This document shows, one piece after another, positions 1-44,826 of a stretch of DNA of 44,826 nt. This stretch comes from an uncultured Clostridia bacterium (GTDB taxonomy: Bacteria; Bacillota; Clostridia; Oscillospirales; Ruminococcaceae), in the NCBI GenBank assembly GCA_947589035.1, contig CANPYZ010000018.1:1-44826 (forward strand), read 5' to 3'. A model generated the notes under the pieces. The model had not been told where the DNA came from. It ran no database searches and was given only the letters and a program-made list of their open reading frames with translations. The translations under genes and the position numbers were made by a program. Within the stretch, counting starts at the first letter, position 1. Each line of letters begins with the position of its first letter.

Positions 1-1
1 C

Positions 2-319
2 GATACAAAAGGCGGTGTTTTCACTTTTGAAAAGGCACTTTACAGATATCCTACAATACAGGCAGGATGTGCTGACGTAGGATACAGAGGTACTTTCAAG
101 AATACTTTTGAAGAATTTCATCATATAAGAATTGATATTTCCATGCAGATAAAAGAACAAAAGGGTTTCTAAATTATACCAAAGCGTTGGGTTGTTGAAC
201 GCACTTTTGCCTGGCTGAACTTTTCACGCAGATTATCTAAAGATGATGAGATTTCTTCTCGCTCTTCCGAGTGCATGATTACCATTTCTCATGCTTTCTC
301 TCTTTTGAAATGTCTATGA
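2..319 (+). pseudogene. IS5-family transposase, C-terminal fragment
   Basis: The frame starting at base 2 reads as the C-terminal catalytic part of an IS5-type DDE transposase. It includes a GCADVGYRGTF segment and the family-typical [13 protein letters not shown] followed by RRLSKDDE, where the last catalytic Glu region lies. The frame is broken by an in-frame TAA at 170-172, just before [12 protein letters not shown], where related proteins normally read straight through. The 5' part lies outside the window. It ends at TGA 317-319 and no terminal inverted repeat is recognisable after the stop. The element is therefore inactive. Its 3' end runs directly into the truncated ATPase gene, so it probably marks an IS-mediated deletion. 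Confidence 0.8.
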
Positions 320-1644
320 ATACAGATTCTCACATAATTTGCCTTGATGTTACCAGTTTTATTTCAGCAGCAAGACGAGAGAAAAAAGCTCTTTCTGATG
401 TTCCTAATATGATTGTCAATGCTCTGCAAAAAGAATTGGTAGACATGTATTCTTACCTGACACCGGATATGTCGCTGACAGAATGCCTGATTCGATGTGT
501 AGAAGGCACTAAGAACGAACCCGGCAGAAAATTCATCTTCATTATTGATGAATGGGACTGTATTTTCCGTGTTTATAAAGACAATCAGGAATCGCAAAAA
601 AATTATTTAGATTTTCTCCGTGATTTGCTGAAAAATCAGCCTTTTGTGGCGTTAGTTTACATGACAGGCATTTTGCCAATCAAGAAATACGGCGAACATT
701 CAGCACTAAATATGTTCAAAGAATATTCCATGACTAATCAGAAACGGCTTGCTGAATTTACGGGCTTTACAGAATCAGAAGTCAAAGAACTTTGTGAAAA
801 ATATCAGATGTCTTTCGAGGAAACAAAACAATGGTATGACGGCTATAATGTCAACGGAATTTCTATTTATAACCCGAAATCCGTTGTTGAAGCACTAACT
901 GAACGTGTTTTTGACAGTTACTGGACACAAACAGAAACTTATGAAGCATTAAAATTTTATTTAATGCGGAACGAAAACGGTTTGCGTGACAAAATTATCC
1001 GCATGATTGGCGGAGAGAAAATTTCCGTCAACACAAGAAAATTTCAGAATGATATGTGTACTTTCGAAAGTGCCGATGATATTTTGACGTTACTAATTCA
1101 TTTAGGGTATCTCACTTACGATTTTGATACGAAAACAGCATGGATTCCGAACACGGAAGTTCGTCAGGAATTTATCAGTTCCATTCAGGACAACGGTTTT
1201 GAACACGTGGTCAAAGCCATTGAACAATCGGATAAATTATTAAAATATACGCTTGAACAGAATGCCGAAAAAGTTGCTGAAATTCTTAGCGAGGTGCATT
1301 CTGAAAATACGTCTTTAATTCAGTATAATGATGAAAATTCTCTTGCCTGCGTTCTGACATTAGCCTATTATTCCGCACAGGATAGCTATGCCATTTATAG
1401 AGAATTGCACGGCGGGGAAGGTCTTGCCGACATTGTGTTAATTCCCCGAACGAAAAATCCAAATCCTGCCATGATTATAGAACTCAAATGGAATCAGAAC
1501 GCCGGCATTGCCCTGAATCAAATCAAAGAAAAAAATTATATCAAGTCACTTAAAGATTACCACGGGAAAGTGCTTTTCGTGGGGATTAACTACGACAAGA
1601 AAACAAAACAACACGACTGCCAATTTGAAATGACAGAAGTCTGA
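310..1644 (+). pseudogene. AAA-ATPase-like / PD-(D/E)XK nuclease protein, 5' truncated
   Basis: This belongs to the family with an N-terminal AAA-ATPase-like domain and a C-terminal PDDEXK nuclease domain, common in gut Firmicutes and Bacteroidetes and of poorly known role. Visible are a Walker B-like FIFIIDEWD, the family segment MTGILPIKKYGEHSALNMF, the WYDGYN block, and a C-terminal nuclease core with GGEGLADIVLIP and MIIELKWN. The normal N-terminus, with the Walker A motif in a RPRRFGKS context, is missing: sequence resembling the family begins only around base 325, directly after the transposase end. The open frame extends to an ATG at 271 inside the transposase remnant, but that ATG and the one at 310 lack a ribosome site. 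Probably a dead gene fragment. Confidence 0.75.
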
Positions 1645-1702
1645 AATGCAAAATTATTTTTACATGATAAAAAATAACTTTATTTTTTGTATAAAAATCA
1701 TA

Positions 1703-1731
1703 TTGACTTTTCAAGAAAAACCTGCTATACT
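1703..1731 (+). promoter_or_regulatory. Sigma-A promoter
   Basis: TTGACT at 1703-1708, a 17-base spacer, and TATACT at 1726-1731. Transcription would start near 1738, a few bases before a strong hairpin. It points into the non-coding stretch and converges on the minus-strand promoter at 2188-2216. Confidence 0.7.
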
Positions 1732-1737
1732 ATAAAT

Positions 1738-1926
1738 AACAGAACCCGACACGCCTCTAAACTATGCGTACCACGTCGGGTCATTCAATTATATTCAGGT
1801 GATAAAATAGGTTATGAAAATAAGGCTAAAGAGAATGAAAAGAAGGCACGGGATAATGCACTAAAGAGTCAGGCTTACACAGCAATTCAAGACTTGATTA
1901 GTAATACCGTTATTGAAAACTTATAA
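1738..1926 (+). other. Short transcription unit with 5' hairpin and possible ORF remnant
   Basis: The predicted transcript opens with a hairpin at 1744-1781: ACCCGAC pairs with GTCGGGT, and an inner ACGC pairs with GCGT, with a bulge between. An AGGTGA element follows at about 1797-1802, but no good start codon sits at the usual spacing. The ATG at 1814 gives only 16 basic residues. Another frame, open to the TAA at 1924-1926, reads as a Lys/Glu-rich helical tail ending in NTVIENL and has no convincing start. The unit ends exactly at the hairpin at 1926-1947. It may be a small RNA, a leader left behind by a lost gene, or the tail of a decayed gene. I do not recognise it. Confidence 0.4.
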
Positions 1927-1981
1927 AAAGTTATAAAATAAACTTTTATGTTCCATTCCTTGTTCAATGTGTCCGCTTTTG
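1907..1981 (+). repeat. Dispersed repeat, left copy (matches 44752-44826)
   Basis: These 75 bases match 44752-44826 in the same orientation with three differences (1913 T/C, 1933 A/G, 1939 T/C). Weaker similarity extends left to about 1898. The right copy is cut by the window end, so the true repeat may be much longer and may include the whole structured region up to about 2216. Differences at 1933 and 1939 are paired positions of one hairpin (A-T here, G-C in the other copy). Confidence 0.9.
1926..1947. terminator. A/T-rich hairpin, possible bidirectional terminator
   Basis: AAAAGTTA at 1926-1933 pairs with TAACTTTT across 1939-1947 (one base bulged), around loop TAAAA. A short T run flanks it on both strands. 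It lies at the meeting point of the plus-strand unit and the minus-strand RNA. The A-T pair at 1933/1939 is G-C in the right-hand copy, which supports pairing in RNA. Confidence 0.5.
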
Positions 1982-2182
1982 AAATTGCAAGCAATTTCTA
2001 CTCACGTTTGGTATAACACTCCGAAGGCGTAAATTCCCGACTAACGTATCGGTACACATCTGCATTTCCTTAACTATGGAATGATGCAGATTTTACGCTT
2101 AAGATTTTACATACAATACGATTCGATTGTAAAACCCGCTATCTTAACTTGTCAAGTTGCATGGTACTTGGTTTTCGTACCA
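1926..2182 (-). ncRNA. Candidate structured non-coding RNA, about 255 nt
   Basis: A minus-strand transcript from the promoter at 2188-2216 would start near 2182 and end at the hairpin at 1926-1947. No sizeable reading frame is present, but many stems are visible (plus-strand coordinates): GGTAC/GTACC at about 2163-2181; AACTTG/CAAGTT around 2146-2158; TTTTAC..CAAT with ATTG.TAAAA at about 2104-2135; ATCTGCAT/ATGCAGAT with an inner TTCC/GGAA at about 2058-2091; a long-range GCGTAAA/TTTACGC enclosing that hairpin (about 2027 with 2098); GAAATTGC/GCAATTTC at 1981-1998; and the terminal hairpin. It does not show recognisable RNase P, tmRNA, SRP or 6S landmarks. The 3' 75 nt recur at 44752-44826. 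Family unknown to me. Confidence 0.6.
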
Positions 2183-2187
2183 ATTTT

Positions 2188-2216
2188 ATGATACCACAAA
2201 ACTCCTTCTTTGTCAA
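2188..2216 (-). promoter_or_regulatory. Sigma-A promoter, minus strand
   Basis: On the minus strand: TTGACA (2216-2211), a 17-base spacer, then TATCAT (2193-2188). It drives the structured RNA candidate leftward. Confidence 0.7.
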
Positions 2217-2247
2217 GTGTTTTTTAGATTTTTATTGAGTTGTATAT

Positions 2248-2279
2248 TTTTATCAATTTAAACGTTTAAAATGATAAAA
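2248..2279. promoter_or_regulatory. 32-bp near-perfect palindrome, operator-like
   Basis: A 32-bp inverted repeat centred between 2263 and 2264 has only one mismatched pair (2256/2271). Its core is TTTAAACGTTTAAA at 2257-2270. The AAACGTTT centre is reminiscent of LacI-family operators, but no regulator gene is nearby. A second, perfect inverted repeat follows: AACATTTT (2296-2303), spacer ATA, AAAATGTT (2307-2314). Confidence 0.45.
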
Positions 2280-2351
2280 GTCAATACTTTATGATAACAT
2301 TTTATAAAAATGTTTTAACTGTTAAATCCCCCAGGATCACGAAAGAAAGCC

Positions 2352-2672
2352 ATGGCAGTAGGTGCTTATGACGAAAAGACAGGAAAAATAGCAGCTGCTT
2401 TTGCTGGTGATATTCCAAAGACGATACATCCTGATTTATTAAAGCTTGCTAAACAAATTGGAGGAGTAGGATCGCTTGGAGTTACTGGCAGAAATATAGT
2501 AGGAGTATGTGCTGAATTTCATGTGATTAATGATATGCTTCTATCCGGAAGCAAATTAGAGGACATAAGATTGACAAGAGCAATTCGTCCCAGAACAGGA
2601 AAATTTATGCCTTACTGTGATAACTGTCATGCAATGTTTTCTGAAATAATAGAAAGGAGCAAATCATCATGA
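2352..2672 (+). CDS. Orphan polymorphic-toxin C-terminal domain, YwqJ-like deaminase
   Basis: A protein of 106 residues with the layout of a toxin-type nucleic acid deaminase. A CAE motif (Cys as zinc ligand, Glu as proton shuttle) sits in GVCAEFHVINDMLLSG, and a second zinc pair CxxC in PYCDNC. YwqJ-type deaminases form the C-terminal toxic tip of large secreted proteins. The frame stays open upstream to about 2319 and reads NPPGSRKKA before the Met, as expected for a tip detached from a larger protein. No good Shine-Dalgarno site precedes the ATG. The stop overlaps the next gene's start by ATGA, the usual toxin-immunity coupling. Probably a displaced toxin cassette, perhaps silent or used as a recombination donor. 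Confidence 0.65.
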   Translation: MAVGAYDEKTGKIAAAFAGDIPKTIHPDLLKLAKQIGGVGSLGVTGRNIVGVCAEFHVINDMLLSGSKLEDIRLTRAIRPRTGKFMPYCDNCHAMFSEIIERSKSS

Positions 2673-3109
2673 GATATAGTGTTTTTGATTTACAGGTTGA
2701 GGATATTATGTGGTTCGGTATTGATACAAATAAAATGATATTTGTATGCACATCAGCGGGCTGTGCAAATGTTCCTGAATTTGTTTGTGAAAGTCGTGAA
2801 ATCAATGAACAGATTTGCGATTTCTTCATGAATAAGCTCAAAGGGTCTACAACGGAAATATTAGAAACAAATTATGAAAACAATGTTCTTATTAATGATG
2901 CAGTTAAGCTGTCACAAAAAGGAGTTTTCTGCTTTGATGCTGTAATTGATGATGTGGTTCATGCAAATGAATATGTTAGAATCTCCTCTCCTTCTGTTCC
3001 TTTATGTTTCGAGGAACTGCCTGACTCAATCAAAAGTGTGATTAAGAATCACGTTGTAAATGTAGATATAACAGCAACTAAATATCTTCACGTCAGTCAT
3101 GCGTATTAA
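2669..3109 (+). CDS. Putative immunity protein for the adjacent deaminase toxin
   Basis: A 146-residue soluble protein with no signal peptide or membrane segment, starting in the ATGA overlap with the toxin fragment; AAAGGAG lies about 8 bases upstream inside the toxin gene. I do not recognise the family. Position and size fit a cytoplasmic immunity protein that neutralises the neighbouring deaminase. It contains several scattered Cys residues (CTSAGCANVPEFVC) and a mixed alpha/beta composition. Retention of an intact immunity frame behind an orphan tip is typical of polymorphic toxin loci. Confidence 0.5.
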   Translation: MRYSVFDLQVEDIMWFGIDTNKMIFVCTSAGCANVPEFVCESREINEQICDFFMNKLKGSTTEILETNYENNVLINDAVKLSQKGVFCFDAVIDDVVHANEYVRISSPSVPLCFEELPDSIKSVIKNHVVNVDITATKYLHVSHAY

Positions 3110-3151
3110 CGGAACATTCGTCGTTTAAGGCGGTTATTGAATAAAACGATA

Positions 3152-3256
3152 GCGGTCAACTTTCACAGGCTGACCACTCCAGTGAAAAAGTATGAAAAAT
3201 ATCCTGAAAATGGGAGCAAAATTAACTTTGATTCTTTGGAGAATGATGATATATGA
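3152..3256 (+). pseudogene. Toxin C-terminal tail remnant
   Basis: This frame is open from 3110 and ends at TGA 3254-3256 with a hydrophilic tail, KKYEKYPENGSKINF then DSLENDDI. The start of the remnant is approximate. Its stop codon overlaps the next gene's ATG as ATGA, the same coupling as the intact toxin-immunity pair just upstream. No start or domain remains. I read it as the residual end of a second toxin tip. Confidence 0.4.
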
Positions 3257-3546
3257 TCAATAAAGAAAATGCGGCTGCAATTGCCTACTTAGCTATTGCC
3301 GATCTTGTGGGAAAAGACTATTTCAGAAGTCATTTTAAAGGTTCTTGTCATGCCTATCCTTGTCCTGATGATGACATAGACTATGAGTATTTTCTTGCAT
3401 TCGAGGGAGACTTAAAGTCGAATCTGTGGACTGTATTTGCAAGAGTGTCTGTAAATCGTGAAACAGAAAAAGTGACTATCCTTGATTACAAGCTCCCTAA
3501 TGGCAAAAGAATGGAAAACCCAATCAAACCGACAAGTTTTGCATAA
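3253..3546 (+). CDS. Small protein, possible immunity protein
   Basis: A 97-residue soluble protein beginning MINKENAAAIAYLAIADL. The ATG sits in an ATGA overlap with the toxin-tail remnant; TTTGGAG about 13 bases upstream is a weak ribosome site. The sequence alternates helix and strand, with an acidic DDDIDYEYF patch and a later strand-rich half, and has no recognised motif. Position after a toxin remnant and before a strong terminator suggests an orphan immunity gene. Confidence 0.5.
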   Translation: MINKENAAAIAYLAIADLVGKDYFRSHFKGSCHAYPCPDDDIDYEYFLAFEGDLKSNLWTVFARVSVNRETEKVTILDYKLPNGKRMENPIKPTSFA

Positions 3547-3571
3547 TGATGAAAAACGCAAAACATAAAAC

Positions 3572-3599
3572 AAAAGTGCCGGAATAACGGCACTTTTTT
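3572..3599 (+). terminator. Rho-independent terminator
   Basis: AAAAGTGCCG pairs with CGGCACTTTT around loop GAATAA and is followed by a T run. It closes the accessory island; the cysS promoter starts two bases later. Confidence 0.9.
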
Positions 3600-3600
3600 C

Positions 3601-3629
3601 TTGACATCATTTTCAGAATGTAGTATAAT
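3601..3629 (+). promoter_or_regulatory. Sigma-A promoter P1 of cysS
   Basis: Consensus TTGACA at 3601-3606, 17-base spacer, TATAAT at 3624-3629. It abuts the upstream terminator. Confidence 0.85.
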
Positions 3630-3685
3630 AGAAAGTAAGAATTTCTCTATGATTTGTGAATTTTTCAAATTTCCCTGAACAGGTC

Positions 3686-3714
3686 TTGACTTTTCGGGCA
3701 AATTTGTATATAAT
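3686..3714 (+). promoter_or_regulatory. Sigma-A promoter P2 of cysS
   Basis: TTGACT at 3686-3691, 17-base spacer, TATAAT at 3709-3714, giving a leader of about 45 bases. There is too little room for a T-box, so cysS seems to be driven by tandem strong promoters. Confidence 0.8.
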
Positions 3715-3766
3715 GATAAAAGAGTACTACTTCCACAGGGGAGTAACATCAACAGGAGTGATTTCA

Positions 3767-5161
3767 ATGATTCAAATTTTTAATACACTGACTAACCGCA
3801 AAGAACCTCTGCAAACAATTGAACCTGATTCTGTTCGTATGTATGTTTGCGGTCCAACGGTGTATAATTACATTCATATCGGGAACGCCCGCCCAATTTG
3901 CGTTTTCGACGTGTTCCGGAGATTTCTGGAATATATGGGCTATGAAGTCAAATTCGTGCAGAATTTTACTGATGTAAATGATAAAATTATTCGCCGGGCA
4001 AAAGAAGAAGGCATTTCTCCGGAAGAATGCGCTGAAAAATATATTTCCGCTTATGAACAGGATGCACAGGGGTTGAACGTTCGTCCGGCAGACGTACAGC
4101 CGAAAGTTTCCGGCTATATTCCGAAAATTATTGCGTTTATTCAGATTTTAATTGACAAAGGCTATGCTTATCAGGCTGGCGGTGATGTTTATTTTCATAC
4201 AAGGAAATTTTCTTCTTACGGGAAATTATCTAATCAGTCTTTAGACGATTTAAACGCCGGCGCAAGAGTGGAAATTAACGAACAGAAAACAGACCCGTTA
4301 GATTTCGCCTTGTGGAAGGGTTGCAGTCCAGAAGAACAACATTGGGATTCCCCCTGGGGAACAGGTCGCCCCGGGTGGCATATTGAATGTTCCTGCATGG
4401 CAAAAGATTGCCTCGGGGATACGATTGACATTCACGCCGGAGGGCATGATTTAATTTTCCCGCACCATGAAAATGAAATTGCCCAGTCAGAAGCCGCAAA
4501 TGGCGTTCCCTTTGCGCATTACTGGATGCATAACGGACATATTAACGTTGACCACAAAAAAATGTCCAAATCTGAAGGCAATTTTTTCTTAACCCGTGAC
4601 GTGGCGAAAACTTACGGCTATGAAGTCATTCGTTACTTAATGATTCAGGCGCAGTACCGTGCGCCAATGAATTACACGGTTGAATTATTGAACGCCTGCC
4701 GTGCTTCTCTTGACCGGCTTTATCAATGCAGAGAAACTTTGCGGAATACGTTGAAAAATGCTCCTTCCGGTGAATGCAGTCCGGAAAGTTCCGAAAAATT
4801 CACACAGCATAAAAATGCTTTTCTTCAGGCTCTTTCCGATGATTTAAACACAGCGGACGCATTAACCGCCGTTTTCGAATTAGTTCGGGAATTAAATATT
4901 TTATGTGCGGAGTCTTCCACTACTAAAGAAACGCTCCAGAAAGGTTCAAATTTATTCGAAGAATTAGTCGAAATTCTCGGCTTGCTTTACGAACGTAAAG
5001 AAGAAACCATTCCGCCGGAAGTGCTTGCCTTAGTGGAACAGAGAAAACTTGCCCGTCAGGAAAAAAATTTCCCTGAAGCCGACAGGCTTCGTGAAGAAAT
5101 TCGCCGTCTCGGTTACGCCGTGAAAGAAACCCGTCAGGGTGTGGAAATTCAAAAATTATGA
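3767..5161 (+). CDS. cysS: Cysteine--tRNA ligase
   Basis: Class I aminoacyl-tRNA synthetase that charges tRNA-Cys in the cytoplasm. The 464-residue length is normal for the family. Visible are the zinc-associated CGPTVYNYIHIGN (HIGH-type motif at residues 37-40), WHIECSCMA and GGHDLIFPHHENE zinc/substrate blocks, and KMSKS at about 265-269. The Met at 3767 is chosen because AGGAGTG lies about 6 bases upstream and MIQIFNTLT is the family start; the frame's extension upstream runs through the promoters. It overlaps the next gene by ATGA, so the two are translationally coupled. Confidence 0.97.
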   Translation: MIQIFNTLTNRKEPLQTIEPDSVRMYVCGPTVYNYIHIGNARPICVFDVFRRFLEYMGYEVKFVQNFTDVNDKIIRRAKEEGISPEECAEKYISAYEQDAQGLNVRPADVQPKVSGYIPKIIAFIQILIDKGYAYQAGGDVYFHTRKFSSYGKLSNQSLDDLNAGARVEINEQKTDPLDFALWKGCSPEEQHWDSPWGTGRPGWHIECSCMAKDCLGDTIDIHAGGHDLIFPHHENEIAQSEAANGVPFAHYWMHNGHINVDHKKMSKSEGNFFLTRDVAKTYGYEVIRYLMIQAQYRAPMNYTVELLNACRASLDRLYQCRETLRNTLKNAPSGECSPESSEKFTQHKNAFLQALSDDLNTADALTAVFELVRELNILCAESSTTKETLQKGSNLFEELVEILGLLYERKEETIPPEVLALVEQRKLARQEKNFPEADRLREEIRRLGYAVKETRQGVEIQKL

Positions 5162-5991
5162 ATCAGGCACAGAAAAAGAAAACCCTTTCCCGATTAGGCA
5201 TTTTCCTGCTTGCGGGGGCAGTATTAAGTTTTCTCGCATTTTATTTCATTGTCATGCTTTCGCAGCAGAATTATCATTATGTGAACCCTGAAACAATGGA
5301 ATTAGTTCAATGCAAGCCAATTCCTGAAGATTCTCCTACAGTTATTATTAACACATCATTAGGGGAAATTCGTGCGGTACTTTATCCGGAATATGCGCCG
5401 GATACCGTTTCCCAATTTACCGCACTCGCTGAAAAAGGCTGGTATAATCAGACTTATATTTTCGATACGAAAGATTCCGTTTATTTCGCCGGAGGGAAAG
5501 CAGATTCTTCCGGCACGGAAAAAACGCCTTATCTTTTTTCCGAACAGGAAAAACTCCCATTAGAATTACATCAGAATTTGTGGACATTTCGGGGTGCGCT
5601 GTGTGCGTGCAACACCACGAAAGACACCAGTTTCACGAAACGGTTATTCAAAACCGAAACGCAATACGCCGGAAGTTGTTTCATGTTCATCAATTCGCTT
5701 GATTTCTCCAATCAGGAAACTGTTGACCAGTTTCGGGAAGCTTCCGGAAATACGGAACTAACAGAAAATTTCCTGCATTACGGGGGCGTGCCGAACCTTT
5801 CCCAGCAAGTAACCGTTTTCGGACAGGCGTATTCCGGTTTAGATGTCATTGAAAAAATTTCTTCCGTTTCCGCAGAACCGCAGAACGCTAACGGTTACAC
5901 TCCCCCGAAAGAACCGATTCAAATTCTTTCCGTGAAAATTTCTTCTTACTCAGAAGAAGATGAACAATTAAACGAACTCGATTTTTCCTGA
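5158..5991 (+). CDS. Membrane-anchored cyclophilin-like protein, degenerate active site
   Basis: 277 residues: a cytoplasmic Lys-rich start, one transmembrane segment at about 14-36, then an extracytoplasmic cyclophilin-type fold (VIINTSLGEIRAVLYPEYAPDTVSQF near residue 63, GGVPNLSQQVTVFGQAYSGLDVIEKI near the end). The FHRVI catalytic Arg region is replaced by IFDTKDSVYF, and GSQFYI is GSCFMFI, so prolyl isomerase activity is doubtful. It overlaps cysS by ATGA. A paralogue with intact motifs lies at 6885-7637, separated by an Rpn-type gene. A chaperone or binding role outside the membrane is more likely than catalysis; that is inference. Confidence 0.8.
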   Translation: MNQAQKKKTLSRLGIFLLAGAVLSFLAFYFIVMLSQQNYHYVNPETMELVQCKPIPEDSPTVIINTSLGEIRAVLYPEYAPDTVSQFTALAEKGWYNQTYIFDTKDSVYFAGGKADSSGTEKTPYLFSEQEKLPLELHQNLWTFRGALCACNTTKDTSFTKRLFKTETQYAGSCFMFINSLDFSNQETVDQFREASGNTELTENFLHYGGVPNLSQQVTVFGQAYSGLDVIEKISSVSAEPQNANGYTPPKEPIQILSVKISSYSEEDEQLNELDFS

Positions 5992-6029
5992 ATGCTTAAA
6001 TGCTAAATTGAAAAGAAAGGGTGCTAAAC

Positions 6030-6755
6030 ATGAATAGCCGCAAAGATGATTTCATTATGTTACCGAAAGTAGGTTTTGTTTTCAAGGAATTGATGACAAA
6101 CGAAAAAATCAGCCATGGTTTTTTAAGTGCTATGCTTGACATTGATGTGAACGACATCAAAAAAACCATCGTCAAAAACACAGATTCAATCGGTCAAAAG
6201 GGCATTGTTGACGTGCATATTGATAACGGCAATATGAGCTTCAACATTGAACTGGAACTTGATGAAAAATGCACAGACATCAGAAAATATGTTTCCATTC
6301 AGATAGTATACTTCAATTACCACAAACAACTGGACAGATACCACACGGTTTATTATTTCATGTCCGATAATGAACCAAGAATTATTCTTTCAGAAAAAAT
6401 GGAATGGCACATGATTGAATTACCAAAACTTCCGCCAACCCATGACGGAACGAGTGTATACGACTGGGCAAAATTCTTCACTGCCGAAAGAAGAGAAGAT
6501 TTTGAAACATTAGCGGAAAAGAATGAATATTTACAGGAAGCCTATGAACAACTTGACCGCATGAGCCAGGACGAACAGAAACGAATGGAATATCATTCTT
6601 ACATGAAAATGAAAGATGAAGGACGACAGGAAACATTAGAAACAGTGATTGGCAATATGTCAAAGCATGAAATGACCGCTGAACAAATTGCTGAATACAC
6701 CGGAATTTCCCTTCCGGAAGTTCAGCACATTATTGCCTACATTGCCAATCAATAA
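6030..6755 (+). CDS. Rpn-family PD-(D/E)XK nuclease/transposase-like protein, internally shortened
   Basis: 241 residues of the recombination-promoting nuclease family. Family blocks are LPKVGFVFKELM at the N-terminus, KGIVDVHID and FNIELEL (nuclease core region), MEWHMIELPKLP, and the C-terminal YDWAKFFTAER. Compared with the form I know, about 30 residues are missing between FNIELEL and KYVSIQIVYF, including the RTLFYLSKMY-type helix, and the usual EIQ is ELE. Catalysis may be lost. The ATG at 6030 follows AAAGG by nine bases; an in-frame GTG at 6021 is less well placed. It appears inserted between two cyclophilin paralogues. Confidence 0.75.
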   Translation: MNSRKDDFIMLPKVGFVFKELMTNEKISHGFLSAMLDIDVNDIKKTIVKNTDSIGQKGIVDVHIDNGNMSFNIELELDEKCTDIRKYVSIQIVYFNYHKQLDRYHTVYYFMSDNEPRIILSEKMEWHMIELPKLPPTHDGTSVYDWAKFFTAERREDFETLAEKNEYLQEAYEQLDRMSQDEQKRMEYHSYMKMKDEGRQETLETVIGNMSKHEMTAEQIAEYTGISLPEVQHIIAYIANQ

Positions 6756-6817
6756 TTCCCCTGAAACAGCAACGAACTTGATTTTTTCCTAAATTCGAAA
6801 AAAAATAAATTTTTCTC

Positions 6818-6846
6818 TTTACAAATTTTTCAAAATGTTGTATAAT
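6818..6846 (+). promoter_or_regulatory. Sigma-A promoter
   Basis: TTTACA at 6818-6823, 17-base spacer, TATAAT at 6841-6846, upstream of the cyclophilin lipoprotein gene. Confidence 0.85.
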
Positions 6847-6884
6847 AGAGTTATGCCCGAAAATACTTAAGAAAGAAGTTTTTT

Positions 6885-7637
6885 ATGTGTAAATTATTTC
6901 GTTTTATCGCTTTAGTATTAAGCGTTTCACTTGCCCTGACTGCCTTCTCCGGCTGCGGCAGGAAAAAAATTCAACTCCAGAATTTCCCCATTGAAAATTA
7001 TACTCCTCCCGAACAGGGCGATGAAATCATTGTCATGGATATTGAAGATTATGGTGAAGTCCGGATTCGGCTTTTTCCGGAATTACTTCCGGAAGCTTGT
7101 GAAAATTTTATTACACTCGCCGAACAAGGTTACTATGATGAACTAATTTTCCACCGTGTGATTGAAAATTTCATGATTCAGGGCGGTGACCCGAAAGGCG
7201 ACGGCACCGGCGGCGAATCGTGCTGGGGAGGCTTTTTCGACGGGGGCGTTTCCCGGAATTTAATTCACGTTCCCGGGGCTTTAGCCTACGCCAACGGCGG
7301 AAGTACTTCCACAGACGGCAGTCAATTCTACATTGTGACCGGCGAACCCGTTACGCAGGCAATGCTTGACGGATTCACGGAAAATGAACAGATGTATTTT
7401 CCGCCAGATGCGGAAGAATTATATTTGCAATATGGCGGTGCGCCTTTCCTTGATGGGAAATATACCGTTTTCGGGCAAGTCATTGACGGCTTAGATATTA
7501 TTTTCGAAATTTCTAAAACCGAAACTGACGAAAACGACAAGCCAAAAAACGCTGTACATATTAAAAGTGTAAGAACAGAAGCGTATAACAACAGTGAAAT
7601 CCGTTGGTATCTTTCGGATTATGATTCCGTTTCTTAG
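6885..7637 (+). CDS. Peptidyl-prolyl cis-trans isomerase, cyclophilin type, lipoprotein
   Basis: 250 residues with a lipoprotein signal peptide: hydrophobic core, then the lipobox AFSGC with the acylated Cys at about 23. The cyclophilin domain carries intact motifs: ELIFHRVIENFMIQGGDP (catalytic Arg), GALAYANGG and TDGSQFYIVTGEP, and ends with YTVFGQVIDGLDIIFEI. It should assist folding of secreted proteins at the outer face of the membrane. AGAAAG precedes the ATG. It follows its own strong promoter; murA begins 33 bases downstream and may be co-transcribed. Confidence 0.93.
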   Translation: MCKLFRFIALVLSVSLALTAFSGCGRKKIQLQNFPIENYTPPEQGDEIIVMDIEDYGEVRIRLFPELLPEACENFITLAEQGYYDELIFHRVIENFMIQGGDPKGDGTGGESCWGGFFDGGVSRNLIHVPGALAYANGGSTSTDGSQFYIVTGEPVTQAMLDGFTENEQMYFPPDAEELYLQYGGAPFLDGKYTVFGQVIDGLDIIFEISKTETDENDKPKNAVHIKSVRTEAYNNSEIRWYLSDYDSVS

Positions 7638-7670
7638 AACGGAAAACATTTATCAAAGGAGAAACAATTT

Positions 7671-8981
7671 GTGATAACAGAAAAATTTGTCATTCAAGGC
7701 GGTTACCCGCTGAAAGGAGATATTTTCGTCAGTGGTGCGAAAAATTCCGCAGTTGCCATTCTTCCGGCTGTGCTGCTGTTAGACGTACCCTGCACGATTG
7801 AAAACATTCCCGACATCAACGATGTCAAAATCTGTATGAAAATTTTAAAGGGCTTAGGGGCGGAAATTCGGTTGCTGAATCAAAAAACCGGAAAATATTT
7901 CGTTTCTTGCGGGCGTGTAACAGATTATTATGTGCCGTATGAAGAAGCGAAAACGATGCGGGCATCATATTATTTTTTAGGCGCATTGCTCGGGCGGTGT
8001 CATAAGGCAAGAGCCGCAATGCCTGGCGGGTGTCCTTTAGGGGAAAGACCGATTGACCAGCATTTGAAAGCGTTTGAATTACTCGGCGCAAAATCAACTC
8101 TTTCCGGCAGTCGGCGGGATATTGTTGAATTATCCGCAGAAATACTCACCGGAACAGTCATTACGATGGACGTTGTTTCCGTTGGCGCAACGATGAATGC
8201 AATTTTAGCTTCGGTGAAAGCCAAAGGCACAACCATTATTGAAAATGCCGCCAAAGAACCGCATATTGTAGATTTAGCGAATTTTTTAAATTACATGGGC
8301 GCACAGATTCAAGGCGCAGGAACGGACACAATTAAAATTAAAGGTGTTCGCCGCCTTGCCGGAAATGCTGGTGAAGGGTCTACGGTAGATTATTGTTATT
8401 CCGTTGTGCCTGACCAGATTGAAGCCGGAACATTCATGGTTGCCGCCGCTGCTACTCGTGGCGATGTGTTCATTCATGGGGTCATTCCGAAACATTTAGA
8501 AGCCATTACGGCGAAATTAAGGGATATTGGCGTAACTGTGGAAGAACTCAATGATGAAGAGGCTGTGCATGTTTTCGTTGAACCGGGAAAAGTTCTTCAC
8601 GCCTCTAATATTCGAACAGAACCTTATCCGGGATTTCCCACGGACATGCAGCCGCAAATGGCAGTGCTTTTAACGCTTGCGGACGATGCCAGCGTAATCA
8701 CGGAAAATATTTGGGAAGACCGTTTCCGTTACGTGAAAGAACTCCGGAAAATGGGCGCAAAAATTGACATTACCCAGAATGGCGCAATCGTTCACGGCAA
8801 TTCCCATTTGACCGGAACGGAAGTCAATGCCTGTGATTTGCGTGCAGGCGCAGCAATGATTATTGCCGGCTTAATTGCTGAAGGCGAAACCACAATTACA
8901 GATATTTTCCACGTGGAACGGGGATATTCTGACATTGTCGGGAAACTTTCCGGAACTGGCGCAAAAATCAAAAAAATTTAA
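7671..8981 (+). CDS. murA: UDP-N-acetylglucosamine 1-carboxyvinyltransferase
   Basis: The first committed enzyme of peptidoglycan synthesis, transferring enolpyruvate from PEP to UDP-GlcNAc in the cytoplasm. 436 residues; typical blocks are GGYPLKGDIFVSGAKNSA, the catalytic loop PGGCPLGERPIDQH with the PEP-reactive Cys at 121, and TEPYPGFPTDMQPQ. Having Cys there predicts normal sensitivity to fosfomycin. The start is GTG at 7671, supported by AAAGGAG about 8 bases upstream. A terminator follows at 8992. Confidence 0.96.
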   Translation: MITEKFVIQGGYPLKGDIFVSGAKNSAVAILPAVLLLDVPCTIENIPDINDVKICMKILKGLGAEIRLLNQKTGKYFVSCGRVTDYYVPYEEAKTMRASYYFLGALLGRCHKARAAMPGGCPLGERPIDQHLKAFELLGAKSTLSGSRRDIVELSAEILTGTVITMDVVSVGATMNAILASVKAKGTTIIENAAKEPHIVDLANFLNYMGAQIQGAGTDTIKIKGVRRLAGNAGEGSTVDYCYSVVPDQIEAGTFMVAAAATRGDVFIHGVIPKHLEAITAKLRDIGVTVEELNDEEAVHVFVEPGKVLHASNIRTEPYPGFPTDMQPQMAVLLTLADDASVITENIWEDRFRYVKELRKMGAKIDITQNGAIVHGNSHLTGTEVNACDLRAGAAMIIAGLIAEGETTITDIFHVERGYSDIVGKLSGTGAKIKKI

Positions 8982-8991
8982 TTCCACTTCA

Positions 8992-9023
8992 GGCAGTACA
9001 AAAAGAACGTACTGCCATTTTTT
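8992..9023 (+). terminator. Rho-independent terminator directly before a ribosome site
   Basis: GGCAGTAC pairs with GTACTGCC, followed by ATTTTTT. The Shine-Dalgarno AAGGAGG of the next gene begins within a few bases of the T run, so the hairpin could act as a partial terminator within the operon. Confidence 0.8.
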
Positions 9024-9039
9024 CAAGGAGGTTTTCGGA

Positions 9040-9825
9040 TTGGGGAGATTTTACCCGTTATTTAGTTCAAGCAAGGGAAATTCTTCTTTCGTGGGGACAT
9101 TACAAGAAGGCATTCTCATTGACGCAGGCGCAAGCTGTAAAAAAATTTTAGCAGCACTTGCTTGCAATTCTATTCCGCTTTCGGCGATTAAGGGAATTTT
9201 CATTACACATTCGCATAGTGACCACGTGCAGGGGCTTACGGTGCTGACGAAAAAATTAAACGTTCCCGTTTACGGTTCAACAGAAACGTTAGCATATTTA
9301 TTTTCAAGAGAAAAAATTTCTTCTTCCGTGAGAACTTTCCCTGTAGACGGGAAAATGATTCTTTGCGGTGGTTGTGAAATTACGGCTTTCCCGACAATGC
9401 ACGACGCTGCCGGAAGTGTTGGTTTCCGGATTCGTACGGCAGATGACCGGTTATGCGCAGTTTGCACGGATTTAGGGCGTGTCACGCCTGAAGTGAAACA
9501 AGCCTTAAAAGGTTGTGACATGGTGCTGTTAGAAGCGAATTATGACCCCGAAATGCTCCGGAACGGCGATTATCCCCAAAATTTAAAGCAACGCATTACT
9601 TCCGGTTACGGGCATTTATCCAATCAAGAATCCGCTGAAACAGCGAATTTCTTAGTGCGGAACGGCACAACAAGAATTTTATTAGGGCATTTAAGTCAGG
9701 AAAATAATCAGCCTGTTTTGGCAGGAATGGCAGTCGTGAACGGGTTAAAGCCTTTCCGGCAGAATATTGATTACTTACTCGGCATTGCGCCTGTAGAAAC
9801 ACCAGGCGGGGCGGTGGTGTTTTAA
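9040..9825 (+). CDS. MBL-fold metallohydrolase, WalJ/YycJ-like
   Basis: 261 residues. The metallo-beta-lactamase signature THSHSDHVQG is present, with later metal-ligand candidates in TMHDAAGS and LLEANYD, and LLGHLSQENN near the end. The N-terminus RFYPLFSSSKGNSSFVG is characteristic of YycJ/WalJ, a nuclease-like protein linked in other Firmicutes to cell division and DNA repair and usually placed before rlmH, as here. The frame is open further upstream into murA, but TTG at 9040 sits 8 bases after AAGGAGG and gives the family start. It overlaps rlmH by one base (TAATG). Confidence 0.88.
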   Translation: MGRFYPLFSSSKGNSSFVGTLQEGILIDAGASCKKILAALACNSIPLSAIKGIFITHSHSDHVQGLTVLTKKLNVPVYGSTETLAYLFSREKISSSVRTFPVDGKMILCGGCEITAFPTMHDAAGSVGFRIRTADDRLCAVCTDLGRVTPEVKQALKGCDMVLLEANYDPEMLRNGDYPQNLKQRITSGYGHLSNQESAETANFLVRNGTTRILLGHLSQENNQPVLAGMAVVNGLKPFRQNIDYLLGIAPVETPGGAVVF

Positions 9826-10298
9826 TGTTCATTCAATTAATTACTGTCGGAAAAATTAAAGAACCGCATTTACTTCCGGCTTTGGAAACATATGAAAAAC
9901 GCTTGTCGCCGTTCTGTAAATTTTCGTTACATTCTCTTCCGGCGGTGAAACTTCCGGAAAACCCTTCCCCGAAAGAAATTCAGAAAGCCCTTGCGACGGA
10001 ATCCATTTCCATTCAGAAAGCCGTAAAAGGCGCATTCCTTCCCTTGTGCATTGAGGGGAAATTATTCAGCAGTGAAGAATTTTCCGAATTATTAACGCAG
10101 AAATTGCCCTTGTCTTATTCTTCCGTGTCGTTCGTTATTGGAAGTTCTTTCGGCTTAGATGAACAATTGAAATCTTCCGCTAAAAATAAAATTTCCTTGT
10201 CTTCAATGACGTTTCCGCACGCTTTAGCGGCGGTCATGCTCATGGAACAGATTTACAGGGCGTTTCAGATTGCGCAAAATACCCGTTATCATAAATAA
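9825..10298 (+). CDS. rlmH: 23S rRNA (pseudouridine1915-N3)-methyltransferase
   Basis: 157 residues, the normal length for this SPOUT-class enzyme, which methylates pseudouridine 1915 of 23S rRNA. The C-terminal SAM-binding and knot region is clear: FVIGSSFGLDE, SLSSMTFPHALAAVMLMEQIYRAFQI and the invariant ending RYHK. The start overlaps the stop of the MBL-fold gene (TAATG), so expression is coupled. Confidence 0.95.
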   Translation: MFIQLITVGKIKEPHLLPALETYEKRLSPFCKFSLHSLPAVKLPENPSPKEIQKALATESISIQKAVKGAFLPLCIEGKLFSSEEFSELLTQKLPLSYSSVSFVIGSSFGLDEQLKSSAKNKISLSSMTFPHALAAVMLMEQIYRAFQIAQNTRYHK

Positions 10299-10341
10299 TA
10301 ATAAAATAATTTAATAATATGATATGAAAGGAGCTGGTTTT

Positions 10342-12042
10342 TTGAAAAAATTATTCACAATGATTATATTAGTTTTCTCTGTTTTCTTCATGGCAAGTCA
10401 TATTAGCATTTTCACTGCTTCCGCAAGTGCGGAATCTGTTGTTGATGTTTTCATGAACAACTATTCTACATGGAAAAATCTTGCATTTTCGCCAATGAGT
10501 GGCAACGGCGTTACTTTCTTAGATATTGACTTTGACGGGGAATTGGAATTAGTTGTCGGCAGTTGCAGCGGTTCAGGTTTATTCACTAATTTAGAATTTT
10601 ATAAAATCATTGATGGCAATGTCGTTCAGCTTAATTCTACAGCAGATGATTTTCCCGATGTAGCCGGCAATGATGCAATGGACTTATACCGCAATGCGGA
10701 CGGCAAAATGGAATATTACGGTTCAGATGCGTTAAGAGGGGGCTGGGCATATTCTGAATCGATTTTCAGCAGTTTTGCCTATCATTCAGGAGAAAATGCT
10801 GTAGTCAGAACGAATTATTATTCTTCTATTCTTGAATTAGACACTAACAGCAATGAAACATATTCCTGGCATGATTATCTCAGAGATGTAGATATTACTG
10901 AAGAAGAATATCATCAACTTAAATCTACTACAGAAGCTAATTTGACAAATTTAAATTTGACTTACAAATTTGTTGATATTCAGAAACTTTCTGACAGTGA
11001 AATCAAAACTGCCCTGATAGACTCCTATAAAGCATTCTCTTACACGGGCTTTACTCCCGCTGAACAGGAAGATGAACCAGAAGATAAACCAGAAGATGAA
11101 CAGAAAGAGGAAGAAAATTATCCCCTGAGTGAAGAAGATTTAAAAGCAAAAGTGAAAGAACTCGGCACAGTCACCGTCTGGCAGTACGCTGATTTCGACG
11201 GAAACGGCAAAAAAGAGGCGTTCGCTGTTCTTACAGAAGAAACTTCTGAGGATATATTTGACATCAAAGAAATTTATTTCATTAACGCTGACGGCGAAAC
11301 GAATTTAATGCCGGAAGGTTCTCCTCAATATCTTTCTTATTATCCTGATTCAGGAAAATATGTCGAATATCAGGGAAAAGGCTTTTTCACTGTCGATATG
11401 GGAAATTTCGGTTCTGGTTACATTACTTTGCTTTACAGCGTGAAAAATAATGAACCTTATGAATTGAATGTTTCCAGAAAATTACAAGGCTTTCTCAAAG
11501 ATGAAACTACCGGAAAATTTTACACCATTCAAGATGATTTGATTCCTGGCGGCGGTCATGATTTCCAAAGATATGAACTGACTTATAACAAAAAAACACA
11601 GGAATTTTCCATCGGCGATAAATTAGAAGTTCCCGAAACAACGAAAACAACCAAAGCAACAACCAAAACGACTAAAACAACAACCAAAACCACAACCACG
11701 ACAACCAAAACAACAAAAAAAACAACACCGAAAGCAACCACGACAACAACGAAAACAACCAAAACAACAACAGCCGTAACAAAAACAACATCGACGATTA
11801 TCAAAACAGAAACAGAAACGGCAACTGCAACCTCAACAACAACGACAACAACGAAACCAACAGCAACAACTTCCGAAAAAACAACTACAAGAAAAAAAGA
11901 GAATACTTCTTCCCGCAAATCTTCCCGCCGCCGTTCCCGTTCTTCATCGCTTATTTTTCCCGGAACAGGTGAAGATGTGCTGGTGATACTTTTTGTCACC
12001 GCTTTCACATTAGGAATAATGGAATTTTTCAGAAGATTCTGA
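10342..12042 (+). CDS. Secreted surface protein with calcium-loop-like domains and a Thr-rich stalk (paralogue 1)
   Basis: About 566 residues. A signal peptide ends near TASASAES. The first domain starts SVVDVFMNNYSTW and contains FLDIDFDGELELVVGS, a DxDxDG loop like those in calcium-binding surface proteins. An acidic linker follows, then a second domain from DLKAKVKELGTVTVWQYADFDGNGKKEA, a Thr/Lys-rich stalk of about 100 residues, and a sorting-like end: FPGTGE, a hydrophobic segment and a RRF tail. FPGTG resembles LPxTG, so sortase anchoring is plausible. TTG at 10342 is chosen because AAAGGAG ends 8 bases before it; the ATG at 10324 overlaps that site. No clear promoter of its own. Function unknown. 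Confidence 0.8.
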   Translation: MKKLFTMIILVFSVFFMASHISIFTASASAESVVDVFMNNYSTWKNLAFSPMSGNGVTFLDIDFDGELELVVGSCSGSGLFTNLEFYKIIDGNVVQLNSTADDFPDVAGNDAMDLYRNADGKMEYYGSDALRGGWAYSESIFSSFAYHSGENAVVRTNYYSSILELDTNSNETYSWHDYLRDVDITEEEYHQLKSTTEANLTNLNLTYKFVDIQKLSDSEIKTALIDSYKAFSYTGFTPAEQEDEPEDKPEDEQKEEENYPLSEEDLKAKVKELGTVTVWQYADFDGNGKKEAFAVLTEETSEDIFDIKEIYFINADGETNLMPEGSPQYLSYYPDSGKYVEYQGKGFFTVDMGNFGSGYITLLYSVKNNEPYELNVSRKLQGFLKDETTGKFYTIQDDLIPGGGHDFQRYELTYNKKTQEFSIGDKLEVPETTKTTKATTKTTKTTTKTTTTTTKTTKKTTPKATTTTTKTTKTTTAVTKTTSTIIKTETETATATSTTTTTTKPTATTSEKTTTRKKENTSSRKSSRRRSRSSSLIFPGTGEDVLVILFVTAFTLGIMEFFRRF

Positions 12043-12152
12043 AATCATAAGTCAGCAGAATTGACAAAATTTACAATAATGTTTTAGAGCATAAAAATAT
12101 TTGCTATCACAAATACTCCGGAAAATGATGACAAAGTCATGAGAAAAACAAC

Positions 12153-12181
12153 TTGACAAAAATTTTTCCAAATGCTATAAT
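12153..12181 (+). promoter_or_regulatory. Sigma-A promoter of surface paralogue 2
   Basis: TTGACA at 12153-12158, 17-base spacer, TATAAT at 12176-12181. The spacer is nearly identical to that of the promoter at 13842-13870. Confidence 0.9.
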
Positions 12182-12209
12182 TAAAGCTATACGAAAGGAG
12201 TTGCTGTTT

Positions 12210-13835
12210 ATGCAAAAAAAATTATTCTCAATCATGACATTAGCCCTCTCTGCCGCTTTAATGGCAGGTAACGCCGGACTTACTCTGAACGCCTCTGCAA
12301 GCGCAGAATCCGTTGTGGATATCTTCATGGACAACTATTCCACATGGCAAGAAAATGCAACATATTCCGCAGCCGGATGTGGTGTTCTGTTTTTAGATGT
12401 CGATTTTGACGGGGAACTTGAATTAGTTACCACAAGTATGGCTGGTTCTGGTTTCAATACTTCTGTAGAAATTTATAAAATTGAAAATGGCAAAGTCGTT
12501 AGCTTAGATACAGAAACACCTCAAGAATTTATTGATATATTGTGGGAGAAACTCGGACCAATCAGATTGCTTAGTGATGAAAACGGTGTAAAAGAATATT
12601 ACGCTCCGGACCACATCAGGGGCGGTATGTTCTATGAAGAAGATGTTTACAGCAGTTTTGCCTATCACCCAGAAGAAAATGTTGTCGCCAGAACAGATTA
12701 TTATGGTGCTATCACGGAAAGAGCCCTCAATAATGCTAACGATGTGACTTATTCCTGGATGGATTATCAGAAAAATGCTAATATTACTGAAGATGAATAC
12801 AATCAGCTGAAATCCAACATAGAAAATTTAACGGATTTAAATGTGACTTACAAAATTGTGGATATTCGGAATCTCTCTGACAGTGATATTCGGCAATCTT
12901 TGCTTGACTCCTATCAGGCATTCTCTTACACGGGTTTTTCTTCTGAACCAGGCGGTGAAGTGGATACTGGCTTAAGTGAAGAAGAATTAAAAGCCAAAGT
13001 GGAAGAACTCGGCACAGTCACCGTCTGGCAGTACGCTGATTTCGACGGCGACGGCAAAAAAGAAGCGTTCGCTGTTCTCACAGAAGAAGAATCTGATGAA
13101 ACGCTTTCGATTAAAGAAGTTTATTTCATCAACGCTGACGGCGAAATTACTTTAATGCCGGAAGATGCAGAATTAACATATCTCTCTTATTATCCTGATT
13201 CAGAAACATATTTAGAATGTCAAGGGAAAGGCTTTTTCTCTGTAGATATGGGCGGTTTCGGTTCTGGTTATCATACTTTACTCTATAGTGTGAAAGACGG
13301 CAAGCCTTACCAATTAAGCATTTCCAAAGATTTACAAGGCTTTTATCAAGATGCAGCTACTGGAAAATTTTACACAGTACAAGGTGAATTAGTTCCAGGT
13401 GTCGGTCATGCTTACCCAACTTACGAACTCGTTTATGATGAAGAAACACAGGAATTTTCCATCGGCGACGAAATAGAAATTTCCGAAACGGAAACAACCA
13501 CTACCACGACAACCACGGAAACGAAAACAACGACCACAACCACGAAAACAACGACGACAACCGCCAAAACAACTTCAACCACGAAAACAACAACTTCCAA
13601 AGAAACAACCACGACAACGAAAAATAATACTTCTTTTAATAATAATAGTAATTCTTCCGGTTCTTCTAATACATACAGTTACAGCAACAGCGGGTCTTCT
13701 TCCAGTAATTCTTCCAGCACTGCTAATTCTTCCGGCTCTCCCGCAACAGGTGACAATTTGCCAGCAATATTCGCTGTAGCCGCTTCCGCATTAGGAGCAA
13801 TGGAATTTTTCAGAAAACCCAAAAACCGTAAATAA
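12210..13835 (+). CDS. Secreted surface protein with calcium-loop-like domains and a Thr-rich stalk (paralogue 2)
   Basis: 541 residues with the same architecture as paralogue 1. A signal peptide ends near NASASAES; domain A starts SVVDIFMDNYSTW with FLDVDFDGELEL; domain B is LKAKVEELGTVTVWQYADFDGDGKKEA; then a Thr-rich stalk, an Asn/Ser-rich segment, and the end SPATGDN, a hydrophobic stretch and RKPKNRK. SPATGD is an LPxTG-like sorting candidate. ATG at 12210 follows AAAGGAG by 9 bases. It has its own promoter. Function unknown; extracellular and cell-wall-attached by inference. Confidence 0.82.
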   Translation: MQKKLFSIMTLALSAALMAGNAGLTLNASASAESVVDIFMDNYSTWQENATYSAAGCGVLFLDVDFDGELELVTTSMAGSGFNTSVEIYKIENGKVVSLDTETPQEFIDILWEKLGPIRLLSDENGVKEYYAPDHIRGGMFYEEDVYSSFAYHPEENVVARTDYYGAITERALNNANDVTYSWMDYQKNANITEDEYNQLKSNIENLTDLNVTYKIVDIRNLSDSDIRQSLLDSYQAFSYTGFSSEPGGEVDTGLSEEELKAKVEELGTVTVWQYADFDGDGKKEAFAVLTEEESDETLSIKEVYFINADGEITLMPEDAELTYLSYYPDSETYLECQGKGFFSVDMGGFGSGYHTLLYSVKDGKPYQLSISKDLQGFYQDAATGKFYTVQGELVPGVGHAYPTYELVYDEETQEFSIGDEIEISETETTTTTTTTETKTTTTTTKTTTTTAKTTSTTKTTTSKETTTTTKNNTSFNNNSNSSGSSNTYSYSNSGSSSSNSSSTANSSGSPATGDNLPAIFAVAASALGAMEFFRKPKNRK

Positions 13836-13841
13836 AACCGC

Positions 13842-13870
13842 TTGACAAAATTTTTCCAAAATGCTATAAT
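13842..13870 (+). promoter_or_regulatory. Sigma-A promoter of surface paralogue 3
   Basis: TTGACA at 13842-13847, 17-base spacer, TATAAT at 13865-13870; a clear duplicate of the promoter at 12153-12181. Confidence 0.9.
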
Positions 13871-13902
13871 TAACTTAGTGATTAGTGAAAGGAGTTGTTT
13901 CT

Positions 13903-15639
13903 TTGAACAAAAAACTATCGTTAATTATAGCATTAGTTTTTTCTGTTTTCTTCATGGCAAGTCATATGAGCATTTTCACTGCTTCCGCAAGCGCAGAATC
14001 TGTTGTGGATGTTTTCATGGAAAATTATTTCACATGGAAAGACCTTGCATTTTCGCAGGCGGGCGATAACGGCGTTGCTTTCTTAGATATTGACTTTGAC
14101 GGGGAATTGGAATTAGTTGTCGGCAGCTGTGGCGGTTCAGGAATTATGACCATGTTAGAATTTTATAAAATTGTTGACGGCAATGTTGTTCAGCTTACCA
14201 CTACAGCAGAGGCTTTCCCAGATGTCACCGGCGAAAATAAAATGAAATTATATAAAAATGCAGACGGTAAAAAAGAATATTACGGTACAGATATTTACAG
14301 GGAAGGCGCAGCCTATCATTCAGAAATTTACAGCAGTTTCGCCTATCGTTCTGAAACAAACAGCGTAGAATTAACGGATTATTATTCTGTGAGTACTTAC
14401 ACACATAACGACCAGGATTCCCTTTCCTGGTATGATTACCAAACGGACAAAGACATTAACGAAACAGAATACAATAAACTGAAAGCGAATTTAGAAGGCA
14501 GTTTAACAGACTTAAATTTAACTTACAAATTTGTTGATATTCAGAAACTTTCTGACAGCGAAGTCAAAACAGCCCTGATAGACTCCTACAAAGCATTTTC
14601 TTACACGGGTTTCATTCCTTCTGAACCAAAATCAGAAGAAAAAAACACTTCTTCAAGTGAAACTGTTTCCGCAAGCGAAAAATCTGTGATTATTGATGCC
14701 TTAGTGGAAACTTATCCTGTGTGGAGTGAATTTGCCTTTGCGAAAACGCCCGCCAGCGGAATTATGTTTTTAGATATTGATTTCGATGGGGAATTAGAAT
14801 TAGTGGTAAGTAATTGTGACGGTTCAGGTCAACGCACTGATTTAGGCTTTTACAAAGTTGTTGACGGCAAAGTCACTCGATTTGGTACTACAACAGATGA
14901 TTTTCCAGATGTCACCGGATATTTAATCGGCGGAAAAATTGAAATGGACTTATACCGCAATGCAGACGGCAAAAAAGAATATTATGGTACAGATGAGTTA
15001 AGGGTTGGCTGGTCACATTCTGAACAAATTTATAGCAGCTTTGCCTATCATTCTGAAGAAGATGCCGTAGTCAGAACGGATTATTATTCTTCTATTATTG
15101 AAACAGACGAAAACGATAAGAAAACATATTCTTGGCATGATTACCAGAAAGGCAAAGACATTACCGAAACAGAATATAATAAACTTAAAAAGCAGATAAA
15201 TTCCAATTTAACGGATTTAAAATTAAAGTTCAAATTTATTAGCATTCAGGATATTTCTGACAGCAATATTCGGCAATCTTTAATTGACTCTTATGAGGCA
15301 TTCTCTTACAGGGGCTTTACTCCCTCTGAATCAGGCAGTAAAGAGAACACTTCTTCCAGTGACGAATTAAAAATTTCTGATGACGAATTAGAATTTTCTG
15401 AAGACGAAATAAAAATAAAACTCACGTCAGAACCAACTGAAACGGAAACTTCAGAGAAAACAACCTCAGAAACGAAACATTATACTTCTTCTAATGATAG
15501 TGATTCTTCTGATACTTCTGATACTTCTGATTCTTTTTCCGATTTTTCCGCAATCAATAATACTGTCATGGCAACACTCTTTATCTCTGCATTCATATTA
15601 GGCACTCTGGAATTTTTAAGAAAGCCCAGAAACTATTGA
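13903..15639 (+). CDS. Secreted protein with two copies of the SVVDVF domain (paralogue 3)
   Basis: About 578 residues. A signal peptide almost identical to paralogue 1 (VFSVFFMASHMSIFTASASAE) is followed by domain A, a Ser/Lys linker, then a second copy of domain A (IDALVETYPVWSEF, FLDIDFDGELEL). The domain-B module of its neighbours is absent. A Ser/Asp/Glu-rich tail replaces the Thr/Lys stalk. The C-terminus has a hydrophobic segment and RKPRNY but no xPxTG-type motif, so it may be held by the membrane segment alone. TTG at 13903 lies 8 bases after AAAGGAG; the in-frame GTG at 13885 precedes that site. Function unknown. Confidence 0.82.
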   Translation: MNKKLSLIIALVFSVFFMASHMSIFTASASAESVVDVFMENYFTWKDLAFSQAGDNGVAFLDIDFDGELELVVGSCGGSGIMTMLEFYKIVDGNVVQLTTTAEAFPDVTGENKMKLYKNADGKKEYYGTDIYREGAAYHSEIYSSFAYRSETNSVELTDYYSVSTYTHNDQDSLSWYDYQTDKDINETEYNKLKANLEGSLTDLNLTYKFVDIQKLSDSEVKTALIDSYKAFSYTGFIPSEPKSEEKNTSSSETVSASEKSVIIDALVETYPVWSEFAFAKTPASGIMFLDIDFDGELELVVSNCDGSGQRTDLGFYKVVDGKVTRFGTTTDDFPDVTGYLIGGKIEMDLYRNADGKKEYYGTDELRVGWSHSEQIYSSFAYHSEEDAVVRTDYYSSIIETDENDKKTYSWHDYQKGKDITETEYNKLKKQINSNLTDLKLKFKFISIQDISDSNIRQSLIDSYEAFSYRGFTPSESGSKENTSSSDELKISDDELEFSEDEIKIKLTSEPTETETSEKTTSETKHYTSSNDSDSSDTSDTSDSFSDFSAINNTVMATLFISAFILGTLEFLRKPRNY

Positions 15640-15669
15640 CGAAATTCAAATGAAATTCAGGTGATTTTT

Positions 15670-16293
15670 TTGAAAAAAGCAATGACTTTATCCTATGAAG
15701 TAGGCGAAAATTTATATATTAACTTAACGAATCAATGCCCTTGCCGGTGCGAATTTTGCATTCGGAAAAATGCCGACGGCGCATATGATTCCGACCCTCT
15801 GTGGCTCGAACATGAACCGAATTTAGACGAACTCAAAGAAAATTTATTAAAACGGGAAATTTCCCGCTATAAAGAATTAGTTTTCTGCGGTTACGGTGAA
15901 CCAACCATGCGAATGGATATTCTCTGTTCGCTTGCGGAATGGCTGAAACGCAATTATCCGAATTGCATTCTACGGCTGAATACGAACGGTTTAGCGGATT
16001 TATTCAATCCTTCTGAAGTTCCCGCTGCTGAACGGCTTTCTCTGTTCGATAAAATTTCCATTAGTTTAAACGCCGGCGATGCGGAAACATATGCCCGTGT
16101 TACCCGTCCGCAAATGCCAAATCCGGAAGAAGCTTATTCCGCTGTATTGCATTTTGCGAACGACTGCAAAAACAGAAATATTTCTGTTTCGTTTACTTTA
16201 GTAGATATAATTTCCCCGGAAGAAATTGAACTCGCCCGACAAGTTGCCGAATCTTTGGCAATTCCCTTAAGAATCAGAAAATATATTTCTTGA
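15670..16293 (+). CDS. Radical SAM protein, TatD-associated type
   Basis: About 207 residues. The CxxxCxxC iron-sulfur motif lies in NQCPCRCEFCIRKN near residues 23-30, followed by the GYGEPTMR SAM-binding block, LNTNGLA and ISISLNAGD. The short length and the YEVGENLYINLTNQC start fit the small radical SAM family often found beside tatD; the reaction is unknown. Here tatD is 23 kb away. AGGTGA at 15659-15664 sits 5 bases before TTG 15670; ATG at 15682 (MTLSYEVG) is the alternative start. Confidence 0.82.
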   Translation: MKKAMTLSYEVGENLYINLTNQCPCRCEFCIRKNADGAYDSDPLWLEHEPNLDELKENLLKREISRYKELVFCGYGEPTMRMDILCSLAEWLKRNYPNCILRLNTNGLADLFNPSEVPAAERLSLFDKISISLNAGDAETYARVTRPQMPNPEEAYSAVLHFANDCKNRNISVSFTLVDIISPEEIELARQVAESLAIPLRIRKYIS

Positions 16294-16295
16294 AC

Positions 16296-16333
16296 AAAAT
16301 CAGCATTTTTCTTGTGAAAAGTGCTGATTTTTT
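16296..16333 (+). terminator. Rho-independent terminator
   Basis: AAAATCAGCA pairs with TGCTGATTTT across a short T/A-extended stem, followed by a T run. It separates the radical SAM gene from the phage-derived cluster. Confidence 0.85.
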
Positions 16334-16359
16334 AATTTTTTTGAAAATTTTTCAAAACA

Positions 16360-16375
16360 TGTACGTTAATGTACA
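16360..16375. promoter_or_regulatory. Inverted repeat upstream of the phage-derived cluster
   Basis: TGTAC and GTACA flank a 6-base spacer. It lies between the terminator and the first phage gene, where no clear sigma-A promoter is seen, so it is a candidate operator or regulator site. Confidence 0.35.
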
Positions 16376-16419
16376 CTTTTCCGGAATATTTGTCTTGTGA
16401 GTGAAAGGAGGTGTTCCTG

Positions 16420-16737
16420 ATGAAAAGAAAATCAGAAACGCAATTAGTCATTGACGGCTTGAAAAAATTAGCATTCGGAAAAGTCAATGATGCTGTCACA
16501 CTCGTTTTCGCTGAAGAACTCCCCTCTCCGGAAATTTTAGCGAAAATGAAATTATTCAACGTTTCTTCTATGAAACGTGTCAAGGGCGGCGGCGTAGAAG
16601 TGCAATTTTTCGACAGGCAGAAAGCTTTGGAAAAATTATACGAATATGCCCTTTCCACTCAAAACGGGCAAACTTCTGAAAGTTTGCTGAAAGCATTAAC
16701 TTCCCCTGTTCAGGATTCAGAAAATGATGCAGATTAG
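16420..16737 (+). CDS. Putative phage terminase small subunit
   Basis: 105 residues, soluble, starting MKRKSETQLVIDGLKKLAFG. I call it terminase small subunit from its size, helical N-terminal DNA-binding-like region, the KRVKGGGVEVQFFDRQKALEKLYEY segment seen in Firmicute small subunits, and its place directly before the large subunit with a 14-base overlap. AAAGGAGG ends 8 bases before the ATG. It opens a nine-gene run on the plus strand. Confidence 0.65.
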   Translation: MKRKSETQLVIDGLKKLAFGKVNDAVTLVFAEELPSPEILAKMKLFNVSSMKRVKGGGVEVQFFDRQKALEKLYEYALSTQNGQTSESLLKALTSPVQDSENDAD

Positions 16738-17974
16738 TCCATTTTCCCCGAAACAAAAACTCGTGCTGCATTGGTGGTCTTCCCCGAAATATCAACATTA
16801 TGATGCAATCATTTGTGACGGCGCAGTCCGGAGCGGGAAAACGCTTTCTATGTCGTTGAGTTTTCTTTGTTGGGCAATGTGCAATTTTCAGCACACGTCT
16901 TTTGCGATTTGCGGGAAAACGATTACTTCCGCAGAAAGAAATCTCATTCGCCCGTTAGTATCTGTTTTAGAGGGTTCCGGTTTCCACATTCGTCAATTTC
17001 TCAGTAAGCATTATCTTGATGTGACTGTCGCCGGAAGAAGTAACCGCTTTTATTTATTCGGCGGTAAAGACGAAAGTTCCGCCTCTATGATTCAGGGAAT
17101 GACCCTCGGCGGAGTCTTATTCGATGAAGTTGTCCTCATGCCACGTTCTTTCGTGGAACAAGCCCTCGCAAGGTGTTCTCTTCCTCATGCGAAACTCTGG
17201 TTTAACTGCAATCCTGAAAACCCGTATCATTGGTTCTATCAGGAATGGATTCAGAAACTGGAACAGAAAAATGCTTTTTATTTGCATTTCACTATGGACG
17301 ATAATTTTTCCCTTTCGGAAACGGTTAAAAATCGCTATAAACGCATGTATTCCGGCATTTTCTACGACCGTTTCATTTCAGGGAAATGGACAATTTCAGA
17401 AGGGGTTGTTTATCCGATGTTCGACCCGAAAAAGCATGTTGTGGAACAGTTGCCGGAAAACTTTTCCCGTTATATCATTTCCTGCGATTATGGAACAGTA
17501 AACCCGACTTCTATGGGCTTATGGGGCGAATCCGGAAATATCTGGTACAGAATGAAAGAATATTATTACGACTCCCGAAAAGAAAATTTTCAGCGCACTG
17601 ATGAAGAACATTATCACGCCTTAGAACAACTCGCCGGAACTCTTCCGATTGAATCCGTCATTATTGACCCGTCCGCCGCAAGTTTCATTGCCTGCATTCA
17701 TTCGCATAAACAATTTCATGTGCTGAAAGCGCAAAATGACGTGCTTTCCGGAATCCGTCATGTGAGTGATGCGCTTTCTAAAAATCAATTATTATTTCAC
17801 TGTTCGTGTAAGGATATTTTGCGGGAATTTACCCAATATTGCTGGGACACTGGTTCTGTGAAAGATTCCCCGAAAAAAGAATTTGACCACGCTATGGACG
17901 ATATGCGTTATTTCGTGAGTACAACGCTTTTCAGCCGGAAAGATAATTTCTTCGCTGTGTCCGTGGCAAGATAA
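16724..17974 (+). CDS. Phage terminase large subunit, PBSX-like
   Basis: 416 residues. The N-terminal ATPase has Walker A GAVRSGKT near residue 36 and Walker B GVLFDEV. The C-terminal nuclease has acidic residues in SCDYGTVNPTS, VIIDPSA and FDHAMDDMRY, matching the three-metal-ligand pattern of large terminases. It would package DNA into proheads by headful-type translocation. Motifs and length appear intact. Start by overlap with the preceding gene; no strong ribosome site, so coupling is likely. Base usage matches neighbouring core genes. Confidence 0.93.
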   Translation: MMQISPFSPKQKLVLHWWSSPKYQHYDAIICDGAVRSGKTLSMSLSFLCWAMCNFQHTSFAICGKTITSAERNLIRPLVSVLEGSGFHIRQFLSKHYLDVTVAGRSNRFYLFGGKDESSASMIQGMTLGGVLFDEVVLMPRSFVEQALARCSLPHAKLWFNCNPENPYHWFYQEWIQKLEQKNAFYLHFTMDDNFSLSETVKNRYKRMYSGIFYDRFISGKWTISEGVVYPMFDPKKHVVEQLPENFSRYIISCDYGTVNPTSMGLWGESGNIWYRMKEYYYDSRKENFQRTDEEHYHALEQLAGTLPIESVIIDPSAASFIACIHSHKQFHVLKAQNDVLSGIRHVSDALSKNQLLFHCSCKDILREFTQYCWDTGSVKDSPKKEFDHAMDDMRYFVSTTLFSRKDNFFAVSVAR

Positions 17975-18005
17975 TGAAATTTTAAATTCAGAAAGTAGGT
18001 GAATT

Positions 18006-19121
18006 ATGCTGAAATTGAAAAAACCTGTGTCTAATTTGCCAGCCGTGCAGACGGCAGGCGCAAGAAGAACAGAAGATTTCCCTGTGCAGTTCTACACTTA
18101 CGACTTATTCGATAAAATCAGAAGAACAATTCCTTTAATTGATTCGGCAATCTGTAAAATTATTCGCTTAATTAGCAGCTTTCAAGTGGAATGCACCGAT
18201 TCCCGACAACAGGAACGCTTAACGGAATTTTTCCGTTCTGTTCCGGTTGGCTTAACAGGGCAATCGGTTTACAGTTTTCTTGACAGCTACACAGATAGCC
18301 TTTTAGTTTACGGAAATGCTGTCGGTGAAATTGTACTCGACAAGAAAAATTCCTATATTGCAGGATTATGGAACGGAAATATCCGTGATATTTCTGTAAA
18401 ACCAGGGGCTTCCCCTTTAGAACGGCAATATTTCCTTCACACTGAAAACGGCGAGAAACGTTTACCCCATCCGGAAAGAATTTTATTCTCAGCGTTGAAA
18501 CCGCCCAGCGGGGGAATTTACGGTGTTTCGCTTTTACAGGGCGTTCCGGCACTTGCGGAAATTTTATTAAGAATTTACGAATGTATCGGGCAGAATTTCG
18601 ACCGTGCCGGAAATCTCCGCTACGCCGTCACTTACAAGCCTTCCGGCGATTCTTCCGAAATGGCGTTCGCTAAAGAACGGGCGGAAGAAATTGCGAAAGA
18701 ATGGTCTTCCGGTATGCAAGCCATGAAATGCGGTGAAATTCGGGATTTCGTTTCCGTGGGCGATGTGGATATTAAAGTCATTGGCGCAGAAGGCGAAATG
18801 CCTTCTACGGAAATTCCCGTCCGGCAGCTTTTAGAACAAATTTTGTCGAAACTTTCCATTCCGCCGTTTTTGTTAGGCTTGAATTGGTCTTCTACTGAAC
18901 GCATGTCCGCACAGCAAGCGGATATTTTAACGTCTGAACTGGAATATTACCGCCGTTTGCTTGAACCTGTCATTATTCGCATTGCAAAGGCTTTCCTGCA
19001 AATGAATGGTTCTTTCGCAGAAGTAAATATTCTTTGGGATAATATTAATTTGCAAGATGAAGTGGAACTCGCACAGGCAAGATTATATTCCGCACAGGCG
19101 CAGCAACTCGAAAAAATTTAA
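18006..19121 (+). CDS. Phage portal protein
   Basis: 371 residues. The order after terminase, and blocks such as GNAVGEIVLDKKNSYIAGLW, RILFSALKPPSGGIYGVSLLQ and IPPFLLGLNWSSTERMSAQQADILTSELEYYRR, identify a portal (dodecameric DNA channel at the capsid vertex). AGGTGA precedes the ATG. It is on the short side for portals but has the core and the C-terminal helices. No frame damage. Confidence 0.85.
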   Translation: MLKLKKPVSNLPAVQTAGARRTEDFPVQFYTYDLFDKIRRTIPLIDSAICKIIRLISSFQVECTDSRQQERLTEFFRSVPVGLTGQSVYSFLDSYTDSLLVYGNAVGEIVLDKKNSYIAGLWNGNIRDISVKPGASPLERQYFLHTENGEKRLPHPERILFSALKPPSGGIYGVSLLQGVPALAEILLRIYECIGQNFDRAGNLRYAVTYKPSGDSSEMAFAKERAEEIAKEWSSGMQAMKCGEIRDFVSVGDVDIKVIGAEGEMPSTEIPVRQLLEQILSKLSIPPFLLGLNWSSTERMSAQQADILTSELEYYRRLLEPVIIRIAKAFLQMNGSFAEVNILWDNINLQDEVELAQARLYSAQAQQLEKI

Positions 19122-19136
19122 ACTGGAGGTTTTCAC

Positions 19137-20108
19137 ATGTATTCTTACGAAACTGTTAAATTAGAAAAAGGACTTTATCACTTAACAAATAAAAGCTTTT
19201 TGCAGGCTTTAGAAGAAGCTGACCCTTCCGCACAATATGCCGGTTCTCCTCTTGCCGGCTTAGATGCCTACGAACGGCAATTGAAACGTTTTGACATTCA
19301 CGTTTCCGGCGTGAATTGCGACAAAGTGGAGAAATTTTTCACCACAACGGAAAGTGCTGTATTATTTCCGGAATTTATCCGGCGTGCTATTCTTCAGGGC
19401 ATGGAAGAAACGATTCTTCCGGAAATTACAGCAGTCATTTCCAGAACAACATCAAGCAATTATCTTGGCTGTGAATTAACGGATACGGCGGCGTATTCCA
19501 CGACGAACGCCGGAACGGCTTTACCAATTTCTACGATTATGGAAGATTCCGCCCCCGTTACGCTGAAGAAATATGGCAGAAATATTCAAGCCTCTTATGA
19601 GGCTGTTCGCCAGCAACGCCTTGACGTGTTCGCCGTCATGCTCCGCCGTATTGGCTGCCGTCTTGCTGATAGCATTTCCCAGAATGCCATTACCGTTCTG
19701 AAAACTTCCCTTTCCGAAAGTGTCACCGCTGCCGGAGATTTAGAATATTCCCATATTACGGAATTATACGGGAATTTCACTTCTTTCCGCATGAAGGCAA
19801 TGCTTGCTTCCCCTGCTAACATGGCAAAAATTCTTACGATGAACCAAATGTTAGAAATTTCTTCCCAGGACGTGAAAGAAATTCGCTTGCCATTCGGCAC
19901 GAAATTAATTAACTGCCCTCAGCTTGATGATAATTCTATTTTGGGCATTGATACAGATTTTGCACTTGAACAAATTCAATACGGTGATGTGATTTTAGAA
20001 ACAGATAAACTAATTGAACGGCAATTAGATTCTATTACCGTTTCGGCAACGGTTTCTTTCCGCCGTTTAATGACCGACGCTGTGAAATTACTGAAAATTA
20101 CGGCTTAA
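19137..20108 (+). CDS. Phage major capsid protein, HK97-like
   Basis: 323 residues, located after the portal. It has a helical N-terminus, then the E-loop/P-domain style middle (ITAVISRTTSSNYLG, GRNIQASYEAVRQQRLDVF) and an A-domain end (DTDFALEQIQYGDVILETDKLIERQLDSITVSATVSFRRLMTD is the region, given here by landmarks DTDFALEQ and SVSFRR-like SATVSFRRL). It fits an HK97-fold shell subunit. TGGAGG lies 8 bases before the ATG. A strong hairpin follows immediately, as is common after highly expressed capsid genes. Confidence 0.75.
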   Translation: MYSYETVKLEKGLYHLTNKSFLQALEEADPSAQYAGSPLAGLDAYERQLKRFDIHVSGVNCDKVEKFFTTTESAVLFPEFIRRAILQGMEETILPEITAVISRTTSSNYLGCELTDTAAYSTTNAGTALPISTIMEDSAPVTLKKYGRNIQASYEAVRQQRLDVFAVMLRRIGCRLADSISQNAITVLKTSLSESVTAAGDLEYSHITELYGNFTSFRMKAMLASPANMAKILTMNQMLEISSQDVKEIRLPFGTKLINCPQLDDNSILGIDTDFALEQIQYGDVILETDKLIERQLDSITVSATVSFRRLMTDAVKLLKITA

Positions 20109-20113
20109 TTTCC

Positions 20114-20141
20114 GCAGAGAGAAATTTTCTCTCTGCTTTCC
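20114..20141 (+). terminator. Hairpin after the capsid gene, probable partial terminator
   Basis: GCAGAGAGAA pairs perfectly with TTCTCTCTGC around loop ATT, followed by a short T run. It could raise capsid expression relative to downstream genes. Confidence 0.55.
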
Positions 20142-20157
20142 TGAAAGGAGTTATTTC

Positions 20158-20949
20158 ATGACTGCAATTGAAAAAATTAACCAGTTCACCAGAAGAGAAT
20201 TAACAGAAGATGAAATTTATGTATTTGATGTGATTCTGTGTAATAATAATATTGACCGTGATGCGGAATATTTTTCTGAAAATGCCTTGAAACAAATGCA
20301 GAAATTATTCATCGGGAAAACCGGAATTTTCGACCATGACCCACGTTCTTCCGGTCAGACGGCAAGAATTTACGACACGGAGCTTGTGCATTCCCCGGAA
20401 AAAACGAAAGACGGCAGAAATTTATTATCATTAAAAGCACATGCCTATATGATTCGCACGGATTCTAATGCGGATTTCATTAAAGAAATTGATGCCGGAA
20501 TTAAAAAAGAAGTCAGCGTTTCCTGTTACGCTGGAAAACGGCTTTGTTCCGTCTGCGGTGCAGATAAATTGACTTCTTCCTGTTCGCACATTGCCGGGAA
20601 ATATTACGGGAAAACTTACTGCTGCACAGTATTGGACGACATTCAGGACGCTTACGAATGGAGTTTCGTTGCGGTTCCGGCACAGCCTTCCGCCGGAGTG
20701 GTGAAACATTTCCCGAATCGTGAAACGACCCCCGAAAATGCGGAATTACTCGACTTAATCGAACGGGAAACCCGTGCGGAAGTGCTTGCCTTGTGCAGAA
20801 ATCAACATCAGCCTGTTTCGAAAGCCTTAAGCCTTGCCACGGAAAAAATGGATTTACAGGAATTATATTCGCTGAAAAAAGCCTTACTCGAACAGGAACA
20901 TTCCCTCGGTCAGGCAGATGTACAGCTTGCCGACTTCCGGCAGAGATAA
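20158..20949 (+). CDS. Putative phage head maturation protease-like protein
   Basis: 263 residues. DRDAEYFSENALKQMQKLF, GKTGIFDHDPRSSGQTARI and EVSVSCYAGK resemble prohead-protease-type proteins, as does EWSFVAVPAQPSAGVV. It is placed after the capsid gene, although HK97-type clusters usually have the protease before it. An inserted Cys cluster (CSVCG, then SSCSHI and CC) looks like a small zinc-binding site. The C-terminal third is helical and Glu/Gln-rich and could act as a scaffold. AAAGGAG lies upstream of the ATG. Function assigned by similarity and context. Confidence 0.6.
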   Translation: MTAIEKINQFTRRELTEDEIYVFDVILCNNNIDRDAEYFSENALKQMQKLFIGKTGIFDHDPRSSGQTARIYDTELVHSPEKTKDGRNLLSLKAHAYMIRTDSNADFIKEIDAGIKKEVSVSCYAGKRLCSVCGADKLTSSCSHIAGKYYGKTYCCTVLDDIQDAYEWSFVAVPAQPSAGVVKHFPNRETTPENAELLDLIERETRAEVLALCRNQHQPVSKALSLATEKMDLQELYSLKKALLEQEHSLGQADVQLADFRQR

Positions 20950-20996
20950 TTTAAATTTTAAATTTTAATTTAATAAAATAAAAAGGAGAATGTTTC

Positions 20997-21353
20997 ATGG
21001 ATATGCAAATGGTTTATTCTTTATTTAAATTATTTTCCGGTGAACAGGATACCGAAAAATATTTACCCTTGTTAATGGCTGCCGTTCAGGAAGTGAAAAG
21101 CAGTCTCTTCCGTGAAGAAGATATTCATGAAGTGCGTTTGTGTTACCTTGCCGCCGCTGTCGCTAATTTACGCTATACGCAAATTTTCGGTGCGAAAGAA
21201 AAAGCCCTTGTCACGTACGCCGGAAATATTTCCCGTGAAGTGGATATGCATAATCAAGTGCATTTCGCTGAACAATTAGTGCGTTCTTATCGGGCTTTAT
21301 GCAGCGATTTACTCAAAGAAAATGAATTTGTTTTCAAGGGCGTTCGGGGGTGA
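20997..21353 (+). CDS. Putative head-tail connector protein
   Basis: 118 residues, all-helical in appearance, starting MDMQMVYSLFKLFSG after AAAGGAG. The position between the capsid/protease genes and the tail-completion genes, and the size, fit a head-completion or connector protein. No diagnostic motif recognised. Confidence 0.45.
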   Translation: MDMQMVYSLFKLFSGEQDTEKYLPLLMAAVQEVKSSLFREEDIHEVRLCYLAAAVANLRYTQIFGAKEKALVTYAGNISREVDMHNQVHFAEQLVRSYRALCSDLLKENEFVFKGVRG

Positions 21354-21357
21354 AATT

Positions 21358-21771
21358 TTGGATGAATTATTAAATTTAATTATGGAAATTTTCCGCAATG
21401 AACAGAAAAAATTTCCTTTCGAATTATACACTTCTTTTGATAATGTTCCCATTCGGGAAAAATCTTCTCAATTATTCGTTGTCGTTTCGCCGGTAAATTT
21501 CCGGCTGAATCATTCTTTCCCTTCTAAAAATGGGAGAATTACTTCTTTCACGGCAGATTTTCAGATTGATTTACTTTCCCCGATGACCACGCCGGAAACG
21601 GAAATGTTGAAATTTTTCTATACGGTCGTTGTTCCGGCAATGCATTCCGTGAATTGTTCCGTTTCTGAAATTAAAGTCGATGCGTGGAAAATTAACCGTA
21701 CCATTCAGAAAGCCACTTACAGGGCTTCTTTCCAGTGTAAAGGCTTATATATTCCCGTTCAGGAGGCTTGA
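21358..21771 (+). CDS. Putative phage tail-completion/terminator protein
   Basis: 137 residues, mixed alpha/beta, with a strand-rich centre (QLFVVVSPVNFRLNH, TADFQIDLLSPMTTPE) and an end resembling minor capsid or tail-terminator proteins. TTG at 21358 is chosen: a GGGGGTGA ribosome-type sequence overlaps the end of the preceding gene a few bases upstream. The in-frame ATG at 21322 lies inside the preceding gene and is less likely. Function from position. Confidence 0.45.
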   Translation: MDELLNLIMEIFRNEQKKFPFELYTSFDNVPIREKSSQLFVVVSPVNFRLNHSFPSKNGRITSFTADFQIDLLSPMTTPETEMLKFFYTVVVPAMHSVNCSVSEIKVDAWKINRTIQKATYRASFQCKGLYIPVQEA

Positions 21772-21774
21772 ACA

Positions 21775-22164
21775 TTGAAAGTGAATTATTTGTTGCAGGA
21801 AATGAAAAGTTTCCCCGTTTCGTTCGGGGAATTAGAATTATTCTTGTCTGGTTTTCAGCTTTCCGGCAGTGCCTCCCTGAAAGAAACTGGCGCAGCCAAT
21901 GGGGAAACGATTCTTTCCGGATTCTGGAAAAAAGGCACTCGCCTGAAATTAACCGGAAATTTACCGCCGGATTTACAAACGGAAAAGTTAATTCAGGCAT
22001 TAAATAATTATATGCTTGAAAAAACTAATTTTACTTTAGGGAAATTAACTTTCCCGAATGCCATGTTGTGCAGTTATCTGCTGACAGATGGACAGGATAT
22101 TCCGGAAATTCAGTTAATTTTCTATTGTCCGGAAAAGCCTGTTCTGTTGGAGGAAGTTTCATGA
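21775..22164 (+). CDS. Phage-cluster protein, possible tail component
   Basis: 129 residues, strand-rich, starting at TTG 21775, 8 bases after AGGAGG. It has FGELELFLSGFQLSG and a central helical LIQALNNYMLEK. It occupies the place where a tail-tube gene would be expected but has no diagnostic motif. It overlaps the next gene by 4 bases (ATGA). Confidence 0.4.
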   Translation: MKVNYLLQEMKSFPVSFGELELFLSGFQLSGSASLKETGAANGETILSGFWKKGTRLKLTGNLPPDLQTEKLIQALNNYMLEKTNFTLGKLTFPNAMLCSYLLTDGQDIPEIQLIFYCPEKPVLLEEVS

Positions 22165-23084
22165 AAGAAAATATTTTTCTTGCGTTATTCCGTGGGGAAG
22201 AAATGATTGATTTGCGGAAATGCCTTGCGTTTTCTTTAGAACGGGAAATTTACACGCCGTTTGAATCTATCACAGCGGAATTTCTTTCCGAAAAAGAAGA
22301 TTATTCCGGAATTGACCATTTAGAAGTGTACGCTGAAGAAGAATGCATTTTCTGCGGGTTAATTGATAATTTCCGGAAATTTAAAAAAGAAAATGTTTCT
22401 TTCGTGAAAATTCATTCGAAAAGTTTCACTTCCCTGTTGACACAGAATGAATTGCCTTCCGGACTGCACAGCAATTTAACCATGCATGACCTCATGACGA
22501 AGTTTTACACGTTTCCGTATATTACGTTCGACAATCCCGAAACAACGGAGTATATTTTCGTGAAGTCCGGCAATACTATGTGGGACGGAATTGTCAGTTT
22601 CTGCTATAAAATTACGGGAAATTATCCCTATATTCTGCATAATCATATTTGCTTTTCTCCGGAAAATCAACTTCCGGCATTGGTTTACTCTCCGGAAACG
22701 GTTTCTGAATTTGGTTCCGGAATCGATACAACGAAAATCATTAGCCATTACCACATGGAAGACCTCGCCGGACAACCGGACATTTACCAGAAAATAAACC
22801 CCTACGCTGAACAATTCCAAATCGTCCGCCATAAACAAATTCAATATGACCATTCATTCACGCACGCCCCGGAAGATGCCTTAACGTTCCGGAATTTATA
22901 TTCCTGCCGTGGTATGCAGTTCGATTATTTGATTTATAACGGCTTTCAGAATGAATTACTCGGTCAGTCTGTTCAGTTGGAAAATATTTTCCCTGCGTCA
23001 ACTCTTTGCCGCATTCAGACCACGTTCGGCGGAAACGGTTTTCAAACGAAACTTTCCTGTTATCACGACGGCTTTTACGCTTAA
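22161..23084 (+). CDS. Baseplate hub / gpD-like phage tail protein
   Basis: 307 residues, starting MKENIFLALFRGEEM after GGAGG; overlaps the previous gene by ATGA. The layout (a beta-rich N-terminus with FCGLIDNFRKF, then a LysM-like/hub middle with LPSGLHSNLTMHDLMTKF and TMWDGIVSFCYKITG) resembles XkdQ or gp27-type hub proteins of contractile tails. It is the last gene of the cluster; no tape measure, sheath, fibre, holin or lysin follows. A bidirectional terminator ends the run. Confidence 0.55.
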   Translation: MKENIFLALFRGEEMIDLRKCLAFSLEREIYTPFESITAEFLSEKEDYSGIDHLEVYAEEECIFCGLIDNFRKFKKENVSFVKIHSKSFTSLLTQNELPSGLHSNLTMHDLMTKFYTFPYITFDNPETTEYIFVKSGNTMWDGIVSFCYKITGNYPYILHNHICFSPENQLPALVYSPETVSEFGSGIDTTKIISHYHMEDLAGQPDIYQKINPYAEQFQIVRHKQIQYDHSFTHAPEDALTFRNLYSCRGMQFDYLIYNGFQNELLGQSVQLENIFPASTLCRIQTTFGGNGFQTKLSCYHDGFYA

Positions 23085-23175
23085 CGAAATCAGCCGGCTG
23101 CACGGCTGTTTCAAATATAGCCTGACATTTCTTCCGATAAGGTTTGCAGCACCTGCGGAAAATTGTTCAAGCCGG

Positions 23176-23211
23176 AAAATTCCCCTCTTCCAAAAAGAGG
23201 GGAATTTTTTT
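23176..23211. terminator. Bidirectional rho-independent terminator
   Basis: AATTCCCCTCTT pairs with AAGAGGGGAATT, flanked by A and T runs. It serves the phage-derived cluster on the plus strand and spoVS on the minus strand. Confidence 0.9.
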
Positions 23212-23220
23212 GCTTTTGTA

Positions 23221-23481
23221 TTATCTTGGTTCACAAATTAACTTTAATGCCGTGCGTTCCTGTCCTTCAATCTGGATATTCGTGAACGCCGGAATGCAAA
23301 TTAAATCAATCCCAATCGGCGCAAGGTAACCCCTTGCCACGGCGATTGACTTAATTGCCTGATTTGCTGCTCCCGCTCCGACTGCCTGAATTTCAACGTC
23401 TCTGTGTTCACGAATCACACCAGCAATTGCACCAGCGACGGAATTAGGAATGGAATGGGATGATACTTTCAGAACTTCCAT
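23221..23481 (-). CDS. spoVS: Stage V sporulation protein S
   Basis: 86 residues, exactly the family length. Typical sequence: MEVLKVSSHSIPNSVAGAIAG, then VGAGAANQAIKSIAVARGYL and LICIPAFT. SpoVS is a small Alba-like nucleic-acid-binding protein affecting sporulation and septation. The Met at 23481 follows GGAGG by the usual spacing; an in-frame ATG six codons upstream overlaps that ribosome site. Located after ymdB, the same order as in Bacillus (rny-ymdB-spoVS), but no rny is nearby. Confidence 0.95.
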   Translation of the reverse strand: MEVLKVSSHSIPNSVAGAIAGVIREHRDVEIQAVGAGAANQAIKSIAVARGYLAPIGIDLICIPAFTNIQIEGQERTALKLICEPR

Positions 23482-23564
23482 AAGAAAAACCTCCTGCATT
23501 TAGAATTAAGAATCATAGAATAGTGTTTTGATGAATTTACTGCACGAACTGAAATTCTAACTCT

Positions 23565-23593
23565 ATTATACTACATCAAAATGAAAAATGCAA
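23565..23593 (-). promoter_or_regulatory. Sigma-A promoter of spoVS
   Basis: Minus strand: TTGCAT (23593-23588), 17-base spacer, TATAAT (23570-23565). It gives spoVS its own transcript with a leader of about 75 bases. Confidence 0.8.
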
Positions 23594-23615
23594 GGGGTTT
23601 TCTGAAATTTGTGAA

Positions 23616-24380
23616 TTATCTTGCAATTAAAGGGGTGATTTTTGTGCATTTACCACAATTTCGCTCAAAATCTACCAATACGCCATTCAGAAAACATGTG
23701 CCTTTCGCTTCTTTGTAGCGTTTCGGAACGTGTAACCGTAAGCGTTCAATGGCGATTTCCTTTTCCGTGCCGAGAACGGAATGTTCAACGCCTGTCATTC
23801 CGACATCGGTTAAATAGCCTGTATGCCCTCCTAAAATGCAGGAATCTGCCGTTTGTACGTGGGTATGCGTGCCAATCACTGCTGTTACTCTTCCGGCAAG
23901 ATAAAAGCCTAACGCTTTCTTTTCAGAAGTGGCTTCCGCATGAACATCAACGAAAATATTCGGCGTGTGAATTTTCTGAAGAATGGAATCAATCGTCTGA
24001 AATGGATTGTCTAAATTTTCCATGAATAACACGCCCATTAAATTGATTACGGCAATTTGACAATTGCCTAAATCGCAAGTAGTAAAGCCTTTTCCCGGGC
24101 AGGCGTTGCCGAAATTCGCCGGACGAATCACGTCTTCCCGTTCGTAAATCTGTAAATCTGTTTTTCTCTGGAAAGCGTGATTTCCGGAAGTAATGACATC
24201 TGCGCCGGAATGTAATAATTGCTTCGCTGAAAAAACGGTCATTCCGTTGCCGTCGGCGGAATTTTCCCCGTTGACAATCACGAAATCAATTGCATATAAT
24301 TTTTTCAGTTCAGGAATTTTCTTCCGGAAAAATTGGCAGCCGATACTGCCGACAACGTCCCCCACGAATAAAATTCTCAT
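23616..24380 (-). CDS. ymdB: YmdB-family metallophosphoesterase
   Basis: 254 residues. Metal-binding blocks of the calcineurin-like fold are intact: [39 protein letters not shown] and [10 protein letters not shown]. In Bacillus YmdB is a phosphodiesterase acting on cyclic nucleotides and influencing biofilm and motility decisions. It overlaps the upstream membrane-protein gene by ATGA and is the last gene of the operon starting at about 30.5 kb. Confidence 0.93.
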
Positions 24381-25714
24381 GATTCACCGCCCGTAATTTT
24401 CGCAATTAAATCATCAATTTCCGCTGAATTATATTTCTCTTCATGTTTCGGAACTGGTTCAGGTTTTGGAACGGGTTTCGGTTCGGGAATTGGTTCAGGC
24501 TTAGGAACGGGTTCCGGTTCTGGAATGGGTTCAGGTTCGGGAATTGGTTCCGGTTCGGGAATGGGTTCAGGTTTCGGAACGGGTTCCGGTTCTGGTTCAA
24601 TCGGGGGTAATTTTTTCGCCACGGGCTTTTTTTCTGGCTGTGGTTTCGGTTCGGGTTCTTCTTCAACATATTCATAGGCATCTTCCCCGAAAAATGACCG
24701 GAATAAAAATACTGGCATCTGTGCGAAAATTCCCACGACACAACACACAATGAAAATCACCGGCACGGCAATAATTCCGGCAACTAATAATTTTTCCTGT
24801 GAAGGGAAATATTCACTTAACGCCGGAATGGCGAAATCTACCATTTTATCCCCGATAATTAACGCCGCAATCGTTCCGCCGGAAGCATAAGCGAAAAATT
24901 GATTCGCTGGCGAGTCGCCTTTTTTCCTGCTGTGAAATAAACTTAATGTTAATAATGCCGTTAAGAATGACGGAAAACTCACCATACTGTCGAATTGAGG
25001 ATAATATAATTCTCCCCGTTCTGAACAAATATAAATAATTGCAGCAGTTTGCAATCCGCAAAGTAAAATTAATAATATTCCGTAAGAAATTCTACTCATT
25101 CTGTCGGCGTATTTCCTGACGAATGCCCCGCCGATAAATGCCGCAAACGGTGCGAAAATTTTACACCATTCCGGAAGTAAATATTTCCCTGAAATGATTA
25201 ACATTGGCTGTAAAGTGCTAATTCCGGCAGTAATCACCAAAAATATTAACCTCGCCTGAAAATTATGCAAGTCGTGAAATGCTGCACTCAGAAACGGCGC
25301 AAACAATAACAGAAGTAAATACATTCCAGCAATTCTTGCCGTGTCCGTGGCAGTGAAATCAATTAACGCATTGAAAACATCTTCCGCTGTGAACACTTCC
25401 TGTAGAATAATTCTTCCGGCAAGCATGGCAAGCAAACTGCTAATGAAATAAATATATAATAATCTGATAATCTGATGAATCATTTTTCCGGAAAAGCGTT
25501 TACTGCTTAACACATACCCCATACACGCCGCCATTAACATTGCGCCCGATAAACAAAACCACCTGCCCATTACCGGAAAGAAACTTTTTTCCCAAGTCAC
25601 CGGCATTTCCATAAAGCCTAATGTTTTGAAATATTCCAGCCCTAAAAGCAAAATTGCTCCGATTACGGCTAAAAAATCCGCACAAAAATATTTTCCTTTT
25701 TTATTCTCCGCCAT
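24377..25714 (-). CDS. Polytopic membrane protein, acyltransferase-3-like, with Pro-Glu repeat tail
   Basis: 445 residues from the Met at 25714, which follows AAAGGG and overlaps the CYTH gene. Roughly ten hydrophobic segments fill the first 330 residues (examples: [22 protein letters not shown]-like [33 protein letters not shown]), a pattern like membrane acyltransferases that modify surface polymers. I do not see a decisive catalytic motif. The last 110 residues are a cytoplasmic Pro/Glu/Lys repeat (units like PEPEPIPEP and PKPEPVPK), ending [14 protein letters not shown]. Substrate unknown. Confidence 0.65.
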
Positions 25715-26237
25715 AATTTTCCCTTTCTTCCGGAAATGCCTGACTAAATGACAACGCAAAATTACTGTAACCGGCTTCGTCTGTCACTTCCCGAATGACT
25801 TCAAGCCATTCCGGAATGTTCACTTCCTGCTGAATATTCGTTAATTCAATTTCTAAAGTGGCATATTCTTCACTGAATGCGTACACATCAATTTCTAATT
25901 TCTGCCCTTGAAACGGCACGCAGCAACGATATTTACAAATCGTTTCCCTGTCGGGGTCAGCCTCCTGCAATAATAATATATATTGCTCTTCCGGAATTTC
26001 TTCTTCTAATTCAATTCGTTCCCCGTAAGCAATTTTATGCTTTCGGGTGTAAGTGAATTGCCATTCGTGATTTTTGCCACGTTTCCGCACCCGACGACTT
26101 CCGAAATAGTCATCTTCCGGCAATAAATACGTCTGGAATATTTCTGTAATATCACTTTCCGGAAGTGACGCTAAAAATTCCCGTTCCGGTTTGCGGATTA
26201 AAAATTTCCGTTCAATTTCTTTCGGCAGATTATTCAT
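25701..26237 (-). CDS. CYTH-domain protein
   Basis: 178 residues from the Met at 26237 ([16 protein letters not shown]). The ExExK signature EIERK lies at the N-terminus, followed by RRVRKRG, IELEEEI, and C-terminal [20 protein letters not shown] enzymes bind triphosphate groups in a tunnel; bacterial members are often inorganic triphosphatases. Overlaps the thioesterase gene upstream and the membrane protein downstream. Confidence 0.9.
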
Positions 26238-26634
26238 CTTGCATAATTCCTTTAGTGTCTGTTTTGATTTGAAAATTTTCACTGTTCACAATGAATCGTT
26301 TATGCGTTCCGTAGCCGATTTCTGTCACTTCATCACGGGCATGAACGCTGAATGTAATTTCTTTCCCCTCTACGGCGGTAATTTCCGCCTCGGCGAATAC
26401 TGTCATATTCATTGGCGTTGGGGCAATGTGTTCCACATGAATGGAAATGCCTACAGAAGTTTCATTTTCTTCCAAGAACGGCACTAACGCCGCACAAGCT
26501 GCTTCTTCCATGAGTGCCGCCATGGAAGGCGTGGAAAATGTCTTTAATGAACCACTCCCCACGGCGATTGCTAATTTATCTGTCGTGACTTTCGTGTAAA
26601 CTTCGGCATTTTCGCCGATGATGATTTCTTTCAT
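26230..26634 (-). CDS. Hotdog-fold thioesterase, FlK-like
   Basis: 134 residues. The sequence STPSMAALMEEAACAALVPFL, then SVGISIHVEHIAPTPMNMTVFAEAEI and GYGTHKRFIV matches the fluoroacetyl-CoA-thioesterase-like hotdog family. Such proteins hydrolyse acyl-CoA esters; the true substrate here is unknown. AAAGGAA lies upstream of the ATG. Its stop overlaps the CYTH gene start by a few bases. Confidence 0.85.
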   Translation of the reverse strand: MKEIIIGENAEVYTKVTTDKLAIAVGSGSLKTFSTPSMAALMEEAACAALVPFLEENETSVGISIHVEHIAPTPMNMTVFAEAEITAVEGKEITFSVHARDEVTEIGYGTHKRFIVNSENFQIKTDTKGIMQDE

Positions 26635-26650
26635 ATAAATTCCTTTCTGC

Positions 26651-27241
26651 TTAATTTAACAGCATTCCTGAATCTGTCGCTTTCTGAATAATTTCTTCCG
26701 CTAATTCCGCAAGGCGTTCACTGCCTTCCGCTACAACGGGGAAATTTCTTTCTCTCACCTGTTCAGCGTGAATTTGATGAGTTTTCCAGGAAATTCCGCC
26801 TTTCGTATAATTCAGCAACATTGGGTGAATCCTGTCTAACGCATTCGCAAAACGGGATTCCGGCGTTTTCCGTTCTTCAAATTCGTTCCATAAATTCCTG
26901 TATTCCTGTTCTTGTTCTTCCGGAAGTAACGCAAAAATCCGGTCAGCGGCTTTCTGTTCCCGTTCGGCTTTATTCAGATTGCCTTGCGTGTCATAACAAT
27001 ATGTGTCGCCTGCATCAATTTCCACAACGTCGTGAATTAACACCATTTTCACAACGTGTAAAATATTCACAAGTTCGTTGGCGTATTCCGCAAGTAAACA
27101 AGCCATAATCGCTAAATGAAAACTATGTTCCGCATCGTTTTCCTGCCGGTCTTCATGTAAAACAAGTGTTTGCCGATAAAGATTTTTCATTTTATCTAAT
27201 TCTAAAATAAAATTGATCTGCTGTGAAAATTTATCTTGCAT
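26651..27241 (-). CDS. HD-domain hydrolase, 5'-nucleotidase (YfbR/HDDC2)-like
   Basis: 196 residues. The metal ligands are clear: His in AEHSFHLAIMACLLAEY, the HD pair in VLIHDVVEIDAGDT, and Asp in ANALDRIHPMLLN. Members of this family hydrolyse deoxynucleoside monophosphates. It sits 6 bases after the GH3 gene and 16 before the thioesterase gene, in one operon. Confidence 0.9.
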   Translation of the reverse strand: MQDKFSQQINFILELDKMKNLYRQTLVLHEDRQENDAEHSFHLAIMACLLAEYANELVNILHVVKMVLIHDVVEIDAGDTYCYDTQGNLNKAEREQKAADRIFALLPEEQEQEYRNLWNEFEERKTPESRFANALDRIHPMLLNYTKGGISWKTHQIHAEQVRERNFPVVAEGSERLAELAEEIIQKATDSGMLLN

Positions 27242-27247
27242 GAAATA

Positions 27248-28810
27248 TCACCCCAAAAGACTTAATTTTTCTTTTTCGGAAAGAATCCGGTAAACGCTTT
27301 CGTTAATGCGTTCTTCAGAAATTACGCCATTCTCAACGGCATTTTCCAACGCCTGAACAGAGGCATTCAAATCCGTTGGCATTAAAATCATGTCAACGCC
27401 CGCCTCAATTGCCATGACAGCAGCCGTTCCGGCGGAATAACTTCCCGAAATGGTATTCATCTGGAAAGAATCAGTAATAATTATTCCGGAAAAATTCAAT
27501 TCATTTCTTAACATGTCCGTGCAAATTACATGAGAAAGGCAAGAAGGCAAATTGTCCCCCGCTCCGGTAATTATTTGATGACTGACCATAACGAAATCTG
27601 CGCCCGAGTCAATCCCATTCCGGAAGGGAATAAATTCTTCATTCCGTAAGTCGTCTAAACTTCTGTCAATAATAATCTGCGAATCATAATGGGCATTGCC
27701 ATTTTCCGCCCCGAGTCCCGGGAAATGTTTCAGCGTTGCGGCTGTTCCGGTACTTTGCAAGCCCTGCACCACGCCGGAAACCATATTCCCGACAACTTCC
27801 GGATTATCGCTGAAAATTCTGTTGCCGAGTTCATTTCCGGAATTTAAATTCACGTCTGCCACTGGCGCAAAATCCACATTAAACCCGAATTGCCGAATAT
27901 CATTGCCGAGTGTCTGCCCTACGGAAAACGCCTCATTCCAGTCATTTCTTTCCCCGTAAACTGCCATTGGGCTGAGGGCTGTTGTGCCTAATTGTTTCGC
28001 ACAGCGGGCAACCGTTCCGCCCTCTTCATCAACCGCTAAGAATACGCCAACGCCCATATTTAACGCATATTGTTGCGTATTCGACAACATTTCTGAAACT
28101 TGTCCGCCATTTAATAAATTATTCGCAAAATAAACTAATCCCCCGACCGGCTGTTGATATAGGCTTTCCTGCGTGCGTGTTCCTCCGGCGGTGACATTGT
28201 CTAAACCGGTCAGCATTTCCGGCGTAACCACGAATAATTGGTAAATTTTCTGTTCTAAAGTCATTTGATTTAAAATTTCTTCCGCATTTCCGGAAAGCGG
28301 AACAAATTCAGGAACGGGCTGCGTTTCCGGTTCCGGCGGGGGTTCTGCCGTAAAAATGACTGGTTCTGTGACCGGAGGAGGAACTGTAGTAGTCGTTTTC
28401 GTTGTGGTTTGTGTAATTTTCGCATTAGTCGCACGGGAAACGAAAGTTGACTTCTTTCCGGAAGCATTATCTTCATAATAATAAACAACTTCCGTTTCGT
28501 TCGGGTTATCCTGATTCTGAACAATTTCTGTGGAAATTAGTTTCGTGTTTTCCGTTGCCGTCGTGGACGAAACCGAAACAGAAGTAGAATTAGCATGAGT
28601 ATCATTCGTTCCGGAAGTGATTTCTGTAGAAATTCCAGAAGTCGCTGTTGTGAATTTTTTCTCTGTTGTCATGTGCATTTGTTCTGTAGTCGTTTCAGAA
28701 ATTGTTCCGGAAGTGGTTTCTGTTGTAAATGTTCTTGTCTGGTCAATTTTCTTTCCGCACCCCGTGCATAATAATAAACATGCACACAAACATAAATATA
28801 ATTTCTTCAT
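27248..28810 (-). CDS. GH3 glycosidase lipoprotein, NagZ-like
   Basis: 520 residues. A lipoprotein signal (LLLCTGC, acylated Cys near 18) is followed by about 150 residues of Thr/Ser-rich linker with TTKTTTT and PEPETQPVPE stretches, then a family 3 domain. Landmarks are VFLAVDEEGGTVAR, ATLKHFPGLGAE, FVMVSHQI and IIITDSFQM, with the nucleophile Asp expected in ITDS and KHFPG typical of NagZ beta-N-acetylhexosaminidases. It probably trims peptidoglycan fragments or other GlcNAc-containing glycans outside the cell. ATG at 28810 overlaps the proS stop; a TTG one codon earlier is possible. Confidence 0.92.
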   Translation of the reverse strand: MKKLYLCLCACLLLCTGCGKKIDQTRTFTTETTSGTISETTTEQMHMTTEKKFTTATSGISTEITSGTNDTHANSTSVSVSSTTATENTKLISTEIVQNQDNPNETEVVYYYEDNASGKKSTFVSRATNAKITQTTTKTTTTVPPPVTEPVIFTAEPPPEPETQPVPEFVPLSGNAEEILNQMTLEQKIYQLFVVTPEMLTGLDNVTAGGTRTQESLYQQPVGGLVYFANNLLNGGQVSEMLSNTQQYALNMGVGVFLAVDEEGGTVARCAKQLGTTALSPMAVYGERNDWNEAFSVGQTLGNDIRQFGFNVDFAPVADVNLNSGNELGNRIFSDNPEVVGNMVSGVVQGLQSTGTAATLKHFPGLGAENGNAHYDSQIIIDRSLDDLRNEEFIPFRNGIDSGADFVMVSHQIITGAGDNLPSCLSHVICTDMLRNELNFSGIIITDSFQMNTISGSYSAGTAAVMAIEAGVDMILMPTDLNASVQALENAVENGVISEERINESVYRILSEKEKLSLLG

Positions 28811-30258
28811 CAATAAGCCTTACCCCAGAGAACCATATGTTTCGCCGGTTTTCCGCAACATACACAAACGTCAGAAATTTGTTTCTGTTCAATCGGAATG
28901 CACCGTGACCCTGCGCCGGTTTTCGCCTTTACTTCATCTTCGCAAGATTCTTCCCCGCACCACATCGCCTCAATAAAGCCGTCGCCTTTTGTTTCTAAGG
29001 CTTGCTGAATTTCTTCAATCGTCCGGCATTGGTAAGTTCTGTTCTTCCGGTTTTCTAATGCTGCCTGATATAAGCCATCATGTACCTGCTGTAATTTTTC
29101 CTGCACGCCGGAAACTAAATTTTCTAAAGAAATACTCGTCTTTTCGCCATTATGACGGGTCACTAATACGCATTGATTCGCTTCAATGTCTCGTGGTCCT
29201 ATTTCTAAACGAACCGGAACGCCTTTCATTTCATATTCAGCGAATTTCCAGCCAGGGGAATTTTCTGAATCGTCTAATTTTACCCGAATGCCGGCATTTT
29301 TCAAGGCTTTTAATACTTCATTCGCTTTTTCTAAAACACCTGGTTTATGCATTGCTGCCGGAACGATAACAACTTGAATTGGCGCAACCGCCGGCGGAAG
29401 AATTAAGCCGTTATTGTCGCCGTGTGTCATGATAATTGCCCCGATTAAACGAGTAGTCACTCCCCAGCTTGTTTGATGCGGATATTGTAACTGATTATCT
29501 TTTCCAGTATACTGAATGTTAAACGCTTTCGCAAAACCGTCCCCGAAATAATGAGAAGTCCCCGCTTGTAACGCTTTTCCGTCATGCATTAACGCCTCAA
29601 TGGCGTAAGTCGCAACCGCTCCGGCGAATTTATCGCTTTCGGTTTTCTTCCCCTGAATGACCGGAATGGCTAACGATTCCGTGCAGAATTTCGTGTAAAC
29701 GTTCAGCATTCTTTCTGTTTCTTCAATCGCCTCTTCTGCCGTGGCGTGAATGGTATGCCCTTCCTGCCATAAAAATTCACGGGAACGTAAAAACGGTCTT
29801 GTGGTTTTCTCCCAGCGGACAACGCTCACCCACTGATTATATAATTTCGGCAAATCCCTGTAAGACTGCACAATTTGCGCATAATGTTCACAAAATAATG
29901 TTTCTGAAGTCGGGCGAACGCATAATCTTTCTTCTAATTTGTCGTTCCCGCCGTGCGTAACCCAAGCCACTTCCGGCGCAAAGCCTTCCACATGGTCTTT
30001 TTCTTTCTGAAGTAAAGACTCCGGAATGAACATCGGCATACAAACATTTTCATGCCCTGTTTCTTTGAACATTCTGTCAAGAATATTCTGCATATTCTCC
30101 CAAATGGCATACCCGTAAGGACGAATGACCATACAGCCCTTAACGCTGGTGTACGCAATTAATTCCGCCTTCTTCACAATATCCGTGTACCATTGGGCGA
30201 AATCTTCCTCCATAGAAGTAATCGCTTCCACAGATTTTTTATTTTCTTTTTTACCCAT
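28810..30258 (-). CDS. proS: Proline--tRNA ligase, archaeal/eukaryotic type
   Basis: 482 residues of the shorter ProRS class (no YbaK editing insertion), with class II motifs around [28 protein letters not shown] and [14 protein letters not shown]. The C-terminal zinc-type region has CGEESCEDE and [18 protein letters not shown]; the final Tyr is typical of this type. ATG at 30258 follows AAAGGA by ten bases; TTG at 30267 is the alternative. The stop overlaps the GH3 gene start. Confidence 0.95.
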
Positions 30259-30302
30259 CGTCAACAATTCCTTTCTGAATTTAATTATAATAATTATAAA
30301 AA

Positions 30303-30530
30303 TTATTTTTTATGTTTCTTCTTCCGGACAATCACTTTCTTCTTGCGTTCAGGCGGTAACTCGTAAATCGACCGCACCGGAAATTGTTCTTTTTGAATGT
30401 CTTTCTTCCGGCGGTCAATATATTCTGCGATTTTCGGCGTGAATACCGCCGCTAAAAAAATTAACCCGAACACAATCAGAAATTTCCCGCCAAACCGTAA
30501 AATTAACCCTATGTCAAATTCCACGAACAT
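30303..30530 (-). CDS. Small single-pass membrane protein
   Basis: 75 residues from ATG 30530 ([15 protein letters not shown]). One hydrophobic segment ([14 protein letters not shown]) is followed by a very basic tail with YIDRRKK and [13 protein letters not shown]. Family unknown. The promoter -10 box ends at 30542, so the mRNA should begin near 30535 and the start codons TTG 30536, GTG 30533 and ATG 30530 lie at the very 5' end with no ribosome site: a leaderless start is likely. It is the first gene of the operon that includes proS. Confidence 0.6.
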
Positions 30531-30541
30531 CACCAATTCAT

Positions 30542-30570
30542 ATTATAACGCAAAAATTAAACCCTGTCAA
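30542..30570 (-). promoter_or_regulatory. Sigma-A promoter of the proS operon
   Basis: Minus strand: TTGACA (30570-30565), 17-base spacer, TATAAT (30547-30542). It starts the operon running to ymdB. Confidence 0.88.
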
Positions 30571-30586
30571 CAGTTTTCCGCATAAT

Positions 30587-31405
30587 TTAAATTTTCCATT
30601 TTAATTTTTCAATGAAATCATCAAGATTTCCTTTCCATTTAATTTCAGGGTGCTTGTAAAAATCCCCGCTCCCAATTAACCACAGCATTCTGTCTAATTT
30701 GAACACTGTTGCCGTTTCGTCTTCTTTCCGGACACTGTAGGCAATCATTGACAATGCCCTGAATGCTTCTGCATCTGCTTTCGCACAAATGTCCAGCGTA
30801 GTCAAAACTTTCATGACGTATCTGTCTGGCTTGCAATAGCCCATCATGCCTATATCTTTCAGAAAATTTGCCGTGAGGGCAAACCCCCAGCCGGAAGACC
30901 TGGTTTTGTCACAACGGGAAGCGTTATGCACTTCATCAATGAGGGCGAATTTTTCTTCCGGTGACTGGAATTTGTCGAAATAGGCGTATACATTTCGGGA
31001 AGTACCGAATTTGTTTAAATATTTCGCCATGCCGCAGATACAATTGGAATAACTTCTCCATGTATCAATCACAAATTTCTTGTCATCAAGTAAAAGTTTC
31101 TCTCTGAATACTTCATATAACGTATCGGGTTTATTGCCGAACGTCCGCACCACGTAGGAAACGCTGCCATTTCCGGTGAGTTTACGGATTTTTTCTTTCC
31201 GAAATTCGTATTGAAGGACTTTCGTTTTCGGCTTATGCCAGTCTACCGCTGAAGAAAGTACCATGCCGAAAATGTCATCTAACGTGTCTTTCCGTGGGTT
31301 CTGGAAATATTCTTCAAGAATTTCCCGGGTTAAGCCCTCCGCATTGTCCAGTAAATATTTCTGTGCAAATTGGTAAATGATTTTGTTTCTTTCTTGTTCA
31401 GTCAT
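30587..31405 (-). CDS. Protein of unknown function, possible HhH-GPD-like fold
   Basis: 272 residues, soluble, starting MTEQERNKIIYQFAQ after AGGAGG. The segment SSGWGFALTANFLKDIGMMGYCKPDRYVMKVLTTL looks (in pattern) like the helix-hairpin-helix and following helix of DNA-glycosylase-type proteins; it is described here by landmarks WGFALTANFL and KPDRYVMK. No catalytic Lys or iron-sulfur Cys set is clear. It stands alone between the activase pair and the proS promoter. Not recognised with confidence. Confidence 0.55.
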   Translation of the reverse strand: MTEQERNKIIYQFAQKYLLDNAEGLTREILEEYFQNPRKDTLDDIFGMVLSSAVDWHKPKTKVLQYEFRKEKIRKLTGNGSVSYVVRTFGNKPDTLYEVFREKLLLDDKKFVIDTWRSYSNCICGMAKYLNKFGTSRNVYAYFDKFQSPEEKFALIDEVHNASRCDKTRSSGWGFALTANFLKDIGMMGYCKPDRYVMKVLTTLDICAKADAEAFRALSMIAYSVRKEDETATVFKLDRMLWLIGSGDFYKHPEIKWKGNLDDFIEKLKWKI

Positions 31406-31431
31406 AAAAATTTCCTCCTGAAATAAGATGA

Positions 31432-32697
31432 TTATTTTTGCGAACTTCTCGCATTCGCAAGCATGAGTTTAATTCTGTTTTCCTGATTGACACGAGTTGC
31501 GCCCGGGTCGTAATCAATGGCAATAATATTCGCATTCGGGTAACGTTCTTTCACGGCTCGGCTCATGCCTTTCGCAATAATATGATTCGGCAGGCAGCCG
31601 AACGGCTGCGTACAAATAATATTTTCCGTTCCGCTTTCCGCAAGTGCGCCCATTTCGGCAGGTATGAGCCAGCCCTCACCCATAGTAACGCCTAAATTTA
31701 TATATTGCTTAACAGAATTTAATAGATGTTCAAATTCATGCGGCGGAATAAATACCCCGTGTGTGCGCATGACGTGAACCACTTTCTTCTGCTCCGCAAG
31801 GAAAAATTGATACAAGCCTTGAAATATCGGCGTTGTTGCCTTGTAATTGCCGTATAATTTCGCCTCGTGAACTTTGTTCACTAAATAATACAAGATAAAT
31901 TCTAACATAGACGGCACAACCGGTTCACAGCCTTCCGAAATTAAGAAATCTTCTAAATGATTATTCCCTAACGGCGAATATTTCACGTAAATTTCCCCCA
32001 CAATGCCAACACGAATTTTCGGGACTTGCGAACGCTGAATTTTCGCAAAGTCGTTCAGCATGAGTTCATAATATTTTTTCGTGTTGGGGTAATCTTTCGT
32101 GCAGAGAATTTTATTTGCTTTTTTAATCCAATGATTCAGCATTTTTTCGGAAGTGCCTTTCACTAATTCGTAAGCACGGCATTGATTATAAAGCGTTTGC
32201 AGCATGTCGCCGTAAATCATGGCGTAAATCATGCGGATAATCATGGGCATTGGCGTTTGCCAGCCGTTTTCGGGGTCTTTCTCTAAACCAACGAAATTTA
32301 AAGAAATCACCGGAACTTGCGGAAACGTATCTTTCAGGGCTTTTCTTAATAAGTAAATGTAATTGGAAGCCCGACACCCTCCGCCCGTCTGCGGAAGCAT
32401 TAACGCAACTTTATTCGGGTCATATTTTCCGCTTTTCAACGCCTCCATGAATTGCCCGATACATAATAATGCCGGATAGCAAGTATCATTATGGACGTTT
32501 TTCAAGCCCTCTTCAATGACCTTTTTCGACTCACTTTGCAAAATTTCCGCTTTATAGCCATAGAATTTAAACACATTAATTAACAGCTGGAAATGAATTT
32601 GCAACATAGTGGGAATTAAGATAGTATGTGTTTCCTTCATGGCTACCGTGAAAATCGGGTAATCCCTTTCAGGTTTTTCCGTTTTTTTCGTTTCCAA
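31432..32697 (-). CDS. 2-hydroxyacyl-CoA dehydratase-related protein, partner of the activase
   Basis: 421 residues; start is TTG 32697 after AAAGGAG. Landmarks are NDTCYPALLCIGQFMEAL, LMLPQTGGGCRASNYI, VGIVGEIYVKYSPLGNNHLEDFL and TQPFGCLPNHIIAKGM. This is the C-terminal portion that in other Clostridia is fused to the activase as one protein of roughly 1400 residues. Here it is a separate gene, 21 bases downstream of the activase-like gene. The conserved Cys residues suggest an iron-sulfur cluster. Function in these stand-alone pairs is not established. Confidence 0.85.
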   Translation of the reverse strand: METKKTEKPERDYPIFTVAMKETHTILIPTMLQIHFQLLINVFKFYGYKAEILQSESKKVIEEGLKNVHNDTCYPALLCIGQFMEALKSGKYDPNKVALMLPQTGGGCRASNYIYLLRKALKDTFPQVPVISLNFVGLEKDPENGWQTPMPMIIRMIYAMIYGDMLQTLYNQCRAYELVKGTSEKMLNHWIKKANKILCTKDYPNTKKYYELMLNDFAKIQRSQVPKIRVGIVGEIYVKYSPLGNNHLEDFLISEGCEPVVPSMLEFILYYLVNKVHEAKLYGNYKATTPIFQGLYQFFLAEQKKVVHVMRTHGVFIPPHEFEHLLNSVKQYINLGVTMGEGWLIPAEMGALAESGTENIICTQPFGCLPNHIIAKGMSRAVKERYPNANIIAIDYDPGATRVNQENRIKLMLANARSSQK

Positions 32698-32718
32698 AAA
32701 ATTTTCTCCTTTCTTGAA

Positions 32719-35655
32719 TTAAGCATTCATGGCAGCGAGTAAACTTCTTAACCGAATTTTCGCCGCACCGAGATTCGTAATTTCATCAATTTTCAATTGG
32801 GTGTATAATTTTCCGGAAGATTCGAGAATACTTCTCACTTCGTCAGTCGTAATGGCATCAATTCCGCACCCGAAAGAAACTAACTGCACTAATTGCATGT
32901 CCGGCTGTGTGGTGACATATTGCGCCGCACGGTAAAGCCGGCTGTGGTAAGTCCATTGATTATAAACGTGTAAATGCGGCATTTTCCCGAACATGGCAAC
33001 ACTGTCTTCTGAAACTACGGCTAAGCCTAAACTGGTAATTAATTTATGAATACCGTGGTTAATTTCTTCATCTAAATGATACGGACGACCCGCAAGAACA
33101 ATAATTTTCCTGCCCTCTGCACGGGCTTGTGAAATAATTTCTTTCGCCTTGTACATGACTAATTTCCGGTAATCCGCTAACGCCTGATAAGCTGAATCTA
33201 CTGCCGCCGGAACTTCACGGTAAATATTATATTTCTTGAATGTTTTTCTGATGACCTGAATCACATTTTTCCGGCTGTTAATGTCTAAATAGGGATTGAA
33301 GAAATTTTCTTCCGTCAGTCCGCTGTGGTTCGCTTTCATGAGTTCCGGATAATAGGCAACTACCGGACAATTGAATTGATTATCCGTGTTCGGTTCTTTT
33401 AAATTATAGGTCATGCACGACCAGAAAATTAAATCCACATTCTTTTCGAGTAACGCCTCAATATGTCCGTGGGCAATTTTCGCCGGATAACAAACTGTAT
33501 CAGAAGGAATTGTGTGCTGCCCTTTAAAATACATTTTCCGGTTACTTTCTCCGGAAAGTACAACGGAAAAGCCTAATTTCGTGAATAATGTATACCAGAA
33601 CGGCAATAATTCATAGTAATTTAATACCATGGGAATGCCAATGACGGCTTTCGGGTGTTTCGGATTTTTCTTGACTAAATTCATTAAATAATGATATTTG
33701 TAATCATATAAATCCGGAACTTCCGTTTCTCGTTTCACGCCTGCACCCTTTTCACAGCGATTTCCGGAAATGAATTTTCCCCCGTCGGAAAATTTAATCA
33801 CATTCAGTAAGCAATTCGCTGTACAGCCCCCACAGCGAATATTTCTCGACGTGTAAGAAAATTTTTCTAACGCCTCCGGAGAAATTAACGTCGTTTCGCC
33901 GTTTTCTTCCTGTTGTTGTTTAGCGTAAAGTGCCGCACCGAATGCCCCCATTAAGCCGGAAATTGCCGGTCGAATGACCTGTCTTCCAATTTCCCTCTCA
34001 AAACAACGCAAAACCGCATCATTCAGGAAAGTTCCCCCCTGAACGACAATATTTTTCCCGAGTTCGTCGGTACTTCTCGCCCGAATGACTTTGTAAATGG
34101 CATTCTTAATAATCGAAGAAGAAAGCCCTGCGGAAATGTCTTCCACGGTTGCGCCGTCCTTCTGGGCTTGTTTCACGCTGCTGTTCATGAATACCGTACA
34201 GCGGGAACCTAATTCAACAGGGTGTTCAGCGAATAAGCCCATTTGCGAAAATTCCCCGATGTCATAGCCTAATGCCATTGCGAACGTCTGAATAAATGAC
34301 CCGCAACCGGAAGAACATGCTTCATTCAGCATAATGCTGTCAATTGCGCCGTTCTTAATTTTAAAGCATTTAATGTCCTGCCCGCCTATATCAATAATGA
34401 AATCCACATTCGGACAGAAAAACGCCGCTGCTTTAAAATGTGCGACTGTTTCGACAATGCCGTAATCCACGGAAAGCCCTGCACGAATTAAATCTTCTCC
34501 GTAACCAGTCACGGCACTGGCTTTAATGTGTAAATTTTCGTTTTTGTCTTCATAAATTTGTTTTAAGCGTTCGGCGATTTTGTCAAGGGGCTGACCTTCA
34601 TTCGGCGAATAATGAGAATATAATAATTCCCCGTTTTCCGTAATTAAGACTAATTTCGTTGTCGTTGAACCGGAGTCAATGCCTAAATAGGCATTTCCTT
34701 CATAAGTGCGTAAATCCGCATAGCGTAAATCGCATTGTTTATGGCGTTCCACGAATTGGGCATATTCTTCACGGGAAGAAAATAATTTTTCACCGGTCAT
34801 GACATCGGAACGGACTTTCGCTTTCTGCACTTTCTGAAGAAGTAATTCCGCTGTTTTCGGGGAGTCTTTACTTTCTAAAGCGTACAAGGCACTGCCTAAC
34901 GCCACGAATACCGGCGCATGTTCCGGAAAAATGGCATTTCCTTCCGAAAGTCCTAACCCCTGCACGAATGCTTTTCTTAAGCCTTTCTGGAATGACAGAG
35001 GTCCTCCCAAAAATAAAACTTTCCCTTTAATTTCCCTGCCCTGCGCAAGTCCTGCGACAGTCTGGTCAACTACGGCTTTGAAAATGCTTGCGGCAACGTC
35101 TTCACGGCTTGCGCCCTGATTTAATAAGGGCTGAATGTCGGATTTAGCGAACACGCCGCAACGGGAAGCAATGGGATAAGTGCGTTTTGCCTTTAAAGCG
35201 GCTTCATCTAATTCCTGCACGGTAATCCCTAATAACGTTGCCATCTGGTCAATGAATGCTCCTGTTCCGCCGGCGCATGAACCGTTCATTCTCTGTTCCA
35301 CGCCGCCGGTTAAGAAAATCATTTTCGCATCTTCTCCGCCTAATTCAATCACAACATCCGTATCAGGGAAAGTTTTCTTCACGGCTAAAAACGCCGCATG
35401 AACTTCCTGCACGAAAGAAATTTCCGCTGCATTCGCAAGCCCTAAACCCGCTGAACCGGTCATAGACGAACGGAAACGGGCATTCGGGAATTTTTCGGCA
35501 ATTTCCTGAAGTTGCTGAATGACAGTTTCTTTGACTTTAGAAAAATGCCGCTCGTAATCGGAATGTAAAATTTCCCCGGATTCGGTACAAACAACCGTTT
35601 TGACCGTCGTAGACCCGACATCAATTCCTAAAGTGTAAATATTTGTATTCTGCAT
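32719..35655 (-). CDS. Acyl-CoA dehydratase activase-like protein, two BcrAD/BadFG ATPase domains plus DUF2229
   Basis: 978 residues. The first ASKHA-type ATPase domain begins TLGIDVGSTTVKTV with NGSCAGGTGAFIDQMA; the second begins YLGIDSGSTTTKLV (near residue 320) with NEACSSGCGSFIQTFAMALG. The C-terminal part has a RCGGCTANCLLNVIKF iron-sulfur motif and the DUF2229 region (IGIPMVLNYYELLPFWYTLF). In known systems the activase uses ATP to drive an electron into a dehydratase. No classical dehydratase alpha/beta pair is in the window, so the target may be the adjacent 421-residue protein. AAGGAG precedes the ATG. Confidence 0.9.
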   Translation of the reverse strand: MQNTNIYTLGIDVGSTTVKTVVCTESGEILHSDYERHFSKVKETVIQQLQEIAEKFPNARFRSSMTGSAGLGLANAAEISFVQEVHAAFLAVKKTFPDTDVVIELGGEDAKMIFLTGGVEQRMNGSCAGGTGAFIDQMATLLGITVQELDEAALKAKRTYPIASRCGVFAKSDIQPLLNQGASREDVAASIFKAVVDQTVAGLAQGREIKGKVLFLGGPLSFQKGLRKAFVQGLGLSEGNAIFPEHAPVFVALGSALYALESKDSPKTAELLLQKVQKAKVRSDVMTGEKLFSSREEYAQFVERHKQCDLRYADLRTYEGNAYLGIDSGSTTTKLVLITENGELLYSHYSPNEGQPLDKIAERLKQIYEDKNENLHIKASAVTGYGEDLIRAGLSVDYGIVETVAHFKAAAFFCPNVDFIIDIGGQDIKCFKIKNGAIDSIMLNEACSSGCGSFIQTFAMALGYDIGEFSQMGLFAEHPVELGSRCTVFMNSSVKQAQKDGATVEDISAGLSSSIIKNAIYKVIRARSTDELGKNIVVQGGTFLNDAVLRCFEREIGRQVIRPAISGLMGAFGAALYAKQQQEENGETTLISPEALEKFSYTSRNIRCGGCTANCLLNVIKFSDGGKFISGNRCEKGAGVKRETEVPDLYDYKYHYLMNLVKKNPKHPKAVIGIPMVLNYYELLPFWYTLFTKLGFSVVLSGESNRKMYFKGQHTIPSDTVCYPAKIAHGHIEALLEKNVDLIFWSCMTYNLKEPNTDNQFNCPVVAYYPELMKANHSGLTEENFFNPYLDINSRKNVIQVIRKTFKKYNIYREVPAAVDSAYQALADYRKLVMYKAKEIISQARAEGRKIIVLAGRPYHLDEEINHGIHKLITSLGLAVVSEDSVAMFGKMPHLHVYNQWTYHSRLYRAAQYVTTQPDMQLVQLVSFGCGIDAITTDEVRSILESSGKLYTQLKIDEITNLGAAKIRLRSLLAAMNA

Positions 35656-35763
35656 TGATTTTGATGCTCCTTTTTATCAGATTTATCAGAAAATTAAATT
35701 TTTCAAATTTCGTCATTAAATTAGTGTCTTTTGTATAAGTTTTGTTACAGAATTATATTAAAT

Positions 35764-36930
35764 TTAAAATAATTCTTCTTCATGAATGATTTTCCCTTGT
35801 TGAATGAAAATTCTCGGAATACGTTTCGAAATACCGCAGACCACTTCATAACCGATTGTTCCGTAAAGCTCCGCAAGATTATCTGCTGTTATGCAAGAAT
35901 TTCCGTCTTTCCCAATTAGGGTGACAACATCGCCGACGGAAACTTCCGGAATATTTGAAACGTCAATCATCATTTGATCCATGCAAATATTTCCGGTAAT
36001 CCGGCAACGCTGCCCGTGAACTAAAACTTCCCCCCGATTGGACAATAAACGGGAATAGCCGTCTGCATAGCCTACTGTGACAGTAGCAATTTTTGTTGAA
36101 GTTTTTGCCGTGTACGTTCTTCCGTAACTGATACAATCGCCGGAATGAATCATTTTCACATGGCTGATTCTGGAATAGAATGATAATACCGGACGTGTAT
36201 CCATGGGAACGGCTAAATTCGCATTCGGCTTTAATCCGTAAAGAATAATTCCCGCACGGGCTAACGTGCTTTTCGGCTGCGGGTGATAGCAAATTCCTGC
36301 ACTATTCAGGCAATGCACATGCTTGAATAATATTCCCCGTTCGGCGCATTGTTCCACGGTTCGGAATAATAAATCTTCTTGTTTTTTGGTGTAGGCAATA
36401 TTTTCCGGTGAATCGTCATCGCTGACGGCGTAATGTGTGAAAATGCCTTCAATCGTTAAATTCTTAAGCTTAGAAATTTCTTCTAATTCCTGCTGGCAGC
36501 GTTCACTGTTCGCCCGAATGCCAATTCTTCCCATTCCGGTATCTAATTTCACATGACAGCGTAATTGTTTATTTTCCGGAACGTTTTCAGAAAGCTTTTT
36601 CGCATGTTCTACGGAAACAATCGTCTGAATTAAGTTCCCCTGAATTAATAAATTCACGCATTCCGGCGGTGTGTACCCTAACAGCAAAATTTCCCCCTCC
36701 GGACAATAATTCCTGATTCTGATTCCTTCTTCTATACTGGAAACAGCGTAAAATTCAATTCCTAATTCAGAAAGCGTTCTGCAAATATATTCCTCCCCGT
36801 GTCCGTAAGCGTTCGCTTTCACCACGGCACAAAATTTTGTGTTTTCAGATAATTTTTCCTGAATCATCTTCACATTATGCGTCAGCGCATCTAAATCAAT
36901 TTCCGCCCACGCCCTTCTGCGATACTGCAT
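35764..36930 (-). CDS. alr: Alanine racemase
   Basis: 388 residues, PLP-dependent fold type III. The PLP Lys lies in VVKANAYGHG (residue 38). Other marks are KLDTGMGRIGI, CISYGRTYTA with the catalytic Tyr region, TVGYADGYSR, and ICMDQMMIDV. It makes D-Ala for peptidoglycan. AAGGAG lies upstream of the ATG. It is divergent from the DUF1273 gene, with the shared region at 36931-37089. Confidence 0.96.
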   Translation of the reverse strand: MQYRRRAWAEIDLDALTHNVKMIQEKLSENTKFCAVVKANAYGHGEEYICRTLSELGIEFYAVSSIEEGIRIRNYCPEGEILLLGYTPPECVNLLIQGNLIQTIVSVEHAKKLSENVPENKQLRCHVKLDTGMGRIGIRANSERCQQELEEISKLKNLTIEGIFTHYAVSDDDSPENIAYTKKQEDLLFRTVEQCAERGILFKHVHCLNSAGICYHPQPKSTLARAGIILYGLKPNANLAVPMDTRPVLSFYSRISHVKMIHSGDCISYGRTYTAKTSTKIATVTVGYADGYSRLLSNRGEVLVHGQRCRITGNICMDQMMIDVSNIPEVSVGDVVTLIGKDGNSCITADNLAELYGTIGYEVVCGISKRIPRIFIQQGKIIHEEELF

Positions 36931-37001
36931 AAAATTAATTACTCCTTATCTTAAATTTTCGGAAAATTTCAAAACTTTTTTGAAAAAATTGCATTTCCCC
37001 C

Positions 37002-37030
37002 TTGCCATTTTGAATTGAATGTGCTATAAT
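37002..37030 (+). promoter_or_regulatory. Sigma-A promoter
   Basis: TTGCCA at 37002-37007, 17-base spacer, TATAAT at 37025-37030, upstream of the DUF1273 gene. Confidence 0.82.
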
Positions 37031-37089
37031 AGAGATAAACTGCTTAACAGTTCAATATGTTTCAAAAATTATCTTAGGAGGTTCTACAA

Positions 37090-37713
37090 ATGAACATTTT
37101 AGCAGATTATTCTTTTATGGAAGAAGAAACATTCCGGCAGAAAGCACTGTGCATTACCGGAAACCGCCCGCACAAACTCCCTAAAGGAGAAAAATTAGCT
37201 CTTTTGAAGAAAGCGTTGTTCTTCCGTCTTGATGAGGCAATCGAACATGGATTTCGGGCGTTCTTCGATGGCATGGCAGACGGCGTTGACTACTACGCTG
37301 CGGAATATCTTTTCCAGAAACGGGAAGAAATTCCCGACATTCAAGTCATTGGCGTGCAGCCTTTCGACAATTACGAAGAATTTTTCGAACGGCAAGGCTA
37401 CGACCTGAACGCCCTGCACAGAATGCGGGAAGCTTGCGATTACGTCATCTGCCTGAAAGGGGAATATGTTTTCGAAAAGAAAAACAAGAAAAATAACGAT
37501 TTGTTCATGATTCGAAATGATTTTCTTGTGAATCATTCTTCCGCAGAAATTGCCGTTTGTTCCCCCACGAACCCACGTTCAGGCTCTGCGCATACGTACC
37601 GCTATGCGAAAGAAAAAGCCCTTCCCATTTGCCGGATTGAACCTAAGCCGAATCTGACCTATACGCCCACGCCTGAACAGTATCCCGTGGAAAAAATTAA
37701 CTGGTTCGCTTAA
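37090..37713 (+). CDS. DUF1273 / SLOG-domain protein, YpsA-like
   Basis: 207 residues. The block ALCITGNRPHKLP near residue 19, followed by GFRAFFDGMADGVDYYAAEYLF, is the Rossmann-like nucleotide-binding signature of the YpsA/DUF1273 (SLOG) family. The C-terminal part has RNDFLVNHSSAEIAVCSPTNPRSGSAHTYRYA, given by landmarks NDFLVNHS and RSGSAHTYRYA. Family members are proposed to sense or bind nucleotide-derived ligands. AGGAGG precedes the ATG by 9 bases. Confidence 0.85.
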   Translation: MNILADYSFMEEETFRQKALCITGNRPHKLPKGEKLALLKKALFFRLDEAIEHGFRAFFDGMADGVDYYAAEYLFQKREEIPDIQVIGVQPFDNYEEFFERQGYDLNALHRMREACDYVICLKGEYVFEKKNKKNNDLFMIRNDFLVNHSSAEIAVCSPTNPRSGSAHTYRYAKEKALPICRIEPKPNLTYTPTPEQYPVEKINWFA

Positions 37714-37840
37714 TCACCGGAATACTACTTTTGATTATAGCATATTTTCTCTGAAAAATCAAGTAGCCAGAAAAACTTTCCGGTTTTCGTGAAACATTTC
37801 CGAAACTCTACAAAACAGAAACAGAAAGGATAATTTTTAA

Positions 37841-38965
37841 ATGGCAACCAAAAAACGAAAGAAAAAAAGAGGACATGTGGCAATTCCGTTTCTGTTGGCG
37901 TTCCTGTTAGGAATTGTCGGTATCGGGGGCATTGCGATGTATTTATTCAACCGGTTAAGCGGACCAGCAGCCCCCAGACAGATGTCATTAAGCATTACCA
38001 AGCCAACAGAAGAAAATAATGTGACATTAATGTTCGTGCTTGATGAAGCAGCAGATGCCTGCCCTTTAACGTTCGTTGCAGCGAATATCAATCCGGCAGA
38101 GAAAAAAATTACATTAGTTTCTTTGCCGTCGAATATGCTTGCCCTTGTGGACGAAAGACAAGATACTTTAACGAATTTCTACCGCACGGGGGGCGTTCAG
38201 GGCGCAATGAATGCAATTCAGAATGAAGCGGGCATTTATGCGGACAGATATGTGATTTTAAATTCTGAATCATTCCAGAAAATTTGTAATATTTTCGCCG
38301 GCGTGGAATATCAAGTGCCATTAGGCACAGAAGGTTTCGCTGACAATTCAGAAAAGCAGTATTTAGGACCTTCACAAATTGAAAAATTAGTGACAAATCC
38401 ATTTTTCGAAGACGGCGAAAATGAACGGAGTGCAATGGTTTGTGACGTACTTTCCGAAATGATTAACCAGACGGATTATGACAGAATTGTTGCTTCTATG
38501 GACTCCAGTTTCCGGACGTTAATCAACATGATGAATACGAATATTTCTTCGATTGACTACACCAACGAAAAAGAAGCCCTGAAATATATGTATACTTACG
38601 GGACGAAAGTTTGCACTTACCGTTTAGCAACGGGCAGCACTTCAGAAGATGACGTATTCGTGTTAGACAGGGATTTCAAAGACAAAATGAAAGACATTTT
38701 CGGTTCAGCGAACAGTTCCATTCAGGCAGCTCCCGTTCCGAATACGCCTATGCCAGCCCCGACGGAAGCCGCCACTGAACCGGCAACCCTCGCTGAAGGG
38801 GAAACCCTTCCGGAAGGAACTGCTGAAGAAAATCCCGTTGAAGGAAACGTTGACGAAAACGGAGAAGAAATTCCCGCTGAAGAAAATCCTGAAGAAAATG
38901 GCGATGAAGAAATTCCTGCTGAAGAAAATCCTGCCGACGAAAACGGCGGCGAAATTTCCGAATAA
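37841..38965 (+). CDS. Membrane-anchored LCP-like protein, degenerate, with acidic tail
   Basis: 374 residues: a basic start (KKRKKKRG), one transmembrane segment at about 13-34, then an extracytoplasmic domain. ANINPAEKKITLVSLPSNMLALV and GGVQGAMNAI follow the outline of LytR-CpsA-Psr domains, but the conserved Arg/Asp substrate-binding residues (RPD, RD) are not visible, so ligase activity is doubtful. The last 80 residues are acidic repeats based on EEIPAEENPE. AAAGGA precedes the ATG. Related role in cell-wall polymer attachment is inference. Confidence 0.65.
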   Translation: MATKKRKKKRGHVAIPFLLAFLLGIVGIGGIAMYLFNRLSGPAAPRQMSLSITKPTEENNVTLMFVLDEAADACPLTFVAANINPAEKKITLVSLPSNMLALVDERQDTLTNFYRTGGVQGAMNAIQNEAGIYADRYVILNSESFQKICNIFAGVEYQVPLGTEGFADNSEKQYLGPSQIEKLVTNPFFEDGENERSAMVCDVLSEMINQTDYDRIVASMDSSFRTLINMMNTNISSIDYTNEKEALKYMYTYGTKVCTYRLATGSTSEDDVFVLDRDFKDKMKDIFGSANSSIQAAPVPNTPMPAPTEAATEPATLAEGETLPEGTAEENPVEGNVDENGEEIPAEENPEENGDEEIPAEENPADENGGEISE

Positions 38966-38973
38966 TTGATGAG

Positions 38974-39735
38974 ATGACTCGCATTTTTGACACTCATGCA
39001 CACTACGCCGACAAGCAATTCGACAAAGACCGTTCAGAACTATTAGGGAAAATTCTTCCTGCTTCTGGAATTGCCTTTGTCATGCTTGCCGGAACAACGC
39101 TTGACGACTGCCGGAAAAATCAACTTCTTTCGGAACAATATGAATATTTATTTCACAGCGTGGGCATTCATCCGGAATATGTGCAGAATTTGCCTTCTCA
39201 TTGGCTTTCGGAACTGGAAACGCTTGCCCTTAATCCGAAATGTAAAGCCATCGGCGAAATTGGATTGGATTATTTCCGGCAGAAAACTAATTCTAATTTG
39301 CAGAAAGAAATTTTGCTTGAACAGTTGCATTTAGCGGAAAAATTAAATTTACCGTGTGTGTTTCATTTCCGGAAAGCGACTTCTGATGCAGTGCAAATTT
39401 TAATAAAATATCAGCCGAAAGGCATTTTCCACAGTTATTCTCTTTCGCCGGAAATCACGAAAATTTTACTACGCATTCCGGAATTATATTTCAGTTTTTC
39501 AGGCGTAATTACTTATTCGAATGCTAAAAAAGCATTATCTTCTTTAGCCATGATTCCCGAAAACAGAATTTTATTCGAAACGGATTCACCATTTCTTCCG
39601 CCAGTTTCCGGAACTCGCAACGACAGCAGAACAATTTTCCAAATAGCGGAAAAAGCTGCACAAATGAAACAAATTCCCATGCAGGAACTTATGGCAATAT
39701 GCTATGAAAACGCCTGCAAAATCTTTTCTATTTGA
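38974..39735 (+). CDS. tatD: TatD-family metal-dependent hydrolase (DNase)
   Basis: 253 residues. Metal-site residues are all present: FDTHAHY at the N-terminus, GEIGLDYF, CVFHFRKA, IFHSYS and ETDSPFLPP. TatD proteins are TIM-barrel deoxyribonucleases. The start follows the previous stop by only 8 bases with a weak ribosome site, suggesting coupling. Confidence 0.92.
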   Translation: MTRIFDTHAHYADKQFDKDRSELLGKILPASGIAFVMLAGTTLDDCRKNQLLSEQYEYLFHSVGIHPEYVQNLPSHWLSELETLALNPKCKAIGEIGLDYFRQKTNSNLQKEILLEQLHLAEKLNLPCVFHFRKATSDAVQILIKYQPKGIFHSYSLSPEITKILLRIPELYFSFSGVITYSNAKKALSSLAMIPENRILFETDSPFLPPVSGTRNDSRTIFQIAEKAAQMKQIPMQELMAICYENACKIFSI

Positions 39736-39763
39736 GCATTTCTTGAAAAATGCGAATAAACTA

Positions 39764-39792
39764 TTGACTTTGTGAACAATTTGTACTATAAT
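39764..39792 (+). promoter_or_regulatory. Sigma-A promoter of secDF
   Basis: TTGACT at 39764-39769, 17-base spacer, TATAAT at 39787-39792. Confidence 0.88.
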
Positions 39793-39837
39793 ATTTGTAT
39801 TAAAAATCAAAAATAAGAGAAACAGGAGGTATTTTTC

Positions 39838-42156
39838 TTGAACAAACGAATAGGAAAACCCGTATTTTTCGTCACATTTCTGATTATTCTCATTTTTGCC
39901 TTGACGACGGTTTTCGGGGTCATTACCTATAAAGGGGATATTCCCCATGTGTGGGTGCATGGCTTAGAAGACATTCGACTGGGCATTGACATTCAGGGCG
40001 GTGTTGATGTGACGTTCGAACCAGATGAGGAAGGCTTAGAGGTCACCCCTGAACAAATGGACGCTGCGCTGGAAGTCATTAAACTCCGCCTGACGAATTT
40101 AAGCATTAACGACAGCGAAACTTACGTGGATTATGCGAATAACCGAATTATTGTGCGTTTCCCGTGGCAGTCCGGTGAATCAGATTTCGACCCCGCAGCA
40201 GCCGTTGACGAATTAGGGCAAATGTCTGAATTAACATTCCGTTACGGCACAGACCAGACAGGAGAAGTTATTTTAACCGGTTCAAGCGTAGACACTGCCA
40301 CGCCAGGTTATGACCAGCAGAATGACCAATGGGTCGTACAATTAAAATTAAACAGCACCGGAACAGACGCATTCGCAACGGCAACTTCCACGCAAGCCGC
40401 CAATAATGGTTATATTTCCATTTGGATGGACGATACTTGCATTTCAAGCGCAACCGTAAATGAAGCGATTACTTCCGGCGATGCGGTGATTTCAGGGAGT
40501 TTCACTTCCGAATCCGCAAAGGAACTCGCTGACCAAATCACTTCCGGCGCATTGCCGTTCTCGTTGCATTCCACAAGCACGAAAACGTTATCGCCAACAT
40601 TAGGTTCCGGCGCATTATATGCGATGATTTTAAGCGGCTTAATTGCTTTCGCTTTTATTTGCGTGTACATGTTAATTTTATACCGCTTACCGGGGCTTGT
40701 TGCCGTGATTGGCTTAATTGGACAAGTTGCCGGAATGCTTGCAGGCGTTTCCGGCTGGTTCGGATTCCTGCCGAGTTCGACTTTAACCATTCCTGGCATT
40801 GCCGGTATTATTCTTTCCGTGGGTATGGGCGTTGACTGTAACATTATTACCGCTGAAAGAATCCGTGAAGAACTCGCTAAAGGGAAAAGCCTTGAATCTG
40901 CCTTGAAAGCCGGTTATGCAAATGCTTTCTCCGCAATTCTCGACGGAAATTTAACGCTTGCCATTGTTGCCTTAATTTTAATGGGCGCATTCGGAACAGA
41001 TAACGCCATTACGCAATTATTAAATGCAACGATTTTCTATTTCTTCGGGGCAACAACAGAAGGCTTTATTTATTCTTTCGGCTTTACGTTAATTATGGGC
41101 GTAATTTTAAATTTCGTGATGGGCGTATTCGCCGCAAGAATTATGACATTCTCTGTTGCGAAATTTAAAGCTTTCCAGAAACCGTCTTTATTTAATTATA
41201 ATCCGGACAAATACAAAGAAGCGAAATTATTACATTTCAGCGAAAACAAAAAGAAATTTTTCATTATTTCTATCATTTTAGTTGTTGCCTCTATTTGCAT
41301 GACGTTCATTGGTGTGGAAGTTTCCATTGATTTCAAGGGCGGAACGATTGTTTCTTACTCTTACACGGGCGACTTGAACGAAACAGACTGCCAGCAGGCA
41401 ATTGAAGATATTCTGAATACTCCCGTTACGCTCCAGAAGGGCGAAAGTTTCGACGCTGACACGAATATTTTAACGGTTTCGTTCAGCTATAACGAAAGCT
41501 TAACCCTTGACCAGCAGGAAGAAATGCTGAATGCAATGGTAGAAGCTTACCCTGATAATAATATCGAAGAATTAGAAAGCAATGACGTTAGTCCTTCTTC
41601 CGGTCGGGAATTTTTCGAAAAGTGCATTGTAGCCGTGATTTTCGCAGCGATTTTGTTAATTATTTACATTGCCTTACGATTCAAGAAAATCAGTGGCTGG
41701 TCAGCCGGAATTTTCACGATTATTACGCTTTTGCATGATATTATTATTACATACGGAAGTTTCGTATTATGCGGATTCGAAATTGATTCGAATTTCATGG
41801 CAGTTATTTTAACAATCTTCGGTTATTCTATTAATAACACAATTATTGTTTATGACAGAATCCGTGAAAATCAGAAATTACTTCCGAAAAGCACTTCTAT
41901 TTCCGAATTAGTCAACCTCAGCGCAAGCCAGACAATGCGCCGTTCATTAAGAACATCAATTACAACCGTTTCCACAATGATTATTATTAGCATTGTTGCA
42001 ATGATTTTCCATGTGAACAGTATTTTAAGTTTCTCCGTACCGATGACATTCGGATTGATTGCCGGAACGTACTCTTCACAATGCATTGCGCCGACGCTCT
42101 GGGTTTGGTGGAACGAAAAGCAAAATAATAAAACAATCAAAGACGTTGCAAAATAA
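39838..42156 (+). CDS. secDF: Fused protein translocase subunit SecDF
   Basis: 772 residues combining SecD and SecF with about 12 membrane segments. SecD marks are GIDIQGGVDVTFEP and the D4 motif PGIAGIILSVGMGVDCNIITAERIREE, given by landmarks GMGVDCN and AERIREEL. SecF starts near residue 475 with VSIDFKGGTIVSYS and ends with FGYSINNTIIVYDRIREN. It uses the proton gradient to complete Sec-dependent export. Start is TTG 39838, 7 bases after AGGAGGT. It has its own promoter. Confidence 0.95.
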   Translation: MNKRIGKPVFFVTFLIILIFALTTVFGVITYKGDIPHVWVHGLEDIRLGIDIQGGVDVTFEPDEEGLEVTPEQMDAALEVIKLRLTNLSINDSETYVDYANNRIIVRFPWQSGESDFDPAAAVDELGQMSELTFRYGTDQTGEVILTGSSVDTATPGYDQQNDQWVVQLKLNSTGTDAFATATSTQAANNGYISIWMDDTCISSATVNEAITSGDAVISGSFTSESAKELADQITSGALPFSLHSTSTKTLSPTLGSGALYAMILSGLIAFAFICVYMLILYRLPGLVAVIGLIGQVAGMLAGVSGWFGFLPSSTLTIPGIAGIILSVGMGVDCNIITAERIREELAKGKSLESALKAGYANAFSAILDGNLTLAIVALILMGAFGTDNAITQLLNATIFYFFGATTEGFIYSFGFTLIMGVILNFVMGVFAARIMTFSVAKFKAFQKPSLFNYNPDKYKEAKLLHFSENKKKFFIISIILVVASICMTFIGVEVSIDFKGGTIVSYSYTGDLNETDCQQAIEDILNTPVTLQKGESFDADTNILTVSFSYNESLTLDQQEEMLNAMVEAYPDNNIEELESNDVSPSSGREFFEKCIVAVIFAAILLIIYIALRFKKISGWSAGIFTIITLLHDIIITYGSFVLCGFEIDSNFMAVILTIFGYSINNTIIVYDRIRENQKLLPKSTSISELVNLSASQTMRRSLRTSITTVSTMIIISIVAMIFHVNSILSFSVPMTFGLIAGTYSSQCIAPTLWVWWNEKQNNKTIKDVAK

Positions 42157-42192
42157 ATTTAATTTAAGAAATTTAAGAAAGGAGTTTTTCGC

Positions 42193-42918
42193 ATGTCTAC
42201 TCCCCATTTACAAGGCAAAAAGGGCGATTACGCCCCCGTTGTCTTAATGCCAGGCGACCCCTTAAGAGCGAAATTCATTGCCGAAACGTATTTAGAAAAT
42301 TCCGTCTGCGTGAATGAAATTCGTGGAATGTTCGGCTATACCGGAACATTCAAGCAAATTCCCGTTTCCGTTCAGGCAAGCGGAATGGGTTGCCCGTCTA
42401 TGGGCATTTACTCCTATGAATTATTTCAATTCTTCGGCGTGGAAAGTATTATTCGCATTGGCACAGCCGGAGGAATTGCGCCGGAAGTTCACTTGCGGGA
42501 TGTTCTGTTAGGGCAAGCCTCCTGCACAAATTCCAATTATCAGGCGCAATATCAACTTCCAGGAATATTCGCCCCGTCGGCAAGTTTCCGCCTGCTGAAA
42601 ACCGCCGACCAAATCGCCGGAAAATTAAACATTCCCGTGAAAGTGGGCAATTTCCTTTGTAGTGATATGTTTTACGATGAGTCTACCCCCCTCGAAAAAT
42701 GGGCGAAAATGAATGTGTTAGGCATTGAAATGGAATCCGCTGCGTTATACATGAATGCCGCCCGTGCGGGGAAAGAAGCCCTCTGTATTTGCACCGTTTC
42801 GGACTGCCCGCTGCGGAAAGAATCCACTTCCCCAGAAGAACGCCAGACAAGTTTCACGAAAATGATGGAACTCGCCTTAGAAACGGCAATTGCAATATCC
42901 GGAGGAAAAAATGGCTGA
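42193..42918 (+). CDS. deoD: Purine nucleoside phosphorylase, DeoD type
   Basis: 241 residues. Hexameric PNP motifs are clear: VVLMPGDPLRAKFIAE, IRIGTAGGI, GIEMESAALY and VSDCPLRKESTSPEERQTSF, where the catalytic Asp lies in the SD pair. The residue after SD is Cys rather than the more common His. It cleaves purine (deoxy)nucleosides with phosphate for salvage. AAAGGAG lies upstream of the ATG. Overlaps the DUF896 gene by 8 bases. Confidence 0.94.
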   Translation: MSTPHLQGKKGDYAPVVLMPGDPLRAKFIAETYLENSVCVNEIRGMFGYTGTFKQIPVSVQASGMGCPSMGIYSYELFQFFGVESIIRIGTAGGIAPEVHLRDVLLGQASCTNSNYQAQYQLPGIFAPSASFRLLKTADQIAGKLNIPVKVGNFLCSDMFYDESTPLEKWAKMNVLGIEMESAALYMNAARAGKEALCICTVSDCPLRKESTSPEERQTSFTKMMELALETAIAISGGKNG

Positions 42919-43099
42919 ATCAGAATTAACGACGTTAATTAGCAAAATTAACGCTCTCGCCCGTAAAGCGAAAACTACAGGCTTGACCGAATCCGAAAAG
43001 CAGGAACAAACTTTGCTAAGAAATCAATACAGGGAAATGTTCCGCCGGAATTTGAAACAACAGCTTGACCGCATAGAAGTTATCGATGACAACAAATAA
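42911..43099 (+). CDS. DUF896 (YnzC-like) small protein
   Basis: 62 residues: LTTLISKINALARKAKTTGLT then EKQEQTLLRNQYREMFRRNLKQQLD are landmarks of the DUF896 family, a two-helix cytoplasmic protein of Firmicutes with SOS-linked members but no firm function. ATG at 42911 follows GGAGG by 5 bases; the reading frame's upstream extension lies inside deoD. A terminator follows. Confidence 0.9.
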   Translation: MAESELTTLISKINALARKAKTTGLTESEKQEQTLLRNQYREMFRRNLKQQLDRIEVIDDNK

Positions 43100-43101
43100 A
43101 A

Positions 43102-43132
43102 TTATCCCCCACGTTCAGTGGGGGAATTTTTC
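43102..43132. terminator. Rho-independent terminator, probably bidirectional
   Basis: TCCCCCAC pairs with GTGGGGGA around loop GTTCA, followed by a T run on the plus strand and AT-rich sequence on the minus strand. It ends both the deoD operon and the restriction-modification operon. Confidence 0.88.
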
Positions 43133-43137
43133 ACAAA

Positions 43138-43857
43138 TTATTCATCACGATGAAAATATTCATGAATGATTTTTTTAATTAGTTCCTGTGCATGTTCTTT
43201 TCCGGATAATTTAACAAGTTGATGATAATCTTCCATTTCATTTCCGGTAAACACTAAAGGAATAATTTTTTCAAATTTGCCTGCAACATGTTCATAATTT
43301 TCAGGATATGCCCAAAAACACCGCAAACAAAAACTGCTGTCTTTTTTGCTCCAGTTGTCGCAATGTTCACAAGTCCATGATTTCGCACGGTTTGCGGACG
43401 GACTTAATAACATATAATCATCAATGTTTTTTTCGTCACATTCTCCGCCGATTTCATAAGGAATCCGGTGATCTACTTGTAAAACAGATTCGTCCATTGA
43501 TTCAAGATATACAAAACATTTTGAACCATATTTTTCTACTAATGCTTTTTTTAATGCTTTAGAAATCACCGTACGCCCAGATGATTTTGACAAAGAATTT
43601 TTCATTTCATCAGGGTTTCCAAATCGATAAGCAGCAATGCTTTTTCCGTTTGCGTCCGTGACACGATACGTCACCACAGGAATCCCGTATTCTCTCACAT
43701 CCCGAATTGCTCTCGGTGGGTGATGATAGCCATATATATTTTCTAATTCTTCAGAAGTAATAAATCCATGTTTCAAAATATGCTGTATCACCGTACGGGG
43801 ACGTTTAGCCGTTACTGATTGTAATAAGGCAAGAAATTCTTCAGAATAGTTGTTCAT
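43138..43857 (-). CDS. HNH restriction endonuclease
   Basis: 239 residues. The N-terminal 80 residues look like a winged-helix region (VIQHILKHGFITSEELENIYG). The HNH motif follows as VLQVDHRIPYEIGGECDEKNIDDYMLL, given by landmarks VDHRIPYEIGG and SANRAKSW. Then comes a zinc-ribbon-like CEHC...CLRC pair before FWAYPENYEHVAG. It overlaps the methyltransferase gene by ATGA, the usual arrangement for a type II system. The target sequence cannot be told. Confidence 0.88.
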   Translation of the reverse strand: MNNYSEEFLALLQSVTAKRPRTVIQHILKHGFITSEELENIYGYHHPPRAIRDVREYGIPVVTYRVTDANGKSIAAYRFGNPDEMKNSLSKSSGRTVISKALKKALVEKYGSKCFVYLESMDESVLQVDHRIPYEIGGECDEKNIDDYMLLSPSANRAKSWTCEHCDNWSKKDSSFCLRCFWAYPENYEHVAGKFEKIIPLVFTGNEMEDYHQLVKLSGKEHAQELIKKIIHEYFHRDE

Positions 43858-44744
43858 GCTGTCACTTCCGTTAATGGCAATTGTTTCAAAATAAGTGATT
43901 GGCTAATATACAGCGATTCAAAAGTCACTGATTTTTTTCCTAATAAAGTTGATTGACTTGACAATCCAGCATTTAAAAGAATTTTTTTACAGCCTAAACT
44001 TTCCGGTAAATCTTTACCATATTCTTTTTCGCCGCAAATGCCGTCATAACTAATTAAATAATCAATATGTTTACGATTCAATAATTGAATGGACTCTGCA
44101 AATTCATCAAATGAAACGCCTGAATAATATCGGCTGTCTTTGCCATTCGTTACTCCCTGATATGGGGGGTCTATGTAAACTAAATCTCCTTGATGCGCCA
44201 TTTCAAAAATTTCATGATAATCTAAAGAGAAAAAAGCCGTTTTTCCTTTGAGTAAATGAGAAATGGCACAAAGATTTTTTTCTAAAGTATCTGGATTTGT
44301 TCCATGTCTCCGTTTATCGGGAGACTGATTAAAATTCCCGTTTTCAGCGTATCTTACTGCTCCTTTTACGCATCTTGCAATCAAATAAAGCAAATTAGCA
44401 GCATTTTTTTGTCCATGATTAAATTTTTCCCGAATCATATAAAAATGTTCTGCATGATGTTCCCCATAATCAAATTGTTCATTCCAAATTTTCCGATATT
44501 CGTCCGCAAGCTGTGATGGGTGATGAACGACTTGTGTTAAAATTTCCACTAAAGGCTGATTCAAATCATTGATAACATAAAAATTTGCCCTATGTTCCAT
44601 TGCTGTTGCTATTGTAATCGCCGCCATACCGGAAAATGGTTCAATCAGTCTGTTAAAGTGTTTTGGCATATATTGCAAAATTTGGGGAGCGAGTTTTCTT
44701 TTCGAACCTTGATATTGAACAATGTGTGGAGTTTTGCCATTCAT
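43854..44744 (-). CDS. DNA adenine N6-methyltransferase, D12 class (Dam-like)
   Basis: 296 residues. SAM-binding motif in RLIEPFSGMAAITIA and the catalytic DPPY in LVYIDPPYQG; the N-terminal YQGSKRKLAPQIL is typical of the D12 class. It protects host DNA from the adjacent HNH enzyme. ATG at 44744 has no Shine-Dalgarno sequence; the repeat at 44752-44826 ends 7 bases upstream of it. Poorer in the CCGGA signature than core genes, suggesting transfer. Confidence 0.92.
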   Translation of the reverse strand: MNGKTPHIVQYQGSKRKLAPQILQYMPKHFNRLIEPFSGMAAITIATAMEHRANFYVINDLNQPLVEILTQVVHHPSQLADEYRKIWNEQFDYGEHHAEHFYMIREKFNHGQKNAANLLYLIARCVKGAVRYAENGNFNQSPDKRRHGTNPDTLEKNLCAISHLLKGKTAFFSLDYHEIFEMAHQGDLVYIDPPYQGVTNGKDSRYYSGVSFDEFAESIQLLNRKHIDYLISYDGICGEKEYGKDLPESLGCKKILLNAGLSSQSTLLGKKSVTFESLYISQSLILKQLPLTEVTA

Positions 44745-44751
44745 TAGTGTG

Positions 44752-44826
44752 CCGTTACTGAAAACTTATAAAAAGTTGTAAAACAAACTTTTATGTTCCA
44801 TTCCTTGTTCAATGTGTCCGCTTTTG
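44752..44826 (+). repeat. Dispersed repeat, right copy (matches 1907-1981), cut by window end
   Basis: Same orientation as the left copy. On the minus strand it would be the 3' end of a second copy of the structured RNA, reading directly into the methyltransferase gene. The hairpin at about 44771-44792 is kept, with G-C replacing the A-T pair of the left copy. Confidence 0.88.

What the first reader, a model, noticed from the sequence alone, without database searches (positions are those of the whole stretch)
1907..2216. Promoter-driven, highly structured RNA candidate with a second copy and a compensatory base-pair change
A consensus minus-strand promoter (2216-2188) faces about 255 nt with no convincing ORF but at least six stems and one long-range pairing, ending in a hairpin. 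The 3' 75 nt recur at 44752-44826. Two of only three differences (1933 A to G, 1939 T to C) are partners in one stem, so the pair is preserved. It shows none of the landmarks of RNase P, tmRNA, SRP or 6S RNA that I can check by eye. Dispersed copies next to accessory genes suggest a mobile or defence-linked RNA.
Basis: partly seen in the sequence, partly recalled or inferred. Interest (0 to 1): 0.8.

Follow-up and report, generated by a model that had tools for sequence, protein, structure and literature searches.

The report
Transposon encoding only a guide RNA
The structured RNA is most of a small jumping element that appears to make only a guide RNA for a DNA-cutting enzyme (TnpB) encoded elsewhere, and its front part is an RNA domain, absent from the Rfam library, that also precedes guide RNAs of other DNA-cutting systems, including a CRISPR repeat.

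Summary
Rfam RAGATH-18 (RF03064) matches 1956-2027 (-) at 73.6 bits (cut-off 44.9). RAGATH-18 is the scaffold core of the guide RNA (reRNA) of IS607 TnpB nucleases. Genome copies fix the unit as 1907-2330 (-), a 424-nt TnpB-less IS607-type element; four other full copies are 96.9-98.6% identical to it, with unrelated flanks. It holds a left end, promoter, 5' RNA domain, RAGATH-18 scaffold and a right end at GG. Flanking DNA would supply the guide. The "second copy" belongs to the TnpB-linked lineage and is cut by the contig end.

The unexpected part is the 5' domain (2091-2164, -). It matches no Rfam family and covaries in 30 distinct sequences. A pattern scan of 84,980 species genomes found it 33 times; 30 are followed by a guide scaffold: 2 IS607/RAGATH-18, 20 from two IS605-like TnpB lineages, and 8 solitary type I-C CRISPR repeats in one Ruminococcus MAG with I-C cas genes. 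It stands, behind a promoter, where related elements have tnpB, and was not found beside the TnpB genes examined.

Best reading: mobile guide-only units that use nucleases in trans. The domain's role is unproven.

The parts
1907..2330 (-). TnpB-less IS607-type element (left end at 2330, right end at 1907), 424 nt
   Evidence: Five full copies in the own genome (C18, C64, C58, C2, C21); the other four are 96.9-98.6% identical to the window copy, similarity stopping at the same two ends (within 2 nt) with unrelated flanks. A related element in G431 (L174) has an uninterrupted site in the own genome (L074).
2267..2330 (-). left end (approximate extent)
   Evidence: 60 nt (about 2267-2326) at 91.7% to the stretch upstream of a TnpB gene in L247; weaker to L251 and L252.
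2188..2216 (-). sigma-70-like promoter TTGACA-17-TATCAT, TG before the -10
   Evidence: in 30 module occurrences with enough upstream DNA, 25 have a best score of 10/12 or more, against 4.1% of shuffles. A similar stretch (87% over 47 nt) lies before an ordinary ORF in L240.
2162..2182 (-). 5' hairpin UGGUAC...GUACCA at the inferred transcript start
   Evidence: folds; start site inferred from the promoter.
2091..2164 (-). conserved 5' RNA domain ('module'), absent from Rfam
   Evidence: model R1, 97 bits, the window copy being one of the model's own 11 sequences; covariation on 30 distinct sequences, 0 of 500 shuffles reach the score; no Rfam match in it.
1956..2027 (-). RAGATH-18 (RF03064), core of the IS607 TnpB guide-RNA scaffold
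   Evidence: 73.6 bits, gathering 44.9, full model 1-71.
1907..2064 (-). predicted mature reRNA scaffold
   Evidence: inference from the 37-nt 5' and 64-nt 3' flanks of the ISFba1 reRNA (PMC11061315); here the 3' flank is 49 nt.
1926..1946 (-). right-end hairpin with the preserved pair 1939/1933 (approximate extent)
   Evidence: 29 right ends: G-C 18, A-U 7, G-U 4; neighbouring pair broken in 6.
1907..1908 (-). GG at the right end (IS607-type core)
   Evidence: copies stop here; right ends listed end in CGG.
1887..1906 (-). predicted guide: first 20 nt of flanking DNA (register may shift by a nucleotide)
   Evidence: inference from guide = right flank in TnpB systems (PMC11061315, PMC10711439).
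44740..44826 (-). right end of a TnpB-lineage element, cut off by the contig end
   Evidence: 92% over 87 nt to the last base; ends CAGTAACGG.

Best explanation
The feature is a non-autonomous, TnpB-less IS607-type transposon (1907-2330, minus strand) whose only evident product is a guide-RNA precursor. Shown by sequence: both ends, mobility, a promoter-like site, a conserved 5' RNA domain, and a RAGATH-18 scaffold scoring as high as TnpB-linked copies. Inferred: RNA polymerase starts near 2182, reads out of the right end, and the flanking DNA becomes the guide. An IS607 TnpB made from another copy binds this reRNA in trans and cuts matching empty sites, which favours keeping the small element, while its own locus is spared because the insertion splits the target from its adjacent motif. 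The 5' domain (2091-2164) occupies the place of tnpB in several unrelated element lineages and is most likely a leader that makes stand-alone guide precursors work: by 5' protection, by letting polymerase read through the structured right end, or by binding a shared factor. Which of these is not shown.
For: RAGATH-18 at 73.6 bits; the five full TnpB-less copies score 67.2-73.6 bits and copies beside TnpB matches 62.4-74.3. Five full copies, same ends, different flanks. Uninterrupted site for a related copy: L174 aligns to L074 in two blocks that meet with a 2-nt overlap (734-735) around 401 inserted nt. Own genome has 17 TnpB zinc-ribbon (PF07282) matches, six in open frames of 399 aa or more, so an effector is plausible; intact TnpB ORFs with right ends 86-90% like the window's exist in other genomes (L243, L247, L251). 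The scaffold matches right ends beside TnpB genes (84-90%) and the left end matches L247. The module is matched in none of the TnpB loci by 12 representative units (best five rows per query shown). RAGATH-18 RNAs are IS607 TnpB guide RNAs (PMC11061315). Module: 30 of 33 occurrences precede a guide scaffold; no TnpB gene in 31 module loci at E 1e-5; no module in 42 TnpB loci apart from one 22.9-bit match inside a tnpB frame. Three shorter TnpB-less variants in the own genome (L006, L009, L071) have the reported TnpB motif AGGAG at their left junction.
Against: No transcript or cleavage data. Only 2 of the 5 full copies (C2, C58) show a reported IS607 TnpB motif (AGGAG or GAGGG) at the left junction; the window copy does not (motifs). 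In the own genome the TnpB frames beside the most similar right ends run into contig ends, so an intact cognate TnpB was not read there. No IS607 TnpA was recognised: 5 resolvase-domain matches, of which I read the ORFs of 4 and identified none as IS607 TnpA. Other TnpB-less variants have weaker scaffolds (C33 60.8, C4 55.0 bits), so scaffolds do decay. One degenerate module copy in the own genome (C29, 54.4 bits) has no scaffold behind it. The fold of 1907-2050 alone is not unusual (z -1.23).
Confidence: 0.68

Rival explanations
1. Inert deletion derivative: the element is carried along by TnpA in trans; promoter and scaffold are leftovers and the RNA does nothing.
For: A PATE-like IS605 remnant keeping 28 nt of left end, 58 nt of tnpB and the right end is described in Halanaerobium (PMC7290912, passages). 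TnpB-less derivatives without the promoter-module block exist in the own genome (C4:21487, L006), with a lower RAGATH-18 score (55.0). In one lineage C unit (L162) the promoter region resembles the stretch between left end and tnpB of TnpB elements (L234, L229; 82-84% over 85-90 nt), as a simple deletion would leave it.
Against: A covarying RNA domain sits in tnpB's place in several lineages; the five full copies keep RAGATH-18 scores of 67.2-73.6.
Confidence: 0.17
2. Decoy RNA: the unit makes non-productive complexes that occupy TnpB (or Cascade for the CRISPR-repeat version), like RNA anti-CRISPRs, protecting a mobile element.
For: Eight module units carry a type I-C repeat behind the module, with a promoter-like site wherever it could be scored (7 of 8), the layout of solitary repeat units (PMC10651486, passages), in a genome with type I-C cas genes and an array; several lie in phage-type genes (by eye).
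Against: Scaffolds look complete rather than truncated; several D units interrupt the phage genes they lie in, so they do not obviously serve that phage. No inhibition data.
Confidence: 0.1
3. The module is simply the 5' leader of ancestral tnpA/tnpB elements, retained by chance in deletion derivatives.
For: It lies just behind a promoter-like site near the left end; in L162 that promoter region is shared with TnpB elements.
Against: The module itself is absent from 42 TnpB loci (120,175 nt; one 22.9-bit match inside the 544-1731 tnpB frame of L242); in 12 units tested no listed match to a TnpB locus reaches the module; it also precedes CRISPR repeats.
Confidence: 0.05

Closest known systems
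RAGATH-18 RNA / IS607 TnpB reRNA (Rfam RF03064; ISFba1, PMC11061315)
   Same: Full match to the 71-nt family; position at the right end; guide expected from the flank.
   Different: No tnpB upstream; instead a promoter-like site and a 74-nt RNA domain not in Rfam; 3' flank 49 nt against 64.
PATE-like remnants of IS200/IS605 (PMC7290912, passages)
   Same: Ends-only element without transposase, keeping the right end, presumably moved in trans; the described one keeps a tnpB tail, as two lineage C relatives here do.
   Different: IS607 right end with GG; carries a promoter-like site and a covarying RNA domain; the passages read mention no promoter or guide role.
Solitary CRISPR repeat units / RNA anti-CRISPRs (PMC10651486, passages)
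   Same: One host-type repeat behind a promoter, outside the array, in phage-type genes (the type D relatives only).
   Different: A structured 74-nt domain lies between promoter and repeat, and that domain is shared with TnpB guide RNAs; inhibition untested.
IStrons and TnpB retention elements (recalled; the papers of 2023 and 2024 that I looked for are not held)
   Same: Guide RNA promotes retention of the element (recalled).
   Different: No tnpB in cis; no group I intron match at gathering threshold in the window.

Membership tests
RAGATH-18 RNA (RF03064) | covariance-model score above the curated cut-off | tested here: met
   73.6 bits against 44.9, positions 1-71 of 71
IS607 TnpB reRNA | scaffold at the right end, directly followed by variable flanking DNA | tested here: met
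   five full copies end at GG with five different flanks
IS607 TnpB reRNA | tnpB directly upstream in the same element | tested here: not met
   no tnpB in the 424-nt element; TnpB genes lie elsewhere in the genome
IS607 TnpB reRNA | bound by TnpB and directs DNA cutting | not testable with these tools
   needs small-RNA sequencing and cleavage assays
IS607-type transposable element | insertion by recombination between matching dinucleotides | tested here: met
   L174 against the uninterrupted gene in L074: blocks meet with a 2-nt overlap; GG at right ends. Tested on a related copy, not on the window copy
IS607-type transposable element | serine-recombinase TnpA | tested here: inconclusive
   none in the element; 5 resolvase-domain matches in the genome, ORFs of 4 read, none identified as IS607 TnpA
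IS607-type transposable element | reported TnpB motif (AGGAG or GAGGG) at the left junction | tested here: not met
   window copy lacks it; 2 of 5 full copies have it. The motif of this TnpB lineage is unknown
RNase P, tmRNA, SRP, 6S or any other Rfam family (whole window) | Rfam match at gathering threshold | tested here: not met
   only RAGATH-18 and a marginal abiF match in the window
RNA anti-CRISPR (type D relatives) | solitary repeat with promoter outside an array | tested here: met
   8 of 33 module matches; promoter-like site scored in 7 of these 8, 11 of 12 each, the eighth had too little upstream DNA in that locus. One unit has two repeats
RNA anti-CRISPR (type D relatives) | inhibits the cognate Cas proteins | not testable with these tools
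   experiment needed

The most novel reading that the evidence does not exclude
The 5' domain is a general leader of selfish or stand-alone guide RNAs: one covarying RNA domain, behind a promoter, placed in front of guide scaffolds for at least three different RNA-guided nuclease systems (IS607 TnpB, two IS605-like TnpB lineages, and type I-C CRISPR-Cas), each time with flanking DNA in the guide position. In the CRISPR version, a single repeat inserted into a phage gene would turn that gene's own sequence into the spacer, protect its own locus by displacing the motif, and let host Cascade-Cas3 destroy copies lacking the unit: TnpB-style homing logic carried out by a host CRISPR system.
Probability: 0.3. 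Interest if true: 0.92.

Novelty: new variant of a known kind. Interest (0 to 1): 0.72.

Why it matters
TnpB guide RNAs are known to be made from the tnpB message itself (title of PMC10278001, search listing). Here the guide seems to have become a separate transposon with a promoter-like site of its own, and the same RNA domain is used with unrelated guide scaffolds. If the domain has a common function, it is a handle on how guide RNAs become independent of their nuclease, a step also taken by CRISPR arrays, and it gives a portable leader to test in guide-RNA expression. The type D units make a testable case of guide-only units exploiting a host CRISPR system.

Tried and rejected
Rejected: an RNA with no described family (RAGATH-18); a tRNA or tmRNA; fragments of a protein gene (no ORF of 80 aa or more; covariation); a Cas9 tracrRNA, considered because the module reads AAGTTAAGATA (own genome has only one HNH_4 match, below cut-off); a CRISPR leader (in the G431 array contig the only module match is the RAGATH-18-type element); a tnpB leader. 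My first wording, that promoter and module together are absent from TnpB elements, did not hold: a re-check showed that one lineage C unit (L162) shares its promoter region with TnpB elements, and that a promoter like the window's precedes an ordinary ORF in L240. Only the module is claimed as the shared new piece. This did not change my odds.

Led nowhere: the module against phages and plasmids (no match); viral contigs by pattern (0); order-wide search with model R1 (only the own genome among 394, but with strict filters and 12 scored candidates in each genome listed, so weak evidence); the B scaffold against plasmids and phages and the C scaffold against phages (no match). In one search four of my eight 'TnpB' queries were wrong ORFs (longest frame picked); redone. 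In one search one helix was one column off; redone. One search left about 40 nt before the module untested; closed. D-unit guides matched only their own loci in the fetched stretches, apart from one partial 23-nt match between two related loci. The deletion seen beside some D units was judged by eye from ORFs and not tested against intact relatives. Two partial module matches (G003:C133, G034:C48) were not classed.

Full report
What is there. The window is the whole of contig C18 of an incomplete 2.41-Mb, 72-contig genome. The promoter-like site, the absence of an ORF of 80 aa or more and the strong fold all check out. Rfam finds RAGATH-18 at 1956-2027 (-), 73.6 bits against a cut-off of 44.9, over the full model. 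RAGATH-18 RNAs lie next to IS607 TnpB genes and form the core of the reRNA that guides these nucleases (PMC11061315; I read the outline, parts 1 and 2 of 4 of the Results and the reRNA section).

True boundaries. Searching the own genome gave 42 matches. Five, the window copy included, are full copies; the other four are 96.9-98.6% identical to it; similarity starts at window 2330 (2 nt later in one copy) and stops at 1907, with unrelated flanks on both sides. The right end stops at GG. A related element in another genome (G431, L174) interrupts an aldo-keto reductase gene that is uninterrupted in the window's own genome (L074): the two halves align to positions that meet with a 2-nt overlap (734-735) around 401 extra nucleotides. 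This fits IS607 elements, which insert by recombination between matching dinucleotides (PMC10711439, section 25 read). So the RNA is the body of a small mobile element of 424 nt without tnpA or tnpB. Many other matches are right ends beside TnpB fragments, and many lie at contig ends, including the 'second copy' at 44740-44826, which ends at the last base of the contig.

The compensatory pair. The three differences between the two window copies are at 1913, 1933 and 1939. In 29 right ends the 1939/1933 pair is G-C in 18, A-U in 7 and G-U in 4, so it is paired in all; the neighbouring pair is broken in 6 of 29.

The unexpected 5' domain. The stretch 2091-2164 (-) recurs in same-genus genomes outside RAGATH-18 elements. 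No Rfam family matches it. A pattern made from its most constant bases was run over the genome-contig collection (84,980 species): 31 loci, 33 occurrences. By similarity of the following DNA to right ends beside TnpB genes, or by the CRISPR repeat, 30 of 33 were classed: 2 IS607/RAGATH-18 (type A), 12 IS605-like lineage B, 8 IS605-like lineage C, 8 type I-C CRISPR repeats (type D); 3 were not classed, two because the contig ends within 50 nt, one (L146) with 221 nt of unassigned sequence. The lineage B class includes three divergent members (L153, L161, L166) resting on 66-76 nt. Where enough upstream DNA was present (30 of 33), 25 have a promoter-like site of 10/12 or better; shuffles of the same stretches reach that in 4.1%. 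Against the rule: the own genome has one degenerate module copy (C29, L073, 54.4 bits) without a scaffold.

It is an RNA. On 30 distinct sequences (A3) the three-helix structure has 87.4% standard pairs, 40 cells with both sides changed and covariation score 0.257, reached by 0 of 500 shuffles; slid controls score 0.009-0.091. Two weaker measures are less clear-cut: the number of pairs with a change on both sides is reached by 11 of 500 shuffles and the number of further pair types by 26 of 500. The apical helix changes on both sides at five pairs; the middle helix hardly varies and so says little. The outer helix is uncertain: two alternatives have 70.8% and 68.0% of cells paired. The structure came partly from these sequences and they are related, so the controls lean in its favour, and the counts are sequences, not events. 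Single-sequence folds of three module stretches are not unusual (z -1.36 to -1.63).

It stands where tnpB should be. Lineage B scaffolds match the right ends of TnpB genes L248/L249, lineage C those of L244/L239, type A those of L251, L247, L021, L030 and others. Left ends of these units match upstream of TnpB genes too: B to L248/L249 (55-70 nt), C to L244 (43-76 nt) and to L234 and L229, A to L247, L251 and L252 (51-60 nt). For 12 representative units I then compared the 120 nt before the module and the module itself with 42 TnpB loci: no listed match reaches the module (best five per query shown); in one lineage C unit (L162) the match to L234 and L229 continues through the promoter region, so there the promoter may be the element's own tnpB promoter, and the window's promoter stretch resembles one before an ordinary ORF in L240. 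Two lineage C loci (L150, L155) keep the last 25-28 codons of tnpB right behind the module. With 24 ORFs overlapping PF07282 matches as queries, no TnpB gene was found in the 31 module loci (197,555 nt, E 1e-5) beyond those tails. The module model found nothing in 42 TnpB loci (120,175 nt) except one 22.9-bit match inside the tnpB frame (544-1731) of L242. All nine module-bearing genomes examined encode TnpB somewhere, and so does the window's genome.

Type D. All eight type D matches lie in one MAG, uncultured Ruminococcus Lapin-032 bin115 (CANQVA01, handle G431). It has Cas3, Cas5c, Cas8c, Cas7, Cas4, Cas1c and Cas2 (NCBIfam) and an array of 22 repeats. Most pairs of units share only the stretch from about the -35 box to the end of the repeat; L216 and L219, and the two units of L220, share more. 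One unit is followed by two repeats. Several lie in phage-type genes (portal, terminase, methylase, repressor; named by eye from translations). Neither the window's genome nor G432 has this repeat with up to 3 mismatches. One MAG is thin evidence, and MAG contigs can be chimaeric; the same MAG also carries a type A element (L215:7401-7474).

How it most likely works. Shown: element, ends, mobility, promoter-like site, RAGATH-18 scaffold, conserved RNA domain. Inferred: transcription through the right end, guide from the flank, TnpB supplied in trans, cutting of empty sites, and a leader role for the module. Against the trans-guide step: only 2 of 5 full copies have a published IS607 TnpB motif at the left junction, and the window copy has neither, though three shorter TnpB-less variants do; the cognate TnpB and TnpA could not be read in this genome because contigs break in these repeats, although intact TnpB ORFs with similar right ends exist in other genomes (L243, L247, L251).

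Literature. Seven searches of the held open-access library showed no description, in the listings and passages I read, of this module or of a promoter-driven TnpB-less guide element. The library lacks most subscription papers, and two likely relevant ones are not held, so absence from print is not established. PMC10651486, PMC11656645, PMC11870625, PMC7290912 and PMC12558985 were seen as passages only; PMC10711439 as passages and one section.

Verdict. The reported RNA is ordinary in its 3' half (known RAGATH-18 reRNA) and notable as a whole: a guide-only transposon with a 5' RNA domain, absent from Rfam, that is shared across guide systems.

Noticed in passing
window 1745-1781 (+): abiF RNA (RF03085) just over its cut-off (38 against 37 bits), downstream of a 457-aa ORF at 271-1644 that matches PDDEXK_9 and, just under cut-off, AAA-ATPase_like.
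   Followed up: no
window 2352-2672 (+): ORF with a weak YwqJ-deaminase match (24.4 bits, cut-off 25.9) starts 22 nt beyond the left end; the element may lie inside a polymorphic toxin gene. Flanks not joined.
   Followed up: no
window 43854-44744 (-): D12-class adenine DNA methyltransferase (Dam family) beside the truncated right copy, with a 239-aa ORF at 43138-43857 that matched no Pfam or NCBIfam family.
   Followed up: no
L221 (G431:C6), unit at L221:5921-5994: A type D unit followed by two repeats with a short spacer between them: a two-repeat mini-array placed in a repressor-type gene (by eye).
   Followed up: partly
L217, L218, L216 (G431): Phage-type genes on the two sides of type D units seem to lack intervening sequence, as if insertion came with a deletion on the promoter side, the side on which Cas3 would degrade (recalled).
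   Followed up: partly
L003 and L005 (own genome copies): One full copy lies between antitoxin-like and RelE-like ORFs, another next to a repressor-type ORF (named by eye).
   Followed up: partly
L074 (G000:C9:33500-36500) and L073 (G000:C29:10000-13000): Module-less promoter stretch (88% over 77 nt) upstream of the aldo-keto reductase gene, and a degenerate promoter-plus-module copy (54.4 bits) before a helicase-like ORF.
   Followed up: partly
L240 (G431:C38), 1396-1442 (-): A promoter stretch 87% like the window's over 47 nt precedes a 256-aa ORF that is not TnpB.
   Followed up: partly
phage records H1-H17: Stretches similar to the RAGATH-18 part in 17 phage records (Staphylococcus, Enterocloster, Butyrivibrio and unnamed phages), with no annotated feature under the match or no annotation in the record.
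   Followed up: no
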